Assembly (NCBI RefSeq): GCF_014196915.1 | Contig: NZ_JACIEP010000005.1 | Coordinates: 62,001-126,000 of the forward strand | From: Dysgonomonas hofstadii | GTDB lineage: Bacteria; Bacteroidota; Bacteroidia; Bacteroidales; Dysgonomonadaceae | DNA: 64,000 nt | Direction: 5' to 3' | Part shown: one piece after another, positions 1 to 64,000 of the stretch | Layout: every line of letters starts with the position of its first letter | Numbering within the stretch: position 1 is the first letter of the stretch | Notes under the pieces: model-generated | Databases searched by the model: none | What the model was told of the DNA's origin: nothing | Seen by the model: the letters and a program-made list of their open reading frames with translations, nothing else | Position numbers and translations under genes: made by a program

Positions 1-1388
1 TCGTGTGTCCAGATGAATTTAACAGGTATTTCCATCAATGCAGCCAGACGGATTGCCGGCTTCATGTAATCGGAGAATACGAAGAATGTGCCACATGCTG
101 AGATAACCCCTCCGTGAAGCATCATACCTATACATAAGGCTGCCATCGTAAGCTCTGATACTCCTGGTTGAAGAAATGCTCCCGAAAAGTCACCTTTCTT
201 AAATATGGATGTTTTTTTGAGGAATCCGTCGGTTTTATCAGAGTTGGAAAGGTCGGCCGAGGTCACGATCATATTTTCCACCTGTTGCGCCAATATACCC
301 AGTACGGTAGCCGATGCCGCACGTGTCGCCTGATTAGGTTTCTGTTCGATGCCTGCCCAGTCGATAGGAGGTATATATCCGCTAAACCATTTTTGCATTT
401 TATCAGCCAGTTCTGGGTTTTGTTTTGCCCAGGCCTGTTTTTGTGCATATCTTTCGGCTACTATTTTTTTTAGTTCGGCTTTACGCTTGTTATACAATTC
501 CTGTACTTCAGGGAAAATATGGAATGGATTATTGGGATCTCCGCCAAGATTCTCTATTGTCTTTTCGAAAGAAGCTCCTGCCGCGCTTAACGGTTGTCCG
601 TGCGTTTCTGTTTCGTTTTCGAAAGAAGAACCGTCTTCTTTGACAGCGCCTTTTCCCATAATGGTATGTCCAATGATCAGGGTAGGGCGTTCTTTTTCGA
701 GTTTGGCTTCGGTGAGTGCCGCGCGTATTTCCGTCGCATCATTTCCTTTTATAGAGATCACACGCCAGCCCCATGCCTGGTATTTGGCTGCTACATCTTC
801 TTCTGTTACGTCTTTTGTTTTGGATGACAATTGTATGCCATTCGAATCGTAGAACATGATCAGATTATCCAGTCCCAAATGTCCGGCAGTACGACCTGCT
901 CCTTGCGAAATCTCTTCCTGTACACCACCATCGGAGATAAACGCGTAGATCGTCTGATCCATACATTGGCCGAAACGCTGTTTCAGGAATTTAGCAGCGA
1001 TAGCAGCTCCCACAGCAAAAGTATGCCCTTGTCCTAACGGACCGGAAGTATTCTCAACACCGCGGGCTATATCTCTTTCCGGATGTCCGGGTGTTACACT
1101 GCCCCATTGGCGGAATTGCTGAAGATCTTCCAGCGAATATTTCCCTGCAAGACAAAGAGTGCTGTAGAGCATCGGAGACATATGTCCGGGATCCATAAAA
1201 AAACGGTCGCGACCTTCCCATTGGGGATTTTCAGGATCGTAGACCATAAATTCAGTGAATAGTACATTTATAAAATCGGCCCCACCCATGGCTCCTCCGG
1301 GATGCCCGGATTTGGCTTTTTCTACCATTGATGCGGCAAGGATACGGATGTTGTCTGCGCTTCGATTCAGTAACTCTTTTGATTCCAT
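1..1388 (-). CDS. tkt: Transketolase (partial, C-terminal end outside window)
   Basis: Thiamine-diphosphate enzyme of the non-oxidative pentose phosphate pathway, moving two-carbon ketol units between sugar phosphates in the cytoplasm. Translating the minus strand from the ATG at 1388 gives MESKELLNRSADNIRILAAS, then the family motifs KSGHPGGAMGGADF, DPGHMSPMLYS, GPLGQGH and the ThDP/metal region FISDGG. About 462 codons are present; transketolases are about 670, so the C-terminal third lies beyond base 1. A -7 type promoter box lies at 1456-1463. The next gene, sdaA, has the same orientation but is 238 bp upstream, so tkt is probably its own transcription unit. Confidence 0.96.
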   Translation of the reverse strand, partial: MESKELLNRSADNIRILAASMVEKAKSGHPGGAMGGADFINVLFTEFMVYDPENPQWEGRDRFFMDPGHMSPMLYSTLCLAGKYSLEDLQQFRQWGSVTPGHPERDIARGVENTSGPLGQGHTFAVGAAIAAKFLKQRFGQCMDQTIYAFISDGGVQEEISQGAGRTAGHLGLDNLIMFYDSNGIQLSSKTKDVTEEDVAAKYQAWGWRVISIKGNDATEIRAALTEAKLEKERPTLIIGHTIMGKGAVKEDGSSFENETETHGQPLSAAGASFEKTIENLGGDPNNPFHIFPEVQELYNKRKAELKKIVAERYAQKQAWAKQNPELADKMQKWFSGYIPPIDWAGIEQKPNQATRAASATVLGILAQQVENMIVTSADLSNSDKTDGFLKKTSIFKKGDFSGAFLQPGVSELTMAALCIGMMLHGGVISACGTFFVFSDYMKPAIRLAALMEIPVKFIWTH

Positions 1389-1455
1389 TTTTTTATATTT
1401 ATATTTTTAGAATTTATTAATAGAGATTGGCATGTGATATTAAGTAACTGGTTTA

Positions 1456-1463
1456 CAAAATTA
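1456..1463 (-). promoter_or_regulatory. Putative -7 promoter box of tkt
   Basis: The minus strand reads TAATTTTG, matching the Bacteroidetes -7 consensus TAnnTTTG, 68 bp before the tkt ATG. Motif match only. Confidence 0.45.
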
Positions 1464-1626
1464 AGAAATAAGCTAATATCTTGAAAGTAAATATGAGATA
1501 AATATTTTATAATTATAAGTTTATCAGATATTTATAATTCGTATGCATACAATAAGATATAGTAGCTGCAGGTATGTGTAATTTATTGTAGATCAGTTTT
1601 TTATTTCTTTATTTCTTTTTCACGTT

Positions 1627-2817
1627 TTATTCGAGATTGACAGCAAGCCCCCCGGTAGAAGTCTCCTTGTAGAGGCTGGGCAGATCGTGCCCGGTCTGTT
1701 GCATTGTGCGAACGACTTTATCGAAGTTGATAAGATGTTTGCCATCCGATAACATAGCAAATGAACAGGAATCCAAAGCCCGTGCAGCAGCGAAGGCATT
1801 ACGCTCGATACATGGTACCTGTACTAATCCGCATATAGGATCGCAAGTTAGCCCGAGATGATGTTCCAACCCCATTTCAGCCGCATATTCAATTTGCTGG
1901 GGCGATCCGCCGAATAGCTGGCAGGCTGCCGCAGCCGCCATGGAACAGGCCACGCCAACTTCTCCCTGGCATCCAACCTCCGCACCTGATACTGAAGCGT
2001 TGGCTTTTACCAGATTACCTATTAATCCGGCAGTGGCAAGCGCCCTTATTATTTTCTGTTCGCTAAAATCATGATTCATTTTCAGGTGATACAGTACCGA
2101 TGGTAGTACACCACATGATCCGCATGTGGGAGCCGTTACAATTATATTTCCGCTCGCATTCTCTTCCGATACGGCCAATGCATACGAGTAGATGAGTGCG
2201 CGGCTTTTCATCGAACCCTGATAGCCTTTTGCTTTGATGCTGTACATGGAGGCTTTACGTTGTAATCCCAGTCCGCCGGGTAAGAGTCCTTCATTGTCAG
2301 CTCCCCGGTGTATGGCGGCTTCCATCGTATTCCATACCACTTGCAGATAATCATATATTTCTTTACCTTCGGTATCTTCCACATATTCCCAGAATGATTT
2401 ACCTGTTTTCTGGCACCATTCCAGTATGTCTTTCATTGTAGTTTTATCGTATAGTGACTCTTTTTTCGTTTCAGCTGTCCCGTCCGAAAGATCACCGCCT
2501 CCAATGCTGTAGACAATCCATTCTTTTATTGGATTCCCGTCTCTAAGGGCTTCGAATTTCATCCCGTTGGTATGGAAAGGAAGGACTATTTCGGGTTTCC
2601 ATACAATTTCTGTTGGAAAAGGAGATAAGGTGTTTATGATGGCAATATCGGTCATGTGCCCTTTGCCGGTAGCTGCCAGACTCCCGTATAACGTAACCCG
2701 GAATGCAGTAGCTTCGGAATTTTCTTTTTTAAACCTTTGTGCTGCTTTCTGAGGTGCCATAGTATGGCTGCTCGAGGGGCCATGTCCGATTTTATATAAA
2801 TTGCGAATAGATTCCAT
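1627..2817 (-). CDS. sdaA: L-serine ammonia-lyase, single-chain iron-sulfur type
   Basis: Deaminates L-serine to pyruvate and ammonia using a [4Fe-4S] cluster. At 396 residues it is a fused beta-plus-alpha single-chain enzyme. The N-terminus has the family signature GHGPSSSHTMAP (residues 11-22); the alpha domain carries TAPTCGSCGVLPS (229-240) and CDPICGLVQVPC (325-336), which supply the candidate cluster cysteines. The ATG at 2817 directly precedes the conserved N-terminus. A TACATTTG box on the minus strand at 2871-2878 gives a leader of about 50 nt. It runs toward tkt and is divergent from the sugar symporter. Confidence 0.95.
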   Translation of the reverse strand: MESIRNLYKIGHGPSSSHTMAPQKAAQRFKKENSEATAFRVTLYGSLAATGKGHMTDIAIINTLSPFPTEIVWKPEIVLPFHTNGMKFEALRDGNPIKEWIVYSIGGGDLSDGTAETKKESLYDKTTMKDILEWCQKTGKSFWEYVEDTEGKEIYDYLQVVWNTMEAAIHRGADNEGLLPGGLGLQRKASMYSIKAKGYQGSMKSRALIYSYALAVSEENASGNIIVTAPTCGSCGVLPSVLYHLKMNHDFSEQKIIRALATAGLIGNLVKANASVSGAEVGCQGEVGVACSMAAAAACQLFGGSPQQIEYAAEMGLEHHLGLTCDPICGLVQVPCIERNAFAAARALDSCSFAMLSDGKHLINFDKVVRTMQQTGHDLPSLYKETSTGGLAVNLE

Positions 2818-2870
2818 ACTTTTTTTAGTATAACGTTTCTGTTTTTAGTCTGGTTTAGCAGATCATAGTA

Positions 2871-2878
2871 CAAATGTA
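2871..2878 (-). promoter_or_regulatory. Putative -7 promoter box of sdaA
   Basis: TACATTTG on the minus strand, matching TAnnTTTG, 54 bp before the sdaA start. Confidence 0.5.
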
Positions 2879-3252
2879 ATCATATTAAATATTGTTAAAG
2901 ATAAAAATCGTGGTTTTGTGTAAAAATGGATTATTTTTGTCCATTTAGATATAGATTCAAAGAGTTAGCTTTTTGTCATATTTTATTGGATTTTGATAAA
3001 AAAATATTTGTGCGGTTTTGTAATCTGCTGATAATCTGCCAAAAGGTTTTTTGACGTTTTTCAGCGAAAAGCAAAACGTTATTCAAACAATTAATTTAAA
3101 TGACATACTGTTATAAAAAGAAATGATAAAACAGTCTTTTGAAAATATGTTATACAACAGGTTTTTTTTAAATGAGAGCTGAAAATAGATCGTTATTTTT
3201 ACGTTGTTTTTTGAGAAAACAATCTTCACTTAACCTAAAGACCATGAATTAA

Positions 3253-3328
3253 GATACAATGAACCGATTGTATCAGGAGAAAGTCAGGGGGTAATTAAGT
3301 CGGAATCCGGAATTTAGTTACTCCCTGA
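3253..3328 (+). promoter_or_regulatory. Structured leader of the sugar symporter gene (two hairpins)
   Basis: Two inverted repeats lie in the 586-bp gap between sdaA and the symporter. Hairpin 1 pairs 3253-3260 with 3267-3274, eight perfect pairs around a 6-nt loop. Hairpin 2 pairs 3284-3294 with 3318-3328, eleven pairs of which one is a G-U wobble possible only in plus-strand RNA, around a 23-nt loop. They end about 75 nt before the ATG at 3404. I recognise no known riboswitch class. The rest of the gap (2880-3250) is AT-rich with nothing else I can assign. Confidence 0.4.
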
Positions 3329-3403
3329 ATTCTCTGGAAAGAGAAAAGAACATTAATGAATTAATATATAAATTATAAAACAATCTAATGTAAAACATTT
3401 ATC

Positions 3404-4717
3404 ATGAGTAGTACAGAAAAGAAAAATTATTTGTTGCCGATTATTGCAATGATCTTCCTGTTCGGTATGATCTCCTTTGTGACGAACCTGGCTTCTCCAA
3501 TGGGGGATATATTGAAATTTCAATTTGGTGTTGCAAACTGGATGGGAACACTTGGTGTGTTCGCAAACTTCATTGCATATGCAGTTATGGGTTATCCTGC
3601 CGGTAATCTATTGCAAAAACTTGGTTACAAAAAGACTGCATTGATTGCCATCACCGTAGGTTTTGTAGGTGTTGGTATTCAGACTCTTTCCGGCGTAGTT
3701 GGAAGTTTTGGGGTTTATTTGTTGGGTGCCTTTGTAGCAGGTTTTTCCATGTGTTTGCTTAACACAGTTGTTAATCCGATGTTAAATCTGCTGGGAGGTG
3801 GAGGAAATAAAGGAAACCAATTGATCCAGTTGGGAGGTTCTTTTAATTCTCTTTGTGGTACAGCGGTTATTATTTTAACAGGTATTTTGATTCCGGAAGG
3901 AATTAAAAATGCACAGATCAGCAACGTATTTCCTTTGATGTATGCTGCGTTGGCAATCTTTGCTATTGCATTTGTTGTAATAGGATTGACCAATATCCCT
4001 GAAAAGAAAAAAGAAAATGTACAGGTTTCTCTTGAAAAAGATAAATACAGCGCTTTATCATTCCGTCATTTTGTATTGGGTGCTGTTGGTATCTTTGTAT
4101 ATGTAGGGGTTGAAGTAGGCGTTCCTAATGTATTGAACAAATGGCTACAAAATCCTGATCTGGATGTGCTGGGTGTAGGAAGCGGAAATGCCGAGGCTAT
4201 CGCAGGTTCTGTAACGGCTACTTATTGGTTGCTGATGTTGGTTGGCCGTCTTATAGGTGCCGCTATTGGTAGTAAAGTTTCTGCAAAATCGATGTTAATG
4301 GTAGCTTCTGTTGTTGGTTTGGTTCTGACTTTAGCTGCAATGTTCGCTCCATCTGCATCTTTTGTCGATCTGCCTGTATTCAAAAACAGCTCCGATGGTC
4401 TGTTCGGGTTGGTACAAGTACCGATTAATGCTGCGTTCTTAGTACTTGTCGGATTGTGTACTTCCGTGATGTGGGGTGGAATATTTAACCTTGCAGTAGA
4501 AGGCTTAGGTAAATATACTGAGAAAGCTTCAGGTATCTTTATGGTGCTTGTTTGTGGTGGAGGTATCCTACCGTTACTGCAGAATGGAATAGTAGATATG
4601 ACTGGCGGTACAGGTTACCTGACCAGTTACTGGGTGATCGTAGTAGGCCTTGCTTACCTGTTATTCTATGCATTGGTAGGTAGCAAAAATGTGAATAAAA
4701 ACATTTCTGTAGAATAA
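3404..4717 (+). CDS. gluP: MFS sugar:proton symporter, FucP/GluP family
   Basis: A 437-residue inner-membrane protein with about 12 hydrophobic segments, of the major facilitator superfamily. The segment NPMLNLLGGGGNKGNQLIQ followed by GGSFNSLCGTAV is typical of the glucose/galactose-fucose symporter branch. Expected role is proton-coupled hexose uptake; glucose or galactose is the likely substrate but the sequence cannot distinguish this from fucose. The gene stands alone, preceded by a structured leader and followed by a strong terminator, so it is probably monocistronic. No sugar-catabolic gene adjoins it. Confidence 0.87.
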   Translation: MSSTEKKNYLLPIIAMIFLFGMISFVTNLASPMGDILKFQFGVANWMGTLGVFANFIAYAVMGYPAGNLLQKLGYKKTALIAITVGFVGVGIQTLSGVVGSFGVYLLGAFVAGFSMCLLNTVVNPMLNLLGGGGNKGNQLIQLGGSFNSLCGTAVIILTGILIPEGIKNAQISNVFPLMYAALAIFAIAFVVIGLTNIPEKKKENVQVSLEKDKYSALSFRHFVLGAVGIFVYVGVEVGVPNVLNKWLQNPDLDVLGVGSGNAEAIAGSVTATYWLLMLVGRLIGAAIGSKVSAKSMLMVASVVGLVLTLAAMFAPSASFVDLPVFKNSSDGLFGLVQVPINAAFLVLVGLCTSVMWGGIFNLAVEGLGKYTEKASGIFMVLVCGGGILPLLQNGIVDMTGGTGYLTSYWVIVVGLAYLLFYALVGSKNVNKNISVE

Positions 4718-4741
4718 TATACAGAATCATAATATAGAAAG

Positions 4742-4775
4742 TCGCAATCGGTAAACTCCGGTTGCGATTTTTTTT
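4742..4775 (+). terminator. Rho-independent terminator of the symporter gene
   Basis: A ten-pair stem (4742-4751 with 4758-4767), with one T-G wobble valid on the plus strand, loop TAAACT, followed by a run of T at 4768-4775. Confidence 0.9.
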
Positions 4776-4791
4776 ATTTGAGGGTTCTGTA

Positions 4792-4800
4792 TATCTTTGC
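4792..4800 (+). promoter_or_regulatory. -7 promoter box of the FAD-oxidoreductase gene
   Basis: TATCTTTGC, an ideal Bacteroidetes -7 box, 20 bp before the ATG at 4821. It overlaps the in-frame TTG at 4797, which argues that the TTG is not a start codon. Confidence 0.75.
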
Positions 4801-4820
4801 CAACTCAAATAAATAATTTC

Positions 4821-6392
4821 ATGCAGAAAGATATTGACTTGCGCATTACGCCAGAGCAGGCGTCTGATATTGAAAAAGTCAAACGTGTTTTTTCTTCCCA
4901 GTCAGGAATTCCGCTCAAAGATATTAATTCAGTCAGGATCGTTCGCCGTTCTATCGACGCGCGACAACGTAATATATATATCAACCTGAAAGTCAGGGCA
5001 TATATAAACGAAGAAGAGAACGATCCGGCATTTACCAGTACTTATTATCCCAATGTAAAGGACTGTACGCAGGCTATAGTAGTAGGAGCAGGACCAGCCG
5101 GATTGTTTGCCGCACTACGACTGATAGAGTTGGGAATCCGCCCTATTGTTGTAGAGCGGGGAAAGAATGTGCGTGACCGTAAGCGTGATACAGCCCTGAT
5201 GAACCGGGAGCATGTAGTAAATCCCGAATCGAATTATTGCTTTGGTGAAGGTGGAGCAGGGGCTTATTCCGATGGAAAGCTATATACCCGAAGCAAGAAA
5301 CGGGGCAATGTGGAAAAAATACTGAACGTATTTTGCCAGCATGGTGCCGATGCTTCCATCCTTGTGGATGCTCATCCACATATAGGAACAGATAAATTGC
5401 CCGGTATAATCGAGAAAATGAGGGTGCAGATCATTCTTTCCGGAGGGGAAGTGCATTTCGAAACCCGGATGGAGAAGCTGATAATCGAGCAGGGCGAAGT
5501 CAAAGGAATAGAGACAACCACAGGCAAGGTGTTTAAAGGTCCTGTTATTTTGGCAACCGGCCATTCAGCCCGTGATGTATATTATATGCTGTACGACCAG
5601 AAAATAAAAATAGAGGCAAAAGGACTGGCCATTGGTTTCCGTATAGAACATCCGTCTCATCTTATCGATCAGATACAATATCATTGTAAAGAAGGCCGGG
5701 GCAAGTATCTCCCTGCAGCAGAATATAGCTTTGTTGTGCAGGCTGGGGGTAGAGGGGTATATTCATTTTGCATGTGTCCGGGAGGAACGATTGTTCCGTC
5801 GGCCAGTGGCCCTAAGCAAGTTGTTGTGAATGGTATGTCTCCATCGAACAGAGGTTCACGTTGGTCAAACTCAGGAGTGGTTGTGGAAATTCATCCTGAA
5901 GATTTTCCGGAATATGCTAAATATAATGAGCTGGCTTTGTTGAAATTTGTAGAGGATATTGAAGAACTGGCATGGCTACACGGAGGGAAATCGCAAGTAG
6001 CTCCGGCTCAGCGGATGTATGATTTTGTAAATGGGAAAAAGAGCGATTCTTTACCCGATACGTCCTATTCACCGGGAGTTATCTCTTCGCCTATGCACGA
6101 GTGGATGCCATCTTTTATCTCTACCCGTTTGCAGGAAGCATTCAGGAAAGTAGGGCAAAATTATAACGGGTATCTGACTAATGAAGCCATTCTGTTAGCT
6201 GTGGAAAGCCGTACTTCATCTCCGGTCAGGATATTGCGAGACAGGGAAACAATGGAACATATAGAAATTACAGGGCTTTATCCTTGTGGTGAGGGAGCCG
6301 GATATGCGGGGGGGATTGTATCTGCCGCTATGGATGGCGAACGCTGTGCAGAAGCCTTAGCGAAGATAATAAAGGAAAAGCCAAAGGAATAA
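4821..6392 (+). CDS. FAD-dependent dehydrogenase (COG2509-type NAD(P)/FAD oxidoreductase)
   Basis: A cytoplasmic flavoprotein of about 523 residues. The Rossmann dinucleotide-binding motif VVGAGPAGLFAA is near residue 88 after an N-terminal alpha/beta domain (RITPEQASDIEKVKRVF...). A second conserved block, CFGEGGAGAYSDGKLYT, and the C-terminal GEGAGYAGGIVSAAMDG are hallmarks of the uncharacterised FAD-dependent dehydrogenases of COG2509. Substrate is unknown. The frame opens at a TTG at 4797, but that codon lies inside the promoter box, so I start at the ATG at 4821. It is followed by a pseudouridine synthase with its own promoter. Confidence 0.88.
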   Translation: MQKDIDLRITPEQASDIEKVKRVFSSQSGIPLKDINSVRIVRRSIDARQRNIYINLKVRAYINEEENDPAFTSTYYPNVKDCTQAIVVGAGPAGLFAALRLIELGIRPIVVERGKNVRDRKRDTALMNREHVVNPESNYCFGEGGAGAYSDGKLYTRSKKRGNVEKILNVFCQHGADASILVDAHPHIGTDKLPGIIEKMRVQIILSGGEVHFETRMEKLIIEQGEVKGIETTTGKVFKGPVILATGHSARDVYYMLYDQKIKIEAKGLAIGFRIEHPSHLIDQIQYHCKEGRGKYLPAAEYSFVVQAGGRGVYSFCMCPGGTIVPSASGPKQVVVNGMSPSNRGSRWSNSGVVVEIHPEDFPEYAKYNELALLKFVEDIEELAWLHGGKSQVAPAQRMYDFVNGKKSDSLPDTSYSPGVISSPMHEWMPSFISTRLQEAFRKVGQNYNGYLTNEAILLAVESRTSSPVRILRDRETMEHIEITGLYPCGEGAGYAGGIVSAAMDGERCAEALAKIIKEKPKE

Positions 6393-6418
6393 CGGTTGTT
6401 AAATCGCTTCAAATATAG

Positions 6419-6426
6419 TATATTTG
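6419..6426 (+). promoter_or_regulatory. Putative -7 promoter box of the RluA-family gene
   Basis: TATATTTG matches TAnnTTTG, 42 bp before the ATG at 6468. Confidence 0.4.
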
Positions 6427-6467
6427 TTCAAACTTGAAATGTAAATCTGGAATTAAAAATAGACAGA

Positions 6468-7145
6468 ATGACCGTTCTTTATGAAGATAATCATATCATA
6501 ATAGTCAATAAGACTGTATCTGAGATAGTGCAGGGCGATAAGACCGGAGATAAGCCTCTTTCCGAAATTGTTAAAGAATATCTGAAGGAAAAGTATAATA
6601 AACCCGGAAATGTTTTTATCGGTGTTGTCCATCGCCTGGACAGGCCGACAAGCGGAATTGTTGTTTTTGCCCGAACAAGTAAGGCTCTTCCACGCCTAAA
6701 TGATATGTTTAAAAATAAAGAGGTAAAGAAAACTTATTGGGCTGTAGTTAAGAATTTGCCAAAACAAACAGAGGGGACATTACGGCATTACCTGATAAGG
6801 AATGAAAAGCAAAATAAGTCGTATGCTTATGACCGGGAAAAGCCGGATTCGAAACTGGCGATCCTTCATTACAGACTTATTGCGCATTCCGAGAAATATA
6901 ATTTACTGGAAATAGATCTGGAAACAGGGCGTCATCACCAGATACGTTGCCAATTGGCTAAAATAGGTTGTCCGATAAAAGGTGACCTGAAATATGGAGC
7001 AGAAAGGTCTAATCCTGATGGCGGAATTAGTCTGCATGCACGTAAAGTATCGTTTATTCATCCGGTATCAAAGGAATTGATCGAAATAACAGCACCTGTA
7101 CCTGAAGACAATTTGTGGAAGGCATTGGAGAAAAGTGTTGAATAG
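6468..7145 (+). CDS. RluA-family RNA pseudouridine synthase
   Basis: Isomerises specific uridines to pseudouridine in rRNA or tRNA. The catalytic motif HRLDRPTSGIVVFA (near residue 56, with the catalytic Asp in HRLD) and the later TGRHHQIRCQLA block are diagnostic of the RluA/RluC/RluD family. At 225 residues it consists of the catalytic domain only, without the N-terminal S4 RNA-binding domain of RluC or RluD. The target site cannot be told from sequence. Confidence 0.92.
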   Translation: MTVLYEDNHIIIVNKTVSEIVQGDKTGDKPLSEIVKEYLKEKYNKPGNVFIGVVHRLDRPTSGIVVFARTSKALPRLNDMFKNKEVKKTYWAVVKNLPKQTEGTLRHYLIRNEKQNKSYAYDREKPDSKLAILHYRLIAHSEKYNLLEIDLETGRHHQIRCQLAKIGCPIKGDLKYGAERSNPDGGISLHARKVSFIHPVSKELIEITAPVPEDNLWKALEKSVE

Positions 7146-7153
7146 AAAAAATA

Positions 7154-7272
7154 TTTCTCGCAAAGGCGCTAAGACACAAAGTTTTTATAAAGAACAGGAT
7201 TACAAGTATTTTAATATCATATTCTAAATACTATTTCTAATAAACTTTGTGTCTTAGCGCCTTTGCGAGAAA
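7154..7272. repeat. Perfect 31-bp inverted repeat upstream of the GxxExxY gene
   Basis: Arms at 7154-7184 and 7242-7272 are exact reverse complements over 31 bases, separated by 57 bp. The right arm ends 14 bp before the ATG of the GxxExxY gene. A diverged third copy in the same orientation as the right arm lies at 7702-7731, just after that gene. Confidence 0.95.
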
Positions 7273-7286
7273 TTAAAAACATAACT

Positions 7287-7664
7287 ATGACAGAAAATGA
7301 AATATCAAAACATATTGTAGATATTGCATACTGCATTCATTCGGAATTAGGGCCTGGGTTGTTGGAATCTGTATATGAAGAAATTATGTCTTATGAATTG
7401 GCAATACAAGGTCTTAAAGTAGAAAGACAAAAAGAGCTTCCTGTTATACGGGATGAATTAAGGATGGATATAGGTTTCCGGGCAGACTTAATAGTTGAAA
7501 ATAAAGTAATAATAGAATTAAAGTCTGTGGAGAAAATAATGCCTGTTCATCCGAAGCAACTACTTACATATCTGAAAATTTCAGGATTGAAATTGGGCAT
7601 GTTAGTAAATTTTAATGAGCCTTTAATTAAAAACGGAATAACGCGGATCGTAAATAATTTATAA
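7287..7664 (+). CDS. GxxExxY protein (PD-(D/E)XK-like small protein)
   Basis: A protein of about 125 residues. Near residue 23 it has GPGLLESVYEE, the G-x-x-E-x-x-Y signature that names the family. A later segment with DLIVEN, then VIIELKSVE resembles the D...ExK core of PD-(D/E)XK nucleases. Activity and role are not established. The frame opens at a TTG at 7263 inside the repeat arm; the ATG at 7287 just before TENEISKHIV is the better start. The gene is bracketed by copies of one repeat (7154-7184, 7242-7272, 7702-7731), which suggests it moves or is maintained together with them. Confidence 0.88.
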   Translation: MTENEISKHIVDIAYCIHSELGPGLLESVYEEIMSYELAIQGLKVERQKELPVIRDELRMDIGFRADLIVENKVIIELKSVEKIMPVHPKQLLTYLKISGLKLGMLVNFNEPLIKNGITRIVNNL

Positions 7665-7701
7665 AATAATTTAAGTAAAGATGAAAATGTTATTGATCTG
7701 T

Positions 7702-7731
7702 AACTTTGCGTCTTTGCACCTTAGCGAGAAA
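7702..7731 (+). repeat. Diverged third copy of the GxxExxY-associated repeat
   Basis: Thirty bases matching the right arm 7243-7272 at roughly 26 positions, in direct orientation. It contains TAACTTTGC at 7701-7709, a good -7 promoter box, and ends 7 bp before the tex ATG, so the repeat may also serve as the tex promoter. Confidence 0.8.
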
Positions 7732-7738
7732 TAATATA

Positions 7739-9862
7739 ATGACAATAAAAGACCTCATTTCATCGGCTTTAAATATTAAAGCATCACAAATAGAAAAGAC
7801 AATCGAACTGCTCGATTCAGGGGCAACCATTCCTTTTATCAGCCGCTACCGTAAAGAAGTAACCGGCGGATTGGATGAAGTTCAGATTGGTGCGATCAAA
7901 GAACAAAATGATAAGTTCAATGAATTGATCAAGCGTAAAGAAACCATTTTGAAATCGATTGAAGAACAGGAAAAACTTACACCTGAATTGAAAACCCGTA
8001 TCGAAAACTGCTGGATATCTTCCGAACTCGAAGATATTTATCTTCCATATAAGCCAAAACGTCAGACTCGTGCCGAGATCGCCCGTAAAAAAGGGTTGGA
8101 AGGACTGGCTAAGCTGATTATGGGGCAGCAGAAGATGGACGTGGAGGAAAAGGCTTTTCCGTATGTAAAAGGAGAGGTGAAAGATGTAAAAGACGCTATT
8201 GCCGGAGCTTGTGACATTATAGCCGAATGGATCAACGAAGACGAATATGCCCGTAACTCTATCCGTAATCTGTTTGAGAGGGAAGCTGTAATAACAGCTA
8301 AAGTGGTAAAAGGAAAAGAGGAAGAAGGAGATAAATACCGCGATTATTTCGACTTCTCCGAGAAGTTGAGTAAAGCTTCATCACATCGTATTCTCGCACT
8401 GCGGAGAGGCGAATCCGAAGGATTTCTCAGGGTTAATATTGCTCCTGACGAAGACCATGCATTAGAGCGCCTCGATAAACGCTTTCTGAAAGGCGATAAC
8501 GATAACGAAGCTACTAATTATGTAGCCGATGCTATCGAAGATTCTTATAAACGACTATTAAAACCTTCGATAGAAACGGAATTTGCGTCATTGTCCAAAG
8601 AAAAAGCCGATGAAGAAGCTATCCGCGTCTTTATTGAGAACCTGCGGCAATTATTGCTGGCGGCTCCATTAGGGCAGAAGCGTGTTTTAGGTATCGATCC
8701 GGGATATCGTACCGGGTGCAAGCTTGTGTGTCTCGATGCGGAAGGAAATCTGATTCATAATGAGACAATTTATCCGCATCCACCGCAAAATGAGACTTCG
8801 AAAGCAGGAAATAAGGTCGTGAAATTGGTTTCCACTTACAATATAGATGCTATCGCTATAGGTAATGGTACGGCGAGTCGCGAAACAGAACGGTTTATCA
8901 CAAACCTGCGTTACGAAAAAGAAGTGAAAGTCTTTGTGGTAAGCGAAAACGGAGCGTCTATTTATTCTGCTTCGAAAATTGCCCGGGAAGAATTTCCCGA
9001 TTATGATGTAACTGTCAGAGGGGCTGTATCTATCGGGCGCCGTTTGATGGACCCATTGGCTGAATTAGTAAAGATCGATCCTAAATCGATTGGAGTAGGG
9101 CAATATCAGCATGATGTAGATCAGGTTAAATTAAAGAAATCACTCGATCTTACCGTTGAAAGTTGTGTGAACCTTGTGGGAGTGAACGTAAATACGGCAA
9201 GTAAACATTTGCTGACATATGTTTCCGGTTTAGGGCCCGTACTTGCACAAAACATAGTAGACTACAGGGCAGAGCATGGTGCATTTAAAACCCGGAAAGA
9301 ACTGATGAAAGTCGCCCGTATGGGGGAAAAAGCCTTTGAACAATGTGCCGGATTCCTTCGTATAGCGGGAGCTGAAAATCCGTTGGATAATTCGGCCGTG
9401 CATCCCGAAAGTTACTATATCGTTCAACAAATGGCTAAGGATTTGAAAACGACAGTGAAAGAACTGATCGAGAACAAAGAACTGAAAAAATCTTTAGATC
9501 TTAATAAATATACAACAGATACGGTCGGATTACCCACTTTGACTGATATCATCGAAGAATTGGACAAGCCGGGGCGCGATCCGCGCAAGGGTATCAAAAT
9601 GTTCGAATTCGATCCGAATATACGTACAATAGATGACCTGCGAGAGGGGATGATTTTGCCGGGTATTGTCACCAATATAACCAATTTCGGCTGTTTCGTT
9701 GATGTAGGCATAAAAGAAAACGGGCTTGTTCATATATCGGAGATCGCCGACCGTTTTGTGTCCGATCCTACCGAAGTGGTTTCTTTGCATCAGCATGTGG
9801 AAGTTAAAGTATTATCCATCGATTCGGGGCGTAAAAGAGTACAGTTGTCGATGAAGAAATAA
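7739..9862 (+). CDS. tex: Tex-family RNA-binding protein (YqgF-HhH-S1)
   Basis: A cytoplasmic nucleic-acid-binding protein of about 707 residues. It has the Tex N-terminal helical region with PFISRYRKEVTGGLDEVQ, a YqgF/RNase H-like domain beginning GIDPGYRTGCK, helix-hairpin-helix motifs around VSGLGPVLAQNIVDYR, and a C-terminal S1 domain (GMILPGIVTNITNFGCFVDV). The family influences transcription and RNA metabolism; the exact role is unsettled. The frame opens at a TTG at 7706 within the repeat; the ATG at 7739 (MTIKDLISSALNI) fits the family N-terminus. A bidirectional terminator follows. Confidence 0.95.
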   Translation: MTIKDLISSALNIKASQIEKTIELLDSGATIPFISRYRKEVTGGLDEVQIGAIKEQNDKFNELIKRKETILKSIEEQEKLTPELKTRIENCWISSELEDIYLPYKPKRQTRAEIARKKGLEGLAKLIMGQQKMDVEEKAFPYVKGEVKDVKDAIAGACDIIAEWINEDEYARNSIRNLFEREAVITAKVVKGKEEEGDKYRDYFDFSEKLSKASSHRILALRRGESEGFLRVNIAPDEDHALERLDKRFLKGDNDNEATNYVADAIEDSYKRLLKPSIETEFASLSKEKADEEAIRVFIENLRQLLLAAPLGQKRVLGIDPGYRTGCKLVCLDAEGNLIHNETIYPHPPQNETSKAGNKVVKLVSTYNIDAIAIGNGTASRETERFITNLRYEKEVKVFVVSENGASIYSASKIAREEFPDYDVTVRGAVSIGRRLMDPLAELVKIDPKSIGVGQYQHDVDQVKLKKSLDLTVESCVNLVGVNVNTASKHLLTYVSGLGPVLAQNIVDYRAEHGAFKTRKELMKVARMGEKAFEQCAGFLRIAGAENPLDNSAVHPESYYIVQQMAKDLKTTVKELIENKELKKSLDLNKYTTDTVGLPTLTDIIEELDKPGRDPRKGIKMFEFDPNIRTIDDLREGMILPGIVTNITNFGCFVDVGIKENGLVHISEIADRFVSDPTEVVSLHQHVEVKVLSIDSGRKRVQLSMKK

Positions 9863-9889
9863 AAAAAGCCGTTTAAAACGGCTTTTTTT
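9861..9889. terminator. Bidirectional terminator between tex and tonB
   Basis: Stem 9861-9871 with 9879-9889 (GCCG core flanked by A and T runs), small AT loop. The flanking runs allow it to end both converging transcripts. Confidence 0.88.
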
Positions 9890-9906
9890 ATTTCTCTTTA
9901 TATCGT

Positions 9907-10761
9907 TTATCTATTATTTAGTTTGAATACTACAGGTAATGTAAAGTATACAGCTACCGGATTTCCGTTTTGCTTACCGGGTATCCATCTTGGCATGCTC
10001 TTTATTACCCGCATAGCTTCTTTATCGCAGGTCGGACTGATACCTTTCAATAATTTAAGATCGGTGACCTCACCTGTTTTTGAAACTACGAACCTTATAG
10101 TTACCCGGCCTTGTGTTCCCATTTCCTGATCGACGATAGGGTATTTCAGATTTTCAGCGATGAACCTGTACATTTCGTCGTTTCCACCAGGGAATTGAGG
10201 CGGGATTTCCGCAAATACAACTGGTTCGTCTTTCTTTGCTGCGCCAGAACCGGTACCATCGCCAACAACAGCCTCTTCAAATTCTTTACGTTTTGCAGTC
10301 TCGGATGTCGAACCCTCATCTACTTGGAATTTGCCGATTGCAGTGTTTGGGTCTTCCAGTAATTCTCCCATCCCTTTCATTACCTCGTCTTCATTAACTT
10401 TGTCATCAGTTGTAATTGTTGGAGGTACGAATTTATCCATTTTAATATATTCCTGCTTTGGAGGTTCTGGCATATCCGGTTTTTCTATATCTAAAGGAGG
10501 TTCTTCCGGTTTATTTATATCTACAACAATGTGAGTCTCATCATATCCTCCATTATATACATTTGCTGTGGCAGCATTGATCGTGCTGATTATCATTGGC
10601 AGGAATGAGATAAAAATAACACCCACTAATATAATACCAAAAGCTATAATGTGCCTTTTCCATGATGTCTGGCGTAGTTCAAATGCTCCGTATGATTTGT
10701 TCTTTCCTTCGAAGATAACATCACACCATTCTGTCGAGTTTAAGTTAACTGAATTTTTCAT
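9907..10761 (-). CDS. TonB-family energy transducer
   Basis: Transmits proton-motive force from the inner membrane to TonB-dependent receptors. The 284-residue protein has an N-terminal cytoplasmic tail with KNKSYGAFELR (a Bacteroidetes TonB feature), one transmembrane helix at about residues 35-57, a Pro-rich periplasmic linker (KPEEPPLDIEKPDMPEPP), and a C-terminal TonB domain containing GRVTIRFVVSKTGEVTDLKL and MPRWIPGKQNG. No ExbB or ExbD gene is beside it. Which receptors it serves is unknown; two are encoded about 20 kb away. Confidence 0.93.
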   Translation of the reverse strand: MKNSVNLNSTEWCDVIFEGKNKSYGAFELRQTSWKRHIIAFGIILVGVIFISFLPMIISTINAATANVYNGGYDETHIVVDINKPEEPPLDIEKPDMPEPPKQEYIKMDKFVPPTITTDDKVNEDEVMKGMGELLEDPNTAIGKFQVDEGSTSETAKRKEFEEAVVGDGTGSGAAKKDEPVVFAEIPPQFPGGNDEMYRFIAENLKYPIVDQEMGTQGRVTIRFVVSKTGEVTDLKLLKGISPTCDKEAMRVIKSMPRWIPGKQNGNPVAVYFTLPVVFKLNNR

Positions 10762-10950
10762 GACTTTAGTTTTTTAATTGTTATGTAATCTTCCCCTTTT
10801 TTACCTTATAGATATCATATTGGTGAAAATTCCATAAACAGATATTAAATTTTTTAAATGAAATATCAAAAAGCCAGATTGGGAGTTAGTCTAACAAATG
10901 CTTTTTTATATTTTTAGACATTATTTTTTAATAGTCATATCTTAAAATGC

Positions 10951-10958
10951 TACATTTG
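10951..10958 (+). promoter_or_regulatory. Putative -7 promoter box of the GT2 gene at 10988
   Basis: TACATTTG matches TAnnTTTG, 29 bp before the start codon. Confidence 0.55.
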
Positions 10959-10987
10959 TTGCTTAAATATAAAACTAGTTAATATTT

Positions 10988-11722
10988 ATGTCCGATTCGA
11001 TAGTTATTATACCCACCTATAATGAAAAGGAGAATATCGAAGCTATAATCAGAACAGTATTCGATCTGCCTAAAGCATTTGATATCCTTGTTATCGATGA
11101 TGGTTCTCCCGATGGAACAGCTTCTATTGTAAAGAATCTCCAGACGGAATATAACGGTCGCTTATTTCTGATTGAGCGTTCAGGTAAGTTGGGATTAGGA
11201 ACAGCATATATCGCTGGATTTAAGTGGGTGCTGGAGCGTGATTACGGATTCATATTTGAGATGGATGCCGATTTTTCACATAATCCGAACGATTTACTAA
11301 GGCTTTATGCAGCCTGTCTTAGCGATGGGGCCGATCTGGCTGTCGGATCACGTTATCTGACGGGAGTAAATGTGGTGAACTGGCCGATGGGACGTGTGCT
11401 GATGTCTTATTTTGCGTCAAAATATGTTCGTATGATTACAGGTATGAAAGTAAAGGATGCCACAGCCGGATTTGTTTGTTATAAACGAAATGTACTGGAG
11501 ACCATTGATCTCGATAACATCCGCTTCAAGGGATATGCCTTTCAGGTAGAGATGAAACACACTGCATTTTGTCTGGGTTTTAATATAAAAGAGATATCCA
11601 TTGTCTTTGTAAACCGGATGCTGGGAACATCTAAAATGAATTCGGGTATATTTGCCGAAGGAGTTTTCGGGGTAATAACTATGCGATTCAGGCAACTATT
11701 CGGAAAAATTAAGAAAAAATAG
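10988..11722 (+). CDS. Polyprenol phosphate mannosyltransferase-like GT2 enzyme
   Basis: A 244-residue GT-A fold glycosyltransferase. PTYNEKENIEAI opens the nucleotide-sugar-binding domain, DDGSPDGTA follows, and the metal-binding DADFSHNP and VGSRYLTG are typical of dolichyl/polyprenyl-phosphate mannose synthases. It should attach mannose or another hexose from a nucleotide sugar to undecaprenyl phosphate at the cytoplasmic membrane. It lacks the C-terminal membrane domain of longer homologues, as is common in bacteria. Confidence 0.88.
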   Translation: MSDSIVIIPTYNEKENIEAIIRTVFDLPKAFDILVIDDGSPDGTASIVKNLQTEYNGRLFLIERSGKLGLGTAYIAGFKWVLERDYGFIFEMDADFSHNPNDLLRLYAACLSDGADLAVGSRYLTGVNVVNWPMGRVLMSYFASKYVRMITGMKVKDATAGFVCYKRNVLETIDLDNIRFKGYAFQVEMKHTAFCLGFNIKEISIVFVNRMLGTSKMNSGIFAEGVFGVITMRFRQLFGKIKKK

Positions 11723-11771
11723 TAAGACTTTATATTTTTCACTTTTCATTTTTCGTTCTTCATTTATTATG

Positions 11772-11780
11772 TATCTTTGC
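11772..11780 (+). promoter_or_regulatory. -7 promoter box of the FAH-family gene
   Basis: TATCTTTGC, 28 bp before the ATG at 11809; ideal consensus and spacing. Confidence 0.7.
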
Positions 11781-11808
11781 TACGTGAATTAATTTTTATG
11801 TACTACTT

Positions 11809-12435
11809 ATGAAGATTATTTGCGTAGGTCTTAATTATCAATCACATAACAAGGAAATGAATAGGGCACCATCAAGTAAGGATGATGATCCTGTTTTGTT
11901 TATGAAACCTGATACAGCTTTACTTGTCGCTGATAAACATGACTTTTATATTCCCGATTTTTCATCCGATATACATTATGAGGCTGAAATTGTGGTACGT
12001 ATCGATAAAATGGGGAAAAATATTGCGGAACGTTTCGCTCATCGCTATTATAATGAGATAACCATCGGGATCGATTTTACTGCCCGGGATATTCAGTCTG
12101 AATTAAAAAAGAAAAGCCTGCCTTGGGAGATATCAAAGGCTTTTGATAATTCGGCGGCGGTAGGAATATTTGTCTCAAAAGATCATTTTGGAAAAAACAT
12201 AAATGAACTGGATTTTCATTTAGATATAGATGCGAAGACTGTACAAACAGGAAATACATCGGATATGATTCATCCGGTAGATAAGATCATCGCATACGCA
12301 AGCCGTTTTTTTACGTTGAAAACTGGTGATCTCATTTTTACAGGTACTCCGGCCGGAGTGGGAAAAGTTGTTATAGGAAATCATCTGACAGGATATATTG
12401 AGGGGAATAAACATTTAGACCTGAATATTTGTTAG
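11809..12435 (+). CDS. Fumarylacetoacetate hydrolase-family protein
   Basis: A 208-residue enzyme with the FAH-fold core: the metal-ligand acidic block YEAEIVVRIDK, GIDFTARDIQ, and the C-terminal GDLIFTGTPAGVGKV. Family members cleave or decarboxylate acylpyruvates and oxo-diacids, including oxaloacetate. The substrate is not determinable here. It has its own promoter and no catabolic neighbours, so a housekeeping acylpyruvase or oxaloacetate decarboxylase role is as likely as aromatic catabolism. Confidence 0.9.
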   Translation: MKIICVGLNYQSHNKEMNRAPSSKDDDPVLFMKPDTALLVADKHDFYIPDFSSDIHYEAEIVVRIDKMGKNIAERFAHRYYNEITIGIDFTARDIQSELKKKSLPWEISKAFDNSAAVGIFVSKDHFGKNINELDFHLDIDAKTVQTGNTSDMIHPVDKIIAYASRFFTLKTGDLIFTGTPAGVGKVVIGNHLTGYIEGNKHLDLNIC

Positions 12436-12566
12436 AATTTAGATGTTAAATTTTGAATTAATATAATAAATACTTTAAAATATAGTTATCTATATGAATA
12501 GAGGTGTTTGTGCTATTAAGAGACCTTAACCAAATTGAATTAATTACGAAAATTAAACAGGAATAA

Positions 12567-13736
12567 ATGAAGAATATTTTTAAGAAAGTCTTGTTAGTAA
12601 ATATTTTTGCTCTGACTACATTTAGTGTTTTTGCGCAATCGGAAGATCTGAATCCGATTTCTACAGCCATGCCATCTTTATCTATCGCACCTGATGCGCG
12701 GGGTGGAGGTATGGGGGATGCCGGAGTGGCTACTGCTCCCGACGCATATTCACAGCACTGGAATCCTGCAAAATATGCTTTTGCGATAAGTAAAGCCGGT
12801 TTTGGGTTATCATATACCCCATGGTTGAGAAAGATCGTTAACGATGTAGCCCTTGTCTATGGAGTAGGATATTACAAGCTCGGTACCGAGAATAATCAGG
12901 CATTGAGTGCATCTATCCGTTATTTTTCTATTGGCGATATTAGTGTAACTAACCAGTATGGACATTTCCTGAATAGTGTAGCTCCATACGAAATGGCTTT
13001 TGATATAGGTTATTCCCGTAAGTTGACATCAACTTTTTCGGGTGCGATCACATTGCGTTATATCCGTACAGATTATTCAGGAGCTGACGAAGAAATTTCG
13101 GCAGGAAATGCTTTTGCCGCTGACGTTGCCGGCTATAATGAGTCTTATATAAATATCGGTAACTCTGAAAGTTTGTTGAGTTTCGGATTCAATATCTCCA
13201 ATATTGGTACCAAGATGTCGACAACAGGTGGAACAAGGAAAGATTTTCTTCCTACAAACCTGCGTCTGGGTGCTTCCCTTATGTATCCATTGAATGATGT
13301 AAGTACAATTTCTGTAAGTGCCGATATCAATAAATTACTGGTGCCAACAAAGCCTTTGGCAGAAGAGGGAGAAAGCCAGCAGGATTATAATACCCGTCTG
13401 GAGGATGATTATTATAGCATGAGCCCTATCAAAGGGATATTTAAATCATTCGGCGATGCTCCGGGCGGATTTTCGGAAGAAATGAAGGAAATAGCATTGT
13501 CTATTGGTGCGGAGTACGATTATGATGATAAATTCCGTATCCGTGCAGGATATTTCCATGAGAACAAGATGAAAGGTAACCGTCGGTATGCTACATTCGG
13601 AGCAGGATTTAAGCTGACAGCTTTTCAACTGGATGTTGCATATCTGCTAGCTACGGCTAACCAGAACCCGCTAGACCAGACATTGCGTTTCTCACTGGCG
13701 TTCGATATAGACGGAATGAAGAACTTGTTCAAATAA
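12567..13736 (+). CDS. porV: Type IX secretion system outer-membrane protein PorV
   Basis: PorV binds the C-terminal signal of type IX cargo after its passage through SprA and delivers it to the attachment complex. The 389-residue precursor has a signal peptide ending ...VFAQ (about residue 24), followed by the conserved PorV N-terminus with APDARGGGMGDAGVATAPDA and HWNPAKYAF. It then continues as an alternating beta-strand barrel of the FadL type. It heads a tight run with ispF (21 bp) and mnmD (19 bp). The partner translocon SprA is encoded at the other end of this window. Confidence 0.93.
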   Translation: MKNIFKKVLLVNIFALTTFSVFAQSEDLNPISTAMPSLSIAPDARGGGMGDAGVATAPDAYSQHWNPAKYAFAISKAGFGLSYTPWLRKIVNDVALVYGVGYYKLGTENNQALSASIRYFSIGDISVTNQYGHFLNSVAPYEMAFDIGYSRKLTSTFSGAITLRYIRTDYSGADEEISAGNAFAADVAGYNESYINIGNSESLLSFGFNISNIGTKMSTTGGTRKDFLPTNLRLGASLMYPLNDVSTISVSADINKLLVPTKPLAEEGESQQDYNTRLEDDYYSMSPIKGIFKSFGDAPGGFSEEMKEIALSIGAEYDYDDKFRIRAGYFHENKMKGNRRYATFGAGFKLTAFQLDVAYLLATANQNPLDQTLRFSLAFDIDGMKNLFK

Positions 13737-13757
13737 GAATAGATAATAAATCAGGGG

Positions 13758-14237
13758 ATGAAAATTCGTGTAGGCTTTGGTTATGATGTACACCGTCTGG
13801 CAGACAACCGTGAATTGTGGCTTGGCGGGGTAAAGATAGATCATACACAAGGGCTTTTAGGACACTCCGATGCTGATGTGCTAATCCATGCGGTTTGCGA
13901 TGCCTTGCTAGGTGCGGCGAATCTTAGGGACATAGGCTTTCATTTTCCGGATACAGCAGGAGAATATAAGGATATAGACAGCAAAATCTTATTGAAAAGA
14001 ACACTTGACGTGATTACTGAAAAGGGCTATAAGATAGGTAATATAGATGCCACTATATGCGCCGAACGCCCTAAGATTAATCCACATATCCCTAAAATGC
14101 AGGAAATAATGGCCGGCATATTGAATATTCCGGTTGACGATATTTCTATTAAAGCTACAACGTCTGAGAAGATGGGGTTTGTTGGGCGTGAGGAAGGTTT
14201 CGCCGCATATGCCGTAGCTTTGATAGGAAGAGAGTGA
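13758..14237 (+). CDS. ispF: 2-C-methyl-D-erythritol 2,4-cyclodiphosphate synthase
   Basis: Fifth step of the non-mevalonate isoprenoid pathway: cyclises CDP-methylerythritol 2-phosphate with release of CMP. The 159-residue length is standard. Metal ligands are in GYDVHRL (Asp10, His12) and the family block GHSDADVLIHAVCDALLG is intact, as is TTSEKMGFVGR near the C-terminus. It lies 21 bp after porV, probably cotranscribed. Confidence 0.97.
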   Translation: MKIRVGFGYDVHRLADNRELWLGGVKIDHTQGLLGHSDADVLIHAVCDALLGAANLRDIGFHFPDTAGEYKDIDSKILLKRTLDVITEKGYKIGNIDATICAERPKINPHIPKMQEIMAGILNIPVDDISIKATTSEKMGFVGREEGFAAYAVALIGRE

Positions 14238-14256
14238 TAATTAAACACAGTGCAGA

Positions 14257-14934
14257 ATGAGTGTGAACCCTGAAATAGAATTAACTGCGGATGGGTCTCA
14301 CACTCTTTTTATTCCCGAGCTGGATGAACATTATCATTCTGTGAACGGGGCTATACAGGAATCTACTCATGTGTTTATCCGGACAGGACTACATACTATA
14401 TCCAAACAAAAAATAATTGTATTTGAAGTCGGGTTCGGGACCGGATTGAATGCATTCCTTACTTTGCTGGATGCTCAATCATCAGGAAAGGAAATACATT
14501 ATATAACACTGGAAGCTTATCCTTTATCTGCAGCCATAACAAATAGGCTTAATTATGCCGATAATTATACGGAGGAAGAAAAATCTTTATTTATAGGATT
14601 ACACAAGGCAGAATGGGGTAGAGAAACGGAAGTTACCCCGTCTTTTTACCTGACCAAGCTGGAAGTTGATTTTACAACTTTCGATTTTTCTTTGATAAAA
14701 GATCTGGTCGATCTTATTTATTTTGACGCCTTTGCACCGGATAAACAGCCCGATATGTGGTCACAACGCATATTTGACCAACTATATGCAATAACTGCCC
14801 CTAACGGTATTCTTGTAACCTATTGCGCCAAAGGTGCAGTCCGTCGTATGATGCAACAGGCAGGATATACCGTTGAACGACTACCCGGCCCTCCGGGGAA
14901 AAGAGAGATGCTAAGGGCTACAAGAACAATTTAA
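14257..14934 (+). CDS. mnmD: tRNA U34 methyltransferase MnmD (stand-alone)
   Basis: SAM-dependent enzyme that converts 5-aminomethyl-2-thiouridine to the methylaminomethyl form at the wobble base of certain tRNAs. The 225-residue protein matches the methyltransferase half of E. coli MnmC: TADGSHTLFIPELDEHYHS at the N-terminus, the SAM motif VFEVGFGTGLNAFLTL, and YFDAFAPDKQPDMWS. The FAD oxidoreductase half (MnmC1) is absent, as usual in Bacteroidetes. It is the last gene of the porV-ispF run, 19 bp after ispF. Confidence 0.94.
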   Translation: MSVNPEIELTADGSHTLFIPELDEHYHSVNGAIQESTHVFIRTGLHTISKQKIIVFEVGFGTGLNAFLTLLDAQSSGKEIHYITLEAYPLSAAITNRLNYADNYTEEEKSLFIGLHKAEWGRETEVTPSFYLTKLEVDFTTFDFSLIKDLVDLIYFDAFAPDKQPDMWSQRIFDQLYAITAPNGILVTYCAKGAVRRMMQQAGYTVERLPGPPGKREMLRATRTI

Positions 14935-14958
14935 GGTATCTGTTCCGTCAAATTAAAT

Positions 14959-16326
14959 TTATTCGCTGATGAATTCCAAAGGATAGTTTTCTATAACAGG
15001 TAAACCTTCAATATCAGCATATCTACGTAAGTATAATTGTATCGAATACATTTTTCCTGGTTCCAGATCCAATGTTAATTTTATTGTTTCGTCATCAATC
15101 CACTCCACCTTTTCAATCTTAGGGAAATTATCTTTGCCACCTTTGCCATAGTTAAATCCATATCCTCTTTTCGTATCCATTGGTTTGCTGAATGTAAAGA
15201 TAAGCTCTTTGGTTGTATGGGGTACCTTGCTGTTGTTTTCTATGGAAGAGGATATTATTCTAGGAAAAAGTCCGGTGTCATAGAAAGATATTATCCGGGG
15301 CATAAAATCATCTAAAGTTGCATATTTATCTCTGTTCTCTTCATATTCTTGCATAAGCGTGTATAAATCAGCCATCCAGAAAAAGCCTCTGTGTATTTCG
15401 CCGTTTATTATATCTTTTACTTTCATATTTGTTATGGTATCCTGGTTTGCGTAGCATATTGTTGCTACTCTGACCAAAGACTCATACATTACAGTACTCC
15501 AATTGCCATAGGCCTGAGATTGCATTTTCTTTGAAATATGAGGAAATATTACTTTTTCCGACTTTGTGAATTTTTCTTTGTGTTTGTTAACCAGCGGATT
15601 GACATATGAATGGCTGATTTCATGCACAAGAAGATATACGGCATTTGCAGGTGCAAATTTGGGGTTGCTGTTGTTGTCCGAATCGACTCCTATTATAGGG
15701 CATATTTCTTCATTTTTGTCTTTATGTATTATTTTCATACCATAATTTGAAGAGCCATTTGTCAGACTTACAAATATATTATAATCACCACCTTTCACCC
15801 CATAGAATCTATCGAACCAACTGAAATTCATTTTTGATACGAGTATATCATTCATTGCCTCTTCGGCCCTTGAGTATATTTCAGAATGAGATTCGAAGAA
15901 TTTACGAAAATTACTCTTTATATAAAAGTCGGAGATTTTTTCGGTAAAATTATCCAGCATCTCTTTATTCCATCTGCTATCCAGATTGTTGTAAATGTCA
16001 TCATTCAGGCTAATAGATGAACCTTGTACATCGAGATGTATAGCCAATGACATTACAGCATCGTAGCCGATACCATTATTGCGGTATTCCTTTGCCAGAA
16101 GTACAGCTTCATGATTTTTGAAATCAGCGAAATATTTATCTGTATCATCGTTATATGATTTGATCGCTCCCTGTGAATATTCACGGGCTCCCGACAGGCG
16201 GTATATGATACCTAATAACTCAATTCTTTCGTCTACTTTTGATTTGAGTACTTCTTGCGGAAACAGGTTTGCAAAATGAAGCAAACCGAATAATACAGCT
16301 AGTTTGCAATAGGATAGTGTTCTCAT
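14959..16326 (-). CDS. Secreted DUF4932 protein with HExxH motif
   Basis: A 455-residue exported protein with a signal peptide (about residues 1-24). The central region resembles DUF4932 proteins of Bacteroidetes. It contains VHEISHSYVNP, an HExxH zinc-metallopeptidase-like motif at residues 235-239. The C-terminal ~90 residues (KELIFTFSKPMDTKRG onward) look like an Ig-like 'SbsA' fold. Peptidase activity is plausible but unproven. There is no lipobox. It is convergent with mnmD, 24 bp away. Confidence 0.78.
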   Translation of the reverse strand: MRTLSYCKLAVLFGLLHFANLFPQEVLKSKVDERIELLGIIYRLSGAREYSQGAIKSYNDDTDKYFADFKNHEAVLLAKEYRNNGIGYDAVMSLAIHLDVQGSSISLNDDIYNNLDSRWNKEMLDNFTEKISDFYIKSNFRKFFESHSEIYSRAEEAMNDILVSKMNFSWFDRFYGVKGGDYNIFVSLTNGSSNYGMKIIHKDKNEEICPIIGVDSDNNSNPKFAPANAVYLLVHEISHSYVNPLVNKHKEKFTKSEKVIFPHISKKMQSQAYGNWSTVMYESLVRVATICYANQDTITNMKVKDIINGEIHRGFFWMADLYTLMQEYEENRDKYATLDDFMPRIISFYDTGLFPRIISSSIENNSKVPHTTKELIFTFSKPMDTKRGYGFNYGKGGKDNFPKIEKVEWIDDETIKLTLDLEPGKMYSIQLYLRRYADIEGLPVIENYPLEFISE

Positions 16327-16450
16327 GATAATGAAATATTAGAGTTTATAGGATATTTTCATAAAGATATACTATTATTCATATTTAATATTGATTGATT
16401 TGAAATTTATTAATACCGAAAATTCATTGACTCATACGATAAAAGATACT

Positions 16451-16459
16451 TATCTTTGC
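16451..16459 (+). promoter_or_regulatory. -7 promoter box of dusB
   Basis: TATCTTTGC, 19 bp before the dusB ATG, implying a very short leader. Confidence 0.7.
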
Positions 16460-16478
16460 ATCTCGAAACAGAATAGAA

Positions 16479-17462
16479 ATGAAAATAAGCAATATAGAAT
16501 TTGGTGAAAATCCTGTGTTCCTCGCTCCGATGGAGGATGTAACGGATATGGGTTTTCGCCTCGAATGTAAGCGTTTCGGTGCGGATATGGTTTATACCGA
16601 ATTTGTGTCGAGTGATGCACTGATACGCCATGTGAATAAAACACAGGCAAAACTAACTATTAGCGAGGAAGAACGTCCTGTGGCTATACAAATATATGGG
16701 CGGGAAGTGGAAGCTATGGCCGAAGCTGCTAAGATAAGCGAAGAAGCGAATCCTGATGTACTGGATATAAACTTCGGTTGCCCGGTAAAGAAAGTGGCTG
16801 GCAAGGGTGCCGGTTCGGGTATGATGAAGACACCCGATCTGATGGTGGAAATAACAGAAGCGGTAGTGAAAGCCGTAAATATACCTGTAACAGTGAAAAC
16901 CCGTCTGGGATGGGACAATGACTCGAAAATAATAGTAGAACTTGCTGAGCGTTTACAGGATGTGGGAATACAAGCTTTGACCATTCATGGTCGCACCCGT
17001 GCGCAAATGTATACAGGGGAAGCCGACTGGACACTGATCGGCGAAGTGAAAAATAATCCCCGTATGCATATACCGATTATAGGCAATGGTGATGTAACCA
17101 CTCCTGAAATATGTAAGAAACGCTTTGATGAAACAGGAGTAGACGCCGTAATGATAGGGCGGGGTAGTATTGGTTGTCCATGGATATTTGAAGAAGTAAA
17201 ACATTATTTGAAAACAGGAGAACTTTTACATAAAAAGGATTTTCTCTGGTATCTCGATATACTGAAAGATATGGTGAATAAAAATATAAGCCATTCGGGC
17301 GAGCGGGGAGGTATTCTTCATAGCCGTCGTCATCTGGCTGCCAGTCCTTTGTTTAAAGGAATCCCTGATTTTAAGAAAACCCGTGTGGCGATGCTGAGAG
17401 CTGAATCGGTTGAAGAACTGTTTTCAATAATGGATGCTATACCAGAACAATTTGATATATAA
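16479..17462 (+). CDS. dusB: tRNA-dihydrouridine synthase (DusB type)
   Basis: FMN/NADPH enzyme reducing uridine to dihydrouridine in the tRNA D-loop. The 327-residue protein has the TIM-barrel start [14 protein letters not shown], the catalytic-cysteine segment [11 protein letters not shown] followed by [28 protein letters not shown], and the FMN-phosphate site [16 protein letters not shown]. cysS follows after 41 bp with its own promoter box. Confidence 0.95.
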
Positions 17463-17469
17463 ATTTTCG

Positions 17470-17477
17470 TACCTTTG
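17470..17477 (+). promoter_or_regulatory. -7 promoter box of cysS
   Basis: TACCTTTG, 26 bp before the cysS ATG and 7 bp after the dusB stop. Confidence 0.65.
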
Positions 17478-17503
17478 TATTCCTAAAATTTTTATCCTCG
17501 ATT

Positions 17504-18982
17504 ATGGAACAAAAACTATCTGTTTATAACACTTTAACCCGGACAAAAGAAGTTTTCGAACCGCTGCATGCACCTCATGTGGGAATGTATGTCTGCGGGC
17601 CTACTGTATATAGCGATGCCCATCTGGGGCATGCCCGTCACGGGGTTACATTTGACTTGTTATTCCGTTATCTGCAACACATAGGATATAAGGTAAGATA
17701 TGTAAGGAACATTACCGATGTCGGCCATCTGGAGAACGAAGAGGGGAGCGGGGAAGACCGTATTGCGAAAAAAGCACGCCTTGAGCAGTTGGAGCCGATG
17801 GAAGTGGTTCAGTATTACAGCAACAGGTATCACAAGGTGATGGACGACCTAAACACTTTACCTCCATCTATCGAACCTCATGCATCAGGGCATATTATCG
17901 AACAGATAGAATCGATAAAGGAGATATTGAAAAACGGATATGCTTATGAAAGCAATGGCTCAGTATATTTCGATGTGGAGAAATACAATAAAGACTATGA
18001 TTATGGCATTCTTTCGCACCGTAATATAGAGGAAATGCTGAATACTACCCGCAGTCTTGACGGACAGGAAGAAAAACGCAGCAAAGTGGATTTTGCTCTT
18101 TGGAAAAAAGCTTCACCCGAACATATTATGCGCTGGCCATCGCCGTGGAGTGACGGTTTTCCGGGATGGCATCTCGAATGTTCCACTATGAGTATTAAGT
18201 ATCTTGGAAAAGAATTCGATATACATGGCGGCGGGCTCGACCTGATGTTCCCGCACCACGAATGTGAAATAGCCCAGAATACAGCAATGGAAAAGCATCA
18301 GGTGGTAAAATACTGGATGCATAACAATATGATAACGATCGGCGGACAAAAGATGGCACGTTCGTTAGGTAATTTTATAACGTTGGAACAGCTTTTTGCA
18401 GGAGATCATCCGCTTTTGGAAAAAGCATACAGCCCGATGGTTGTCCGTTTCTTTATACTACAGGCGCATTATCGTAGTACGGTAGATTTTAGCAACGAGT
18501 CTTTACAGGCCGCTGAAAAATCATTAGAACGCCTGATCGATTCTTATAACCGTATTGAGAAAATTCAGGAATCGGATATTTCCTGCGATATAGATATAAA
18601 AGGTTTGCGTCAGAAATGTTATGACGCAATGAACGATGATATAAATTCTGCGGTTGTCATTGCGCATCTTTGCGAAGCCAGTACAGCCATAAACTCAGCT
18701 TGTGCAGGAAATATTACTTTGACAAAAGAGGATAAGGATGAATTGAAAGGCATATTCGATACATTCCTGTTTGGTGTATTGGGAATCCGTAACGATTCGG
18801 TAGTTGGGAATAATACCAATACCGAAGCCTTTGGCAAGGCTGTGGATATGCTGCTTGAAATCCGTCAGAAAGCGAAAGAGAATAAAGACTGGGCGACATC
18901 TGATCACATTCGTAACGAACTGGCAAAGGCCGGATTTGAAATTAAGGATGGCAAAGATGGTGCTGAGTGGAAACTGAAATAG
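17504..18982 (+). CDS. cysS: Cysteinyl-tRNA synthetase
   Basis: Class I synthetase charging tRNA-Cys. The 492-residue length is normal. The first zinc/cysteine site is in [18 protein letters not shown], which also carries the HIGH-type motif (HLGH). Other zinc ligands lie in HLECSTM and [10 protein letters not shown]; the KMSKS loop is KMARSLGN. The DALR anticodon-binding helices and C-terminal domain follow. Confidence 0.97.
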
Positions 18983-19566
18983 AAGCATCTGTTATTAATT
19001 TCTGAAAGATTTATCTATACTTAAAGTTTCAGGGACGAAGCTTTAAGCATGAGCAATTTTGGAAATAAAAAATAAGAAATAAAAATCTGTCAGGTTTGCC
19101 TTGCCTTCGCTTCGGCGATTTTCAATTGTCAGATTTTGTTTTCTGTCATGCTAGAGCGAAGCGAAGCATCTAATGAAAGGAGATCCTTCGTTCCTCACGA
19201 TGACAAAATGGAAGATGAAAAATCTGTCAGAAGTGTCAGGTTTTAGTTAGTGTACTAGAAAAAAGTATACTAGTTTACTATAAAAAATATTAATAAATAG
19301 AACTAGCAGGCTGGTAAACTTAAAACTGATAAACTAAGAACGTGTCAGGTTTTGGTTGAAAATGCTGCAAAAGTGTAACATTTGCCTCGCCTTCTCTTGG
19401 GTGATCGTTGATTGTAACTTTTTTGAAACACAGAATAAAATAAGTAACAGGAGTTCTTTGTTGGCTGTCATCATTGGCACATTGGCATATTTACTAATTA
19501 GCACATTGAACGGAGCGTAGCGAAGTGTCAGGTTTGTCAGGTTTTTATAATTAATTTGAATATATA
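18983..19566. repeat. Repeat-filled 584-bp intergenic region
   Basis: No gene is seen. The gap holds several repeat types: a hairpin at about 19082-19138 (AAAATCTG arms); a second unit at about 19364-19425 that parallels it base for base in its TTTGCC-CGCCTTC-CTT core; a 'GTCAT...GATGAC' inverted element at about 19144-19206; the ~130-bp element at 19223-19353 that recurs inverted at 25849-25987; and a doubled GTCAGGTTT unit near 19527-19546, just before the GDPD gene. Confidence 0.8.
19223..19353 (+). repeat. Copy 1 of a ~130-bp long inverted repeat
   Basis: Reverse-complement match to 25849-25987 across almost its whole length, including TAGTGTACTAGAAAAAAG, GTATACTAGTTTACTATA and GAACTAGCAGGCTGG. 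Differences are a few substitutions and small indels, mainly in the AT-rich middle and in the number of terminal GTCAGGTTT units. Confidence 0.9.
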
Positions 19567-20751
19567 ATGAAAAAAATAATTTCCATTCTTCTACTTTCTT
19601 TGATTGCATTTTCCTGCTATTTTGAAAACAGGATGCCAATAGAGCCCAAAAAAGATTTACCCGATATTGTCATGCACCGGGGATTGCATCTGTTTGGCAA
19701 ATTGGCTCCGGAAAATAGTTTGGATGCAATTTCTCTGACATCGAGAGTAGGGGCGAAATTTATCGAAATAGATTTGAACGTGACAAAAGATCACGAAATT
19801 ATATTATTTCACGATTCCGAAATTAATAAGGCATTGAATAATGCTTCAGATTATTCTTCTGTGGAAGGTGAATATATTTATTGCAATACTCTCACATTAG
19901 CGGAACTTAGGCAGAACTATGTTCTGAAAGCAGAAGATCCGGCTATGCGGCGTCCAGTACCTACATTGGAAGAAGCATTGATCATCTGCAAAACAGAGGG
20001 ATTGTATCCTTATATTGAAATAAAAGAAGGTTTTTTCACTAAACAGGATGTCAGGAAAACATATGACACCGCTATCCGTATCATGGGAAAGGGTAATTTT
20101 GCAATTACCAGTTTTAGCGCATGGATAATAGAGTTTCTGAGAAGTCTGGACCGTGAGTTGAGCTTATACAGGGATATGATTGAAGATGTGGAATATCTGA
20201 AAAAATACAGGATAAATTATTATCCTCATTACGAACCTTCCTGGTATGGTTATATTCCCGATTATGAGGAGAATATAAAATCTATGCATAGGGAGGGGCT
20301 TTTAGCTTCGGCGTGGACAGTACCCAAGGAAGCATATGATACGATTTTGGTGAAGGGATATGATGGCATTCTGTCGGACGATGTGGCTCCTATGTTTAAT
20401 AAGGCGTTTGCGATATATAATGACCGGACAGACGGTATGTTTTCCTCATATATTACTTCCGGGACAATTGTGGATAATGTGTTGAACCTAAAGGCCGGGC
20501 AGGAATTAGAACTGAAAGAAACTGTAGCTGACAGCCTGTATCTGGGTGGATTATATTTTAATATAGAAGCTAAAGGAAAATTTGCTATAGAAGCAAATGG
20601 GTTCTATGTGGAGCGGGAAAATTCCCTGGATGATTATGTTACCTATAAGTTTCAGTATCTTTTCCATAAAGAACGTCCTTATTTCAAGATAAAAGCTCTG
20701 GATGATAAAGTCAGAATAAAATCGGTTTGGCTTGCTATATGTGACTTTTAA
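19567..20751 (+). CDS. Glycerophosphodiester phosphodiesterase-family lipoprotein
   Basis: Hydrolyses glycerophosphodiesters to glycerol 3-phosphate and an alcohol, or related phosphodiesters. The 394-residue precursor has a lipoprotein signal with lipobox IAFSC (Cys17). Catalytic features of the TIM-barrel family are present: HRG at 37-39, PENS at 48-51, the metal ligands in EID (67-69), and HD at 82-83. After about residue 300 comes a beta-rich C-terminal domain (GTIVDNVLNLKAGQELELKE onward) of unknown function. It starts a tight run with the AlkD-like and M16 genes. Confidence 0.9.
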   Translation: MKKIISILLLSLIAFSCYFENRMPIEPKKDLPDIVMHRGLHLFGKLAPENSLDAISLTSRVGAKFIEIDLNVTKDHEIILFHDSEINKALNNASDYSSVEGEYIYCNTLTLAELRQNYVLKAEDPAMRRPVPTLEEALIICKTEGLYPYIEIKEGFFTKQDVRKTYDTAIRIMGKGNFAITSFSAWIIEFLRSLDRELSLYRDMIEDVEYLKKYRINYYPHYEPSWYGYIPDYEENIKSMHREGLLASAWTVPKEAYDTILVKGYDGILSDDVAPMFNKAFAIYNDRTDGMFSSYITSGTIVDNVLNLKAGQELELKETVADSLYLGGLYFNIEAKGKFAIEANGFYVERENSLDDYVTYKFQYLFHKERPYFKIKALDDKVRIKSVWLAICDF

Positions 20752-20782
20752 TGATTATTACCGGGGAATTTTATATAATAAT

Positions 20783-21481
20783 ATGACGGCAAAAAATATT
20801 AAGGAAGAATTAGACGTTTTATCCACTCCCGAAAAGAAGGAATTCTTACCCTATTTCTTTAAAACAGGTAAAGGGCAATATGGAGAGGGTGATCTGTTTA
20901 TTGGCGTTGTGGTTCCCGATACCCGGAAAGTGGCAAAAAAATATAAGGACATGTCATATGAAGAGGTGACGAAACTACTCGACAGTCCTTATCACGAGTG
21001 TCGTCTTTGCGGTTTACTTATTCTGGTAGAACGATTAAAAAAATCGAAGGAGTCTGAACGTAAGGAGATATATGAATTTTACCTGTCAAAAACTTCCCGG
21101 ATAAACAACTGGGATCTGGTAGACCTCTCGGCCAGGGATATTGTTGGAGAATATCTTGTCGATAAAGATCGTTCGATACTTTACACGCTGGCTGACAGTA
21201 GCTTGTTATGGGATCAACGTATAGCCATTCTTGCAACATTTGCGTTTATACGGAAGAACGACCATAAAGATATACTGGCTTTATCGGAAAAGCTTCTTGA
21301 TCATAAACACGACCTGATGCATAAGGCTATAGGGTGGATGCTCAGGGAGGCTGGTAAAAGGGATAAAGCAGTATTGACAGCCTTTCTTGATAAGCATTAT
21401 AAGATGATGCCACGCACAATGTTACGCTATTCGATAGAAAAACTGACACAGGAAGAACGCGCTTATTATATGAAGAAATAA
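20783..21481 (+). CDS. DNA alkylation repair protein (AlkD-like HEAT repeat)
   Basis: A 232-residue all-helical protein of the AlkC/AlkD-like family. The block YFFKTGKGQYGEGDLFIGV followed by RKVAKKY, and INNWDLVDLSARDIVGEYL, are characteristic. AlkD excises bulky or positively charged alkylpurines by a HEAT-repeat fold; whether this paralogue is a glycosylase is not certain. The frame opens at a TTG at 20732 inside the GDPD gene; the ATG at 20783 avoids that overlap. Its stop is immediately followed by the ATG of the M16 gene. Confidence 0.9.
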   Translation: MTAKNIKEELDVLSTPEKKEFLPYFFKTGKGQYGEGDLFIGVVVPDTRKVAKKYKDMSYEEVTKLLDSPYHECRLCGLLILVERLKKSKESERKEIYEFYLSKTSRINNWDLVDLSARDIVGEYLVDKDRSILYTLADSSLLWDQRIAILATFAFIRKNDHKDILALSEKLLDHKHDLMHKAIGWMLREAGKRDKAVLTAFLDKHYKMMPRTMLRYSIEKLTQEERAYYMKK

Positions 21482-22699
21482 ATGGAATATTATAGTCATA
21501 CATTACCCAACGGGCTTCGTATCGTACATAAACCTGCAATGGGAAATGTATCTTATTGCGGCTTCTTTATCAATGCGGGAACGCGCGACGAAAATGAAGA
21601 TGAGCATGGTATGGCTCATTTTGTAGAGCATATGTTGTTTAAAGGGACACATAAACGGCGTTCACATCATATTATTAACAGGATGGAGCTTGTCGGTGGA
21701 GAACTAAATGCTTATACCAATAAAGAAGAAACGGTTATTTATTCGATATTCCTCGAGCAACATTTCGAACGCTCTTTAGAGTTGCTTACAGACATAACTT
21801 TCCATTCGGTATTTCCTCGGCATGAGATAGAAAAGGAAATAGATGTCATTATAGACGAAATTCATTCTTATGAAGACAGTCCGTCTGAGTTAATCTTTGA
21901 CGAGTTCGAGAATCTATTGTTTCGTAAGTCGGGCATTGGTCATAATATATTGGGTACCCCGGAGTCGATACAGGATTTTGATACAGTAAAAATATTATCC
22001 TTTTTCGGTAAACATTATGTCCCGTCTAACATGGTCTTTTTCTCATATGGGAAAACCGACTTTAAGAAGATAGTCCGTTTGGCAGAAAAGTATATAACCG
22101 CGGTCTCCTCCGATTGTGTTAATGTACGTATTATTCCTCCGATAATACCATCAGAGAGAGTAAAGGAAGAAAAGAGCACCTCTCAGGCACATGCGCTGAT
22201 TGGTTGTAGAGCTTATTCTCTTTTCGATCCAAAGCGAAGAGTTCTTCAGCTATTGAGTAATCTGTTAGGTGGTCCGGGTATGAATAGTCGTCTGAATCTA
22301 TCATTGCGGGAAAAACGGGGATTGGTTTATAATGTCGAGTCTTCTTATACGCCTTATACCGATACGGGATTATTGTCCATTTATTTTGGCTGCGATAAAA
22401 AACACACTGAAAAATGTATAGCTTTGGTTGATAAGGAAATACAACGGTTAAAGAACGAGAGGTTGTCAACTAGCCAATTATCAGCAGTAAAAAAGCAATT
22501 TTTCGGGCAAATCGGAGTTATGAGTGATAATAATGAAAATGTAGCTTTAGCCTTAGGTAAGAATTTTATGCATTACAACCATTTTAATTCATTAGAAGAA
22601 GTCTTTAATGATATAGAGGCAATTACATCAGATCAAATACAGGATATTGCAAATGAAATTTTTGAGGAAAACAGGCTCTTTAGTTTATTATATTATTAA
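21482..22699 (+). CDS. M16 (insulinase/pitrilysin-family) zinc peptidase
   Basis: The 405-residue protein carries the inverted zinc motif HFVEH (residues 46-50) with the downstream glutamates in EKEIDVIIDEIHSYEDSP. A second catalytically inactive M16 half follows, including the GGPGMNSRLNLSLREKRGL segment that closes the active-site chamber. No signal peptide is apparent, so it is probably cytoplasmic, similar to processing-protease-like YmxG/PqqL relatives. It abuts the AlkD-like gene with no gap, so translational coupling is likely. Confidence 0.94.
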   Translation: MEYYSHTLPNGLRIVHKPAMGNVSYCGFFINAGTRDENEDEHGMAHFVEHMLFKGTHKRRSHHIINRMELVGGELNAYTNKEETVIYSIFLEQHFERSLELLTDITFHSVFPRHEIEKEIDVIIDEIHSYEDSPSELIFDEFENLLFRKSGIGHNILGTPESIQDFDTVKILSFFGKHYVPSNMVFFSYGKTDFKKIVRLAEKYITAVSSDCVNVRIIPPIIPSERVKEEKSTSQAHALIGCRAYSLFDPKRRVLQLLSNLLGGPGMNSRLNLSLREKRGLVYNVESSYTPYTDTGLLSIYFGCDKKHTEKCIALVDKEIQRLKNERLSTSQLSAVKKQFFGQIGVMSDNNENVALALGKNFMHYNHFNSLEEVFNDIEAITSDQIQDIANEIFEENRLFSLLYY

Positions 22700-22705
22700 T
22701 TATTA

Positions 22706-22714
22706 TAACTTTGC
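22706..22714 (+). promoter_or_regulatory. -7 promoter box of the beta-barrel gene
   Basis: TAACTTTGC, 17 bp before the ATG at 22732. Confidence 0.65.
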
Positions 22715-22731
22715 ACTAACATATTAACTTT

Positions 22732-23451
22732 ATGAGTACATTTCTTAAAATATTTCTTACAAGTTGTATACTGATTATTCTTTCGTCTGGAATAGAAGTT
22801 AAAGCTCAACGGAAATTTATTACATCAGATTTCTTTGTTGGGATGAACTTCGCCGAAATGGATATACAGAATGCCAACAGGAACAAAGAGCCAAAATTAG
22901 GTATGCTGATCGGTTTTAATCTAAATTTTAAACTGAAGAATAACTTCCAGATACAAACCGGTCTCTATGTTACCAAGAAAGGACTTCGTCAGAAAGTGCA
23001 TGATGAAACGACTGATGAAGCTGCGAGCCTTATTACGATTTCTGATACATTGAGAAATTGGGTTGGGAATTATATTCAGGTGCCGCTATGTATCGGTTAC
23101 GAATACTATATAACTAAGAGTTTAGCAGTGAACTTAAATATCGGTGTTTATGCAGCATATGGTTATAAAGGGGATTTCAATCAGGAATATTCATCTTCGT
23201 ATATTTATAACGGAATAAGGCAAAACGGAGCTGTTACAGTAGATGGAGAACGTAATCTATATATGCAGAATGGCTGGAAAAGATTCGATTATGGGACAAT
23301 AGCCCGGGTTGGCCTGATATACGATATATTTACTATCAACCTGTCCTATGAATATGGGTTGTATAATGTAAATAATAACGATGTTATTTTTAAAAATAAT
23401 CCATCAATGAAGAACCGGAATATGGCATTGGCTTTAGGCTTTAGATTTTAA
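22732..23451 (+). CDS. Outer-membrane beta-barrel protein (PorT-like)
   Basis: A 239-residue precursor with a signal peptide ending ...EVKAQ (about residue 26). The mature part alternates short amphipathic strands (GMLIGFNLNFKL, FQIQTGLYVTKKGLRQK, LGFRF at the end), typical of the 8-stranded 'outer membrane protein beta-barrel' family of Bacteroidetes. The final aromatic residue fits a barrel C-terminus. Similarity to PorT of type IX secretion is only general; no specific function is assigned. Confidence 0.8.
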   Translation: MSTFLKIFLTSCILIILSSGIEVKAQRKFITSDFFVGMNFAEMDIQNANRNKEPKLGMLIGFNLNFKLKNNFQIQTGLYVTKKGLRQKVHDETTDEAASLITISDTLRNWVGNYIQVPLCIGYEYYITKSLAVNLNIGVYAAYGYKGDFNQEYSSSYIYNGIRQNGAVTVDGERNLYMQNGWKRFDYGTIARVGLIYDIFTINLSYEYGLYNVNNNDVIFKNNPSMKNRNMALALGFRF

Positions 23452-23478
23452 TAAACTAAATTACTCATCGATATATAT

Positions 23479-23508
23479 AAGAGAACTTCCCATAGGTTCT
23501 CTTTTTTA
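23479..23508 (+). terminator. Rho-independent terminator after the beta-barrel gene
   Basis: Stem 23479-23486 with 23496-23503 (AAGAGAAC/GTTCTCTT), 9-nt loop, then a T run. Confidence 0.85.
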
Positions 23509-23538
23509 TTCGTATAATAAACATAAACTTTTCTCATT

Positions 23539-23546
23539 TAATTTTG
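23539..23546 (+). promoter_or_regulatory. Putative -7 promoter box of the small helical protein
   Basis: TAATTTTG, 33 bp before the ATG at 23579. Confidence 0.4.
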
Positions 23547-23578
23547 TTTTCTATATATAATCCCAATACATTACTACA

Positions 23579-23884
23579 ATGGAAAATCTGATAAATAAAC
23601 TTCAATCCGAGGCCGGTTTGACACAAGACCAGGCCATAAAAGCCATTGCTGTTGTAAAAGACTACATGGATAAAGAAGGCCTTGATATAGACTGGGAAAA
23701 ATTCTTTAAAGGCAAGTCTGAAGACTTTATCGCAAAGGCCAAAGAATTATTCCAGAATGTATCTAAACAAACACAAAGCTATACAGATAAGATAGCCGAT
23801 AAAGTAGATGACTTCGCTGACAAAGCCCGCAAAAGCGCTCACGATTTAAGCCAGAAAGCCGCCGACTTCTTCGATGATAAATGA
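23579..23884 (+). CDS. Small charged helical protein, unknown function
   Basis: A 101-residue acidic/basic protein, predicted all-helical, without signal peptide or membrane segment. The N-terminus (LINKLQSEAGLTQDQAIKAI) resembles short helical domains of small abundant stress or nucleoid-type proteins; the C-terminal half (IADKVDDFADKARKSAHDL) has an amphipathic repeat like YtxH or phasin-type tails. I do not recognise a defined family. It has its own promoter box and ends 6 bp before the end of the convergent L,D-transpeptidase gene. Confidence 0.75.
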   Translation: MENLINKLQSEAGLTQDQAIKAIAVVKDYMDKEGLDIDWEKFFKGKSEDFIAKAKELFQNVSKQTQSYTDKIADKVDDFADKARKSAHDLSQKAADFFDDK

Positions 23885-23890
23885 TAGGGA

Positions 23891-25678
23891 CTATTTGCTA
23901 ATCTTACCTAAGTCTTCTCCCTGATAAGGGGATAAGCCTTTTAATATGAGATCATCGTATCCATAGATATCATCAGCATAGTATACTATATCGTCATCGG
24001 GATACATATACGTCGTATAATAATCTATGAATAAGGAAATCTTATTCTCAGCTTTCAGATTGATTATATCAGGTAACTTTTTCAACTTGTCGTCTTTCAG
24101 GAGCTTCTTGCCGGCCATAGATACAGGATTCATTTGGGCGGTATAAAGAAGCTGGTCTTTATACACATCTGTAACCGGTGACAGACAGAAGAATGCCAGA
24201 TCGAACGGCTTCTGTACCCTTACACAGCCATGGCTGACAGCCCTGTTCTTTCTGGTGAATGCCAGTTTACTGGGTGTGTCATGCAAGTAAACGGAATGAT
24301 TATTATTGAACATGAACTTAATCAGCCCCAACGAATTGCCATGGCCCGGTTCTTGCCTCACTATATAATAGAAAGTGCCTGGGTTCACTTTTTTCCAATC
24401 GATGGAAGATGGATCCACTTCCTTACCTCCTTTATACAATTTCATATTCTTGCGACGGATATAACTGGAATCTCTTTTCTGCAATACTGCGACCTCACCT
24501 TGTGCAATACTTTTAGGCACGTTCCAGTAAGGATTTAGGTTCAGATAACCTATATCACTTTGCAGCAGGGGTGTTTTGTTCGATACGGTTCCTACACATA
24601 CTCTCATGTATATGGGCAGGCTGTCGGTTTGGGTAGCGACGAGGGATGCCGCGGCCACATTCACTTCTATATGTTTGCTATGTGTTACTTTGGTGCGTCT
24701 CCAGCGATAACGCTCCATATTAGCCCTGATTTTGTCCTTATAATATGAAACCGGCCTGTTTAGCGCATCTATGGTGAGTTTTCCCACTTCATTCTCTTCG
24801 GGATAGGAGTTCTTCTTTCGGAACAGGTTGATAGCGGCGAGCAGGTTTTTGTCCAATTTGCTATAAGTGCTGTCTTCACTGATCGAATCGGGCTTGTATT
24901 CACCTGTGATGATAAGTCTTTCGGCTATTTCTGCTATATGCCTGTTCTTATCTCCCGCTTTAAAGGTCGCATTCCCTGAGTTTATTTTAGGAAAGGGAGA
25001 CGATTCTTCTAATTCTGACAATGCTTTGTATTCGTCTTGCAACTTGATATACCTGCTATCGGTCGGATGTGAATTTAAGATGGCTGCAATTGGATCTTCT
25101 TTTAATTCTTTGTGTAACGTAACTTGATAAGCAGAATCGGATTTTGCGACAACAATATCATAATTCTTATTGCCATAGACAGACTGAGGGGTAATAAACC
25201 CGTATCTCATGCCTGTTATATATTTTATTGCAGATCTGGTCGCTTCTTGCTCCACAAGGCTGACTTTTGAGTATAATGTTTCCATATCGCCCGTAAACAG
25301 GCCCGAATCTATAGAGTCGATCAGTGTTCCTATTTCTGATATGGAAAATATTTCAGAGGACAAGCCATGAATTTCTACATTATTGACTATCTCAAGGAAA
25401 CTGTATAAAGATTTTGTATCCAGAGTATCGTGCAACCAGATGGTTGTTTGCTCTTTATTGGTATAAAAAGGCTGCAATACAGAATCATTTTGTATCTCCT
25501 TGTATAAAAGATTTTTAAGGGAATCGGGATTAAACGCCGGATAATTCCTTGCAAATTTTGATACTACCACCTCTTTTTTACTGGAGTGACTCAGATCTGT
25601 CGATTGCCCTTTCTTTTTACACGATATAGCTAATAGGGAAATAATTAAAAAAAGAATAACTAAAAGGAAGTGTTTCAT
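23891..25678 (-). CDS. L,D-transpeptidase, YcbB/LdtD-like lipoprotein
   Basis: Periplasmic cross-linking enzyme forming 3-3 bonds in peptidoglycan or attaching proteins to it. The 595-residue precursor has lipobox LAISC (Cys20). An N-terminal YcbB-type scaffold and a degenerate peptidoglycan-binding segment (around 243-310) precede the YkuD catalytic domain, with YLHDTPSK (464-471) and SHGCVRVQKP (482-491, catalytic Cys485). The size and domain order match the YcbB subgroup. A promoter box on the minus strand lies at 25742-25749. Confidence 0.93.
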   Translation of the reverse strand: MKHFLLVILFLIISLLAISCKKKGQSTDLSHSSKKEVVVSKFARNYPAFNPDSLKNLLYKEIQNDSVLQPFYTNKEQTTIWLHDTLDTKSLYSFLEIVNNVEIHGLSSEIFSISEIGTLIDSIDSGLFTGDMETLYSKVSLVEQEATRSAIKYITGMRYGFITPQSVYGNKNYDIVVAKSDSAYQVTLHKELKEDPIAAILNSHPTDSRYIKLQDEYKALSELEESSPFPKINSGNATFKAGDKNRHIAEIAERLIITGEYKPDSISEDSTYSKLDKNLLAAINLFRKKNSYPEENEVGKLTIDALNRPVSYYKDKIRANMERYRWRRTKVTHSKHIEVNVAAASLVATQTDSLPIYMRVCVGTVSNKTPLLQSDIGYLNLNPYWNVPKSIAQGEVAVLQKRDSSYIRRKNMKLYKGGKEVDPSSIDWKKVNPGTFYYIVRQEPGHGNSLGLIKFMFNNNHSVYLHDTPSKLAFTRKNRAVSHGCVRVQKPFDLAFFCLSPVTDVYKDQLLYTAQMNPVSMAGKKLLKDDKLKKLPDIINLKAENKISLFIDYYTTYMYPDDDIVYYADDIYGYDDLILKGLSPYQGEDLGKISK

Positions 25679-25741
25679 CGAGAATTGTTGTGTATTGTAT
25701 TTTATTAGTTTGTTTAAGTTGGTTCCCTATCTATTCTGCCA

Positions 25742-25749
25742 CAAAAATA
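25742..25749 (-). promoter_or_regulatory. Putative -7 promoter box of the L,D-transpeptidase gene
   Basis: TATTTTTG on the minus strand, 63 bp before the start codon. Confidence 0.45.
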
Positions 25750-25848
25750 GTAAAAGTTTATATATAACCAAGAGAGATAATCTGCGAAGTTTATATTTCC
25801 TTGAATAAAAATATTCGCCAGACTCTATTCTCTTTATTATCTTAGTTA

Positions 25849-25987
25849 AAACCTGACAAACCTGACACGTTCTTAGGTTATCAGTTTTAAGTTTACCAGC
25901 CTGCTAGTTCTATTTATATAATATTCTTTATAGTAAACTAGTATACTTTTTTCTAGTACACTAACTAAAACCTGACAAACCTGACAG
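25849..25987 (-). repeat. Copy 2 of the ~130-bp long inverted repeat
   Basis: Inverted partner of 19223-19353. Each end carries tandem 9-base units AAACCTGAC/CCTGACA. It occupies much of the 348-bp gap between the L,D-transpeptidase and the terminase-like gene; the remainder is AT-rich with no gene seen. Confidence 0.9.
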
Positions 25988-26026
25988 ATTCAGTAAATAG
26001 TAATCAGTTAACAACGACTTCATTTT

Positions 26027-26596
26027 TCATTTTTCATTTATTCTCATTCTTTCATCATTCTCAATTCTCTCCCTCTCCTCTTCGGTCGCCATCCTGATGA
26101 CCTGGCTATCCTCCCCGTTCAGGTGCTTATCCAGTTTAATAAACAAGTCGGCCTCATGTTGGTTATTTACATAAATAATTTGCTGCCGTAGTTTCGGCTT
26201 TTCTGCCGCTTCTTTCTCTTTGCGTTTTTCTTCCTGTTCCAGCACATACTTGATTGCCGCTAAGTTCGGCGGATATTGTTTCTTCTTTACTACCCGTGAT
26301 TTTTCGATCTGTACATGCGGATTGCTTTTGGCGGGTTCATATACCACTTTTTCTTCTTCCAGTGTATAACCTTCCAGTTTCTTGCGAAGCGAAGCACGGG
26401 CAATGGACACCAGCATCTCGTCCCGTTGGCGCATGGCTTCATCAACCGCTTTCTTAAATTCGGGTTTGGTGTCGAGCCACTGGTAGTAGGTTTCGCGGGA
26501 GATACGCGCCACCATGCATAGTTCTTTTACTGTGTAAATGTCGGATTCGATCAATGAGATGATTTCCGATACTAGTTCTTCTGTGTACTTAGCCAT
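26027..26596 (-). CDS. Orphan phage terminase small subunit-like HTH protein (phBC6A51 type)
   Basis: A 189-residue basic, highly charged protein. Residues about 14-45 (DIYTVKELCMVARISRETYYQWL) form a helix-turn-helix like those of phage terminase small subunits, followed by the helical DEAMRQRDEMLVSIARASLRKKLEGYT and a charged coiled-coil tail. In phages such proteins recognise packaging sites. No large terminase, portal, capsid or integrase lies nearby, so it is an isolated remnant or domesticated gene. It sits between the 25.9-kb inverted repeat and a tandem/hairpin repeat at 26610-26710. Confidence 0.72.
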   Translation of the reverse strand: MAKYTEELVSEIISLIESDIYTVKELCMVARISRETYYQWLDTKPEFKKAVDEAMRQRDEMLVSIARASLRKKLEGYTLEEEKVVYEPAKSNPHVQIEKSRVVKKKQYPPNLAAIKYVLEQEEKRKEKEAAEKPKLRQQIIYVNNQHEADLFIKLDKHLNGEDSQVIRMATEEERERIENDERMRINEK

Positions 26597-26609
26597 AGTC
26601 TTAATTTTT

Positions 26610-26715
26610 AGTAGTTAAAGGAGTCAGAGCAGTTAAAGGAGTTAAAGGAGTTAAAGGAGTTAAAGCATAGTAATATTCTACCTGACTACTTTAACACCTT
26701 TGATTACTCTGACTT
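26610..26715. repeat. Tandem and inverted intergenic repeat (GTTAAAGGA family)
   Basis: Four or five tandem AGTTAAAGGAGT units (26614-26665) are followed by an inverted counterpart (ACTTTAACACCTTTGATTAC... to 26715), able to form a long imperfect hairpin. Related elements are at 28187-28305 and 29590-29745. The rest of the 439-bp gap (to 26980) shows no gene. Confidence 0.75.
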
Positions 26716-26982
26716 CCGAGCTTTCAGTATAGATAAACATCTTTAGTTTTGATGAAAGGTTATTGGTAAAGGGTTAATATTAGTTTTGCCGTTGTGTGTA
26801 ATTATTCTTTCTTGATATAAAAGTTACAAAAGATCAGGGCTGTAGTTCCTTACAAAACAAATTCACCATCGGGAGAAAATGACGTGAAACGGAGTGTGTG
26901 TGCGGGTTAAAGGTGAGGCCGGACTGTTTGGCTATCAGGTCTGTAATAGTTCGTACGGTGAACAAACCGATAATTCTCTGTT

Positions 26983-27020
26983 CAACAAAAAAGAGGCTAC
27001 ATATCGCATGTAACCTCTTT
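26983..27020 (-). terminator. Terminator of the BamE-like lipoprotein gene
   Basis: Arms 26990-27002 and 27008-27020, 13 pairs with one position that is a U-G wobble only in minus-strand RNA, followed on that strand by a T-rich run. Confidence 0.85.
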
Positions 27021-27035
27021 CAAGAATAGTGTTAT

Positions 27036-27557
27036 TTATCTGGCTAAATTGGATCTATTAATTGCATTATCTGAATTACTAGAGCCAGAATTACTGCTAT
27101 AGGCAGGTCTTGATGACGCGCCTACTCCATTAGTAGGTCTGGTCATGCTCGGCCTGCTTATTTCTGGTCGGCTCGGAGAATTTGGCCTACTCGGCCTGTT
27201 AGGACGGTTTGGCCTTTCCGGTATTATATATATCGGTCTGCCATAGTCCGGCCATATTACAGGCGGAGCCATTGGTGCTACATAGGTAACATCGTCGTAC
27301 AAAAATTCGTAACCTGTAAGATAGTTGTTCCAGAACTCGAGGGCATACACTTCATCTCTTGATGTCCTGTATTCCAGTACTTCCTGGCGTCCTTCTTCTT
27401 TGTCGTTAATGGCGAGTACCCTGTCGGGTTCGCCCATCATATCCTTTACTTGTTCTTTAGTCATACCCGTAGCCAGCTTATTCAGGTCAAGTGACTTATA
27501 TGTTACGCATGAAGCAAAAACTACGGCTATCATCATAGCAAATATTATTCTCTTCAT
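27036..27557 (-). CDS. BamE/SmpA-like lipoprotein with Arg-Pro repeat tail
   Basis: A 173-residue precursor with lipobox VFASC (Cys17). LNKLATGMTKEQVKDMMGEP followed by a short beta segment resembles the SmpA/OmlA (BamE) fold used in outer-membrane assembly or as a protein-binding module. From about residue 113 the sequence becomes a low-complexity RPNRPNRPSRPNSPSRP tail, then Ser/Asn-rich. Such tails are common on Bacteroidetes surface or periplasmic lipoproteins. True BamE function is not shown. Confidence 0.75.
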   Translation of the reverse strand: MKRIIFAMMIAVVFASCVTYKSLDLNKLATGMTKEQVKDMMGEPDRVLAINDKEEGRQEVLEYRTSRDEVYALEFWNNYLTGYEFLYDDVTYVAPMAPPVIWPDYGRPIYIIPERPNRPNRPSRPNSPSRPEISRPSMTRPTNGVGASSRPAYSSNSGSSNSDNAINRSNLAR

Positions 27558-27688
27558 AATCGTTTAAATTTTAGTTTCCATTTAATTCTCACATAGGATA
27601 GTGCAATCGGTGTGCCACATAGTTTTAATTGATGTAAAAATGAATGAATAAATATATATTTTATATCTTATGTGGTTGATTATAAGTG

Positions 27689-27724
27689 AAAAGGGTTGTT
27701 TATTAAGAAATAAACAACCCTTTT
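27689..27724 (-). terminator. Hairpin terminator downstream of hslR
   Basis: Perfect 16-bp inverted repeat (27689-27704 with 27709-27724) with a 4-nt loop, 27 bp beyond the hslR stop. The T run is short, so it could also act as an mRNA-stabilising hairpin. Confidence 0.75.
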
Positions 27725-27750
27725 GTATGAATTTAAGTTAATAGATTCTG

Positions 27751-28179
27751 TCAATCTTCATCATTGAAGTCCCAATCGTCGAAAAATGAGTAGTCTTCGC
27801 TAAATTGCTCCAGTTCGCGACGGTCTTTTTTTGTAGGGCGGCCCGTACCTCTGGCACGGTCTACAAATCCGCTCATTTTGGATAGTTCCAGTATCTCCAG
27901 TTGCGAAGGAGATGTTACATCTTTCATAAATTCGGGAACCAGTTTTGCTCCCATTCTGTTCTCCGTAAGATTCAATACTTCGAATGAATAGGTAATAGGC
28001 GGACGGCGTACTTCTATAACGTCGCCAATCCTTATCATCCGCGAGGGTTTTACCGTTACTCCTTTTACGGAGATCCGTCCTTTCTTTATGGCTTCTATTG
28101 AAATGGATCTCGTTTTGAAGAGGCGTACCGCCCACAGCCATTTGTCGATGCGGACTTCGTTTTTAGGTTCTTTAGCCAT
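27751..28179 (-). CDS. hslR: S4-domain RNA-binding protein, Hsp15 (HslR) type
   Basis: A 142-residue protein whose first 60 residues form an S4 domain: VRIDKWLWAVRLFKTRSIS, then KKGRISVKGVTVKPSRMIRIGD. Hsp15 binds free 50S subunits carrying stalled nascent chains and helps recycle them. The C-terminal part ending in an acidic DDWDFNDED tail follows the family. It is transcribed with the same polarity as pth and rplY but is separated from pth by a 119-bp repeat-bearing gap. Confidence 0.92.
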   Translation of the reverse strand: MAKEPKNEVRIDKWLWAVRLFKTRSISIEAIKKGRISVKGVTVKPSRMIRIGDVIEVRRPPITYSFEVLNLTENRMGAKLVPEFMKDVTSPSQLEILELSKMSGFVDRARGTGRPTKKDRRELEQFSEDYSFFDDWDFNDED

Positions 28180-28186
28180 GCTTAAG

Positions 28187-28305
28187 GGAGTTAGAGTAGT
28201 CGTCGCTTTCGGCTCATAGTTAAAGAAGTTATCGCCTGCAGGCAGTAGTTAGCTTGTTTAGATACTCTGACTGATTTTAACTTCTTCGACTCCTCTGACT
28301 ACTTA
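28187..28305. repeat. Hairpin repeat between hslR and pth (GTTAAAGGA family)
   Basis: Left arm (GAGTTAGAGTAGTCG, TTAAAGAAGTTA) and right arm (TTTTAACTTCTTCGACTC, CTCTGACTAC) are imperfect inverse copies around a GCCTGCAGGC palindrome. Same sequence family as 26610-26715 and 29590-29745. Confidence 0.7.
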
Positions 28306-28859
28306 TTATTATATTGGTTCATTGTATTTTGTATTCCGGCCAGACAAAAGCTTTTTATAATTTCCCCGCAGGTTTCCAGTTTTGGCAGAAGTGCTTTTTC
28401 TTCTTCTTCCGAAAAATTATCCAGCACATAATCAACTTGTCTTCCTCTGGGGAATTCGTTTCCTATACCAAAACGGAGACGGGCATATTCCTGCCCGATC
28501 AGGGATTGTATATGTTTCAATCCGTTATGTCCTGCATCGCTACCTTTACCTTTCAGTCGTAATGTTCCGAATGGCAGCGCGAGATCATCAACAACGACGA
28601 GCATGTTTTCTGTTGGGATTTTCTCCTGATTGAGCCAGTAACGGACAGCATTTCCGCTCAGGTTCATATATGTAGATGGTTTCAACAGTATAAGGGTACG
28701 GCCTTTCACTTTAAGTTCGGCAACAAACCCGTAGCGCCTGTCTGTAAAAACAATATTGGACGCTTCTGCTAAAGCGTCCAATACTCTGAATCCTATGTTG
28801 TGGCGGGTATATTCGTATTCTCTTCCGATATTGCCCAAGCCGACAATCAAATATTTCAT
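28299..28859 (-). CDS. pth: Peptidyl-tRNA hydrolase
   Basis: Recycles tRNA by cleaving peptidyl-tRNA that drops off ribosomes. The 186-residue protein has [21 protein letters not shown] at the N-terminus (with the catalytic His in TRHN), [22 protein letters not shown] and [13 protein letters not shown]. It lies 20 bp after rplY and is probably cotranscribed from the promoter at 29541-29549. Confidence 0.96.
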
Positions 28860-28879
28860 TTGCTATTTTATTGTTATCA

Positions 28880-29458
28880 TTAACCGTTTTTAGCAGCAAG
28901 ACCTCTTGCGGCACGAGTCAATTGAACGCGGCAAACAACAGCATTTTTTGCATTTAACAGTTCCAGTCCGTCGAAGTTAAGTTCGCCAACCTGTATAGAT
29001 TTTCCTAAGGTAAGAGCTGTAACATCGATGTGTACTTTTTCAGGAACTTTGTTGTATAGCGCTTTTACTTTTAGTTTGCGCAGGTCAAGAGATAATTTAC
29101 CCCCGGCTTTCACACCTTCGGCAAGTCCGTCAAGAACTACCGGAACATCGATCACGATAGGTTTGTTTTCGAATACGTGAAGGAAATCAAGGTGCAGAAT
29201 GGCATCTGTTACCGGATGTACCTGAATATCTTTCAGTATTGCTTTATAGTTATCTTTTCCGATAGTAAGGTCTACAAGGAAAATTTCGGGAGTGTAGATA
29301 AGCTTTCTTACATCACTGTTTGTAACAGTAAAGTGTATTGCTTCAGCTTTTTCTCCTCCATAAATAACAGCAGGGATTTTGTCTTCTTTGCGGAATGCTT
29401 TCGAAGGCTTTTTACCTACTGCTTCTCTTACTTCACCTGTTAGTTCAAATGTTTTCAT
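28880..29458 (-). CDS. rplY: 50S ribosomal protein L25 (Ctc long form)
   Basis: Binds 5S rRNA. The 192-residue protein has the L25 N-terminal domain (LTGEVREAVGKKPSKAFRKE, IPAVIYGG) and the extra C-terminal TL5/Ctc domain, as in the general-stress-protein Ctc form. Followed at 20 bp by pth, the common rplY-pth pairing. An ideal -7 box precedes it. Confidence 0.95.
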   Translation of the reverse strand: MKTFELTGEVREAVGKKPSKAFRKEDKIPAVIYGGEKAEAIHFTVTNSDVRKLIYTPEIFLVDLTIGKDNYKAILKDIQVHPVTDAILHLDFLHVFENKPIVIDVPVVLDGLAEGVKAGGKLSLDLRKLKVKALYNKVPEKVHIDVTALTLGKSIQVGELNFDGLELLNAKNAVVCRVQLTRAARGLAAKNG

Positions 29459-29540
29459 TTTTTTAATTTAAAATTGTGTTACTCAAATTAAGGATTTGCT
29501 TCCTCATTCCCATCACACGTACGGGCTTACAAAAAGCGGT

Positions 29541-29549
29541 GCAAAGATA
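29541..29549 (-). promoter_or_regulatory. -7 promoter box of rplY-pth
   Basis: TATCTTTGC on the minus strand, 82 bp before the rplY start. Confidence 0.7.
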
Positions 29550-29589
29550 GGTGTTTTTAATTAAAAATGAAAAGATTAAGGATTAAAAA

Positions 29590-29745
29590 TGCTAGGGGTT
29601 AAAGTAGTAAATAGCAATCAAAGTCGTCATTATTCGTTTCACTTATTAGTAGTCAGGGAGTTATGAATAGAAAATATTATTCTCTACTTAACTACTAAGT
29701 TGCTAAGCAACTGATAACTACTTGACTCCTTTGACTGCTACCTAA
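29590..29745. repeat. Third intergenic hairpin of the GTTAAAGGA/GAGTCAG family
   Basis: AGTAGTCAGGGAGTTAT (from 29647) is inversely repeated as ATAACTACTTGACTCC and TTTGACTGCTAC (to about 29741), with a small TTGCTAAGCAA hairpin inside. It abuts the GC-rich element that follows. Confidence 0.6.
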
Positions 29746-30288
29746 TTAATAATGCGAATCAGTAGTTAGATTTAATTGTTCTATTTTCTTTAGCTACGCG
29801 CAATCGAAGATTGCTTGTGTTCCTTTTGCCCAAAGCCGCAAAAGGAACCAAAAACGCTTTGGTGGCTCGTCCTTCGTGCGACCCGTTACAGGCTCAGGAG
29901 CTAAATGGAAAGATTGTCCTGTGGACGCTTCCCATTTCACGCCCCTCTCGCCTGACGGGTGCCCCGCACTACGGACAAATGCCACCGGGCAAAGCCTCGA
30001 CAAGGCAGGGTAATTCCCTATCGTGCGCCAGCTTTCCGTGCATAGGTTCCTACGACGGGCACCTGTTCGGTGAAGACGGCGTGAAACCAAATACTGTTTG
30101 AGCCGTAGGCGAGTTTATTTGGTTTAGCCGGCAAACCGTTGACAGGTCGGCGGGGAACGAAGCTCTAGCCTTTTGTTTCGTTTTGGGCAATGCCAAAATG
30201 AAAAACAAGCCCGAAGGGTGCGTTAGGTAAATAGAACGATTATTTTTTACAATCATAATAATTCAACTACTGATTCACATTAATAATA
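29742..30288. mobile_element. GC-rich ~0.55-kb element with terminal inverted repeats
   Basis: The interior (about 29790-30230) is far richer in G+C than its surroundings and encodes no convincing protein; the two overlapping open frames lie on opposite strands over the same bases and match no family I know. Ends are inverted: GCGAATCAGTAGTT at 29754-29767 against AACTACTGATTCAC at 30265-30278, and AATTGTTCTATTT at 29774-29786 against AAATAGAACGATT at 30229-30241. A 9-bp perfect hairpin (29820-29828 with 29839-29847) lies just inside. It may be a non-autonomous mobile element, an RNA-coding element, or both. Its right end reaches the stop codon of the YiiX-like gene. Confidence 0.6.
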
Positions 30289-30909
30289 ATGTATTATATC
30301 AATAACCTCTGACCGTGACATAGCTCCGGGGTTAATTCCTAACTCACCTTCCGGTACATGAAGCCCGTATTTAGCGAAATACTCTGTCCAGCCTTTGGTT
30401 ATTTCTCCTGTTTCCGGCGATTTAAAAGTCATCACATTCAATGGAAACACGGCTTTGCCCTTATTTGCTTTCAGTAGAATATCATAGATAAGTTCCGAAC
30501 AATAATATTTGTCATTGTCGAGGATAAAACCATCGTCATAGTCTTTTCCAACAAGCTTCATCGCTTCGTCGATAGCAACCGGAATCAGGCTTTGATATTC
30601 ATTTTTCAATCGTCCAACAACGGAGCGGGGGAAACATTCCCTGCTATCTTTCGGATACAAATATTCATTTAACAGAGTCACAGCCACTTTTGGGCGGGTA
30701 GCTTCAATCACATACGTTTCTCCTTTTTCATCGATATAGACTATCCCGACATGGATGAAACGATAGTCACCTATGCTGGAAGTCACTTCCTTAATTGTAT
30801 TATCTGTTTTTGCAGAACAATCTTCCTGAAAAATGAGGTCTCCATTTTGCAGCTTAAACTCACTGTTAGCCGGAGAGACTAACGATAAAATCAATAATAT
30901 TAGTTTCAT
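30280..30909 (-). CDS. YiiX/YebB-like NlpC/P60-superfamily cysteine hydrolase
   Basis: A 209-residue exported protein (signal peptide, about residues 1-16) with the permuted papain-like fold: the catalytic His in IHVGIVY (His53), acidic Glu69 in YVIEATRP, and Cys137 in DKYYCSELIYD. Such enzymes act on amide bonds of peptidoglycan or lipids; the substrate is unknown here. Its -7 promoter box (30954-30961) lies inside the left terminal repeat of a MITE-like element. Confidence 0.87.
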   Translation of the reverse strand: MKLILLILSLVSPANSEFKLQNGDLIFQEDCSAKTDNTIKEVTSSIGDYRFIHVGIVYIDEKGETYVIEATRPKVAVTLLNEYLYPKDSRECFPRSVVGRLKNEYQSLIPVAIDEAMKLVGKDYDDGFILDNDKYYCSELIYDILLKANKGKAVFPLNVMTFKSPETGEITKGWTEYFAKYGLHVPEGELGINPGAMSRSEVIDIIHYY

Positions 30910-30940
30910 AATCTTGTAGTTAAATTAACCTGACCTTGTG

Positions 30941-31122
30941 GCTGAAATTGCCCCAAAAGTAATTTTTAAATATTCTGTCATCCTGACCGAAGAGAAGGAG
31001 CTCTTTTTAATAATTGAGATTCTTCGTTACACTCAGAAACAACGTTCGACAGAGCGAAGCGGAGTCAATGACAGACAAGAATATCTATTTGCTAGTGCAA
31101 CTTTACTTTTGGGGCATTCAGC
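30941..31122. mobile_element. MITE-like ~0.18-kb element with terminal inverted repeats
   Basis: Left end 30941-30962 and right end 31103-31122 are inverse copies (GCTGAA-TGCCCCAAAAGTAA core) differing by a 2-base indel. Inside is a second nested inverted motif: CTGTCATCCTGACCGAAG near 30977 against GCGGAGTCAATGACAG near 31076, with AAGGAGCTC and GAGATTCTTCG between. A shorter relative of the inner motif is at about 19144-19206. No coding capacity. Confidence 0.7.
30954..30961 (-). promoter_or_regulatory. Putative -7 promoter box of the YiiX-like gene, within the repeat
   Basis: TACTTTTG on the minus strand, 44 bp before the start. The same motif occurs on the plus strand at 31104-31111 in the other terminal repeat, pointing away toward the receptor gene's 3' end. 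Confidence 0.45.
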
Positions 31123-31137
31123 ATTTTAGATCAGATG

Positions 31138-33165
31138 TTACTTCAATGTATAACTTATTCCTCCCATTAGCCAGAACCCTGCCTGCGGAATATTACCCTT
31201 GTCGAAATAATGTGTGTCGTACAGATTGTTCAGGCTAAGATTGAATGTCATATCCTTATGCTGGTAATTCAGTTTCAGGTCGAGCGTGGAGAATGCAGGA
31301 AAAGGCTTCCATATTGTATTTTTAGGTCCAAGGTATTCCTCGTAAAGCCCCATCCGTTTCTGAAAACGCAGATACCATCCTGCCGACAAGCCCTTGTATA
31401 TCCGGTGATTAAATTTCGCCGTGAATTTATCTCTCAGGTAATTCAGTGAATACATAGAGATCATATCGCCCGTATCGCTGTTCTGATGCATGCGTGTATA
31501 ATCCAGCGCCAAAGTCGATTGCTCACCGAAGATGGGCAAAACACGACCGATATAAAAATTCACACCCATTTCAATGCCCTTCGTATCTATCTTGCTCATA
31601 TTCCAGGCTGTATACGCCTCGTCTTCCGGCTTTTCCTTTACCCAGTCGATAACATCCCTGCCCCAAAGCAGGAATCCGGTCAGATAGGCACTGAATAAGT
31701 CGTCCTTGTACTTCAATCCTAATTCGAGTGATTCTGATTTCTCGGGCTTCAGGTCGTTACGCCCTATATGGGTAGGCGCTTTGTAATAAAGATCGGTGAA
31801 AGTAGGCATACGGGTGGACTTACTCCACGATGAAGAAATCGAGAACTTGTCTATAGGGCGGTAAGTAGCACTTACCGAAGGGTAAAATTTATATTCCCCG
31901 TCCAGCAGTGTATTGTGGTTCATCAATACGCCGGCAGACAATACTACTTTATCGAGATTGACGGTATGCTCTAGTGATACGCTGGCATTGGTACGGTCTT
32001 CATATTTTGTGTATTTCCTGTGAGGTTTTGCCATATTCAGTCCCAGGTTGGTGCTCATAATATCTTCCCGGCGCAATTCCCCGCCAAGACTGGTAGTTCC
32101 CAGTTTCGACCTGTAGGAAAAGATCAGGTTCGCTCCATAAGTGTCGTTCCGGTGGTAATTGCGCCCGTATTCATCGTCTTTTATCAGGTCATACTGGTCG
32201 TGATGGCGGTTCCAGTATAAGATAGGTATTATTTTTAGCTTCGAGCCGAACTCTCCTTTCAGCGATCCCATATAGGTGCTGGTTCGTTCATACTGGTTAG
32301 GGTAAGCAGGAGAATAGAAGGTGTTGGCTCCGTATTTTTTATCATTGTAGCCTAACTGAAGGTCTACTTTCGATTCATTGGGCAATCTGAACCGTGTCTG
32401 CCACAATATGTTGTAAAGATCATAATCGCTGTTGGCAATATAACCGTCCGAAGCGTTATGTCCTACCGACAGTGTATGTGTGGCTATACCTGTCTGCGCC
32501 GTGCCCCGCACTTCTACTCCCCGAAGTTTATGCATGCCGGCTTCCACATTGGCATAAAGTCTGTAATCGGTATTTTTCTTTGTAATAATGTTGATTCCCC
32601 CCGAGAATGCGCTTGAACCATATATAAGGGCTGCTGGTCCGTGGATGATCTCGATACGTTCGATGTCGGAAAGATTGATGGGAATGTCGAAACTGTAGTG
32701 TCCTGTCTGGGCATTGGTCAGGTTTACACCATTGAGAAGTACTGCGTTTTGGTCGAATGATCCGCCCCGGATCGAAATGTCGGCTTGTACACCGTGTCCG
32801 CCTCTTTGAATTACGTCTATGTTAGCGGCGTATACTAACAGATCCTGAATACTTTGGACGGGCGCCTGCTCAATCTGTTCTTTGGTGATGATGGTAACAA
32901 GCTTGGCCACCTGATTGACCGGGGTTTCTACCCGGGAGGCTGTCACCATTACTTCGTCGAGCTCTTTTTCCATTACTTTTTGCTGTTCTTCGGCATTGGC
33001 CGATTTTTGGGCTGTAACGGGAGATGCGGGCAGAAATGCAAGGGCGCAGCCTGTAACCACCCCGATGTTCACCACCCTGTGCATACTGTTGAATGCACTG
33101 TAAGCCTTTCGCACAAATCGTTTGAAGCGGTAGACTTTCTGTTCTTTGAAATGTTTTTGTTTCAT
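31138..33165 (-). CDS. TonB-dependent receptor, BtuB/CirA-like
   Basis: Outer-membrane gated channel for a siderophore, vitamin or metal complex. From the ATG at 33165 the protein is about 675 residues: an unusually long basic signal region (KVYRFKRFVRKAYSAF) before ASPVTAQ, a TonB-box-like EVMVTASR, the plug (IQDLLVYAANIDVIQRGG, IERIEIIHGPAALIYGSSAF) and a 22-strand-type barrel ending in a short aromatic strand. The N-terminal CarboxypepD-like domain seen in SusC types is absent. The frame extends upstream to 33267, but that stretch crosses the promoter box at 33194-33202, so I use the internal ATG. The substrate is unknown; no riboswitch precedes it. Confidence 0.88.
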   Translation of the reverse strand: MKQKHFKEQKVYRFKRFVRKAYSAFNSMHRVVNIGVVTGCALAFLPASPVTAQKSANAEEQQKVMEKELDEVMVTASRVETPVNQVAKLVTIITKEQIEQAPVQSIQDLLVYAANIDVIQRGGHGVQADISIRGGSFDQNAVLLNGVNLTNAQTGHYSFDIPINLSDIERIEIIHGPAALIYGSSAFSGGINIITKKNTDYRLYANVEAGMHKLRGVEVRGTAQTGIATHTLSVGHNASDGYIANSDYDLYNILWQTRFRLPNESKVDLQLGYNDKKYGANTFYSPAYPNQYERTSTYMGSLKGEFGSKLKIIPILYWNRHHDQYDLIKDDEYGRNYHRNDTYGANLIFSYRSKLGTTSLGGELRREDIMSTNLGLNMAKPHRKYTKYEDRTNASVSLEHTVNLDKVVLSAGVLMNHNTLLDGEYKFYPSVSATYRPIDKFSISSSWSKSTRMPTFTDLYYKAPTHIGRNDLKPEKSESLELGLKYKDDLFSAYLTGFLLWGRDVIDWVKEKPEDEAYTAWNMSKIDTKGIEMGVNFYIGRVLPIFGEQSTLALDYTRMHQNSDTGDMISMYSLNYLRDKFTAKFNHRIYKGLSAGWYLRFQKRMGLYEEYLGPKNTIWKPFPAFSTLDLKLNYQHKDMTFNLSLNNLYDTHYFDKGNIPQAGFWLMGGISYTLK

Positions 33166-33193
33166 TTTAATTATTAAGTTAAAAATTATCGCT

Positions 33194-33202
33194 GCAAAAG
33201 TA
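33194..33202 (-). promoter_or_regulatory. -7 promoter box of the BtuB/CirA-like receptor
   Basis: TACTTTTGC on the minus strand, 28 bp before the ATG at 33165. Confidence 0.65.
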
Positions 33203-33237
33203 GGTATTATCATTAACCTATGCCACAGATAAGGAAA

Positions 33238-33270
33238 TAAAAAAGCATGAACCTGTGTAAGATTCATGCT
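33238..33270 (-). terminator. Terminator of the lipoprotein gene at 33292
   Basis: Stem AGCATGAA/TTCATGCT (33244-33251 with 33263-33270), followed on the minus strand by a T run. Confidence 0.85.
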
Positions 33271-33291
33271 CTCTGATATTTATAATGTATT

Positions 33292-33930
33292 TTATTTTCC
33301 TTTGAGTTCTCTTAGTTCTTTTCTGGTAAGAAATTTTATCTGGCGTATATCTTTTGTTGAATCGCTGACATTGCCGAATCGATCCATTAGCACAGTCATC
33401 AATTTATAAGGTTCTTCTTTATAAAGATATAGCGTATCCACTACAGTCCGCCATTCATTATTGAGAAATAATTTGCGATTATTATCTATTATAGTATCAG
33501 GTATTTGCAATAGCCTGTTGCGATATACCGTAGAGTCTGTTTTATCACTGAATATTCCTTGTCCGGAACGGATAATCTCGTATATGGAATCCGGATAATT
33601 TTTTATACTCTTACTCTTATAGGTAAGGTTTCCTCTGACTATGAAAGTCGATAGTTTCCCGTCAGCATGGAGGTCTGCTGAAATGTATACCCATTTTCCC
33701 GGAATCAATGTATCTGTTTTCCGGTATTCAAGAGCATATACGCTATCATTAAACCGGATCGATCTCTTAATATTGCTATCATCGGTATATACTATCGTGT
33801 CGCTTTCATTGAAACGGATATTCGATATAGTCGGCTGTGCCACATTATTATCTTCTACTTTGGCACACGACGAAAAGTATATGACGGGCAATAATATGAC
33901 AGCAATAACAGCAAAACAGAAATTTTTCAT
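33292..33930 (-). CDS. Lipoprotein of unknown function
   Basis: A 212-residue precursor with signal peptide and lipobox YFSSC (Cys22). The mature region is rich in predicted beta strands and short polar loops (SIRFNDSVYALEYRKTDTLI) with a basic C-terminus. I do not recognise a family. It lies between two TonB-dependent receptor genes in the same orientation but is isolated by its own terminator. Confidence 0.8.
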   Translation of the reverse strand: MKNFCFAVIAVILLPVIYFSSCAKVEDNNVAQPTISNIRFNESDTIVYTDDSNIKRSIRFNDSVYALEYRKTDTLIPGKWVYISADLHADGKLSTFIVRGNLTYKSKSIKNYPDSIYEIIRSGQGIFSDKTDSTVYRNRLLQIPDTIIDNNRKLFLNNEWRTVVDTLYLYKEEPYKLMTVLMDRFGNVSDSTKDIRQIKFLTRKELRELKGK

Positions 33931-34021
33931 TCTATAACATTATCGGTTTACAACTGCGAAAATACGATAAAGTTGCGAGTTACCTCATTATGAGCTATAC
34001 TTTTTTAGATAATTAAAGCTT

Positions 34022-36472
34022 TCAACTCTTAAACAGGATGCGGATAAACAACTGAAAATTCCGTCCCTGTTCAGGAATATTCAACCGTCTGTACAGGCTT
34101 AGGTGGTTCATATATCGTGTATCGAATATATTCCGCACCTGCATATTCACATCAACAGCGAGTTTTGAATTGAATTTGTATACGATACCTGCACCCAGGT
34201 CGAACAGGTTTGTGCCTTTTGTATCTTCTTCACCTACGCCCACCCTGTTCTGGTCGGCATACCAGCGGTGCGACACGCTGATTTGATAATGATCTATCTT
34301 TTTACTGCGTATATCATCATTACGGAATTTTACTTCGTTTGTCATTGTAAAGGGAGGTGTGAATGGCAATGGTTCTTTATTATCCAGATTCTTATTCAAT
34401 ACCAGACTACCTTGTGTAGACAGTGCCAGTTTTTTGATCACAGGCCACACCACTTTGTATTCTCCTCCTCCGTAAATCGCTTTTGCCTGGGTATACTGAT
34501 AAGGTTGCTGCTCGTAAAGTTCTACAGCCTGCTCGTCTATAGCCTGTAAATAAATATAATTGGAGTAATAATACACAAACGGATTGAAATATATCTCCAG
34601 CGTATGGTAGCGCCCGTCAAGTCCGGTCACATTCCTGAGCTTATATTCTGTGTCCAGATTAAAAATATAACCATGCTCGGGATCGAGGTCCGGATTCCCT
34701 ATCTCGTAACGGTAAGCGGCATGGTGCAGTCCGTTTGCCGCCAGTTCATTAGCCGATGGCATGCGGTAACTTTTACCTATGTTTAGCTTTAACGTAAAAT
34801 CATCGGCGGCTCTGTATCTTATTCCGATATTTCCCGATATTCCCCCGAAATTGCGATCGACGTCATAAGCCCGTTGCGCATATTGCTGTACAATTCCGGC
34901 ATTATATCCTTCTTCAGTAAGATGTGCGGCAAGCGCATCATCGTAAAAGCCTGTTACATCCATATGGCCAATATCATATCTTACAGCGCCCTCTAAGAGC
35001 CATTTGTTTGATATCTCATAACTGGAAACGTAGGCCAACCCTCCCGATACCTGATTATATCGTGGCAGGAAATATTCAAAGCCGCCGATCCTGTTCTGGC
35101 GGTATTCTGTACTTATACTGAAGCTGTTGCGCCATTTTTCCTGTATTCCCAGATGAAGCCTCGCATTGACAGAATATGTATGTAATTTGAAATCCACAGC
35201 AAGATCATCATCTGTGACGGGCGCCTGCTGGCCTTCGTAGTGTTCATGGAAATGCTCGAATTCTTTGCGGTGATTACTTTGATAAGCTGTATTCACTACA
35301 AGTTTGGTATTGTTGCCCTTTTGCCATTCAGTATTGTTTGTTATCATAAAATGGTTGGATGTGGCATAAGGCAGGCCGATATTCCGGTGCGAGGTGTCTT
35401 CTGTGGCATCATGGTCGTCATCATGGTCATGTTCACCTTCCCCGTGCTCGTGGTCATGCTCATCGTGGTCATGCTCCAGTTCAAATAAGCCATTCTTTTG
35501 GTAGTTGTTGCTTACATTAAAATAGGTGGTCACATTTCTTTCTCTAAATCCGACTGTGGCGGATATACTCTGTTCTTTTCCTGCTGTATTCGGCACCCGT
35601 TTATCGGGTAGGGCAGTCTCTTCGCTCTCATATACAAAGCTTTTGGCCGGAACCCTGTAGTCGGCGTAATCACGGTAGCTGAACGATCCCCGGGCATACC
35701 ATTTATTCTTTTGCCATTCGGCTGTCAATGCTCCGCCTATTTCATCGTTATTAGTAGCTCCCCACAGAGTAGCCTCGCCACTAAAGAAATCTTTGGTATT
35801 CTTAAACTTATATGGTTCTATCTCAATCGTTGTTGTGGTCGACGAACCCAGTAATAGTGCGTTCGGGCCTTTATAGACTGTAGCCGAGAGCATATCGAAC
35901 TGGTTGATTTCCAGTCCGTGATCGGCTCCCCATTGCTGGTTCTGCTGCATGATTCCTCTGTTGATAACGGATACCCTGTCGAACGAGAGTCCCCTTATAA
36001 CAGGTTTCGATACACCGGCCCCTATATTCATCGTTGCCGTTTCCGGTAAGGTGTTCAGTAGTTGTCCGAAAGAGGTAACCGGATCGGGACGTGTTACAAC
36101 AACCTGGGTACGAACGGGATCCTTTGTGGTGAACACCACTTCTTTCAGGGCTATATCCTGTGGCTTCAGGCGGATATCGAGACGGGTTACCAGTTCATCC
36201 AATTCTATGCTGATAGTGTCCTTTTCATAACCGATATGGTCGATGACTAATGTATATTTATCAGGCTTGATATGGCAAAAATTGAAATACCCCGCGCTAT
36301 TAGTAAATGCGCCTATAGTCGAGCCTTGCAGTGTAATTGAAGTCCCCTCCAGTGCTTTGCCCGTTACTTTGTCTATTACTATGCCCGACAGATTACATTC
36401 TGTCTGAGCTATAATCGGAGTTATATACAAGAGGGGCAATAAAAGGAAGGTAAGTAATATATTTCTTAGCAT
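34022..36472 (-). CDS. TonB-dependent receptor with His-rich loop, probable zinc/metal receptor
   Basis: An 816-residue outer-membrane receptor: signal peptide ending IIAQ, a carboxypeptidase-D-like regulatory domain (about 25-103, LSGIVIDKVTGKALEGTSI), a plug (IRGLSFDRVSVINRG) and a barrel. Residues 334-362 form a surface-loop candidate with nine histidines alternating with Asp and Glu (HDHDEHDHEHGEGEHDHDDD), and a second cluster reads EHFHEHYEG. This recalls ZnuD-type zinc receptors. It is 35 bp downstream of a Fur/Zur-family repressor gene, so cotranscribed with it, which supports metal control. The substrate is inferred, not shown. Confidence 0.9.
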   Translation of the reverse strand: MLRNILLTFLLLPLLYITPIIAQTECNLSGIVIDKVTGKALEGTSITLQGSTIGAFTNSAGYFNFCHIKPDKYTLVIDHIGYEKDTISIELDELVTRLDIRLKPQDIALKEVVFTTKDPVRTQVVVTRPDPVTSFGQLLNTLPETATMNIGAGVSKPVIRGLSFDRVSVINRGIMQQNQQWGADHGLEINQFDMLSATVYKGPNALLLGSSTTTTIEIEPYKFKNTKDFFSGEATLWGATNNDEIGGALTAEWQKNKWYARGSFSYRDYADYRVPAKSFVYESEETALPDKRVPNTAGKEQSISATVGFRERNVTTYFNVSNNYQKNGLFELEHDHDEHDHEHGEGEHDHDDDHDATEDTSHRNIGLPYATSNHFMITNNTEWQKGNNTKLVVNTAYQSNHRKEFEHFHEHYEGQQAPVTDDDLAVDFKLHTYSVNARLHLGIQEKWRNSFSISTEYRQNRIGGFEYFLPRYNQVSGGLAYVSSYEISNKWLLEGAVRYDIGHMDVTGFYDDALAAHLTEEGYNAGIVQQYAQRAYDVDRNFGGISGNIGIRYRAADDFTLKLNIGKSYRMPSANELAANGLHHAAYRYEIGNPDLDPEHGYIFNLDTEYKLRNVTGLDGRYHTLEIYFNPFVYYYSNYIYLQAIDEQAVELYEQQPYQYTQAKAIYGGGEYKVVWPVIKKLALSTQGSLVLNKNLDNKEPLPFTPPFTMTNEVKFRNDDIRSKKIDHYQISVSHRWYADQNRVGVGEEDTKGTNLFDLGAGIVYKFNSKLAVDVNMQVRNIFDTRYMNHLSLYRRLNIPEQGRNFQLFIRILFKS

Positions 36473-36507
36473 TTTCTTTTACAAATATGTGGTTATAAAT
36501 AAGGATA

Positions 36508-36909
36508 TTATTCTTTACAATTCGGACAGGTGCCTTCCAGCAAGACTTCTACCGATTCTACCGAAAAGCCCTCAGGCAGATGGGGCGTCTCGGGCAATTG
36601 GGTCTCGATACAGGTTACACTGTCGCATCTTATACAGTGGAAATGGGCATGATCTCCTTTAGGAAGTACTTCTTTATTCAGAGCATATTTCACAGTAGAG
36701 TCCTGCAATACGACCCGGTGAATAATATTATTCTCTTCCAGCGTTTTCAGTGACCGGTAAAAAGTAACCCTGTCGAAAAGGTCTGGCATGGCCTGCTTTA
36801 TTTCATTTTCGGACAAGGCTGAATCGATATTCAGTAATTCGTTGATTATAAACTTGCGGCAACCTGTATTCTTCAGGTCATGATGTTTTAATATTTGTTC
36901 GGCATTCAT
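36508..36909 (-). CDS. Fur-family metalloregulator, probably Zur-like
   Basis: A 133-residue repressor with the winged-helix domain (NEIKQAMPDLFDRVTFYRSLKTLEENNI) and dimerisation domain. HAHFHC with CIRC (Cys92, Cys95) and CPNC (Cys128, Cys131) provide the structural zinc site and part of a sensory site. It is the first gene of a two-gene unit with the His-rich receptor, so it probably regulates that receptor and itself. Fur, Zur or PerR type cannot be fixed from sequence; the partner favours zinc. Confidence 0.88.
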   Translation of the reverse strand: MNAEQILKHHDLKNTGCRKFIINELLNIDSALSENEIKQAMPDLFDRVTFYRSLKTLEENNIIHRVVLQDSTVKYALNKEVLPKGDHAHFHCIRCDSVTCIETQLPETPHLPEGFSVESVEVLLEGTCPNCKE

Positions 36910-36919
36910 TGCAATGATA

Positions 36920-36947
36920 TTTCAAATGAAACGATGTTGCAAATGTA
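36920..36947 (-). promoter_or_regulatory. Promoter and candidate operator of the fur-like/receptor unit
   Basis: TACATTTGC (minus strand, 36939-36947) is a good -7 box 29 bp before the ATG. The palindrome TTTCA-AA-TGAAA at 36920-36931 lies between it and the gene, where a bound repressor would block transcription. Operator function is inferred. Confidence 0.5.
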
Positions 36948-37023
36948 ATATAATTTCAGTACAAACAATAATATCAAGGGAAAAAAATTGACTGTTGTTT
37001 TCTTTTTTTCGATATTAAAGGCC

Positions 37024-37032
37024 TATCTTTGC
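37024..37032 (+). promoter_or_regulatory. -7 promoter box of mgtE
   Basis: TATCTTTGC, ideal consensus, but 136 bp before the mgtE ATG, giving a leader of about 130 nt. Confidence 0.6.
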
Positions 37033-37168
37033 ACCCGCATTTTACAAGCGGATATTGCGGCATTGTTGATAATATCGGATATCCGTAAATTTTAAATGCT
37101 AGTTCATTCCAAAAATAATCTCACACAGATCGTTTTTGTATTGTTCCACCTTAAAAATATTCTTATGG

Positions 37169-38557
37169 ATGAAGGAGAGAATCGAACGACTAGCAGAAGA
37201 AACACAACTTCTGATTGACGCCGGAGACATCAGTATGCTCCGCGTTTTCCTCGACGACCTGAACATTTCCGATGTCGAGGACCTTATAGATGAATTTCCG
37301 GATTATGCGCCTCTATTTATCAGTACCCTCAGTCTTAACAGGGCTGTAAATGTTTTCCGCATACTGGATGCGCCTACGCAAGAGCGTATAGTAAAGAAAC
37401 TTTCGGCAGACAAGATTTTCGGCATCGTTAACGGACTACCTCCCGATGACCGGACGGCCTTTTTGGGTGAACTCAGGGATCAGGAATTACAACACCGCTT
37501 AATTTCCCTGCTTAGCCCCGAGGACAGGAAAGAAGTATTCACATTGCTTTCGTATCCCGAAGACAGCATCGGGCGTATGATGACTCCCGACTTTCTGGCT
37601 TTGCCCAAAGATTATACAGTGGAGGAAGCTTTATTGTATATCCGCAGGAATGGAAAAAATTCGGAAACCATCGATGTAATATATATTCTCGATGAAAAAG
37701 GAATCCTTATTGATGACCTCAGGATACGGGAATTGCTGATCAATGACCCGAAGAAAAAGATATCGGAACTGATGGACGGACGCCTTATCTACCTGAAGGT
37801 ACAGGACCCGGTGGAAGAGGGTATCAAGATATTCAAGATGAATAACAGGGTTGCTCTTCCTGTGATAGACACAAACGGGTTATTACTTGGTATTGTAACC
37901 ATCGACGATATCCTGTGGGCTGCCGACGAAGAGTATTCTGAAGATATGCAGCGCATGGGGGGTACATCGGCCTTAGATGAACCATACCTCGACCTTCCTG
38001 TCTACAAGCTGATATGGAAACGTGCCGGATGGCTGATTGTCCTGTTTATAGGAGAATTGCTGACTGCGTCGGTCATGCAGCATTACGAAGAGCAGTTGGC
38101 TCAGATGATAGTACTGGCGCTTTTTCTACCACTGATGATATCCAGTGGAGGTAATAGCGGCTCGCAGGCATCCACCCTTGTTATACAGGCAATGGCAACC
38201 GGCGAGGTAAGGTTAAGGCACTGGTGGCAGGTCTTTCGCCGCGAAATCATATCCGGATTTAGCCTGGGAGTAATACTGGGCGGTATCGGATTTTTCCGAA
38301 TCTATATCTGGCATCTGATATTTCCCAACCTTTATGGAGAACACTGGATCATGGTGGGTTCGACCGTGTCGCTGGCACTGATCGGCATCGTGTTGTGGGG
38401 CTCGCTAATCGGTTCCATGTTACCTTTTATATTGAAAAGGCTGGGAGCAGATCCGGCGACATCATCCGCGCCATTTGTGGCAACGATCGTCGATGTGACG
38501 GGGCTGATCATATACCTGACTGTTGCAAGCTGGATATTCGGTCCTTTGATGAATTAA
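37169..38557 (+). CDS. mgtE: Magnesium transporter MgtE
   Basis: Mg2+ channel of the inner membrane. About 462 residues: an N-terminal helical MgtE_N domain (FPDYAPLFISTLSLNRAVNV...), a CBS pair (IDVIYILDEKGILIDDLRIR; VALPVIDTNGLLLGIVTIDD) that gates in response to Mg2+, and five transmembrane helices with SSGGNSGSQASTLVIQAMA in the pore region. The frame opens at a TTG at 37136; the ATG at 37169 (MKERIERLAEETQ) is the sensible start. Divergent from the fur-like gene, with a strong terminator after it. Confidence 0.94.
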   Translation: MKERIERLAEETQLLIDAGDISMLRVFLDDLNISDVEDLIDEFPDYAPLFISTLSLNRAVNVFRILDAPTQERIVKKLSADKIFGIVNGLPPDDRTAFLGELRDQELQHRLISLLSPEDRKEVFTLLSYPEDSIGRMMTPDFLALPKDYTVEEALLYIRRNGKNSETIDVIYILDEKGILIDDLRIRELLINDPKKKISELMDGRLIYLKVQDPVEEGIKIFKMNNRVALPVIDTNGLLLGIVTIDDILWAADEEYSEDMQRMGGTSALDEPYLDLPVYKLIWKRAGWLIVLFIGELLTASVMQHYEEQLAQMIVLALFLPLMISSGGNSGSQASTLVIQAMATGEVRLRHWWQVFRREIISGFSLGVILGGIGFFRIYIWHLIFPNLYGEHWIMVGSTVSLALIGIVLWGSLIGSMLPFILKRLGADPATSSAPFVATIVDVTGLIIYLTVASWIFGPLMN

Positions 38558-38601
38558 AAATCTCACAGTACAGAGAAAGAACTGTTTTAATCTTTTACTG
38601 G

Positions 38602-38630
38602 CACGGATTTACAATCCGTGTTTTTTTTTT
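38602..38630 (+). terminator. Terminator of mgtE
   Basis: Stem CACGGATT/AATCCGTG (38602-38609 with 38613-38620), loop TAC, then ten T. Confidence 0.95.
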
Positions 38631-38722
38631 GATAGTACGCATGAGGGCGCGCACTAAGGCTTGAAAAATTGAGAATAAAAATATTTAATATAGTTTTTTT
38701 ATTCTTATCTCTAAAAAATGAT

Positions 38723-38730
38723 TAATTTTG
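38723..38730 (+). promoter_or_regulatory. Putative -7 promoter box ahead of the cobalamin riboswitch
   Basis: TAATTTTG immediately upstream of the riboswitch RNA; a TACATTTG at 38984-38991 downstream of it is a possible second site. Confidence 0.5.
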
Positions 38731-38734
38731 TCGG

Positions 38735-38915
38735 CGCATTGGTACGGCTACGCCATCCGGTTGTAGTTGTAAAAGGGAATCAGGTGAAAATCCTGAACAG
38801 GCCCCGCTGCTGTAAGCATCAATGAAGTCTTCGGGCAATACTCAAAAACCACTGTTCAGAAAAGAATGGGAAGGGCGTTCCGAAGATGATGTAAGTCAGA
38901 AGACCTGCCATGCGG
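38735..38915 (+). ncRNA. Cobalamin (adenosylcobalamin-class) riboswitch
   Basis: The conserved core is readable: AAAGGGAATCAGGTGAAAAT, CCTGAACAGGCCCCGCTGCT and GTAA near 38774-38818, and the B12 box GTAAGTCAGAAGACCTGCCA at 38891-38910. This order and spacing are diagnostic of the cobalamin family. A hairpin at 38922-38953 (TTCAAGCTTT with AAAGCTTTGAA) follows and may be part of the expression platform; it has no T run, so control at translation or by another mechanism is possible. The next gene on this strand begins at 39072. Boundaries are approximate. Confidence 0.94.
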
Positions 38916-39071
38916 AAAATATTTCAAGCTTTCGAGGAATAAAAGCTTTGAAACCAAATGGCATTTATAGAATTTTCTGTTCTTACATTTGATTTCTACT
39001 TCTCGTATTTGAAATGTTTAGTTTTAATCCGGATAAGTAATTTATTGTATAATATTAAAACTACATTTAAA

Positions 39072-40649
39072 ATGAAAAAGATTTTTGTGATACTTGCATT
39101 AGCGGTTTTCACATTTGCATGTGCTGATGACGATTACGTTGCGGACATTAAAGTAGATTCGTCCGAGTTATATTTCCTGAATGAAGGAGGAACCAAGACA
39201 TTGGATATCGCATCCAATACGTCGTGGAGCGTAACATCGGACCAATCGTGGGTAAAAGTATCGGAAAGCCAGGGAGTAAATAGTAACAGCCTTCTGATAG
39301 AAGTAGAGCCTAATAGTGCCGGAGGTGAACGGAATGCAGTCATTACTATAAAGAACATTTTTGGACAGGAGGTAAAAAAAGCAATAAAAGTAATACAAGG
39401 TAATACCGGAGCAAGTGCAACGCAACTTAGCTATAGTTATCAGGCTTCTACTCAGGGGTTTACTGTTAATATAGATGGAAACTGGACACTAGAGAAAACA
39501 GGAGACTGGTTCGTCCTTTCTGCAGAATCGGGTAAAGGAAATACGATAGTAGATGTGACTGTGAAGCCAAATAACGGCGAAGGTACAAGATCCGGTAAAA
39601 TAGTTCTTAAAGGCGAGGGTGTTAATGATATAGAGATAAATGTGCAGCAGGCTAAGTTGCCCGAATTGGTTGGTTTGTATATTTTAAGCGAAGGTAATTG
39701 GAATAGTAGCCAGTCTGATCTGGCATATTATGATTATACTACGGGGACAACGACAAAGAAATTTTACAAAGCTCAGAATGGCGCAACATTAGGCGACTTG
39801 GGCAATGACCTTGCCATATACGGAGGTAAGATGTATTGTATTGTTTCGGGAGCAAGCGTTGCTGCCGGGGGAGGACGTATCGAAATAATAGATATTGAAA
39901 CCGGGAAATCGCAGGAAAAAATCCCATTTAAAGATGCTCTTGGCGGAGCAGATATGCCGAGAAAAATGGCATTTTATAAAGACAAGGTATATATTACAGG
40001 CTATTCGGGTATAATTGCCCGGCTCGACACAGCTTCTCTGGCCATAGATGGCATAGTCTCCCTTAGCGGTACATATACTGAAGGCATCGCTCAATATGGA
40101 GGTAAATTATATGCATGTAATTCGGGCTATGGCAGTGGTAATACCATATCGGTAGTTGATATTGCTTCCTTTAAAGAAACAAAGGTGATCAGTGTTCCTC
40201 AAAATCCTTATGCTATAAAAGCATCGTCCACCGGAAATATTTATTTCAATACCGCCGATTTGTCATGGTCGACAGGTGCTCCTGCAAATTTACATTTACT
40301 GGATGCTAAAACAGAGACCGTTACAAAAACTTTTGATATAGAAACTGTAGATTTTGCAGTGAATGATAGTTATATATACTCTGTTTTTAATTATACCGAT
40401 TGGAGTACTTTCGAAACCATCGATTATAGTTATAAAATAAATCAGTCTTCAAATGAAGTGGCTGAATTTACAACTCAGATACCATCTTATTTTATGGTAT
40501 ATAAAGTAAATGTAAATCCATATAACGGAGATGTATATATGGGAGGCCAGGGAAATGATGTTGCTGTATTTGGAGCAGATGGTTCCCTGAAAACAAAGAT
40601 AAGTTCCGGAACAGGTTATACAAGCACGATTGTGCCTGTCTATAGATAA
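39072..40649 (+). CDS. BACON/beta-propeller lipoprotein under B12 control (BtuG-like)
   Basis: A 525-residue lipoprotein (lipobox TFAC, Cys17). Residues about 25-108 and 113-190 are two BACON domains (SSELYFLNEGGTKTLDI; GNWTLEKTGDWFVLS). From about 198 (LVGLYILSEGNWNSSQSDL) to the end is a repeated-blade beta-propeller of the DUF5074/YncE type. BtuG proteins of Bacteroides are propeller lipoproteins that bind cobalamin on BtuB; the propeller, lipid anchor and upstream cobalamin riboswitch fit this, though BtuB is not adjacent and BACON fusion is unusual to me. The frame extends to 38958, but the ATG at 39072 starts a perfect lipoprotein signal. Confidence 0.85.
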   Translation: MKKIFVILALAVFTFACADDDYVADIKVDSSELYFLNEGGTKTLDIASNTSWSVTSDQSWVKVSESQGVNSNSLLIEVEPNSAGGERNAVITIKNIFGQEVKKAIKVIQGNTGASATQLSYSYQASTQGFTVNIDGNWTLEKTGDWFVLSAESGKGNTIVDVTVKPNNGEGTRSGKIVLKGEGVNDIEINVQQAKLPELVGLYILSEGNWNSSQSDLAYYDYTTGTTTKKFYKAQNGATLGDLGNDLAIYGGKMYCIVSGASVAAGGGRIEIIDIETGKSQEKIPFKDALGGADMPRKMAFYKDKVYITGYSGIIARLDTASLAIDGIVSLSGTYTEGIAQYGGKLYACNSGYGSGNTISVVDIASFKETKVISVPQNPYAIKASSTGNIYFNTADLSWSTGAPANLHLLDAKTETVTKTFDIETVDFAVNDSYIYSVFNYTDWSTFETIDYSYKINQSSNEVAEFTTQIPSYFMVYKVNVNPYNGDVYMGGQGNDVAVFGADGSLKTKISSGTGYTSTIVPVYR

Positions 40650-40671
40650 TAAATTAATATATAGGTTAAAG

Positions 40672-40702
40672 AAAAAGAGCTGTCGTGATGACAGCTCTTT
40701 TT
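40672..40702. terminator. Bidirectional terminator between the BtuG-like gene and gpmA
   Basis: Perfect 13-bp stem (40672-40684 with 40690-40702), loop GTGAT, A run on one side and T run on the other. Confidence 0.93.
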
Positions 40703-40722
40703 TTATTACAGGATACGATTTT

Positions 40723-41469
40723 TTATTTTTTCTTTCCCTGGTTAGCTACAGCTTCCATCAGTTTCTTGATTTCTTCAGGATCGCCCAGGAAATAATCTTT
40801 TACAAGATTCAGGTCGTCGTCGAATTCAAATACATAAGGAACTGCAGTAGGCAGGTTCAGGCTTACGATATCTTCGTCAGATATACCTTTGAGGTATTTG
40901 ATGATACCGCGAAGGCTGTTTCCGTGAGCGGCAACGATAATTTCATCGTGGCACATCATAGACGGATAGATCACTTCCTGCCAGTAAGGAAGTATACGTT
41001 CAACAGTTTCTTTCAATGCCTCTGTTTCAGGGATATATGCTTTTGGCACATCAGCATAGCGAGGATCTTGCGAAGCCGAACGCGGATCGCTTGGATCTAG
41101 TGGTGCAGGCGGAACGTCGTAGCTGCGTCTCCATACAAGAACCTGTTCGTCTCCGTATTTTTCAGCAGTTTCAGCTTTATTCAGGCCCTGAAGCATACCA
41201 TAATGCTTTTCGTTCAGGCGCCATGTTTTTTCAACAGGAATCCAGTCCAGATCCATCTGGTCGAGGATATTGTTCAATGTTTTAACAGCCCTTTTCAGGT
41301 ATGAAGTATAAGCCAGGGTAAATTTAAAGCCTTCTTCTTTCAACAGTTTTCCTGCTTTAGTAGCTTCTTCTACTCCTTTTTCCGACAAATCTACATTCGT
41401 CCATCCTGTAAAGCGGTTTTCCTTGTTCCAAACGCTTTCTCCGTGGCGGATTAATACAACCTTTTTCAT
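40723..41469 (-). CDS. gpmA: 2,3-bisphosphoglycerate-dependent phosphoglycerate mutase
   Basis: Interconverts 3- and 2-phosphoglycerate in glycolysis. The 248-residue length is standard. [10 protein letters not shown] (His9 is the phospho-acceptor), [39 protein letters not shown] and [10 protein letters not shown] are all intact. Single gene with its own -7 box. Confidence 0.97.
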
Positions 41470-41508
41470 TCTTTATTTACTATTTAAATTTGTGATTTTT
41501 CTCGCAAC

Positions 41509-41517
41509 GCAAAGGTA
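41509..41517 (-). promoter_or_regulatory. -7 promoter box of gpmA
   Basis: TACCTTTGC on the minus strand, 39 bp before the start codon. Confidence 0.6.
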
Positions 41518-41548
41518 ATAAGAAGTTTCAAGATTACAAATTTCAATA

Positions 41549-41583
41549 TTTCAAGATTTTCGTGAAATTTTCAAATCTTGAAA
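41549..41583. terminator. Hairpin downstream of yaaA
   Basis: Eleven-pair stem (41549-41559 with 41573-41583) in a stretch built of repeated TTTCAAGATT/TTTCAATATT units; ends 21 bp beyond the yaaA stop. Weak T run, so termination is a guess. Confidence 0.45.
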
Positions 41584-41603
41584 CATGAAATTTTGAAATT
41601 GCT

Positions 41604-42365
41604 TTAGCGGATATATACCCATTCTTTATCATTCGATAACTGTTCCGAAAAAGCATATCCTTCCGTGTCGAATGCTTTCAGATGTTCTACATCTTTCAAT
41701 TGATGTTTTATAATAAAACGGCTCATCATTCCCCTTGCTTTTTTCGCATAAACAACAATTTGTTTATATCCCTTATCGGTATGTTGTTTAAAGATTGGAG
41801 TGATGATACGGTGTCCTTTAGGTAACAGTTTCTTGTCTACAGCTTTGGCATATTCTTTCGATGCCAGATTGATAAGGATATTATCGTCGGCTTTCATTTC
41901 TTTTGCCAGATATTTACTGATTCTTTCTGTCCAGAACGCATACAGGTCTTTTCCTTTGTCATTTACAATAGGGATTTGCATTTCCAGCCTGTAAGGTTTT
42001 ATCAGGTCGAGAGGGCGGAGTACACCATACAATCCTGATATATGTACCAGATGCTTTTGAGCAAAATCCATATCTTTTTTTGTGAATGATGCGGCATCCA
42101 GTCCCTTGTAGGCAATACCGTTGTATGCGAAGGCTGCCTGTTTCTGGGGCGTTTTGCTCAGATTGAATGCGTGGATGTACTGATATACATCGTGTGCAAT
42201 CGGGGGATTTACATTCATCAGCGAAGCAATTTCTCCGGCAGTGATGCCTTCCATCGACTTGTACAACTCCTTGGCATCCTTAGCATAGAGTGGGGTGGTG
42301 GCTTCTTTCGTTGGTGCGGTTGTCTCAAAGTCCTGCAATTTGGCAGGAGACATGATTATGATCAT
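41604..42365 (-). CDS. yaaA: Peroxide stress protein YaaA
   Basis: A 253-residue YaaA/DUF328 protein; in E. coli it limits intracellular iron and Fenton damage under peroxide stress. The N-terminus MIIIMSPAKLQDFE, the AFAYNGIAYKGLDA block and HISGLYGVLRPLDLIKPYRLEM are diagnostic. It follows the DUF3592 gene by 18 bp and may be the last gene of the run from the flippase. Confidence 0.95.
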   Translation of the reverse strand: MIIIMSPAKLQDFETTAPTKEATTPLYAKDAKELYKSMEGITAGEIASLMNVNPPIAHDVYQYIHAFNLSKTPQKQAAFAYNGIAYKGLDAASFTKKDMDFAQKHLVHISGLYGVLRPLDLIKPYRLEMQIPIVNDKGKDLYAFWTERISKYLAKEMKADDNILINLASKEYAKAVDKKLLPKGHRIITPIFKQHTDKGYKQIVVYAKKARGMMSRFIIKHQLKDVEHLKAFDTEGYAFSEQLSNDKEWVYIR

Positions 42366-42383
42366 ATTCTGTCGTATTTTATG

Positions 42384-43283
42384 TTAGCGTTTTTTCTTAT
42401 TTTGTTTTCGGTTTGCTCTGCCTATTTTAACGAATTTACCCGTGTTATTGTTCTCATCAAAGTTTTCTTCTTTGCCACTATCTTCATTATCCCAGTCGCC
42501 AGACCAGGAAGCGGCCGATGTACGTTTCCATTTCAACGGGCCTTTCTTTATGGCCATGCTTATATATCCCCAGATAGCCAGCGAGAGTACAAGAATGAAA
42601 AAGCTTAATATTATGACAACAAAGGTTGGGTGCTCTTTGTGTAATAAGCCATATACAAGTAAGGCGTCAAAGGCGATCATAATAAATGGGATGAATAAAG
42701 AAGCCAGGTTCCTGCATGCTTTCCAGTATCCATCCATTTTAGCCCCAAAGGCAAAAAGTACTAGTCCGGTGAAAGCAAAAAGAAGTATAGTACCCATAAT
42801 TATCATTCCCACAAACATAATCACCACCATCGCTTCCCATACAAACAAGGTATTGTTCTTCGCGTCGTAGTAAATTGTATATGTCTCACCCATTACCGGC
42901 ATTCCGGTCGATGAAAATGCCTTTGGTCTGGTTACCTCATATCCTTCCTTTGTGGTAAATGTGACATAGGAAGTATAATAAGTCTGCGTATCACCTTCGT
43001 CGTCTTCTTTATCTTCGCTGGTGTAACTGGTTACTGTGGCAGTATATTGCTCACCGTTGATAAATGAGCTGACGTCATTCTTCACAGAAGAAAACAACAT
43101 GAAGAAGACTGCAAAACAAAGAATAGTCACACAAAAGATAACCAAAGCGACATATCCTGTGGTCATGCAGCCTTTCATCTTCATCCGGTTTTTAACCAGG
43201 AATGCGCATACAACACTGAATATGATAAGGGTAATGATTCCATATCCGGCTGGTTGTAAGCTAAGTATAGGTGTTAAGGTCAT
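42384..43283 (-). CDS. DUF3592 membrane protein
   Basis: A 299-residue integral membrane protein with about five hydrophobic segments. The DUF3592 signature region is the extracytoplasmic loop YTATVTSYTSEDKEDDEGD through GMPVMGETYTIYYDAKNN. The C-terminus is basic and Asn-rich (KKEENFDENNNTGKF-type). Function unknown. Confidence 0.8.
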   Translation of the reverse strand: MTLTPILSLQPAGYGIITLIIFSVVCAFLVKNRMKMKGCMTTGYVALVIFCVTILCFAVFFMLFSSVKNDVSSFINGEQYTATVTSYTSEDKEDDEGDTQTYYTSYVTFTTKEGYEVTRPKAFSSTGMPVMGETYTIYYDAKNNTLFVWEAMVVIMFVGMIIMGTILLFAFTGLVLFAFGAKMDGYWKACRNLASLFIPFIMIAFDALLVYGLLHKEHPTFVVIILSFFILVLSLAIWGYISMAIKKGPLKWKRTSAASWSGDWDNEDSGKEENFDENNNTGKFVKIGRANRKQNKKKR

Positions 43284-43317
43284 CTTGTCGTTTCAGAAGT
43301 TCATGATAGTGGAGATA

Positions 43318-44094
43318 TTATACTTTTCTCAGGACAAAGATACCGCATCCATATTTACAGTTGAAATTACTTAATGCAGAATCTTCTGTCAATATCATGT
43401 TCCGATGGATGTCTCCTTTGTCATCCACAAAAGAAAAAGACTCTATTTCATATTTTCCCCTGAAATATTCGAGAAGATAACTTACCGAGAATACCCGGTG
43501 GGCATTGAATTCTATCCGTTGAGGCCCTATTGGAACTGAGAAATAGAATATACCGTTTGCCTGTAACATATTGTATATATTATTCAGTCCTTTTAAATGC
43601 CCGTTTACATCGATAGGATCGCCGTAACGGCCTAAGCCGAAATGCTCGATAGCATGTAACGATGATACTGAATCGCAATAGTTTGTATAATTATCCATAC
43701 TTTGTCCCATACAATCAGCCTGAACGAACTTTATATTGGGGAGTGTGTCGCTTAACGGCCTGATGTCCATGACTTCAATCTCTCTGAAGGATGCTACATG
43801 AGTAATAAAACCGTCTATGCGTGATCCTATATCCACGTGTTTCTTTGGTTGCTTTTTGTAAAGTTCTTGTGCAATAAATAAATCCTGGTGGAAATAGTGA
43901 CCCGATGCAGACCCGCTATCGTCGTACCTGTCTTGTAGGCATGGAAAGTTCTTAGCCAGAGGGAAAGCAGTGTCATTATTTTTCATTTGTTTCAGAAAAT
44001 CTCTTCGTGTACGGTTGTACCAGGGGATAGATTTGATGTTTTTTATAATTCTCCGGGGATAAAAGCCGAAGATTATCTGGGTAGTTTTTAGCAT
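43318..44094 (-). CDS. DUF268 methyltransferase-like protein
   Basis: A 258-residue protein of the DUF268 family. VDIGSRIDGFITHVASF resembles a SAM-binding motif I, and SSLHAIEHFGLGRYGDP a motif IV/V-like region. Such proteins occur in polysaccharide clusters and are suspected sugar or methyl transferases. It lies 7 bp after the GT2 gene, in the same run as the flippase. Confidence 0.82.
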   Translation of the reverse strand: MLKTTQIIFGFYPRRIIKNIKSIPWYNRTRRDFLKQMKNNDTAFPLAKNFPCLQDRYDDSGSASGHYFHQDLFIAQELYKKQPKKHVDIGSRIDGFITHVASFREIEVMDIRPLSDTLPNIKFVQADCMGQSMDNYTNYCDSVSSLHAIEHFGLGRYGDPIDVNGHLKGLNNIYNMLQANGIFYFSVPIGPQRIEFNAHRVFSVSYLLEYFRGKYEIESFSFVDDKGDIHRNMILTEDSALSNFNCKYGCGIFVLRKV

Positions 44095-44101
44095 GGTGTC
44101 T

Positions 44102-44998
44102 TTAATTTTTTATTTCATGTTTGCATAATAAGCCAATGTTTCTTTTTACATAATAAAAATATATCCAGAATATGTCTGATAAGGAAAGGTGAAAGTCGGA
44201 ATCGGGCATTTCTTCCTTTAACCGGACATTATTGAAAATCTTGCCTCTGCCCAGTAGCCTTAATAACGATCGCCGGTATTTATGGGATTTATCTTTCAGG
44301 TTATACTGGTTGAATAAAAGCATTCTTTCTTTCAGGCGGATATTGTAGGAAGCCAGATCTGATTGTGTGATCTGGTGTTCGCTTATTCCGATATTAACCA
44401 GAAGTTCTGGTGAATAGATGAATTTTCCATTCTCAGCTATTACCCTGATATAAAAATCAGTATCAACAAGCCAGATGAGATGGGGATTGAAGAGGTAATT
44501 CCTGCGATTTCGAAACACACACACACTGGGCGCACCCAGCTGATTGCCTCTGTAAACGGTTTCGGGCTCTTTTCCCAGTTTTTTCAGGAAAGACGAGCTT
44601 GCAGTATGTATTTTCTTATCTCCATTTTCTTTTACATCGCAGCATCCCGAGAATGCAATGTTCACATCGGGATTGTTATCGAACATGGCCACATACTTTT
44701 TCAGGCTTTGAGGAGATGCCAGCCAATCGTCATGATGGAGTATCTTTATATATTCACCCTGTGCTTTCCTTATAGCTTCGTTCCAGTTGCGGGGAGAACC
44801 CAGAGGCTTTTCGTTTTTGTAATACCGGATGCGGTCATCGTTATATGTCGCAGACACTAATTTTTGCAGGGTGTTGTCGGGCGAATCATCGGTAATAACG
44901 ATCTCATAATCGGAAAAATCCTGTTCAAGAACCGAGTCGAGGCATCGTTTCAGAAAATGCGGATGCTTATATGCCGGAATACAGATGCTTACCTTCAT
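44102..44998 (-). CDS. GT2-family glycosyltransferase
   Basis: A 298-residue GT-A enzyme: SICIPAYKHPHFLKRCLDS at the N-terminus, ITDDSPDNTL, the metal-binding region HHDDWLASP, and LVDTDFYIRV. It probably adds a sugar to a lipid-linked oligosaccharide; donor and acceptor are unknown. Its start overlaps the stop of the flippase gene by 4 bp (ATGA), indicating translational coupling. Confidence 0.92.
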   Translation of the reverse strand: MKVSICIPAYKHPHFLKRCLDSVLEQDFSDYEIVITDDSPDNTLQKLVSATYNDDRIRYYKNEKPLGSPRNWNEAIRKAQGEYIKILHHDDWLASPQSLKKYVAMFDNNPDVNIAFSGCCDVKENGDKKIHTASSSFLKKLGKEPETVYRGNQLGAPSVCVFRNRRNYLFNPHLIWLVDTDFYIRVIAENGKFIYSPELLVNIGISEHQITQSDLASYNIRLKERMLLFNQYNLKDKSHKYRRSLLRLLGRGKIFNNVRLKEEMPDSDFHLSLSDIFWIYFYYVKRNIGLLCKHEIKN

Positions 44999-46446
44999 TT
45001 CTTTTTCACTTTTCGTTTAGTGATGTATTCCACTGCCTCTATGAGAACTACCGATCCCGAAAAGTATAGTATCCCGAAATAAAGCAGGCCAACAAATACG
45101 ATCTGGCATACCATCAATACAATAGGATTAGGTATGATGAAGCTTAAAAGATAACCACATCCTGTACAAAAAAGAGATATGGCAAAGTATGGAAGCAGGT
45201 CTTTTATCAGTTCGCTGATTTTATACCCTATCAGCTTTTGTGAAATTATACTCGATACTATATAGCGGATAAAATAGGTAACTACAATTGCTGCGATATA
45301 ATATAAGTGACCGAGCTTAAGAATAACCGGGATACCTATTGCAGCCAGTATCATTACAGCCTGAAAAATAGTGAGGTATAGGATGATGCCTGATTTCCCT
45401 TTTATGCGTAATATGTCTCCATTTGCTGTTTCCAGCCCTAATAATATACCACTGATTGCCAGTAATTGCAGGATTGGAGCGGCATCGAGCCATTGTTCGC
45501 CCAATAGGTGCATAAATGATCCGGCAACAAGTATGATTCCCATAAACATAGGGAATATAATAAGAGCCTTGATGCGTATAAATCTCCGGAATACCCTCTT
45601 CAGCCTGTGCTCTTCATCTACCGAAGCAAGGATAGGAAAAGAGACATTGTAGACTGAACCTGTAAGCAGGTCATTTGCAGCATTATAGTTTTTTTGTGCC
45701 TGATTATACAATCCTCCGATACCTAAGGAATAATGCTTGACCAGTATATTCTGAGGTAGGTTTGCCATGGCTGAATTTATAAAACTGCCCAGAAGAAGTT
45801 TTGAGCTGAAAGCAAAAAGTTCTTTGAAAGACTCCTTGCTGAAAGAACCCGATGGCCTCCATTTGCTGAAAAGCCAGAAACAGACCATTTTAAGGAATGG
45901 CCATACTACAGATAAAGATGCCAGAGCCCATACACTATATCCGAGGTAGGCAAGCAGTAAGGCTATAGAGTATGTTGTAAAAACAGAAAAAGTATTGATC
46001 TTGGTTATTAACTTATAATTGATCTCTTTTATCAGTTTCGCATTCTGCACAACAGCGAAAGAATTGAATACGAATGAAAGGAACATGAACCGTGCGAGTG
46101 GCGTCAGGATAGGTTCTTCATACACAGAACTTATCGTAGGCGCCAGAAAAAAAAGGATAAGGTATAAAATAATTCCGATAGATATATTTGTATAGAATAC
46201 CGTAATATAATCGGACTGTGTGATATTTTTCTTTCTGATGATGGCGCTTGTGAATCCGCTTTCCTGTAATACATTGGCCAGGCCGACAAAAATCATCAAT
46301 ACACCCGTCAGTCCATAATTGTCCCTGTCTATTATACGGGCGAGAAGTATTCCGCAAACCAGCACAAAGCCATTCTGGAATAACTTGTCCAGTACGCTCC
46401 AGCTAAGTCCCGATGCCGTTTTATCTTTTAATGATTTTTCTTCCAT
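44995..46446 (-). CDS. Wzx-like oligosaccharide flippase (MOP/PST family)
   Basis: A 483-residue inner-membrane protein with about 14 transmembrane helices. The N-terminal SGLSWSVLDKLFQNGFVLV, the R/DRDNYGLTGV segment and LQESGFTSAIIRKKN are typical of PST-type polysaccharide transporters. It likely moves undecaprenyl-linked repeat units across the membrane. First gene of a short run with GT2 and DUF268. Confidence 0.92.
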   Translation of the reverse strand: MEEKSLKDKTASGLSWSVLDKLFQNGFVLVCGILLARIIDRDNYGLTGVLMIFVGLANVLQESGFTSAIIRKKNITQSDYITVFYTNISIGIILYLILFFLAPTISSVYEEPILTPLARFMFLSFVFNSFAVVQNAKLIKEINYKLITKINTFSVFTTYSIALLLAYLGYSVWALASLSVVWPFLKMVCFWLFSKWRPSGSFSKESFKELFAFSSKLLLGSFINSAMANLPQNILVKHYSLGIGGLYNQAQKNYNAANDLLTGSVYNVSFPILASVDEEHRLKRVFRRFIRIKALIIFPMFMGIILVAGSFMHLLGEQWLDAAPILQLLAISGILLGLETANGDILRIKGKSGIILYLTIFQAVMILAAIGIPVILKLGHLYYIAAIVVTYFIRYIVSSIISQKLIGYKISELIKDLLPYFAISLFCTGCGYLLSFIIPNPIVLMVCQIVFVGLLYFGILYFSGSVVLIEAVEYITKRKVKKK

Positions 46447-46465
46447 CTGATTTTTTACTCAGATA

Positions 46466-46473
46466 CAAAGCTA
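46466..46473 (-). promoter_or_regulatory. -7 promoter box of the flippase-GT2-DUF268 run
   Basis: TAGCTTTG on the minus strand, 19 bp before the flippase ATG. Confidence 0.6.
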
Positions 46474-46511
46474 GTAAAAATTTATTTATTTGGTCAGCTT
46501 TCCTTTATGGC

Positions 46512-47294
46512 TTAATTACTGAAGAAATTTTTCCACATATCTTCATATTTCCGACCTGTGTAAGGAACTTCTATTTTTAAGATTAAAGTATCTTTATCCA
46601 AAGTTGGATTCTCATAATATCTGAAAATACGGTCATCTTTGCTGATGTCAGAATCTGCCAGCTCCAGTTCTATATGCTTTATCCTGATCAGTTTATTATT
46701 ATGCCATTGATAAAGAGTTTTGGTGGGAGTCATATACCAGCTACCTTCATATGTCTCTTCTACTGTTTTATTATCTTTTCTTATTTCATAATCTGTAGAA
46801 AAGTTTCCTGCATATTCAATAGAATCATTGTCTGCTGAATAGCGAAATACATCTTGCCATGTGTTTCCATTCATATTTGGAGGTGTACGAACAATTATCT
46901 CATTTTTCGTGTCGTTGTCCATATCGATAAACCCGACTAAAAATGTCATACTATCTTCGATAGCTCTGTAAGAACCCACTCTTTTCCATTTGTTCTGCTC
47001 GAAGCGGTAGAAATTGATAAGTGTATCTGTGGGAGCATAATCTAATGCGAATATCTGAGTGCCGTCGATGAATTTCCCTACAATATGAGTTAAAGGATCA
47101 TCCTCATAATGAGATATCGGCTTGCTTTTATTTCCGTTCCAGACAAATATTGTAGACGTATCTTTCGCAAAAGCATCCATAAGAGGGATGATGCCGTCCA
47201 GATAAGATGTGTTATCTGTCTCTGCTATATCCTTATTTTTTGATGTGCAACAAATGAAGAAAAACAAGATAATAAATATGGATATATTTTTCAT
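46512..47294 (-). CDS. Lipoprotein of unknown function
   Basis: A 260-residue precursor with an Ile/Phe-rich signal and Cys15-Cys16 at the lipobox (FFICC). The mature part looks beta-rich and contains IDMDNDTKNEIIVR, a D-x-D-x-D calcium-loop-like motif as in FG-GAP or dockerin-type repeats. No family recognised. It has a promoter box at 47319-47326. Confidence 0.78.
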   Translation of the reverse strand: MKNISIFIILFFFICCTSKNKDIAETDNTSYLDGIIPLMDAFAKDTSTIFVWNGNKSKPISHYEDDPLTHIVGKFIDGTQIFALDYAPTDTLINFYRFEQNKWKRVGSYRAIEDSMTFLVGFIDMDNDTKNEIIVRTPPNMNGNTWQDVFRYSADNDSIEYAGNFSTDYEIRKDNKTVEETYEGSWYMTPTKTLYQWHNNKLIRIKHIELELADSDISKDDRIFRYYENPTLDKDTLILKIEVPYTGRKYEDMWKNFFSN

Positions 47295-47318
47295 CGTTAC
47301 AATATTATAGATGGTTTA

Positions 47319-47326
47319 CAAAAATA
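47319..47326 (-). promoter_or_regulatory. Putative -7 promoter box of the lipoprotein at 46512
   Basis: TATTTTTG on the minus strand, 24 bp before the start codon. Confidence 0.5.
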
Positions 47327-47340
47327 GGGATAATACCAGA

Positions 47341-47374
47341 ATAAAAAAGCGCAATCTGTTTAGGTTACACTTTT
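47341..47374 (-). terminator. Terminator of the ADP-ribosylglycohydrolase-family gene
   Basis: Arms 47345-47354 and 47365-47374; two positions pair only as U-G in minus-strand RNA, followed by a T run on that strand. Confidence 0.85.
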
Positions 47375-47382
47375 TATATTTA

Positions 47383-48930
47383 TTATTCAGGATGTATAGT
47401 AGCGGGCGGAATATCGGAATATACTATATAATCCCACGATCTTAGCAGATACTTATCACTTGGGGTGTTTACTTCTACTTTGACGGTGTGTTTTCCTTTT
47501 GGTAATTGGTATTTCCAGAATAACTCGTGTTTACGATATCTTGCACTTGTAGAAATATTGGAAGTTTCCATTTTTTCTCCATCTATATACAGGGTTGCAG
47601 TTAGAGTTCCGTGAGGAATATTTTCCTGTCTTTTAGCAGCGCCGCCACGCAAAACAAAGCCAGTACCCTCAAAATCGAAGGTCAGTATCTGAATATCTGG
47701 ATTATGGCAATTCACTTTTTTTACAGGAAACATATTCACAAAGCTTTGTTCAAGCAACACAGCTTCTGGTTTTTGTACTTTGATCGTTATGTTTTCACCA
47801 TCTATCATACCGTCATTTCTTACGATCATTTCCAAAGCATGCTTGTTGCTTATTTCATATACTTTGTTCAGAGACATCGTCGTATATTTAAAATCTATGT
47901 CCTCGGCACCCTTTAGTCCTGCCATCCAATATTCCGGAATATTGCTGTAACCAAGCATCGTCCCTAATATCCCTCCTGCCGAGGATGGATTGCAATCTGA
48001 ATCCTGTCCGGCACGTGTCGATATTTCCATTGTCCGGGTAAAATTCCCCTGACCATAGAGTAATCCGAGTACGATATATGCTGCGTTTAATTTTGCATCT
48101 ATATTTAGCGGTGCGAATACTCCATCGGGACAGCCTATGTCTTCCGAATGGTTACGTTGTATTTCGAACCATGTCCGGTGCCAGTCGTCAGGATATTGTT
48201 TGTGCCATTTGATCACATCTGCTATACATTGATGGAATTTACTTTCCTGGGGAATGGTTTTTAATGCTTCGGTCACGATAAATTCAATATTATCTGAAAC
48301 GAAAGCCAGACTATACATTGCGCCGACATATACTCCTCCATACCAGCCATCGCCATAAGTTATGAGATGGCCTATCCTGTCGCTTATCTGTGATGCAGTA
48401 TTGGGCATTCCTGGGGTCATTAATCCTGCAAAGTCGGCCTCGATCTGGTAATCAATGTCATCTGCATGAGGATTATTGAGCCAGTGTCCCGGGTTCTCAA
48501 TTCCGTTAAGAATATTATATCTGGCCATTTGATTTGCGTGCCATAAATCGTATTCTGCATGGGCGAAGGCATAAGCGAAAGAATCTGTTGGGGCATCCAT
48601 ACCAATGCGCTCAAATACCTCTACGAATGTCAGATCCATATATATGTCATCGTACAATCCCGGCCATGCTTCCATCGTTTCTTTGACATACCCTTCGTGC
48701 CATGGGATAGGCTGGTAGTCTTGTATATAAGTACCATTATACAGAAATTCCGTGTAACTGCCGAATGTCACACCTATGGTTTGACCGGCCCATCCACCTT
48801 TTATCTTATCTAATAGTTTGTATTTTGTTATTGTCAGTTTATCAGGTAGCTCATAAGATTTCTTATTACTCGAAGAGCAAGCTGTCAAGAGTATACTTAT
48901 TGCGACAAATAAAAATTTCGTGATTTTCAT
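47383..48930 (-). CDS. Secreted ADP-ribosylglycohydrolase-family lipoprotein
   Basis: A 515-residue precursor with lipobox LLTAC (Cys18). Residues about 38-365 follow the DraG/ARH fold: KIKGGWAGQTIGVTFG, YDDIYMDLTFVEVFER (first acidic metal cluster) and RAGQDSDCNPSSAGGILG (last metal cluster, the G-D-T-D-type motif altered to G-Q-D-S-D). A C-terminal beta domain (about 395-515) resembles a carbohydrate- or Ig-like module. DraG-type enzymes remove ADP-ribose from proteins, but exported homologues in Bacteroidetes may act on other N- or O-glycosides. The substrate is therefore open. Confidence 0.88.
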   Translation of the reverse strand: MKITKFLFVAISILLTACSSSNKKSYELPDKLTITKYKLLDKIKGGWAGQTIGVTFGSYTEFLYNGTYIQDYQPIPWHEGYVKETMEAWPGLYDDIYMDLTFVEVFERIGMDAPTDSFAYAFAHAEYDLWHANQMARYNILNGIENPGHWLNNPHADDIDYQIEADFAGLMTPGMPNTASQISDRIGHLITYGDGWYGGVYVGAMYSLAFVSDNIEFIVTEALKTIPQESKFHQCIADVIKWHKQYPDDWHRTWFEIQRNHSEDIGCPDGVFAPLNIDAKLNAAYIVLGLLYGQGNFTRTMEISTRAGQDSDCNPSSAGGILGTMLGYSNIPEYWMAGLKGAEDIDFKYTTMSLNKVYEISNKHALEMIVRNDGMIDGENITIKVQKPEAVLLEQSFVNMFPVKKVNCHNPDIQILTFDFEGTGFVLRGGAAKRQENIPHGTLTATLYIDGEKMETSNISTSARYRKHELFWKYQLPKGKHTVKVEVNTPSDKYLLRSWDYIVYSDIPPATIHPE

Positions 48931-49010
48931 AGGGTAGATATTATTAGATTATTTAATTTAAATATTTAATAAATCGAGTTAAATATATAAAATTATTTAA
49001 TAATATCCAA

Positions 49011-49046
49011 ATAAAAAAGTGCAACCCATATAGATTGCACTTTTCT
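49011..49046 (-). terminator. Terminator of tsf
   Basis: Ten-pair stem (49015-49024 with 49037-49046), then TTTTTTAT on the minus strand. Confidence 0.88.
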
Positions 49047-49066
49047 GATTTATTTTGATTGTCTGA

Positions 49067-49891
49067 TTATTCAGCGTTCAAAGTAAAGCGTTTGAATCCG
49101 ACAACAGCCAGTTCCTTGTCATGTCCTGAAACATATTGGGCGACTGTCAGTTTAGGATTCTTGATAAATTCCTGTTGAAGAAGTGTAAAGTCTTTGTAGA
49201 ATTTCTGCAAAGCTCCTTCAGCGATTTTATCAAGCAGATTCTCAGGTTTTCCTGCTTCTTTAGCTTTTTCTCTTGCTATGTTCATCTCTCTTTCTTTGAT
49301 TTCAGCGGAAACTTCTTCCGGAACCAAAGCGGCAGGGTTCATAGCGGCAACCTGCATTGCAACGTCTTTTGCCACTTGCTCGTCCACGTTTGCTTTGTTG
49401 AAGCCAACGATAGCAGCAAGCTTGTTGCCGGGATGAACATAAGCTACTACTGTAGGAGCAGTGATTTGTTCATAAACATTCAACTCCATTTTTTCGCCTG
49501 TAACACCCATTCTGTCAGTTACAAGTTCAGCTACTGTACGGTCTCCCACTTTCAACGCTTTCAGTGTGTCCATATCAGCGGGCTTGTTAGCTACAGCAGC
49601 ATCAAGGATAGATTTTGTCATCCCTACGAAATCGCCGTTCATAGCCACAAAGTCTGTTTCGCAGTTTACAGCAACAATTGCAGCGAAATCACCACTGGTT
49701 GCAGCTAATACACAACCTTCGGTAGCGTCGCGGTCTTCACGTTTTGCAGCGAAAGCCTGTCCTTTTTTACGAATTATTTCGATTGCTTTATCAAAATCTC
49801 CTTCTGCTTCTGTCAAAGCATTCTTGCAGTCCATCATACCTGCGCCTGTCATTTTGCGCAAGTGTTGGATGTCAGCCATAGATATTGCCAT
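49067..49891 (-). CDS. tsf: Translation elongation factor Ts
   Basis: Nucleotide-exchange factor for EF-Tu. The 274-residue protein has the UBA-like N-terminus with IQHLRKMTGAGMMDCKNALT, the EF-Tu-contacting CETDFVA motif, and a complete core. Last gene of the rplM-rpsI-rpsB-tsf cluster, 214 bp after rpsB. Confidence 0.97.
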   Translation of the reverse strand: MAISMADIQHLRKMTGAGMMDCKNALTEAEGDFDKAIEIIRKKGQAFAAKREDRDATEGCVLAATSGDFAAIVAVNCETDFVAMNGDFVGMTKSILDAAVANKPADMDTLKALKVGDRTVAELVTDRMGVTGEKMELNVYEQITAPTVVAYVHPGNKLAAIVGFNKANVDEQVAKDVAMQVAAMNPAALVPEEVSAEIKEREMNIAREKAKEAGKPENLLDKIAEGALQKFYKDFTLLQQEFIKNPKLTVAQYVSGHDKELAVVGFKRFTLNAE

Positions 49892-49933
49892 AGTGTTTTC
49901 TCCTTTTATTTTGGTTTATAATTATTTTTTCGG

Positions 49934-50022
49934 TTGACAAGTAAACAAGATACGAGGTACGAGATAAGTTGTAAAAGAACTAGTCTAATTATTATTAACT
50001 TGTTTACTTGTATTTTGTCAAC
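49934..50022. repeat. Inverted repeat in the rpsB-tsf gap
   Basis: GTTGACAAGTAAACAAG at 49934-49950 is inversely matched, with a short insertion, by ACTTGTTTACTTGTATTTTGTCAAC near 49998-50022. It sits between the rpsB terminator and tsf. Confidence 0.6.
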
Positions 50023-50035
50023 TCGTTTACTTTTA

Positions 50036-50094
50036 ATAAAAAAAGACCAAGAAATAGTCTCCAAGAAGATTCTCAGAGGCTAATTCTTAGTCTT
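50036..50094 (-). terminator. Terminator or attenuator after rpsB
   Basis: Long imperfect hairpin with outer arms 50043-50053 and 50084-50094; the one imperfect pair is a U-G wobble only in minus-strand RNA, and a T run follows on that strand. As tsf lies downstream, it may only partly terminate. Confidence 0.8.
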
Positions 50095-50105
50095 ATATAC
50101 TTTAA

Positions 50106-50957
50106 TTATTCTTCGTCCTCTTTAGCAAACTTGCTTGCAACAGCAGCATTGATTGCATCCTGATCTTCTTTTGTCACAGCTTTTTTAGCACCTGCTTTAG
50201 CTTTACGCTCTCTTCTTGGTGCATCGCCTTCTTCCTGAGCTTCGGCAGCCGCTGAATCAGCTTTTTCAACTTTTCTTTCCTCCAGTCCTTCTTTGATAGC
50301 ATCGCAAAGGCTTCCAAGAATAAGTTCGATTGATTTTGCCGCATCGTCATTAGCCGGGATCACAAAGTCTATATCGTGAGGATCAGAGTTTGTGTCCACC
50401 ATTCCGAATACAGGTATACCAAGGCGGTTAGCTTCTTTTACTGCAATGTTTTCTTTCATTACGTCTACTACAAAAATAGCTGACGGCAGACGGGTAAGAT
50501 CCTGGATAGAACCTAAGTTCTTTTCAAGTTTAGCACGTTGGCGTGTAACCTGAAGTCTTTCTCTTTTAGAAAGGGTTTCAAATGTACCGTCTTTTATCAT
50601 TTTGTCGATAGTCGCCATTTTCTTCACAGCCTTACGGATGGTAGGGAAGTTAGTCAACATACCACCTGGCCAGCGTTCTGCCACGTATGGCATATTCACT
50701 GATTGTGCAAGGTCTGCAACAACTTGTTTCGCTTGTTTTTTAGTAGCTACAAACAATATTTTTTTACCGGATTTAGCCATTTGCTTCATAGCAGCAGCAG
50801 CTTCTTCTGTCTTAGCTATTGTTTTGTAAAGGTCAATGATGTGAATACCATTGCGCTCCATAAAGATATAAGGAGCCATTGCCGGATTCCATTTTCTTTT
50901 AAGGTGTCCGAAATGTACACCGGCATCGAGTAACTGGTCGAATTCTAATTTTGCCAT
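50106..50957 (-). CDS. rpsB: 30S ribosomal protein S2
   Basis: The 283-residue protein has the S2 N-terminus FDQLLDAGVHFGHLKRKWNP and the conserved FVATKKQAKQVV, ERWPGGMLTNF, and NDDAAKSIELIL blocks. It carries a Bacteroidetes-type C-terminal extension rich in Glu, Ala and Lys (ADSAAAEAQEEGDAPRRE). Confidence 0.97.
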   Translation of the reverse strand: MAKLEFDQLLDAGVHFGHLKRKWNPAMAPYIFMERNGIHIIDLYKTIAKTEEAAAAMKQMAKSGKKILFVATKKQAKQVVADLAQSVNMPYVAERWPGGMLTNFPTIRKAVKKMATIDKMIKDGTFETLSKRERLQVTRQRAKLEKNLGSIQDLTRLPSAIFVVDVMKENIAVKEANRLGIPVFGMVDTNSDPHDIDFVIPANDDAAKSIELILGSLCDAIKEGLEERKVEKADSAAAEAQEEGDAPRRERKAKAGAKKAVTKEDQDAINAAVASKFAKEDEE

Positions 50958-51150
50958 TTTAAATTTTGTTGTTTCGTTTACTTTCTTTTTCTGTTAGCGA
51001 ATTGTCGGGTAGCTCATTGTAAGAAGTCCCGGCAATTTAGATACTAAACGTCATTTCGTGCGATGAGGCCGACTCATCATATATTAACCAACTTATAACT
51101 TTTATGCGGCCAAAGCCGGCAAAGCGTGATTGGGTAAGATAATATCCAAA

Positions 51151-51537
51151 TTAACGTTTTGAGAATTGAAATCTTTTTCTTGCTTTCGGTTGTCCCGGTT
51201 TTTTACGTTCTACAACACGAGGGTCGCGAGTCATAAATCCTTCAGCTCTAAGCGCAGCTTTATCTTCAGCGTTGATCTTCACCAAAGCGCGGGCGATACC
51301 AAGGCGTGCAGCTTCTGCCTGTCCTTTATATCCTCCACCGTTCAGGTTGATCTTGATGTCGTATTTTTCGGCAGCGCCAAGTGTATTTAGCGGTTGCTTC
51401 ACAACATACTGAAGAATAGTTGAAGGGAAGTAATTGTCGAGTTCACGTTTGTTGATAACGATTTTTCCGGTTCCTTCGCTTACGAATACGCGGGCCACAG
51501 CGGCTTTGCGTCTTCCTATTGCATTTACTACTTCCAT
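51151..51537 (-). CDS. rpsI: 30S ribosomal protein S9
   Basis: 128 residues; AIGRRKAAVARVFVSEGTGK, NGGGYKGQAEAARLGIARAL and the basic C-terminal tail ending QFSKR that reaches the P-site tRNA. Lies 6 bp after rplM, the usual L13-S9 pair. Confidence 0.97.
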   Translation of the reverse strand: MEVVNAIGRRKAAVARVFVSEGTGKIVINKRELDNYFPSTILQYVVKQPLNTLGAAEKYDIKINLNGGGYKGQAEAARLGIARALVKINAEDKAALRAEGFMTRDPRVVERKKPGQPKARKRFQFSKR

Positions 51538-51543
51538 TAATTA

Positions 51544-51999
51544 TTATTTAAGAGCGTTAATATCTATTGATTTTGGTTGTTGAGCTTCGTGAGAGTGCTC
51601 TGCGCCTGCATATACATGAAGGTTTTTCAAAAGAGCAGCACCAAGACGGTTTTTAGGTAGCATACCTTTTACTACTTTCAGAACCAGGCGGTCTGCACCT
51701 TTTTCCATCAAACGTGCAGGAGTCATTTCCCGTTGTCCTCCCGGATAGCCTGTATATCTCAAATATACACGGTCATTCCATTTGTTACCTGTAAGCACAA
51801 CTTTGTCTGCGTTGATAATGATTACATTATCGCCACAGTCTACGTGCGGGGTAAAACTTGGTTTGTACTTCCCTCTCAGAAGTTTAGCCACTTTAGACGC
51901 CATACGTCCCAGTGTCTGTCCTGTAGCGTCAACTACAACCCATTCTTTCTGTGCGGTTGCTTTGTTGGCTGAAATGGTCTTATAACTTAAAGTATCCAC
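51544..51999 (-). CDS. rplM: 50S ribosomal protein L13
   Basis: 151 residues; WVVVDATGQTLGRMASKVA, INADKVVLTGNKW, and RAVxGMLPKNRLG-type block (VLKVVKGMLPKNRLG). First gene of the r-protein cluster, preceded by a promoter box and a leader of about 130 nt. Confidence 0.97.
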   Translation of the reverse strand: MDTLSYKTISANKATAQKEWVVVDATGQTLGRMASKVAKLLRGKYKPSFTPHVDCGDNVIIINADKVVLTGNKWNDRVYLRYTGYPGGQREMTPARLMEKGADRLVLKVVKGMLPKNRLGAALLKNLHVYAGAEHSHEAQQPKSIDINALK

Positions 52000-52141
52000 T
52001 TACTTAAAAATTAATTTGGTTAATTACTTTTTTTGATCCGCACAACTCTTATCCGCTTATCGAGCTAAGATATAATAAGCGATAATTGTTTGCTAATCAA
52101 TTTTTTACGTTTTATTTCGTAATAATCGGCTCGCAAAATTA
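52000..52141 (-). promoter_or_regulatory. Promoter and structured leader of rplM-rpsI
   Basis: A -7 box TAATTTTGC on the minus strand at 52133-52141 would start an RNA with a leader of about 125 nt. Inside is a hairpin whose arms read CGCTTAT and ATAAGCG around about 52056-52082. The length and structure fit an r-protein autoregulatory leader; this is inference. Confidence 0.5.
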
Positions 52142-52180
52142 CAAAATATCAGTGAATTAGCAAAAATAATGATAGGTTTT

Positions 52181-53911
52181 TTATTTATTATCTGCATTCG
52201 TTTTTGCCCTGAACCCTTCCTGAATTGTATATCCCCGTGCTTCGATGCATTCTATGGGCAGGAATTTTGCATAATGGCTGTGCATGGTCGCGGGTAATGC
52301 AATATCGTATGGGGGATAGTAGCTGGCTTTGATAGAAAGATTGTTATTGATGGGATAAGCATAAAATTTACTATCCAGGTCGAACCCTTTTGCCAGTTGC
52401 TGATCCCTTACAGTGTATGGTTTTTCCAGTAGATGCAGAACCAGGTGGGTTTCTTGTCCTTTTGTCTGAGATGAAAAATCGTAATATCTGCTGAAAGTCC
52501 AGAAAAATATGCTAATGATGAATGCTGCAGCAAGGAAATTGCTGAATTTCTTTGCGCTTATTCGCTTATTGCCAAATAACAAGACTGCTCCTATAAATAT
52601 ACTGCCACATAATATGCCAGACAGGAAGCGTATGTCAGGTCCTCCTATTGCCCATACAATGATGGATAATAATATTACTGCATATATCAGACGTATATGG
52701 TTGTCTGTGCTTTTCTTCCTCTTTATAAACAGATATCCAAAAACAGCTAAAGACGCAAATGTGAATAAATATATTATATCGGTCAGGATGTTGATCCATA
52801 ATGGATCTCTGACGCTCATCCATGGGTATTTCAGCGCAATTCGGAAAAAGTAGTATCCGACGTCGAAGATGTAATCTTTTTCTTTTATCGCAACTTCTTT
52901 AGGTACTTTCCAGTCGAAATTGAATAAGTCTATTTCGTGAAGGGGATAGATCAGATAACCTGATATAATTACATTGCGTATCAGCCACAGGATAATAATT
53001 AAAAGGCTGATGGTGACGGCGAATAACAGAGCATTGTATTCCTTTCTTTTGATAAGATGAAAAAGTGAATACAGGCTTATTATACCCAGAGGGAAAAACG
53101 AAAGCTTTATTGTGACCAGAAAAACAGGTAGTATAATTCCTATGAGGTAATTCTTTTTTAACAACTCCGGATATAATATAATACGTGCCAGGATATAAAA
53201 CGCTATAAAGTTAGGTATTATATCTGTCGAAGTATTTCCCAGGAAATATATCGAAATCCAGAATAACAATATATAGGCGATAAGAATAAAAAACCGTTTA
53301 CTTTCATACCGTGATTTGAATAATTCATATAATACCCAGCATGTTATTGTGGTGACAATCAGCGGCTGTAACGGATAGATGGCTTCGTGCAGGAAAAAGC
53401 GAAATGTGAATATGGCACTTATCAGGAAATAATTGGAATTGAATCCAAGTTTACCTTCCAGGTTTGCCAGTCCCGGAACGACGGCATATTCTTCGTTCCA
53501 TCTTATATTCTGGAGATGGTAGAAAGCAGAGTCGTATACCTCGTGTTGCCATGTGAAAAAGAACGTTGATACCAGAATCGATATAACTAATATCGTAATC
53601 TGATAAGGGCTGAGTATTCCCCGGGTTTTCTTTTTCAGACCTGATAAAATATTGTTGGTTTTCCGGTAACTGATTCCCCGATATCCGATGCATACAAATA
53701 GTATAATCGCGAGAAAAATATGGTTGGATGGTAGCCAGAGAGACCATATGGATAGAGGTATTACAAGGAAAGATAGTCCCAGTAATAATTTATCGATGAA
53801 ACCATAATTTTCTTTTGTTTTGCATACTTTATTATATATAACGATCAGCATATCCCCTGATGTATAGAGGATAAAGGATATGATCAGCCATGTAATGAAA
53901 TATGCAAGCAC
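52181..53911 (-). CDS. LIC_10190-type polytopic membrane protein
   Basis: A 576-residue integral membrane protein with roughly 12-14 hydrophobic helices and little soluble domain. The loop after about helix 4 reads WQHEVYDSAFYHLQNIRW then EEYAVVPGLANLEGKLGFNS, where a D-x-x-x-Y-H-L-like acidic loop resembles GT-C glycosyltransferases. I associate it with the LIC_10190 family of membrane proteins of unknown function. It follows thyA by 107 bp, with a perfect inverted repeat between them. Confidence 0.7.
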   Translation of the reverse strand: MLAYFITWLIISFILYTSGDMLIVIYNKVCKTKENYGFIDKLLLGLSFLVIPLSIWSLWLPSNHIFLAIILFVCIGYRGISYRKTNNILSGLKKKTRGILSPYQITILVISILVSTFFFTWQHEVYDSAFYHLQNIRWNEEYAVVPGLANLEGKLGFNSNYFLISAIFTFRFFLHEAIYPLQPLIVTTITCWVLYELFKSRYESKRFFILIAYILLFWISIYFLGNTSTDIIPNFIAFYILARIILYPELLKKNYLIGIILPVFLVTIKLSFFPLGIISLYSLFHLIKRKEYNALLFAVTISLLIIILWLIRNVIISGYLIYPLHEIDLFNFDWKVPKEVAIKEKDYIFDVGYYFFRIALKYPWMSVRDPLWINILTDIIYLFTFASLAVFGYLFIKRKKSTDNHIRLIYAVILLSIIVWAIGGPDIRFLSGILCGSIFIGAVLLFGNKRISAKKFSNFLAAAFIISIFFWTFSRYYDFSSQTKGQETHLVLHLLEKPYTVRDQQLAKGFDLDSKFYAYPINNNLSIKASYYPPYDIALPATMHSHYAKFLPIECIEARGYTIQEGFRAKTNADNK

Positions 53912-53924
53912 TTATTAGAATTAT

Positions 53925-54016
53925 GAATTATGAATGAGAAATTATGAATTATGAATTGATGAGAGTTATAAATTATGTTATTTCATTCATAATTCATAAT
54001 TTCTCATTCATAATTC
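53925..54016. repeat. Perfect 32-bp inverted repeat after thyA
   Basis: Arms 53925-53956 and 53985-54016 are exact reverse complements, separated by 28 bp, composed of GAATTATGAAT-type units. It adjoins the thyA stop codon and could act as a 3' hairpin for thyA mRNA. Confidence 0.92.
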
Positions 54017-54018
54017 TT

Positions 54019-54813
54019 TTACACCGCCACTTCACCTTTAATATGCGGATGAGGATCATAACCGACCAACTCGAAATCTTCAAATTTAAAATCAAAGATA
54101 CTTTTAACATCAGGATTTATCTTCATTACAGGCAACGGCCTGAAATCACGGGTTAATTGTAATTTGACCTGATCCAGATGGTTTGTGTAGATGTGCGCGT
54201 CGCCCAGCGTGTGAACGAATTCCCCGGCTTCAAGTCCTGTCACCTGTGCCATCATTTGCAGGAGCAGTGCGTAGGATGCTATATTGAACGGTACACCCAA
54301 AAAAATGTCAGCGCTGCGTTGGTAAAGATGCAGGCTTAGTTTTCCATTGGCTACATAGAACTGAAAAAATGCATGGCAGGGTGGGAGATTCATATTTTTA
54401 ATGTCACCTACATTCCATGCGCTTACAATAATACGGCGCGAATCAGGATTGGTTTTTATTGTATTTACTACTTCGGTTATCTGGTCGATGTGTCCACCGT
54501 CGTAATCAGGCCACGACCGCCATTGGTAACCATAGATATGTCCGAGGTTTCCATTCTCATCGGCCCATTCGTTCCAGATGCGAACCCCATGATCTTGCAG
54601 GTATTTCGCATTGGTGTCGCCAGCCAGAAACCAGAGCAGTTCGTATATAATAGATTTTAAATGTAATTTCTTTGTTGTTAGTACAGGAAACCCGTCTGCC
54701 AGATTGTAACGGCTCTGATGCCCGAATACGCTTATTGTGCCTGTTCCTGTGCGGTCGCTTTTTTGTACGCCTTCATCGAGGACCCGCTCCAGTAAATCGT
54801 GATATTGTTTCAT
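54019..54813 (-). CDS. thyA: Thymidylate synthase
   Basis: Methylates dUMP to dTMP with methylenetetrahydrofolate. The 264-residue length is standard. [13 protein letters not shown], the catalytic [11 protein letters not shown] (nucleophilic Cys), [20 protein letters not shown] and [11 protein letters not shown] are intact. A dihydrofolate reductase gene is not adjacent. Confidence 0.98.
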
Positions 54814-54840
54814 TTTATTTTCCTCAACTTTTATTAGAGT

Positions 54841-54849
54841 GCAAAGTTA
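54841..54849 (-). promoter_or_regulatory. -7 promoter box of thyA
   Basis: TAACTTTGC on the minus strand, 27 bp before the ATG. Confidence 0.7.
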
Positions 54850-54853
54850 CTAA

Positions 54854-54893
54854 AAAAACAAAAGCTATACCTTTATAATTAGATATAGCTTTT
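54854..54893 (-). terminator. Terminator of rprY
   Basis: Ten-pair stem (54860-54869 with 54884-54893), then GTTTTTTTA on the minus strand. It ends directly before the thyA promoter. Confidence 0.85.
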
Positions 54894-54914
54894 ATAATTT
54901 ATTGAAACGAATGT

Positions 54915-55628
54915 TTACTCAGCACCTTCTTCTTCGTTCACAGGGGCTATCAGCTTATAACCTTTACCGTGTATGTTGATTATCTCAATACTAGGATCAG
55001 GTTTCAACAGTTTACGAAGTTTAGTAATGTACACGTCCATACTACGGGCATTGAAATAGTTATCGTCTACCCATATTTGTTTAAGGGCATGATTCCTTTC
55101 CAGAATGTCGTTAGCATGAGCGCACAACAATGCGAGAAGTTCAGCTTCTTTAGTTGTCAGTTTAGTGCTGTTGCCGTTAATAGTCAGAATTTGTTTCTGA
55201 GTATCAAAGTTCATACTTCCAAACTGGTAAATCTGCTGTTCTTTGCTTCTTTTGCCTTTTACCCGGCGGAAGATGGCTTCGATACGCAGTACAAGCTCTT
55301 CCATACTGAATGGCTTGGTTATATAGTCATCAGCGCCGGCTTTGAAACCTTCCAGAATATCGTCTTTCATATTCTTGGCTGTCAAGAATATGATCGGGAT
55401 CTCTGTGTTTATAGCCCTGATTTCTTTAACCAAAGTGATACCATCCTTCTTGGGCATCATCACATCGAGTATGCACAGATCATATTTTTCTTTTACAAAC
55501 CCCTTGTATCCGGCTTCCCCGTCGGTGTATAAGTCTGTGTCATAACCTTTTGCCTGAAGATACTCTCTCAGTAGCATGCCGAGATTCTCGTCATCTTCAC
55601 ATAAAAATAATTTCAATCTTTCTTCCAT
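54915..55628 (-). CDS. rprY: OmpR-family response regulator RprY
   Basis: A 237-residue DNA-binding regulator: receiver domain with acidic pocket (LFLCEDDENLG), phospho-Asp in LCILDVMMPKKDG, Thr/Lys switch residues in IIFLTAKN and DDYITKPFSMEELV, then a winged-helix domain (about 135-230). It closely fits Bacteroides RprY, which binds promoters of envelope and redox genes. It lies 36 bp after its sensor kinase gene. Confidence 0.93.
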   Translation of the reverse strand: MEERLKLFLCEDDENLGMLLREYLQAKGYDTDLYTDGEAGYKGFVKEKYDLCILDVMMPKKDGITLVKEIRAINTEIPIIFLTAKNMKDDILEGFKAGADDYITKPFSMEELVLRIEAIFRRVKGKRSKEQQIYQFGSMNFDTQKQILTINGNSTKLTTKEAELLALLCAHANDILERNHALKQIWVDDNYFNARSMDVYITKLRKLLKPDPSIEIINIHGKGYKLIAPVNEEEGAE

Positions 55629-55664
55629 AACTTACTTATTTAACTTATTTACAATCTCCAATTT

Positions 55665-57245
55665 TTAATCACTATTTTTCATAACGGGCAGGCAAATTAT
55701 AAATTTGGTGCCTTTGCCAAGTTCACTCTCGGCCTTTATTGTTCCTTTATGATCCTCTACTATTTTTCTTACATATGCCAGTCCCAGTCCGAAGCCTTTC
55801 ACATCGTGCCTGTTACCGGTAGATACGCGGTAGAAACGTTCAAATATTTTCTTTACATATTCCTTCCTGATACCTATTCCATTATCTTCGATGGAAATGT
55901 AGATTTTATTACTATTGTTCCACGTCCGTATCATTAATTCCAACGGGACGTCTTCACGCCTGTATTTTACCGAATTGTCCAGCAGGTTGAATAACACATT
56001 CGTAAAGTGCATTTTGTCTGCATTTATTGTGGACTCGGTAGCTTCCAGATCGATGTCGAGGTTTCCTCCAAATTTTTCGACTTTTAACTGGAAGGTGTTA
56101 GCAACATGTACAACGATATCGTTTGCGTCGAGTTCTTTCATTTTGAGCGTCGCCTTTTGCTTTTCGAAAAGGGACATCTGCAAGACTTTCTCTACCTGCA
56201 GGCTCAAACGCTCGGTTTCGTCGTTTATAACCCCCGATATATGCTTAAATACCTCGGGCGATTTGGTTATCGAACCGTCTTTCAACATTTGCGCTGCCAA
56301 CGAAATTGTCGACACCGGGGTTTTCAGCTCGTGAGTCATGTTGTTCATGAAATCACTCTTCATTTCCGATAAACGCTTTTGCCGGAATGTGATGAATATT
56401 GTTATAATAAATGTGACCAGCAGGATGAAGGAAAATCCGATTGCCGGATACAGGAAGTATATTTCCCGGAATATATATTTCGATTTATCGGGAAAGAATA
56501 CCTTCAGGTAAACAACTTTATCAGGCCGGTCGTTTGGGAAAATAGGCCTTGAATAATAATCCTTTCTTCCTTCCATTGTAAAGAGAGGCTGCTGATATAT
56601 TGGTTTATTGTTCCTGTCTACTACTTCATACTGGAATGGCAACTCTATGCCATTTACTTTTATTTCGTTTTTTATACTGGTCTCCAGTTCTTTAAAGTTC
56701 ACACGTTCTTCGATAGGCACATTACTGGCCGTACTCATTAGCTGGGTTATGACCTCATCCACTATGTTGGTTTCATATATGAGCCTTTTTTTCTCCTCGT
56801 CCTGCATATCGAAAATCGTTTTCGATATGGCATTGGTTCGGTCTTTTGCCGGTGACTGGAATACCTGGCTCTTTGGTGGGGTCTGTATTGTACTCGAAAT
56901 ATTATATTCAATATTTACTTCAGAACCATCATCAGCTTTCATTTTTCCCCTTAGCTGGTGTGTAACCGTTTCTTCCTGATATTGCTGATTCTGAAGAGCT
57001 AATGCCCTGTTGTAAGCGGCTGCCTGCTTTTTCTGGTATTCCAGCGACTCTTCACTGAGATACTTTTTTACCTGGTCTTTTTGTATATCTGTCGAAACCT
57101 TCTCGAGGCTCCTGTTTATGGCTTCATCAAATTGTTCGTTTCGCCAGCCTATTGTTTCTTTCAGATACTCTATTTGTATGTATATGAGGCCGGAAAAAGC
57201 GACTGCCATTATTGCGGCTAATATCCAAATTGTCGATTTTCTCAT
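55665..57245 (-). CDS. rprX: Sensor histidine kinase RprX
   Basis: A 526-residue inner-membrane kinase: transmembrane helix 1 at about 7-27, a large periplasmic sensor region, transmembrane helix 2 at about 263-287 (IYFLYPAIGFSFILLVTF), HisKA with FMNNMTHELKTPVSTISL, and a HATPase domain with NLLDNSVKYRR, ISIEDNGIGI and GFGLGLAYVRKI. Domain layout and partner identify it as RprX. A promoter box lies at 57331-57339. Confidence 0.93.
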   Translation of the reverse strand: MRKSTIWILAAIMAVAFSGLIYIQIEYLKETIGWRNEQFDEAINRSLEKVSTDIQKDQVKKYLSEESLEYQKKQAAAYNRALALQNQQYQEETVTHQLRGKMKADDGSEVNIEYNISSTIQTPPKSQVFQSPAKDRTNAISKTIFDMQDEEKKRLIYETNIVDEVITQLMSTASNVPIEERVNFKELETSIKNEIKVNGIELPFQYEVVDRNNKPIYQQPLFTMEGRKDYYSRPIFPNDRPDKVVYLKVFFPDKSKYIFREIYFLYPAIGFSFILLVTFIITIFITFRQKRLSEMKSDFMNNMTHELKTPVSTISLAAQMLKDGSITKSPEVFKHISGVINDETERLSLQVEKVLQMSLFEKQKATLKMKELDANDIVVHVANTFQLKVEKFGGNLDIDLEATESTINADKMHFTNVLFNLLDNSVKYRREDVPLELMIRTWNNSNKIYISIEDNGIGIRKEYVKKIFERFYRVSTGNRHDVKGFGLGLAYVRKIVEDHKGTIKAESELGKGTKFIICLPVMKNSD

Positions 57246-57330
57246 TTTTTTGTGGCCTGTTCTTTAATTAAAAAGCTATATATATTTATATATATTAAAT
57301 TACACATCTAATTTACTATTTAACAATTAA

Positions 57331-57339
57331 GCAAAGATA
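57331..57339 (-). promoter_or_regulatory. -7 promoter box of rprXY
   Basis: TATCTTTGC on the minus strand, 85 bp before the rprX start; a second box TATATTTGC is at 57391-57399. Confidence 0.6.
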
Positions 57340-57405
57340 TTGTTTAACATTTGAAAAAATAAACTTAACAGTATTTTTTTTTTTATGCAAGCAAATATAC
57401 GTATT

Positions 57406-60400
57406 TTATTGTATAAGAGTAAATTTTAAGCTTATTCCAAAATTACTGTTAGTTGTTGCATACGCCGACGATGTAATGAGTGGCTTGTTCAGTATACGGT
57501 CGTAAAACGCCCGTAAAGTGAGTGCCCGGCTCATCGTATAATCGGCTGATACTTTTAATGTAACAATAGTCGTGCCACTTGTTGCCTGAGTGAAATTTTC
57601 CTGTATTTTTCGCAGCAGGGCAGCAGTTGTTTTATATGATATATCAGCTTTTATATTCAGATCATTATTGATTTGCGATGTCCCGCTCCTGTGAATTCCC
57701 AGTATCCTGTTAAACTCATTGATGCGGTACCCCAGTCCGACTACGAATTCTTTCTGCGTAGATTCTATTATCTGGTAAGATGACATATTAAGGGTTAACG
57801 TGCGTGCGTTGTTATAACGCGCGTTGATATTCATATTGTTATTTAATGTACCGTCGATCCCAAACAACGGATTAAATACTTCGGATATTCCCACCGATGA
57901 AATATCGTAAGGTGAGGACGGAACTGGATTTCCGTTTAGTACATCACGTATAAAACCGAGGTCGTCGCCTGTGTCCATCCATCCCGAATACGAACTGTAA
58001 TTGCTTACCTGATAGTAACATGAATAGGCATGACTCAACCGCAGTGATTTTACCCTGTCTTTCAGGAACGATATTTTGGAGAGCCCGTCATAAGAAATCG
58101 TCCAGTTTGGCAGTAGGGCTAATAGCGAAGGAAATGCCGAAAGGGTAATTTTCCCTGCATCACGGCCTGTATACGCCGAGATGAATGCCGGAATGAGCAC
58201 ATCTGCCGAATTTATATCCACTTCTCCCAAGGCCGGGGTATACTGTTCTCCCTGAAATAATCCTCCGGCTACTTCTGCCATAAATCCACCGGAAGGATAT
58301 GTTCTGCCTGCGTATTTAGCTTCCAGCCTGTTTTTTATAATGCGTCTGTTCTCCAGGAATGTTTCGAAAGCCTTCGAGTAATAATTATTATCGGCATTAC
58401 TGCTCCTGAGGGCTGTCGATAGGGCTACTGTGGTCATGGAGAAACTACCTCCCAGATTGCGGGGCGAACCATCGTACATATATTGAACCTCTGTCCGCTT
58501 ATTTCTTTCATAGTTGGCGTTTAGTTCTATCTTTAAGTCTTTGATTGGTTCCAGTTGCGCCCTGAACTCGAATTTTTCCATATTGTTATATATGGCTGGA
58601 TTTATGTTGAGGCTATCATTCATAACAAGCCAGTTCCTTTCAAGAGACTTGTCTATAAAATCCTGTCCACCATCGAAGCCGAAAGCAAATCCTAATCCCG
58701 GAACCAGCCCGTAATCAGAGTTCTTTTGACCGAAAATGTCACCGATACCCGGACGGAATCCAGATATGTAAGTTTCGTTTCTTTTCGAATAATTAAAGTT
58801 AATGGTACGTACAGACATTAGTGCCCTTGCCGAATAATCGGCGATGTCTTTCAGTACTTTCGATCCTTCTCCGTCTTGCTTGTACTTGCCCACAATATTT
58901 ATTTCTATATTGGCAGAATCCTTGTTGGTGATAAGAATCGTATTATCGTCTTTTTTCTTAAATTTTATAGGATATATTTTTCCGTCTTTGCGGGCGTTTA
59001 CCTCTATGTCTTTTGTTTTCAGGTTGTGAGAGACTGTTATCGCAGAGTCTTTCGTCAGGGATACATTGTGTGAGAACCGACGCCTTTCAGGTTCCCGTTT
59101 TTGCCTTTCTCTTTCCCGTTGAGCTGGCGATTGAGGTCTTCTTCTGCCGTCGAAGCGTTCGTTCACTTGTTTCAGATATTCTATTTTATTATAGAAATTT
59201 GTCAGGTTCAGCCTGTTGGTGAAATCGAGCGTCATATTGTTACTGATGGTATTGCCTATTTCCACATCGTCGATTTTCGCTCCCCGGTCCCATTGATAAC
59301 CGCTTTGATAGCTGGCATTAGAGTCTATCCAGTCCAGTACGGGTATACTGCGGAAAGGCAGTTGGTAGGTCAACCTGGTAACTTGCCTGTAAGACAGCGG
59401 ATCGCCCAGGCTTTTGAGGCTGCGTATAACAGCATCTTTCCATATCTCGTAATCGTCAGGATTTTGTTTCTTATTTACTTGCAGGTATGGTTCTTCTATC
59501 TCGGCTCTTGTACCCGACTGGAAAGCAAACTTCAGGTTACGGGTAAAATCCCAGTTGATATTGAAATCCCTGTCCCACAGGAATGACTGGCTCCACGACA
59601 GGAATTGGTATTGATCGTTTGTCCCGCCCAGGGTATAGCTTTCTATGTCGCGTGTGGTGGTTTCGGTGTAGTAACGTGTAATATTCGAATCGAATGATAT
59701 AGAACTAGGTAAATAATTGAAGCCTAGCGATTTCAGGAATTTGTTTGCTCCGCTACTATTTTTTATGTTTTTGAAAGGTTCCCATGTCTTACTCAACGGT
59801 ACGTAAATATAACTGAGCGTTGCCTTATAATTTTTAGTCAGATCGTATACTGTGGTCGGATTTTTTGTTTCCGTCTGACTATATGAATAACCGAAACTGA
59901 AATTTGCCGGGTCGTAAGGCATAGGTGTTTTGCTCTGTATGTCTACTTTGACGTTATTGAAGCTAATGCTTTTTGTCGTGGTTTTATCTTGCGCCAGACT
60001 CTTTATCGAATCTTTTTGGGCCTTGGTATCCACAAGGCTCAGTGCTTCTTTCAGGGTTACGTCCTGGTCGAACGGGTCATATTCAGGAGTGGATGTCTGG
60101 TTGGAATAAGAGTAATATACAGGCAATTTCACTTTTGCCTGTTCGGGCAGAAAACGGCCCAGTTCCACGCTGGCTGCTATACTATAGCTGGTATAGTCGT
60201 CCATACGCCTTTCCATGAGACTTTGATCCAAAGCCCCGAATCCTACGGTCTCTTTTCGTCCCGATACGGAGATGGTACCTACATCCGACAATGCAATGTT
60301 GAGATTGCCTTGTGCAGCCCATCCGCCGTCTTCGTCAAAGTCGGTAAGGCGCAGTTCGTTTATCCATATTTCACCTGATTTGGTGGTGCGGGAGTTGTTT

Positions 60401-63400
60401 CTGACACCGACCATTATCACATTGATATCCGACAGCGAAGGATTACCTATTACGCTGACTTTGTTTTCCGGCTTTTCAGGATCGTATTCGTGATACAGGG
60501 TGGTATATGAAACGGACGATCCGGCTTTCCTTTTTTCCTTGTTGCGGTTAAGCTTTATATCTTTCAGTAATTCCAACGGAAAGTCGAACATATTGCCCGT
60601 AGGCCATACAGCATACCGGTCGTTTGTGTTATTGGTACTGTACGAACCTTCTGGTGTGATGCTCAGGGGAATTTCGTATTCATAATAGTTGTTTTTATAA
60701 TCAGACCCCAGACGGAGGAAAACCGTCAGCTCTCCTTTCGAAACTTTTTCCTTGTCGATTACTTCCTCGGCATGAGTGAACAGTTGCAGGCGCTTGTATC
60801 TTCTCAGGTCGTAATATGTGTTTTTATAAATAGCACGGGCGTCGCCTGCATCCAGATCTAGAATCCGCAGAGAAAGAGCCTGTTCGTTTTCCCTTATGAT
60901 TTGTGCCTGGTCGGGATCCTGTTGGCGGCTGATGCCTGGAGGAACGACATAATTCACAGGTTTTTTCTCCGAGTTTTCTTCTATGTTTACCGTTGCTATA
61001 TCTATTGTTCCACTGCCCGATGGTTCATCGTTCTTGTTCAGTGTTTGTTCGTATGCACGCCAGTCGCCACGAACCAGCTGAAGCGTCCCGAAACGCAGGA
61101 AAGTGGTTTGCGCGAAGTTGTGTAAGTACATTCTCATGAAACGGATGCTCTTAAAATCCTGTATGTTTCCTACTCTTTTTTCATATTGACGCACAGGTAC
61201 TTTGAACTGGTACCAGGTGATTTCCGAATCCTGCTCTTTGCCATTTCGAAGATTTACTTTTACTTTCCGGCTGTCGGCGATATAATTCTGCCCGACATTC
61301 ATTTTATTCGGATCAAGCTCTATCTTGTATTGAAAGTAAGATTCGGTTTCGTTCAGGGTATTGTCCTGATCTATATCTTCTACATCGGGAACACTTTTTG
61401 CCGCTGTAGAATAGCTTTCGCCCGAGTCGCTGGTGTCAGGAGAGTTCCCTTCTGTGTTGTTGTAATATTTGTAACGGTCGAGAATGCTTACTTTATCGCG
61501 GTCGTAATCAGCTCCACGGTAGAAGTGATAGGTGTCTCCGGCCGGATCGTTGAGCGGAGAGAACGGATCGTTACGAAGAGCCTCTCTGGCAGAAGCATTC
61601 AATTTATTTTCGAATTGGGTTACATAATCACTGTAGGTGTTGTATTGGAATTCTTCTTCTGTGCTGAGTCCATTGAGTCCGACATCTTGTTTGCGGCGGC
61701 CCTCGGTTCCATTATTGTTATCGAATGCATAGACGGTTGATTGTCTTTTAGGTACTTTGCCCCATACTGTCCACTCTACGGCGTCGGGGTCATCATCTGT
61801 CGGCAAACCGTTTTCATAGAATTTTTTCCCATCTTTGAGAACATCTTCTGAAATTTCTCCCAGATTAATGTATAGGTCGCCCCCTTCGTTTTGTGTTATA
61901 TTGTTATATACAAACGGGTCCATCAGCCAGAATTCAATGTATTCTACATTCGATGTTTCAAAGTCCCTTACGTCCATTTTGCGGGTGATACCTCCCCATT
62001 TTTCTTTTGGAGTAATAAATTTGCCATCAGAGCCTATGTCCGAGGCAACTACATTGTAAGGGCCTCTTTCTCCAGGGTAGAAAGACAGGTTCAGTGCCGA
62101 AATCGTGGCGGCTTCATTATATGCCAGGTCTTTGTTCGGATATATTTCATTAATATAAATCTCACGCACAAAGTGATTTGATAGTTGATCCAGATCATCT
62201 TTTATATGTTGAGGAGTCAGCGACGAACCTTTGCGGTTAAATAATCCGTCTATCGAAAACCATGACAGCAGCGCCCTGTTCTTCCCATAGTTTATGTCGT
62301 TGCTTAATTTCGATTCTTCAAACATACTTGGGGTTGACGATAATGTCCAGGCATACGGACTTTTTATGTCGATACGTGACTGGGATGATTCAAAATCGTC
62401 AAGATACGAATATCCACCGGCTTCTTTATTTTGGTAATGCCCGGCGATCAGATGCGCAAATTCGGCATTGAAGTTTATTTGCGACGGTTGTGTTGCGTTT
62501 ACAAACGGCAGTTTATCAATCAGGTTGGTAAGCCACATCGATTCGGTTCGGAATGAGGTGTTTAGTCCCCACAGGGTATTTTTTACCGATTCGTTTCCGA
62601 TTTCGGTTTTGGTGGTCAGCGGCTTTTCGTAATAGTGCATGATGGTACCGCCGATATTGAAATTTTTGGAAATATCGTAGCTCAGGTTAAGCCCTAGTAA
62701 TGTTTTTCTTTGCATACTCAGTGACATGCCTTCGCTCGTTACCTGTATGGGGGTATTCGAATCTATCAGGTTCTGGTTGATGATGGTTACTTTACCTGCA
62801 ATATAATCGACAATGTAGTCTACACCCTCTGTCAGCGGAGCTCCTGCTGCTGTGAGTACTACAGATCCTTGTGGGATATTTGTTGATCCAAGATCTATTT
62901 CCGCATTGTTTGTACCCGATCCCCTGTACGATCCAAATAGCTTGAACTTGTTTTTCTCTGCTATCTGGCGTGCAACAGTAAGTGTAGAGTCGTATAATTC
63001 GTCATAAACATATTTATCTGCTATTGCATCGTATCCTATCTTCTTTCGCAAGTGGTCACCGAATGGCTCTACCACAGGAAAGAAGATACGTCCGGTCTGG
63101 GAGTTGACGGTGAATCCTTCCACGAAGTCGAAAATACCATCGCCCGAGATCGTGTCGCCCCGGTTTACTTCATTGTTACGGGAATCCAGCCGGTCGAGGC
63201 TCATCACCTGCAACAGACGTTGGTTTTTTATCTTACCTTCGGGGATATAGTTGATATATGTACCCAGTGTATCTGATTGATAGGAGATATTCAGCCGGAA
63301 GCGGTCTTGCTGTATGGCGTTGTCGCTGATGCGGTAAACGTTTTTCATCATCAGATCCCATGAGTAAGAGGATGGAGTAAGAGAAACAGGCTTTAATAAT

Positions 63401-64000
63401 TTTACGATAAGTGTTCCCAGATTACTGCTGTCTGAAGTATTGTTCTTGTCAATATTATCAGTTGATAGTTCTCCAACTCTGTAAGTATTGCCTTTCATCG
63501 TGTATTCGAATGCCACTGCAAGCACTTCGTCCGCCTGTAGTGCCGAACTTAGTGAGATATATCCTAATTGTGCATTGTAAGAGTATTCGGAAGAACTAAG
63601 CAGACGTGCGCTCTCTACTTTCTCATAATCTAAGCCAGTTTCCAGGTTTTGCTCACCTTGCAGATAAGATGTGATTTGCGTTATATCTCTTACCTTTGAT
63701 TCGTCTTTATAGGTGCTATATAAGTTGTTGACTTTATTAGAAGGAATGTTTTCACTTCCTACCTTTGACCAGCGTATAGTATTTTTTATAGAATCATGCT
63801 CTGCCAGATCTGCAAAAGCTACAATGTTGCGCGATTGAGTATAATCGCCCCGCTTGTTGGTTATCCACACTTCCATTTTGGTAATGGTTACGGCCGACTG
63901 GACATAGGGAATCTTGCTCATCGCATAATCATAGTTGTCCCTGAAGTAATGCCCTAAGAAAAAGTGCCTGTTTTCGTCGTATTCGTCAGCCCTTATTTCA
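57406..64000 (-). CDS. sprA: Type IX secretion translocon SprA/Sov (N-terminal end outside window)
   Basis: Giant 36-strand outer-membrane barrel through which type IX substrates cross. About 2,197 codons are present. The frame stays open upstream of the internal Met at 63921 (HFFLGHYFRDNYDYAM, SKIPYVQSAVTITKMEVW) to the window edge, so the first few hundred residues are missing; full SprA proteins are about 2,400-2,500. Family landmarks include GYSYLDDFESSQSRIDIKS and WINELRLTDFDEDGGWAA, a charged RRRPQSPAQRERERQK insert, and a final strand ISLKFTLIQ. Its partner PorV is encoded at 12567-13736. rprXY lies downstream with its own promoter. Confidence 0.95.
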   Translation of the reverse strand, partial: EIRADEYDENRHFFLGHYFRDNYDYAMSKIPYVQSAVTITKMEVWITNKRGDYTQSRNIVAFADLAEHDSIKNTIRWSKVGSENIPSNKVNNLYSTYKDESKVRDITQITSYLQGEQNLETGLDYEKVESARLLSSSEYSYNAQLGYISLSSALQADEVLAVAFEYTMKGNTYRVGELSTDNIDKNNTSDSSNLGTLIVKLLKPVSLTPSSYSWDLMMKNVYRISDNAIQQDRFRLNISYQSDTLGTYINYIPEGKIKNQRLLQVMSLDRLDSRNNEVNRGDTISGDGIFDFVEGFTVNSQTGRIFFPVVEPFGDHLRKKIGYDAIADKYVYDELYDSTLTVARQIAEKNKFKLFGSYRGSGTNNAEIDLGSTNIPQGSVVLTAAGAPLTEGVDYIVDYIAGKVTIINQNLIDSNTPIQVTSEGMSLSMQRKTLLGLNLSYDISKNFNIGGTIMHYYEKPLTTKTEIGNESVKNTLWGLNTSFRTESMWLTNLIDKLPFVNATQPSQINFNAEFAHLIAGHYQNKEAGGYSYLDDFESSQSRIDIKSPYAWTLSSTPSMFEESKLSNDINYGKNRALLSWFSIDGLFNRKGSSLTPQHIKDDLDQLSNHFVREIYINEIYPNKDLAYNEAATISALNLSFYPGERGPYNVVASDIGSDGKFITPKEKWGGITRKMDVRDFETSNVEYIEFWLMDPFVYNNITQNEGGDLYINLGEISEDVLKDGKKFYENGLPTDDDPDAVEWTVWGKVPKRQSTVYAFDNNNGTEGRRKQDVGLNGLSTEEEFQYNTYSDYVTQFENKLNASAREALRNDPFSPLNDPAGDTYHFYRGADYDRDKVSILDRYKYYNNTEGNSPDTSDSGESYSTAAKSVPDVEDIDQDNTLNETESYFQYKIELDPNKMNVGQNYIADSRKVKVNLRNGKEQDSEITWYQFKVPVRQYEKRVGNIQDFKSIRFMRMYLHNFAQTTFLRFGTLQLVRGDWRAYEQTLNKNDEPSGSGTIDIATVNIEENSEKKPVNYVVPPGISRQQDPDQAQIIRENEQALSLRILDLDAGDARAIYKNTYYDLRRYKRLQLFTHAEEVIDKEKVSKGELTVFLRLGSDYKNNYYEYEIPLSITPEGSYSTNNTNDRYAVWPTGNMFDFPLELLKDIKLNRNKEKRKAGSSVSYTTLYHEYDPEKPENKVSVIGNPSLSDINVIMVGVRNNSRTTKSGEIWINELRLTDFDEDGGWAAQGNLNIALSDVGTISVSGRKETVGFGALDQSLMERRMDDYTSYSIAASVELGRFLPEQAKVKLPVYYSYSNQTSTPEYDPFDQDVTLKEALSLVDTKAQKDSIKSLAQDKTTTKSISFNNVKVDIQSKTPMPYDPANFSFGYSYSQTETKNPTTVYDLTKNYKATLSYIYVPLSKTWEPFKNIKNSSGANKFLKSLGFNYLPSSISFDSNITRYYTETTTRDIESYTLGGTNDQYQFLSWSQSFLWDRDFNINWDFTRNLKFAFQSGTRAEIEEPYLQVNKKQNPDDYEIWKDAVIRSLKSLGDPLSYRQVTRLTYQLPFRSIPVLDWIDSNASYQSGYQWDRGAKIDDVEIGNTISNNMTLDFTNRLNLTNFYNKIEYLKQVNERFDGRRRPQSPAQRERERQKREPERRRFSHNVSLTKDSAITVSHNLKTKDIEVNARKDGKIYPIKFKKKDDNTILITNKDSANIEINIVGKYKQDGEGSKVLKDIADYSARALMSVRTINFNYSKRNETYISGFRPGIGDIFGQKNSDYGLVPGLGFAFGFDGGQDFIDKSLERNWLVMNDSLNINPAIYNNMEKFEFRAQLEPIKDLKIELNANYERNKRTEVQYMYDGSPRNLGGSFSMTTVALSTALRSSNADNNYYSKAFETFLENRRIIKNRLEAKYAGRTYPSGGFMAEVAGGLFQGEQYTPALGEVDINSADVLIPAFISAYTGRDAGKITLSAFPSLLALLPNWTISYDGLSKISFLKDRVKSLRLSHAYSCYYQVSNYSSYSGWMDTGDDLGFIRDVLNGNPVPSSPYDISSVGISEVFNPLFGIDGTLNNNMNINARYNNARTLTLNMSSYQIIESTQKEFVVGLGYRINEFNRILGIHRSGTSQINNDLNIKADISYKTTAALLRKIQENFTQATSGTTIVTLKVSADYTMSRALTLRAFYDRILNKPLITSSAYATTNSNFGISLKFTLIQ

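Follow-up and report, generated by a model that had tools for sequence, protein, structure and literature searches.

Where does a lid go that has no vessel beside it? BtuG has been characterised as a lid on BtuB, and its gene almost always adjoins btuB. In the sections of PMC6143338 drawn on here, 106 of 112 BtuG homologues lie in btuB operons. The window, a stretch of 64,000 nucleotides from Dysgonomonas hofstadii, holds a gene for a BtuG-type lipoprotein that stands behind its own cobalamin riboswitch with no btuB next to it (Table 1), and the question is what such a protein would do for the cell.

Table 1. Features of the unit, in window coordinates
Feature	Position	Strand	Basis
Hairpin resembling a terminator, with T-run, 3' of mgtE and ahead of the unit	38600..38632	+	Scan; hairpin itself 38600-38622
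Cobalamin riboswitch aptamer (RF00174)	38722..38926	+	98.7 bits (Rfam cut-off 31.5), E 2e-23, model positions 1-189
Hairpin directly 3' of the aptamer	38926..38951	+	Sequence comparison
Stalked BtuG-type propeller lipoprotein gene, 525 aa	39072..40649	+	ORF, Pfam, structure-database relatives
Signal peptide and lipid-anchor Cys17, then ADDD	39072..39122	+	Sequence
First BACON domain, about residues 26-109	39147..39398	+	Pfam and structural relatives
Second BACON domain, about residues 115-194	39414..39653	+	Pfam and 3zmr match, residues 120-194, E 0.001
BtuG-type beta-propeller, residues 197-525	39660..40646	+	Sequence, alignment, structure model
Hairpin between the lipoprotein gene and gpmA	40675..40699 (about)	.	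By eye; absent from scanner output

A single-gene unit behind a cobalamin riboswitch

The initial annotation had read a cobalamin riboswitch ahead of a 525-residue lipoprotein gene without an adjoining btuB, and each part of this reading was borne out. The aptamer covers the full RF00174 model and is the sole Rfam match at or above the gathering threshold within the window. The program-made open reading frame begins at 38958 and the lipoprotein signal at the ATG at 39072, which yields 525 residues. Neighbouring genes and a BtuB search of the whole genome place both btuB genes on other contigs; encoding next to btuB, the mark of a lid, is thus missing from the window gene. By analogy with other members of the riboswitch family, the gene would be expressed at low intracellular corrinoid and repressed by B12. 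The hairpin that follows the aptamer is a candidate kissing-loop partner, and 16 of its bases are found as exact copies at four distinct places among the loci compared, two of them in the same genome.

The gene order, mgtE, riboswitch, lipoprotein gene and convergent gpmA, makes this a single-gene unit. The hairpin behind mgtE is weak by number, the scan having found 2 terminator-type sites versus 1.7 expected in shuffles. The mgtE-gpmA region is variable, because no mgtE stands within 1.5 kb of gpmA in the 15 same-genus genomes for which the gpmA flank was fetched. Elsewhere in the window, a TonB-dependent receptor with a His/Asp/Glu-rich insert (34022-36472) is encoded beside a FUR-family regulator; the pair (34022-36909) may serve metal uptake, and in sequence comparison the receptor matched only itself and not the BtuBs of its own genome.

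Anchor, stalk and propeller

Cys17 is invariant in alignments of relatives, and the acidic residues behind it look like a surface-export signal; together with the signal peptide, these features suggest lipid anchoring to the outer face of the outer membrane. Two N-terminal BACON domains and a BtuG-like propeller had also been proposed, and both hold. Pfam finds BACON (PF13004) in two stretches (59.9 bits, cut-off 25), and the propeller lies about 180 residues from the cysteine, and the intervening part would act as a stalk that lifts it away from the membrane. Confidence of the structure model is poor at residues 69-80 and 94-149.

The propeller is seven-bladed and of BtuG type by sequence and model, and structural relatives, alignment and predicted-structure comparison agree on this likeness. 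Pfam assigns DUF5074 to residues 201-512 (55.7 bits, cut-off 27.2). The predicted structure matches BtuG2 and BtuG3 at Z 33.9-36.8, with an archaeal surface-layer propeller close behind at 33.1, and the closest relatives of known structure all contain or bind cobalamin. Likeness to BtuG1 points to corrinoid binding by the propeller.

A clade of stalked BtuGs

The searches took in 61 genomes, 393 genomes of the order, 395 of the phylum and 101 of the family (its own genome included each time), as well as 56 loci. The loci were chosen by likeness to the window protein and are not a random sample; 107 distinct propellers were kept from the fetched stretches. In the tree of these propellers the window protein falls into an 18-member group with support of 99/98, and in an earlier tree of 61 the same group had 11 members and support of 100/100. 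The spacing between lipid cysteine and propeller is at least 93 residues in all 17 callable clade proteins (median 106, maximum 282), whereas outside the clade the median is 20.5 and only 7 of 82 reach 90.

The stalks themselves vary. Among 40 proteins scanned jointly, clade and non-clade mixed, BACON exceeded its cut-off in 9 and DUF4988 in 6. Single scans gave one BACON domain in L115, two in L108, DUF4988 in L122, DUF4988 below cut-off only in L126 and no named N-terminal domain in L088; the N-termini of L041, L042 and L089 appear coil-like by eye. BACON is therefore not an essential part, since some sister proteins bear DUF4988-type N-termini instead. Stalks of 112-223 residues are also found on seven BtuGs of btuB-btuG-btuF operons (L056, L059, L061, L143, L144, L150 and L152), and single domain scans of L056 and L150 found no BACON. 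Because these proteins branch elsewhere in the tree, stalks appear to have arisen at least twice, and a stalk alone does not exclude pairing with BtuB.

Gene context sets the clade apart as well: btuB is the next gene upstream in 0 of 16 clade members versus 70 of 84 others (2 clade members and 5 others have no upstream gene in the stretch). Eight of the 18 members, the window protein, L042, L088, L089, L108, L115, L119 and L126, have their own riboswitch, confirmed by Rfam in each case, and no btuB in the stretch, which for L119 ends with the contig about 480 bases behind the gene. The stand-alone unit thus recurs in seven other genomes, labelled as Dysgonamonadaceae, Prevotellaceae and Mediterranea among others. 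It is not unique to the clade, because BtuGs outside it, such as L155, share the arrangement.

The remaining members are placed variously. L100 has one riboswitch before the BtuG gene and a second before the btuB behind it; L125 has a riboswitch 2.4 kb upstream, with one intervening gene; L041 and L110 are found 4.6 and 5.2 kb into a btuB-btuG operon, and in L110 a CobA/CobO/BtuR adenosyltransferase gene (8615-9136) follows directly. No confirmed riboswitch stands in front of L109, L111, L112, L122, L127 or L128, several of which are near contig ends; L109, L111, L112 and L127 are found among other accessory genes of B12 loci. BtuB relatives are present in 15 of the 15 clade genomes tested, that of the window included, in G849 and G875 as a fragment at a contig end; this count leaves out the genomes of L125, L127 and L128, although L127 has btuB in its stretch.

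A gene for a DUF6580 membrane protein recurs by BtuG genes of B12 loci, behind the stalked BtuG in L042 (5444-6022), and also in L041 (10139-10732), L112 (4888-5466), L133, L137, L139, L145, L147 and L160; the domain was assigned by Pfam in L042 and L139 and by BLAST likeness in the other loci. The protein is a candidate inner-membrane part of corrinoid transport, and a literature search returned no publication on DUF6580.

The predicted ligand pocket

The clade shares changes in two loops. The interval N482-F500, in the blade-7 loop, is 17-18 residues long in 18 of 18 members; its median is 22 in 89 others, and it measures 22 in both BtuG1 and BtuG2. In all 18, the missing columns include BtuG2 Tyr335, which in the adenosylcobalamin complex of BtuG2 is bonded to the adenosyl moiety (PMC10404256, in part). 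In blade 2, the stretch Y255-I273 has a clade median of 16.5 (range 11-21) and a median of 11 in the others. The BtuG2 pocket comprises Trp194, Tyr239, Trp272, Tyr316 and Tyr335 (same source, in part). Aligned by eye, Trp194 falls near Tyr353 and Tyr316 near Tyr477; Tyr239 and Trp272 could not be placed. BtuG1, a B12 binder, likewise lacks some of the BtuG2 pocket residues.

Conservation of the 21 shared positions is no proof of a ligand site, because many of them differ in B12-binding BtuG2. Since the loop that in BtuG2 makes contact with the adenosyl group is missing from the clade, corrinoid binding may be weaker or different, and a preference for another corrinoid is possible in view of the clade-wide loop changes.

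Cobalamin genes elsewhere in the genome

Five RF00174 riboswitches are present in the D. hofstadii genome (5.04 Mb in 44 contigs), and they precede an anaerobic ribonucleotide reductase gene, pyruvate formate-lyase-like and radical SAM genes, a btuB-btuG-btuF locus, a btuB-btuG locus with further lipoproteins, and the window gene. The BtuB search, run with one of the BtuBs of this genome, gave two places at E 1e-50 or better. The initial annotation had proposed to look for BtuB genes with the same riboswitch, and both of these have RF00174 upstream and btuG downstream. The idea of a free-standing surface capture protein stands only in part. The arrangement recurs in other genomes; the cell has further means of B12 capture besides the window protein, namely these two btuB-btuG loci.

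Profile searches of the genome gave no match to PF08267 (MetE N-terminal domain) or PF01888 (CbiD). CobS was matched, and next to it lie genes for CobU, a phosphoribosyltransferase of CobT type and a histidine phosphatase; the start of a metH-like gene was seen by eye near the btuB-btuG-btuF locus. So far as this small set of profiles shows, the organism appears to scavenge corrinoids and to be able to rebuild the nucleotide loop.

Three further observations concern the other riboswitch loci. On contig C4, one aptamer precedes the pyruvate formate-lyase-like and radical SAM genes (L007, 13376-16817), an unusual B12 target, and another the anaerobic ribonucleotide reductase gene (L006, 12163-15033); riboswitch motif matches precede similar reductase genes in L110 and L112. 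The btuB-btuG locus with further lipoproteins also encodes a DUF4988-DUF5074 protein (L008, 4821-6704), another accessory propeller type whose DUF5074 score of 221.8 bits is far above those of BtuGs.

Function of the stalked protein

The window protein is probably a B12-repressed surface corrinoid catcher that works in trans. When corrinoid is low in the cell, the riboswitch would permit expression of the single gene; the lipid anchor would hold the product on the outer face of the outer membrane, where the two-BACON stalk would carry the propeller. The propeller would catch corrinoid as BtuG1 does, the stalk would reach past the transporter lids, and one of the two BtuBG systems specified by other loci would take over the cargo. 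The protein would then be a third, accessory BtuG of the stalked clade rather than a lid with its own BtuB. The stand-alone arrangement in seven other genomes lends weight to this idea. Evidence against action in trans comes from co-culture, which suggests that BtuG2 acts mainly in cis on its own cell (PMC6143338), and from the stalked BtuGs of btuB-btuG-btuF operons, in which a stalk is compatible with a lid. As a precedent for hand-over, supernatant containing BtuG2 loaded with B12 restores a btuG2 mutant, whereas cells devoid of the transport genes are not rescued (PMC6143338).

Those operons, and the presence of two BtuBs in the genome, also speak for a lid that takes the place of the resident BtuG on one or other BtuB, the parts of the complex being encoded apart. 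This is unlikely: each BtuB already has a BtuG directly behind it, the linker of BtuB2G2 is a short hinge (PMC10404256, in part) as against the long spacing here, and the clade has its own loop changes and a separate place in the tree. The same loop changes, the loss in blade 7 and the longer blade-2 stretch, would suit a different cargo under B12 control, such as another tetrapyrrole, a chelated metal or a complex of corrinoid and protein, needed when B12 is scarce. This is less likely still, given the cobalamin carried or bound by each of the closest relatives of known structure, and given that the clade members L041 and L110 lie in btuB operons, the latter followed by the CobA/BtuR gene. 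That the gene is a relic without present use, a stray copy that survives from an earlier operon or arrived by recent transfer, would fit the variable mgtE-gpmA region and the finding of no other same-genus genome at E 1e-38 among the 101 family genomes, but is highly improbable with frame, signal and riboswitch intact and the same unit present in seven other genomes.

The catcher in trans can be carried further, at a price in likelihood. Rather doubtfully, the clade may be a separate, patchy class of BtuG with exchangeable stalks, often its own riboswitch and an altered pocket, an arm for B12 piracy that loads BtuBG in trans; its cargo might then, as tentatively, be other corrinoid forms or whatever the capture proteins of neighbouring cells hold. 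A stalked clade that often lacks nearby btuB would separate capture from transport, and would make the loading of BtuBG by accessory surface proteins, a question left open in the discussion of PMC10404256 (in part), directly testable. Part of Pfam DUF5074, a family listed without known function, would also be linked in this way with corrinoid capture.

Comparison with known systems

The BtuG kind is known; the literature searched gave no description of a clade with stalks and, often, stand-alone genes. Literature searches that paired BACON domain with cobalamin, or BtuG with BACON, gave nothing relevant, and the word BACON is absent from the main text of PMC6143338, PMC8941943, PMC10404256 and PMC12751083, so far as these were available.

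A close known system is BtuG1 (BtuGH, BT1490 of B. thetaiotaomicron; PDB 8blw, 8ptd, 8ptf), whose gene adjoins btuB1 and whose C-terminus is formed by a BtuH domain (PMC10404256, in part). The window protein differs in its N-terminal BACON stalk and lacks the BtuH domain, the adjoining btuB and the blade-7 loop. BtuG2 (BT1954) and BtuG3 (BT2095), at 22-24% identity, have a short linker, form the lid of BtuB and retain the Tyr335 loop. The long-extension operon BtuGs likewise carry the propeller on a stalk, but stand directly behind btuB and in another part of the tree; conversely, the L155-type BtuGs share the riboswitch directly in front and the lack of btuB in the stretch, but have a short linker and again another place in the tree. 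In its proposed role, the window protein is matched by the accessory B12-binding lipoproteins BtuH, BtuJ and BtuK1 (9s6c), for which extra surface capture without a stable BtuB complex has been proposed (PMC8941943, PMC12751083, both in part).
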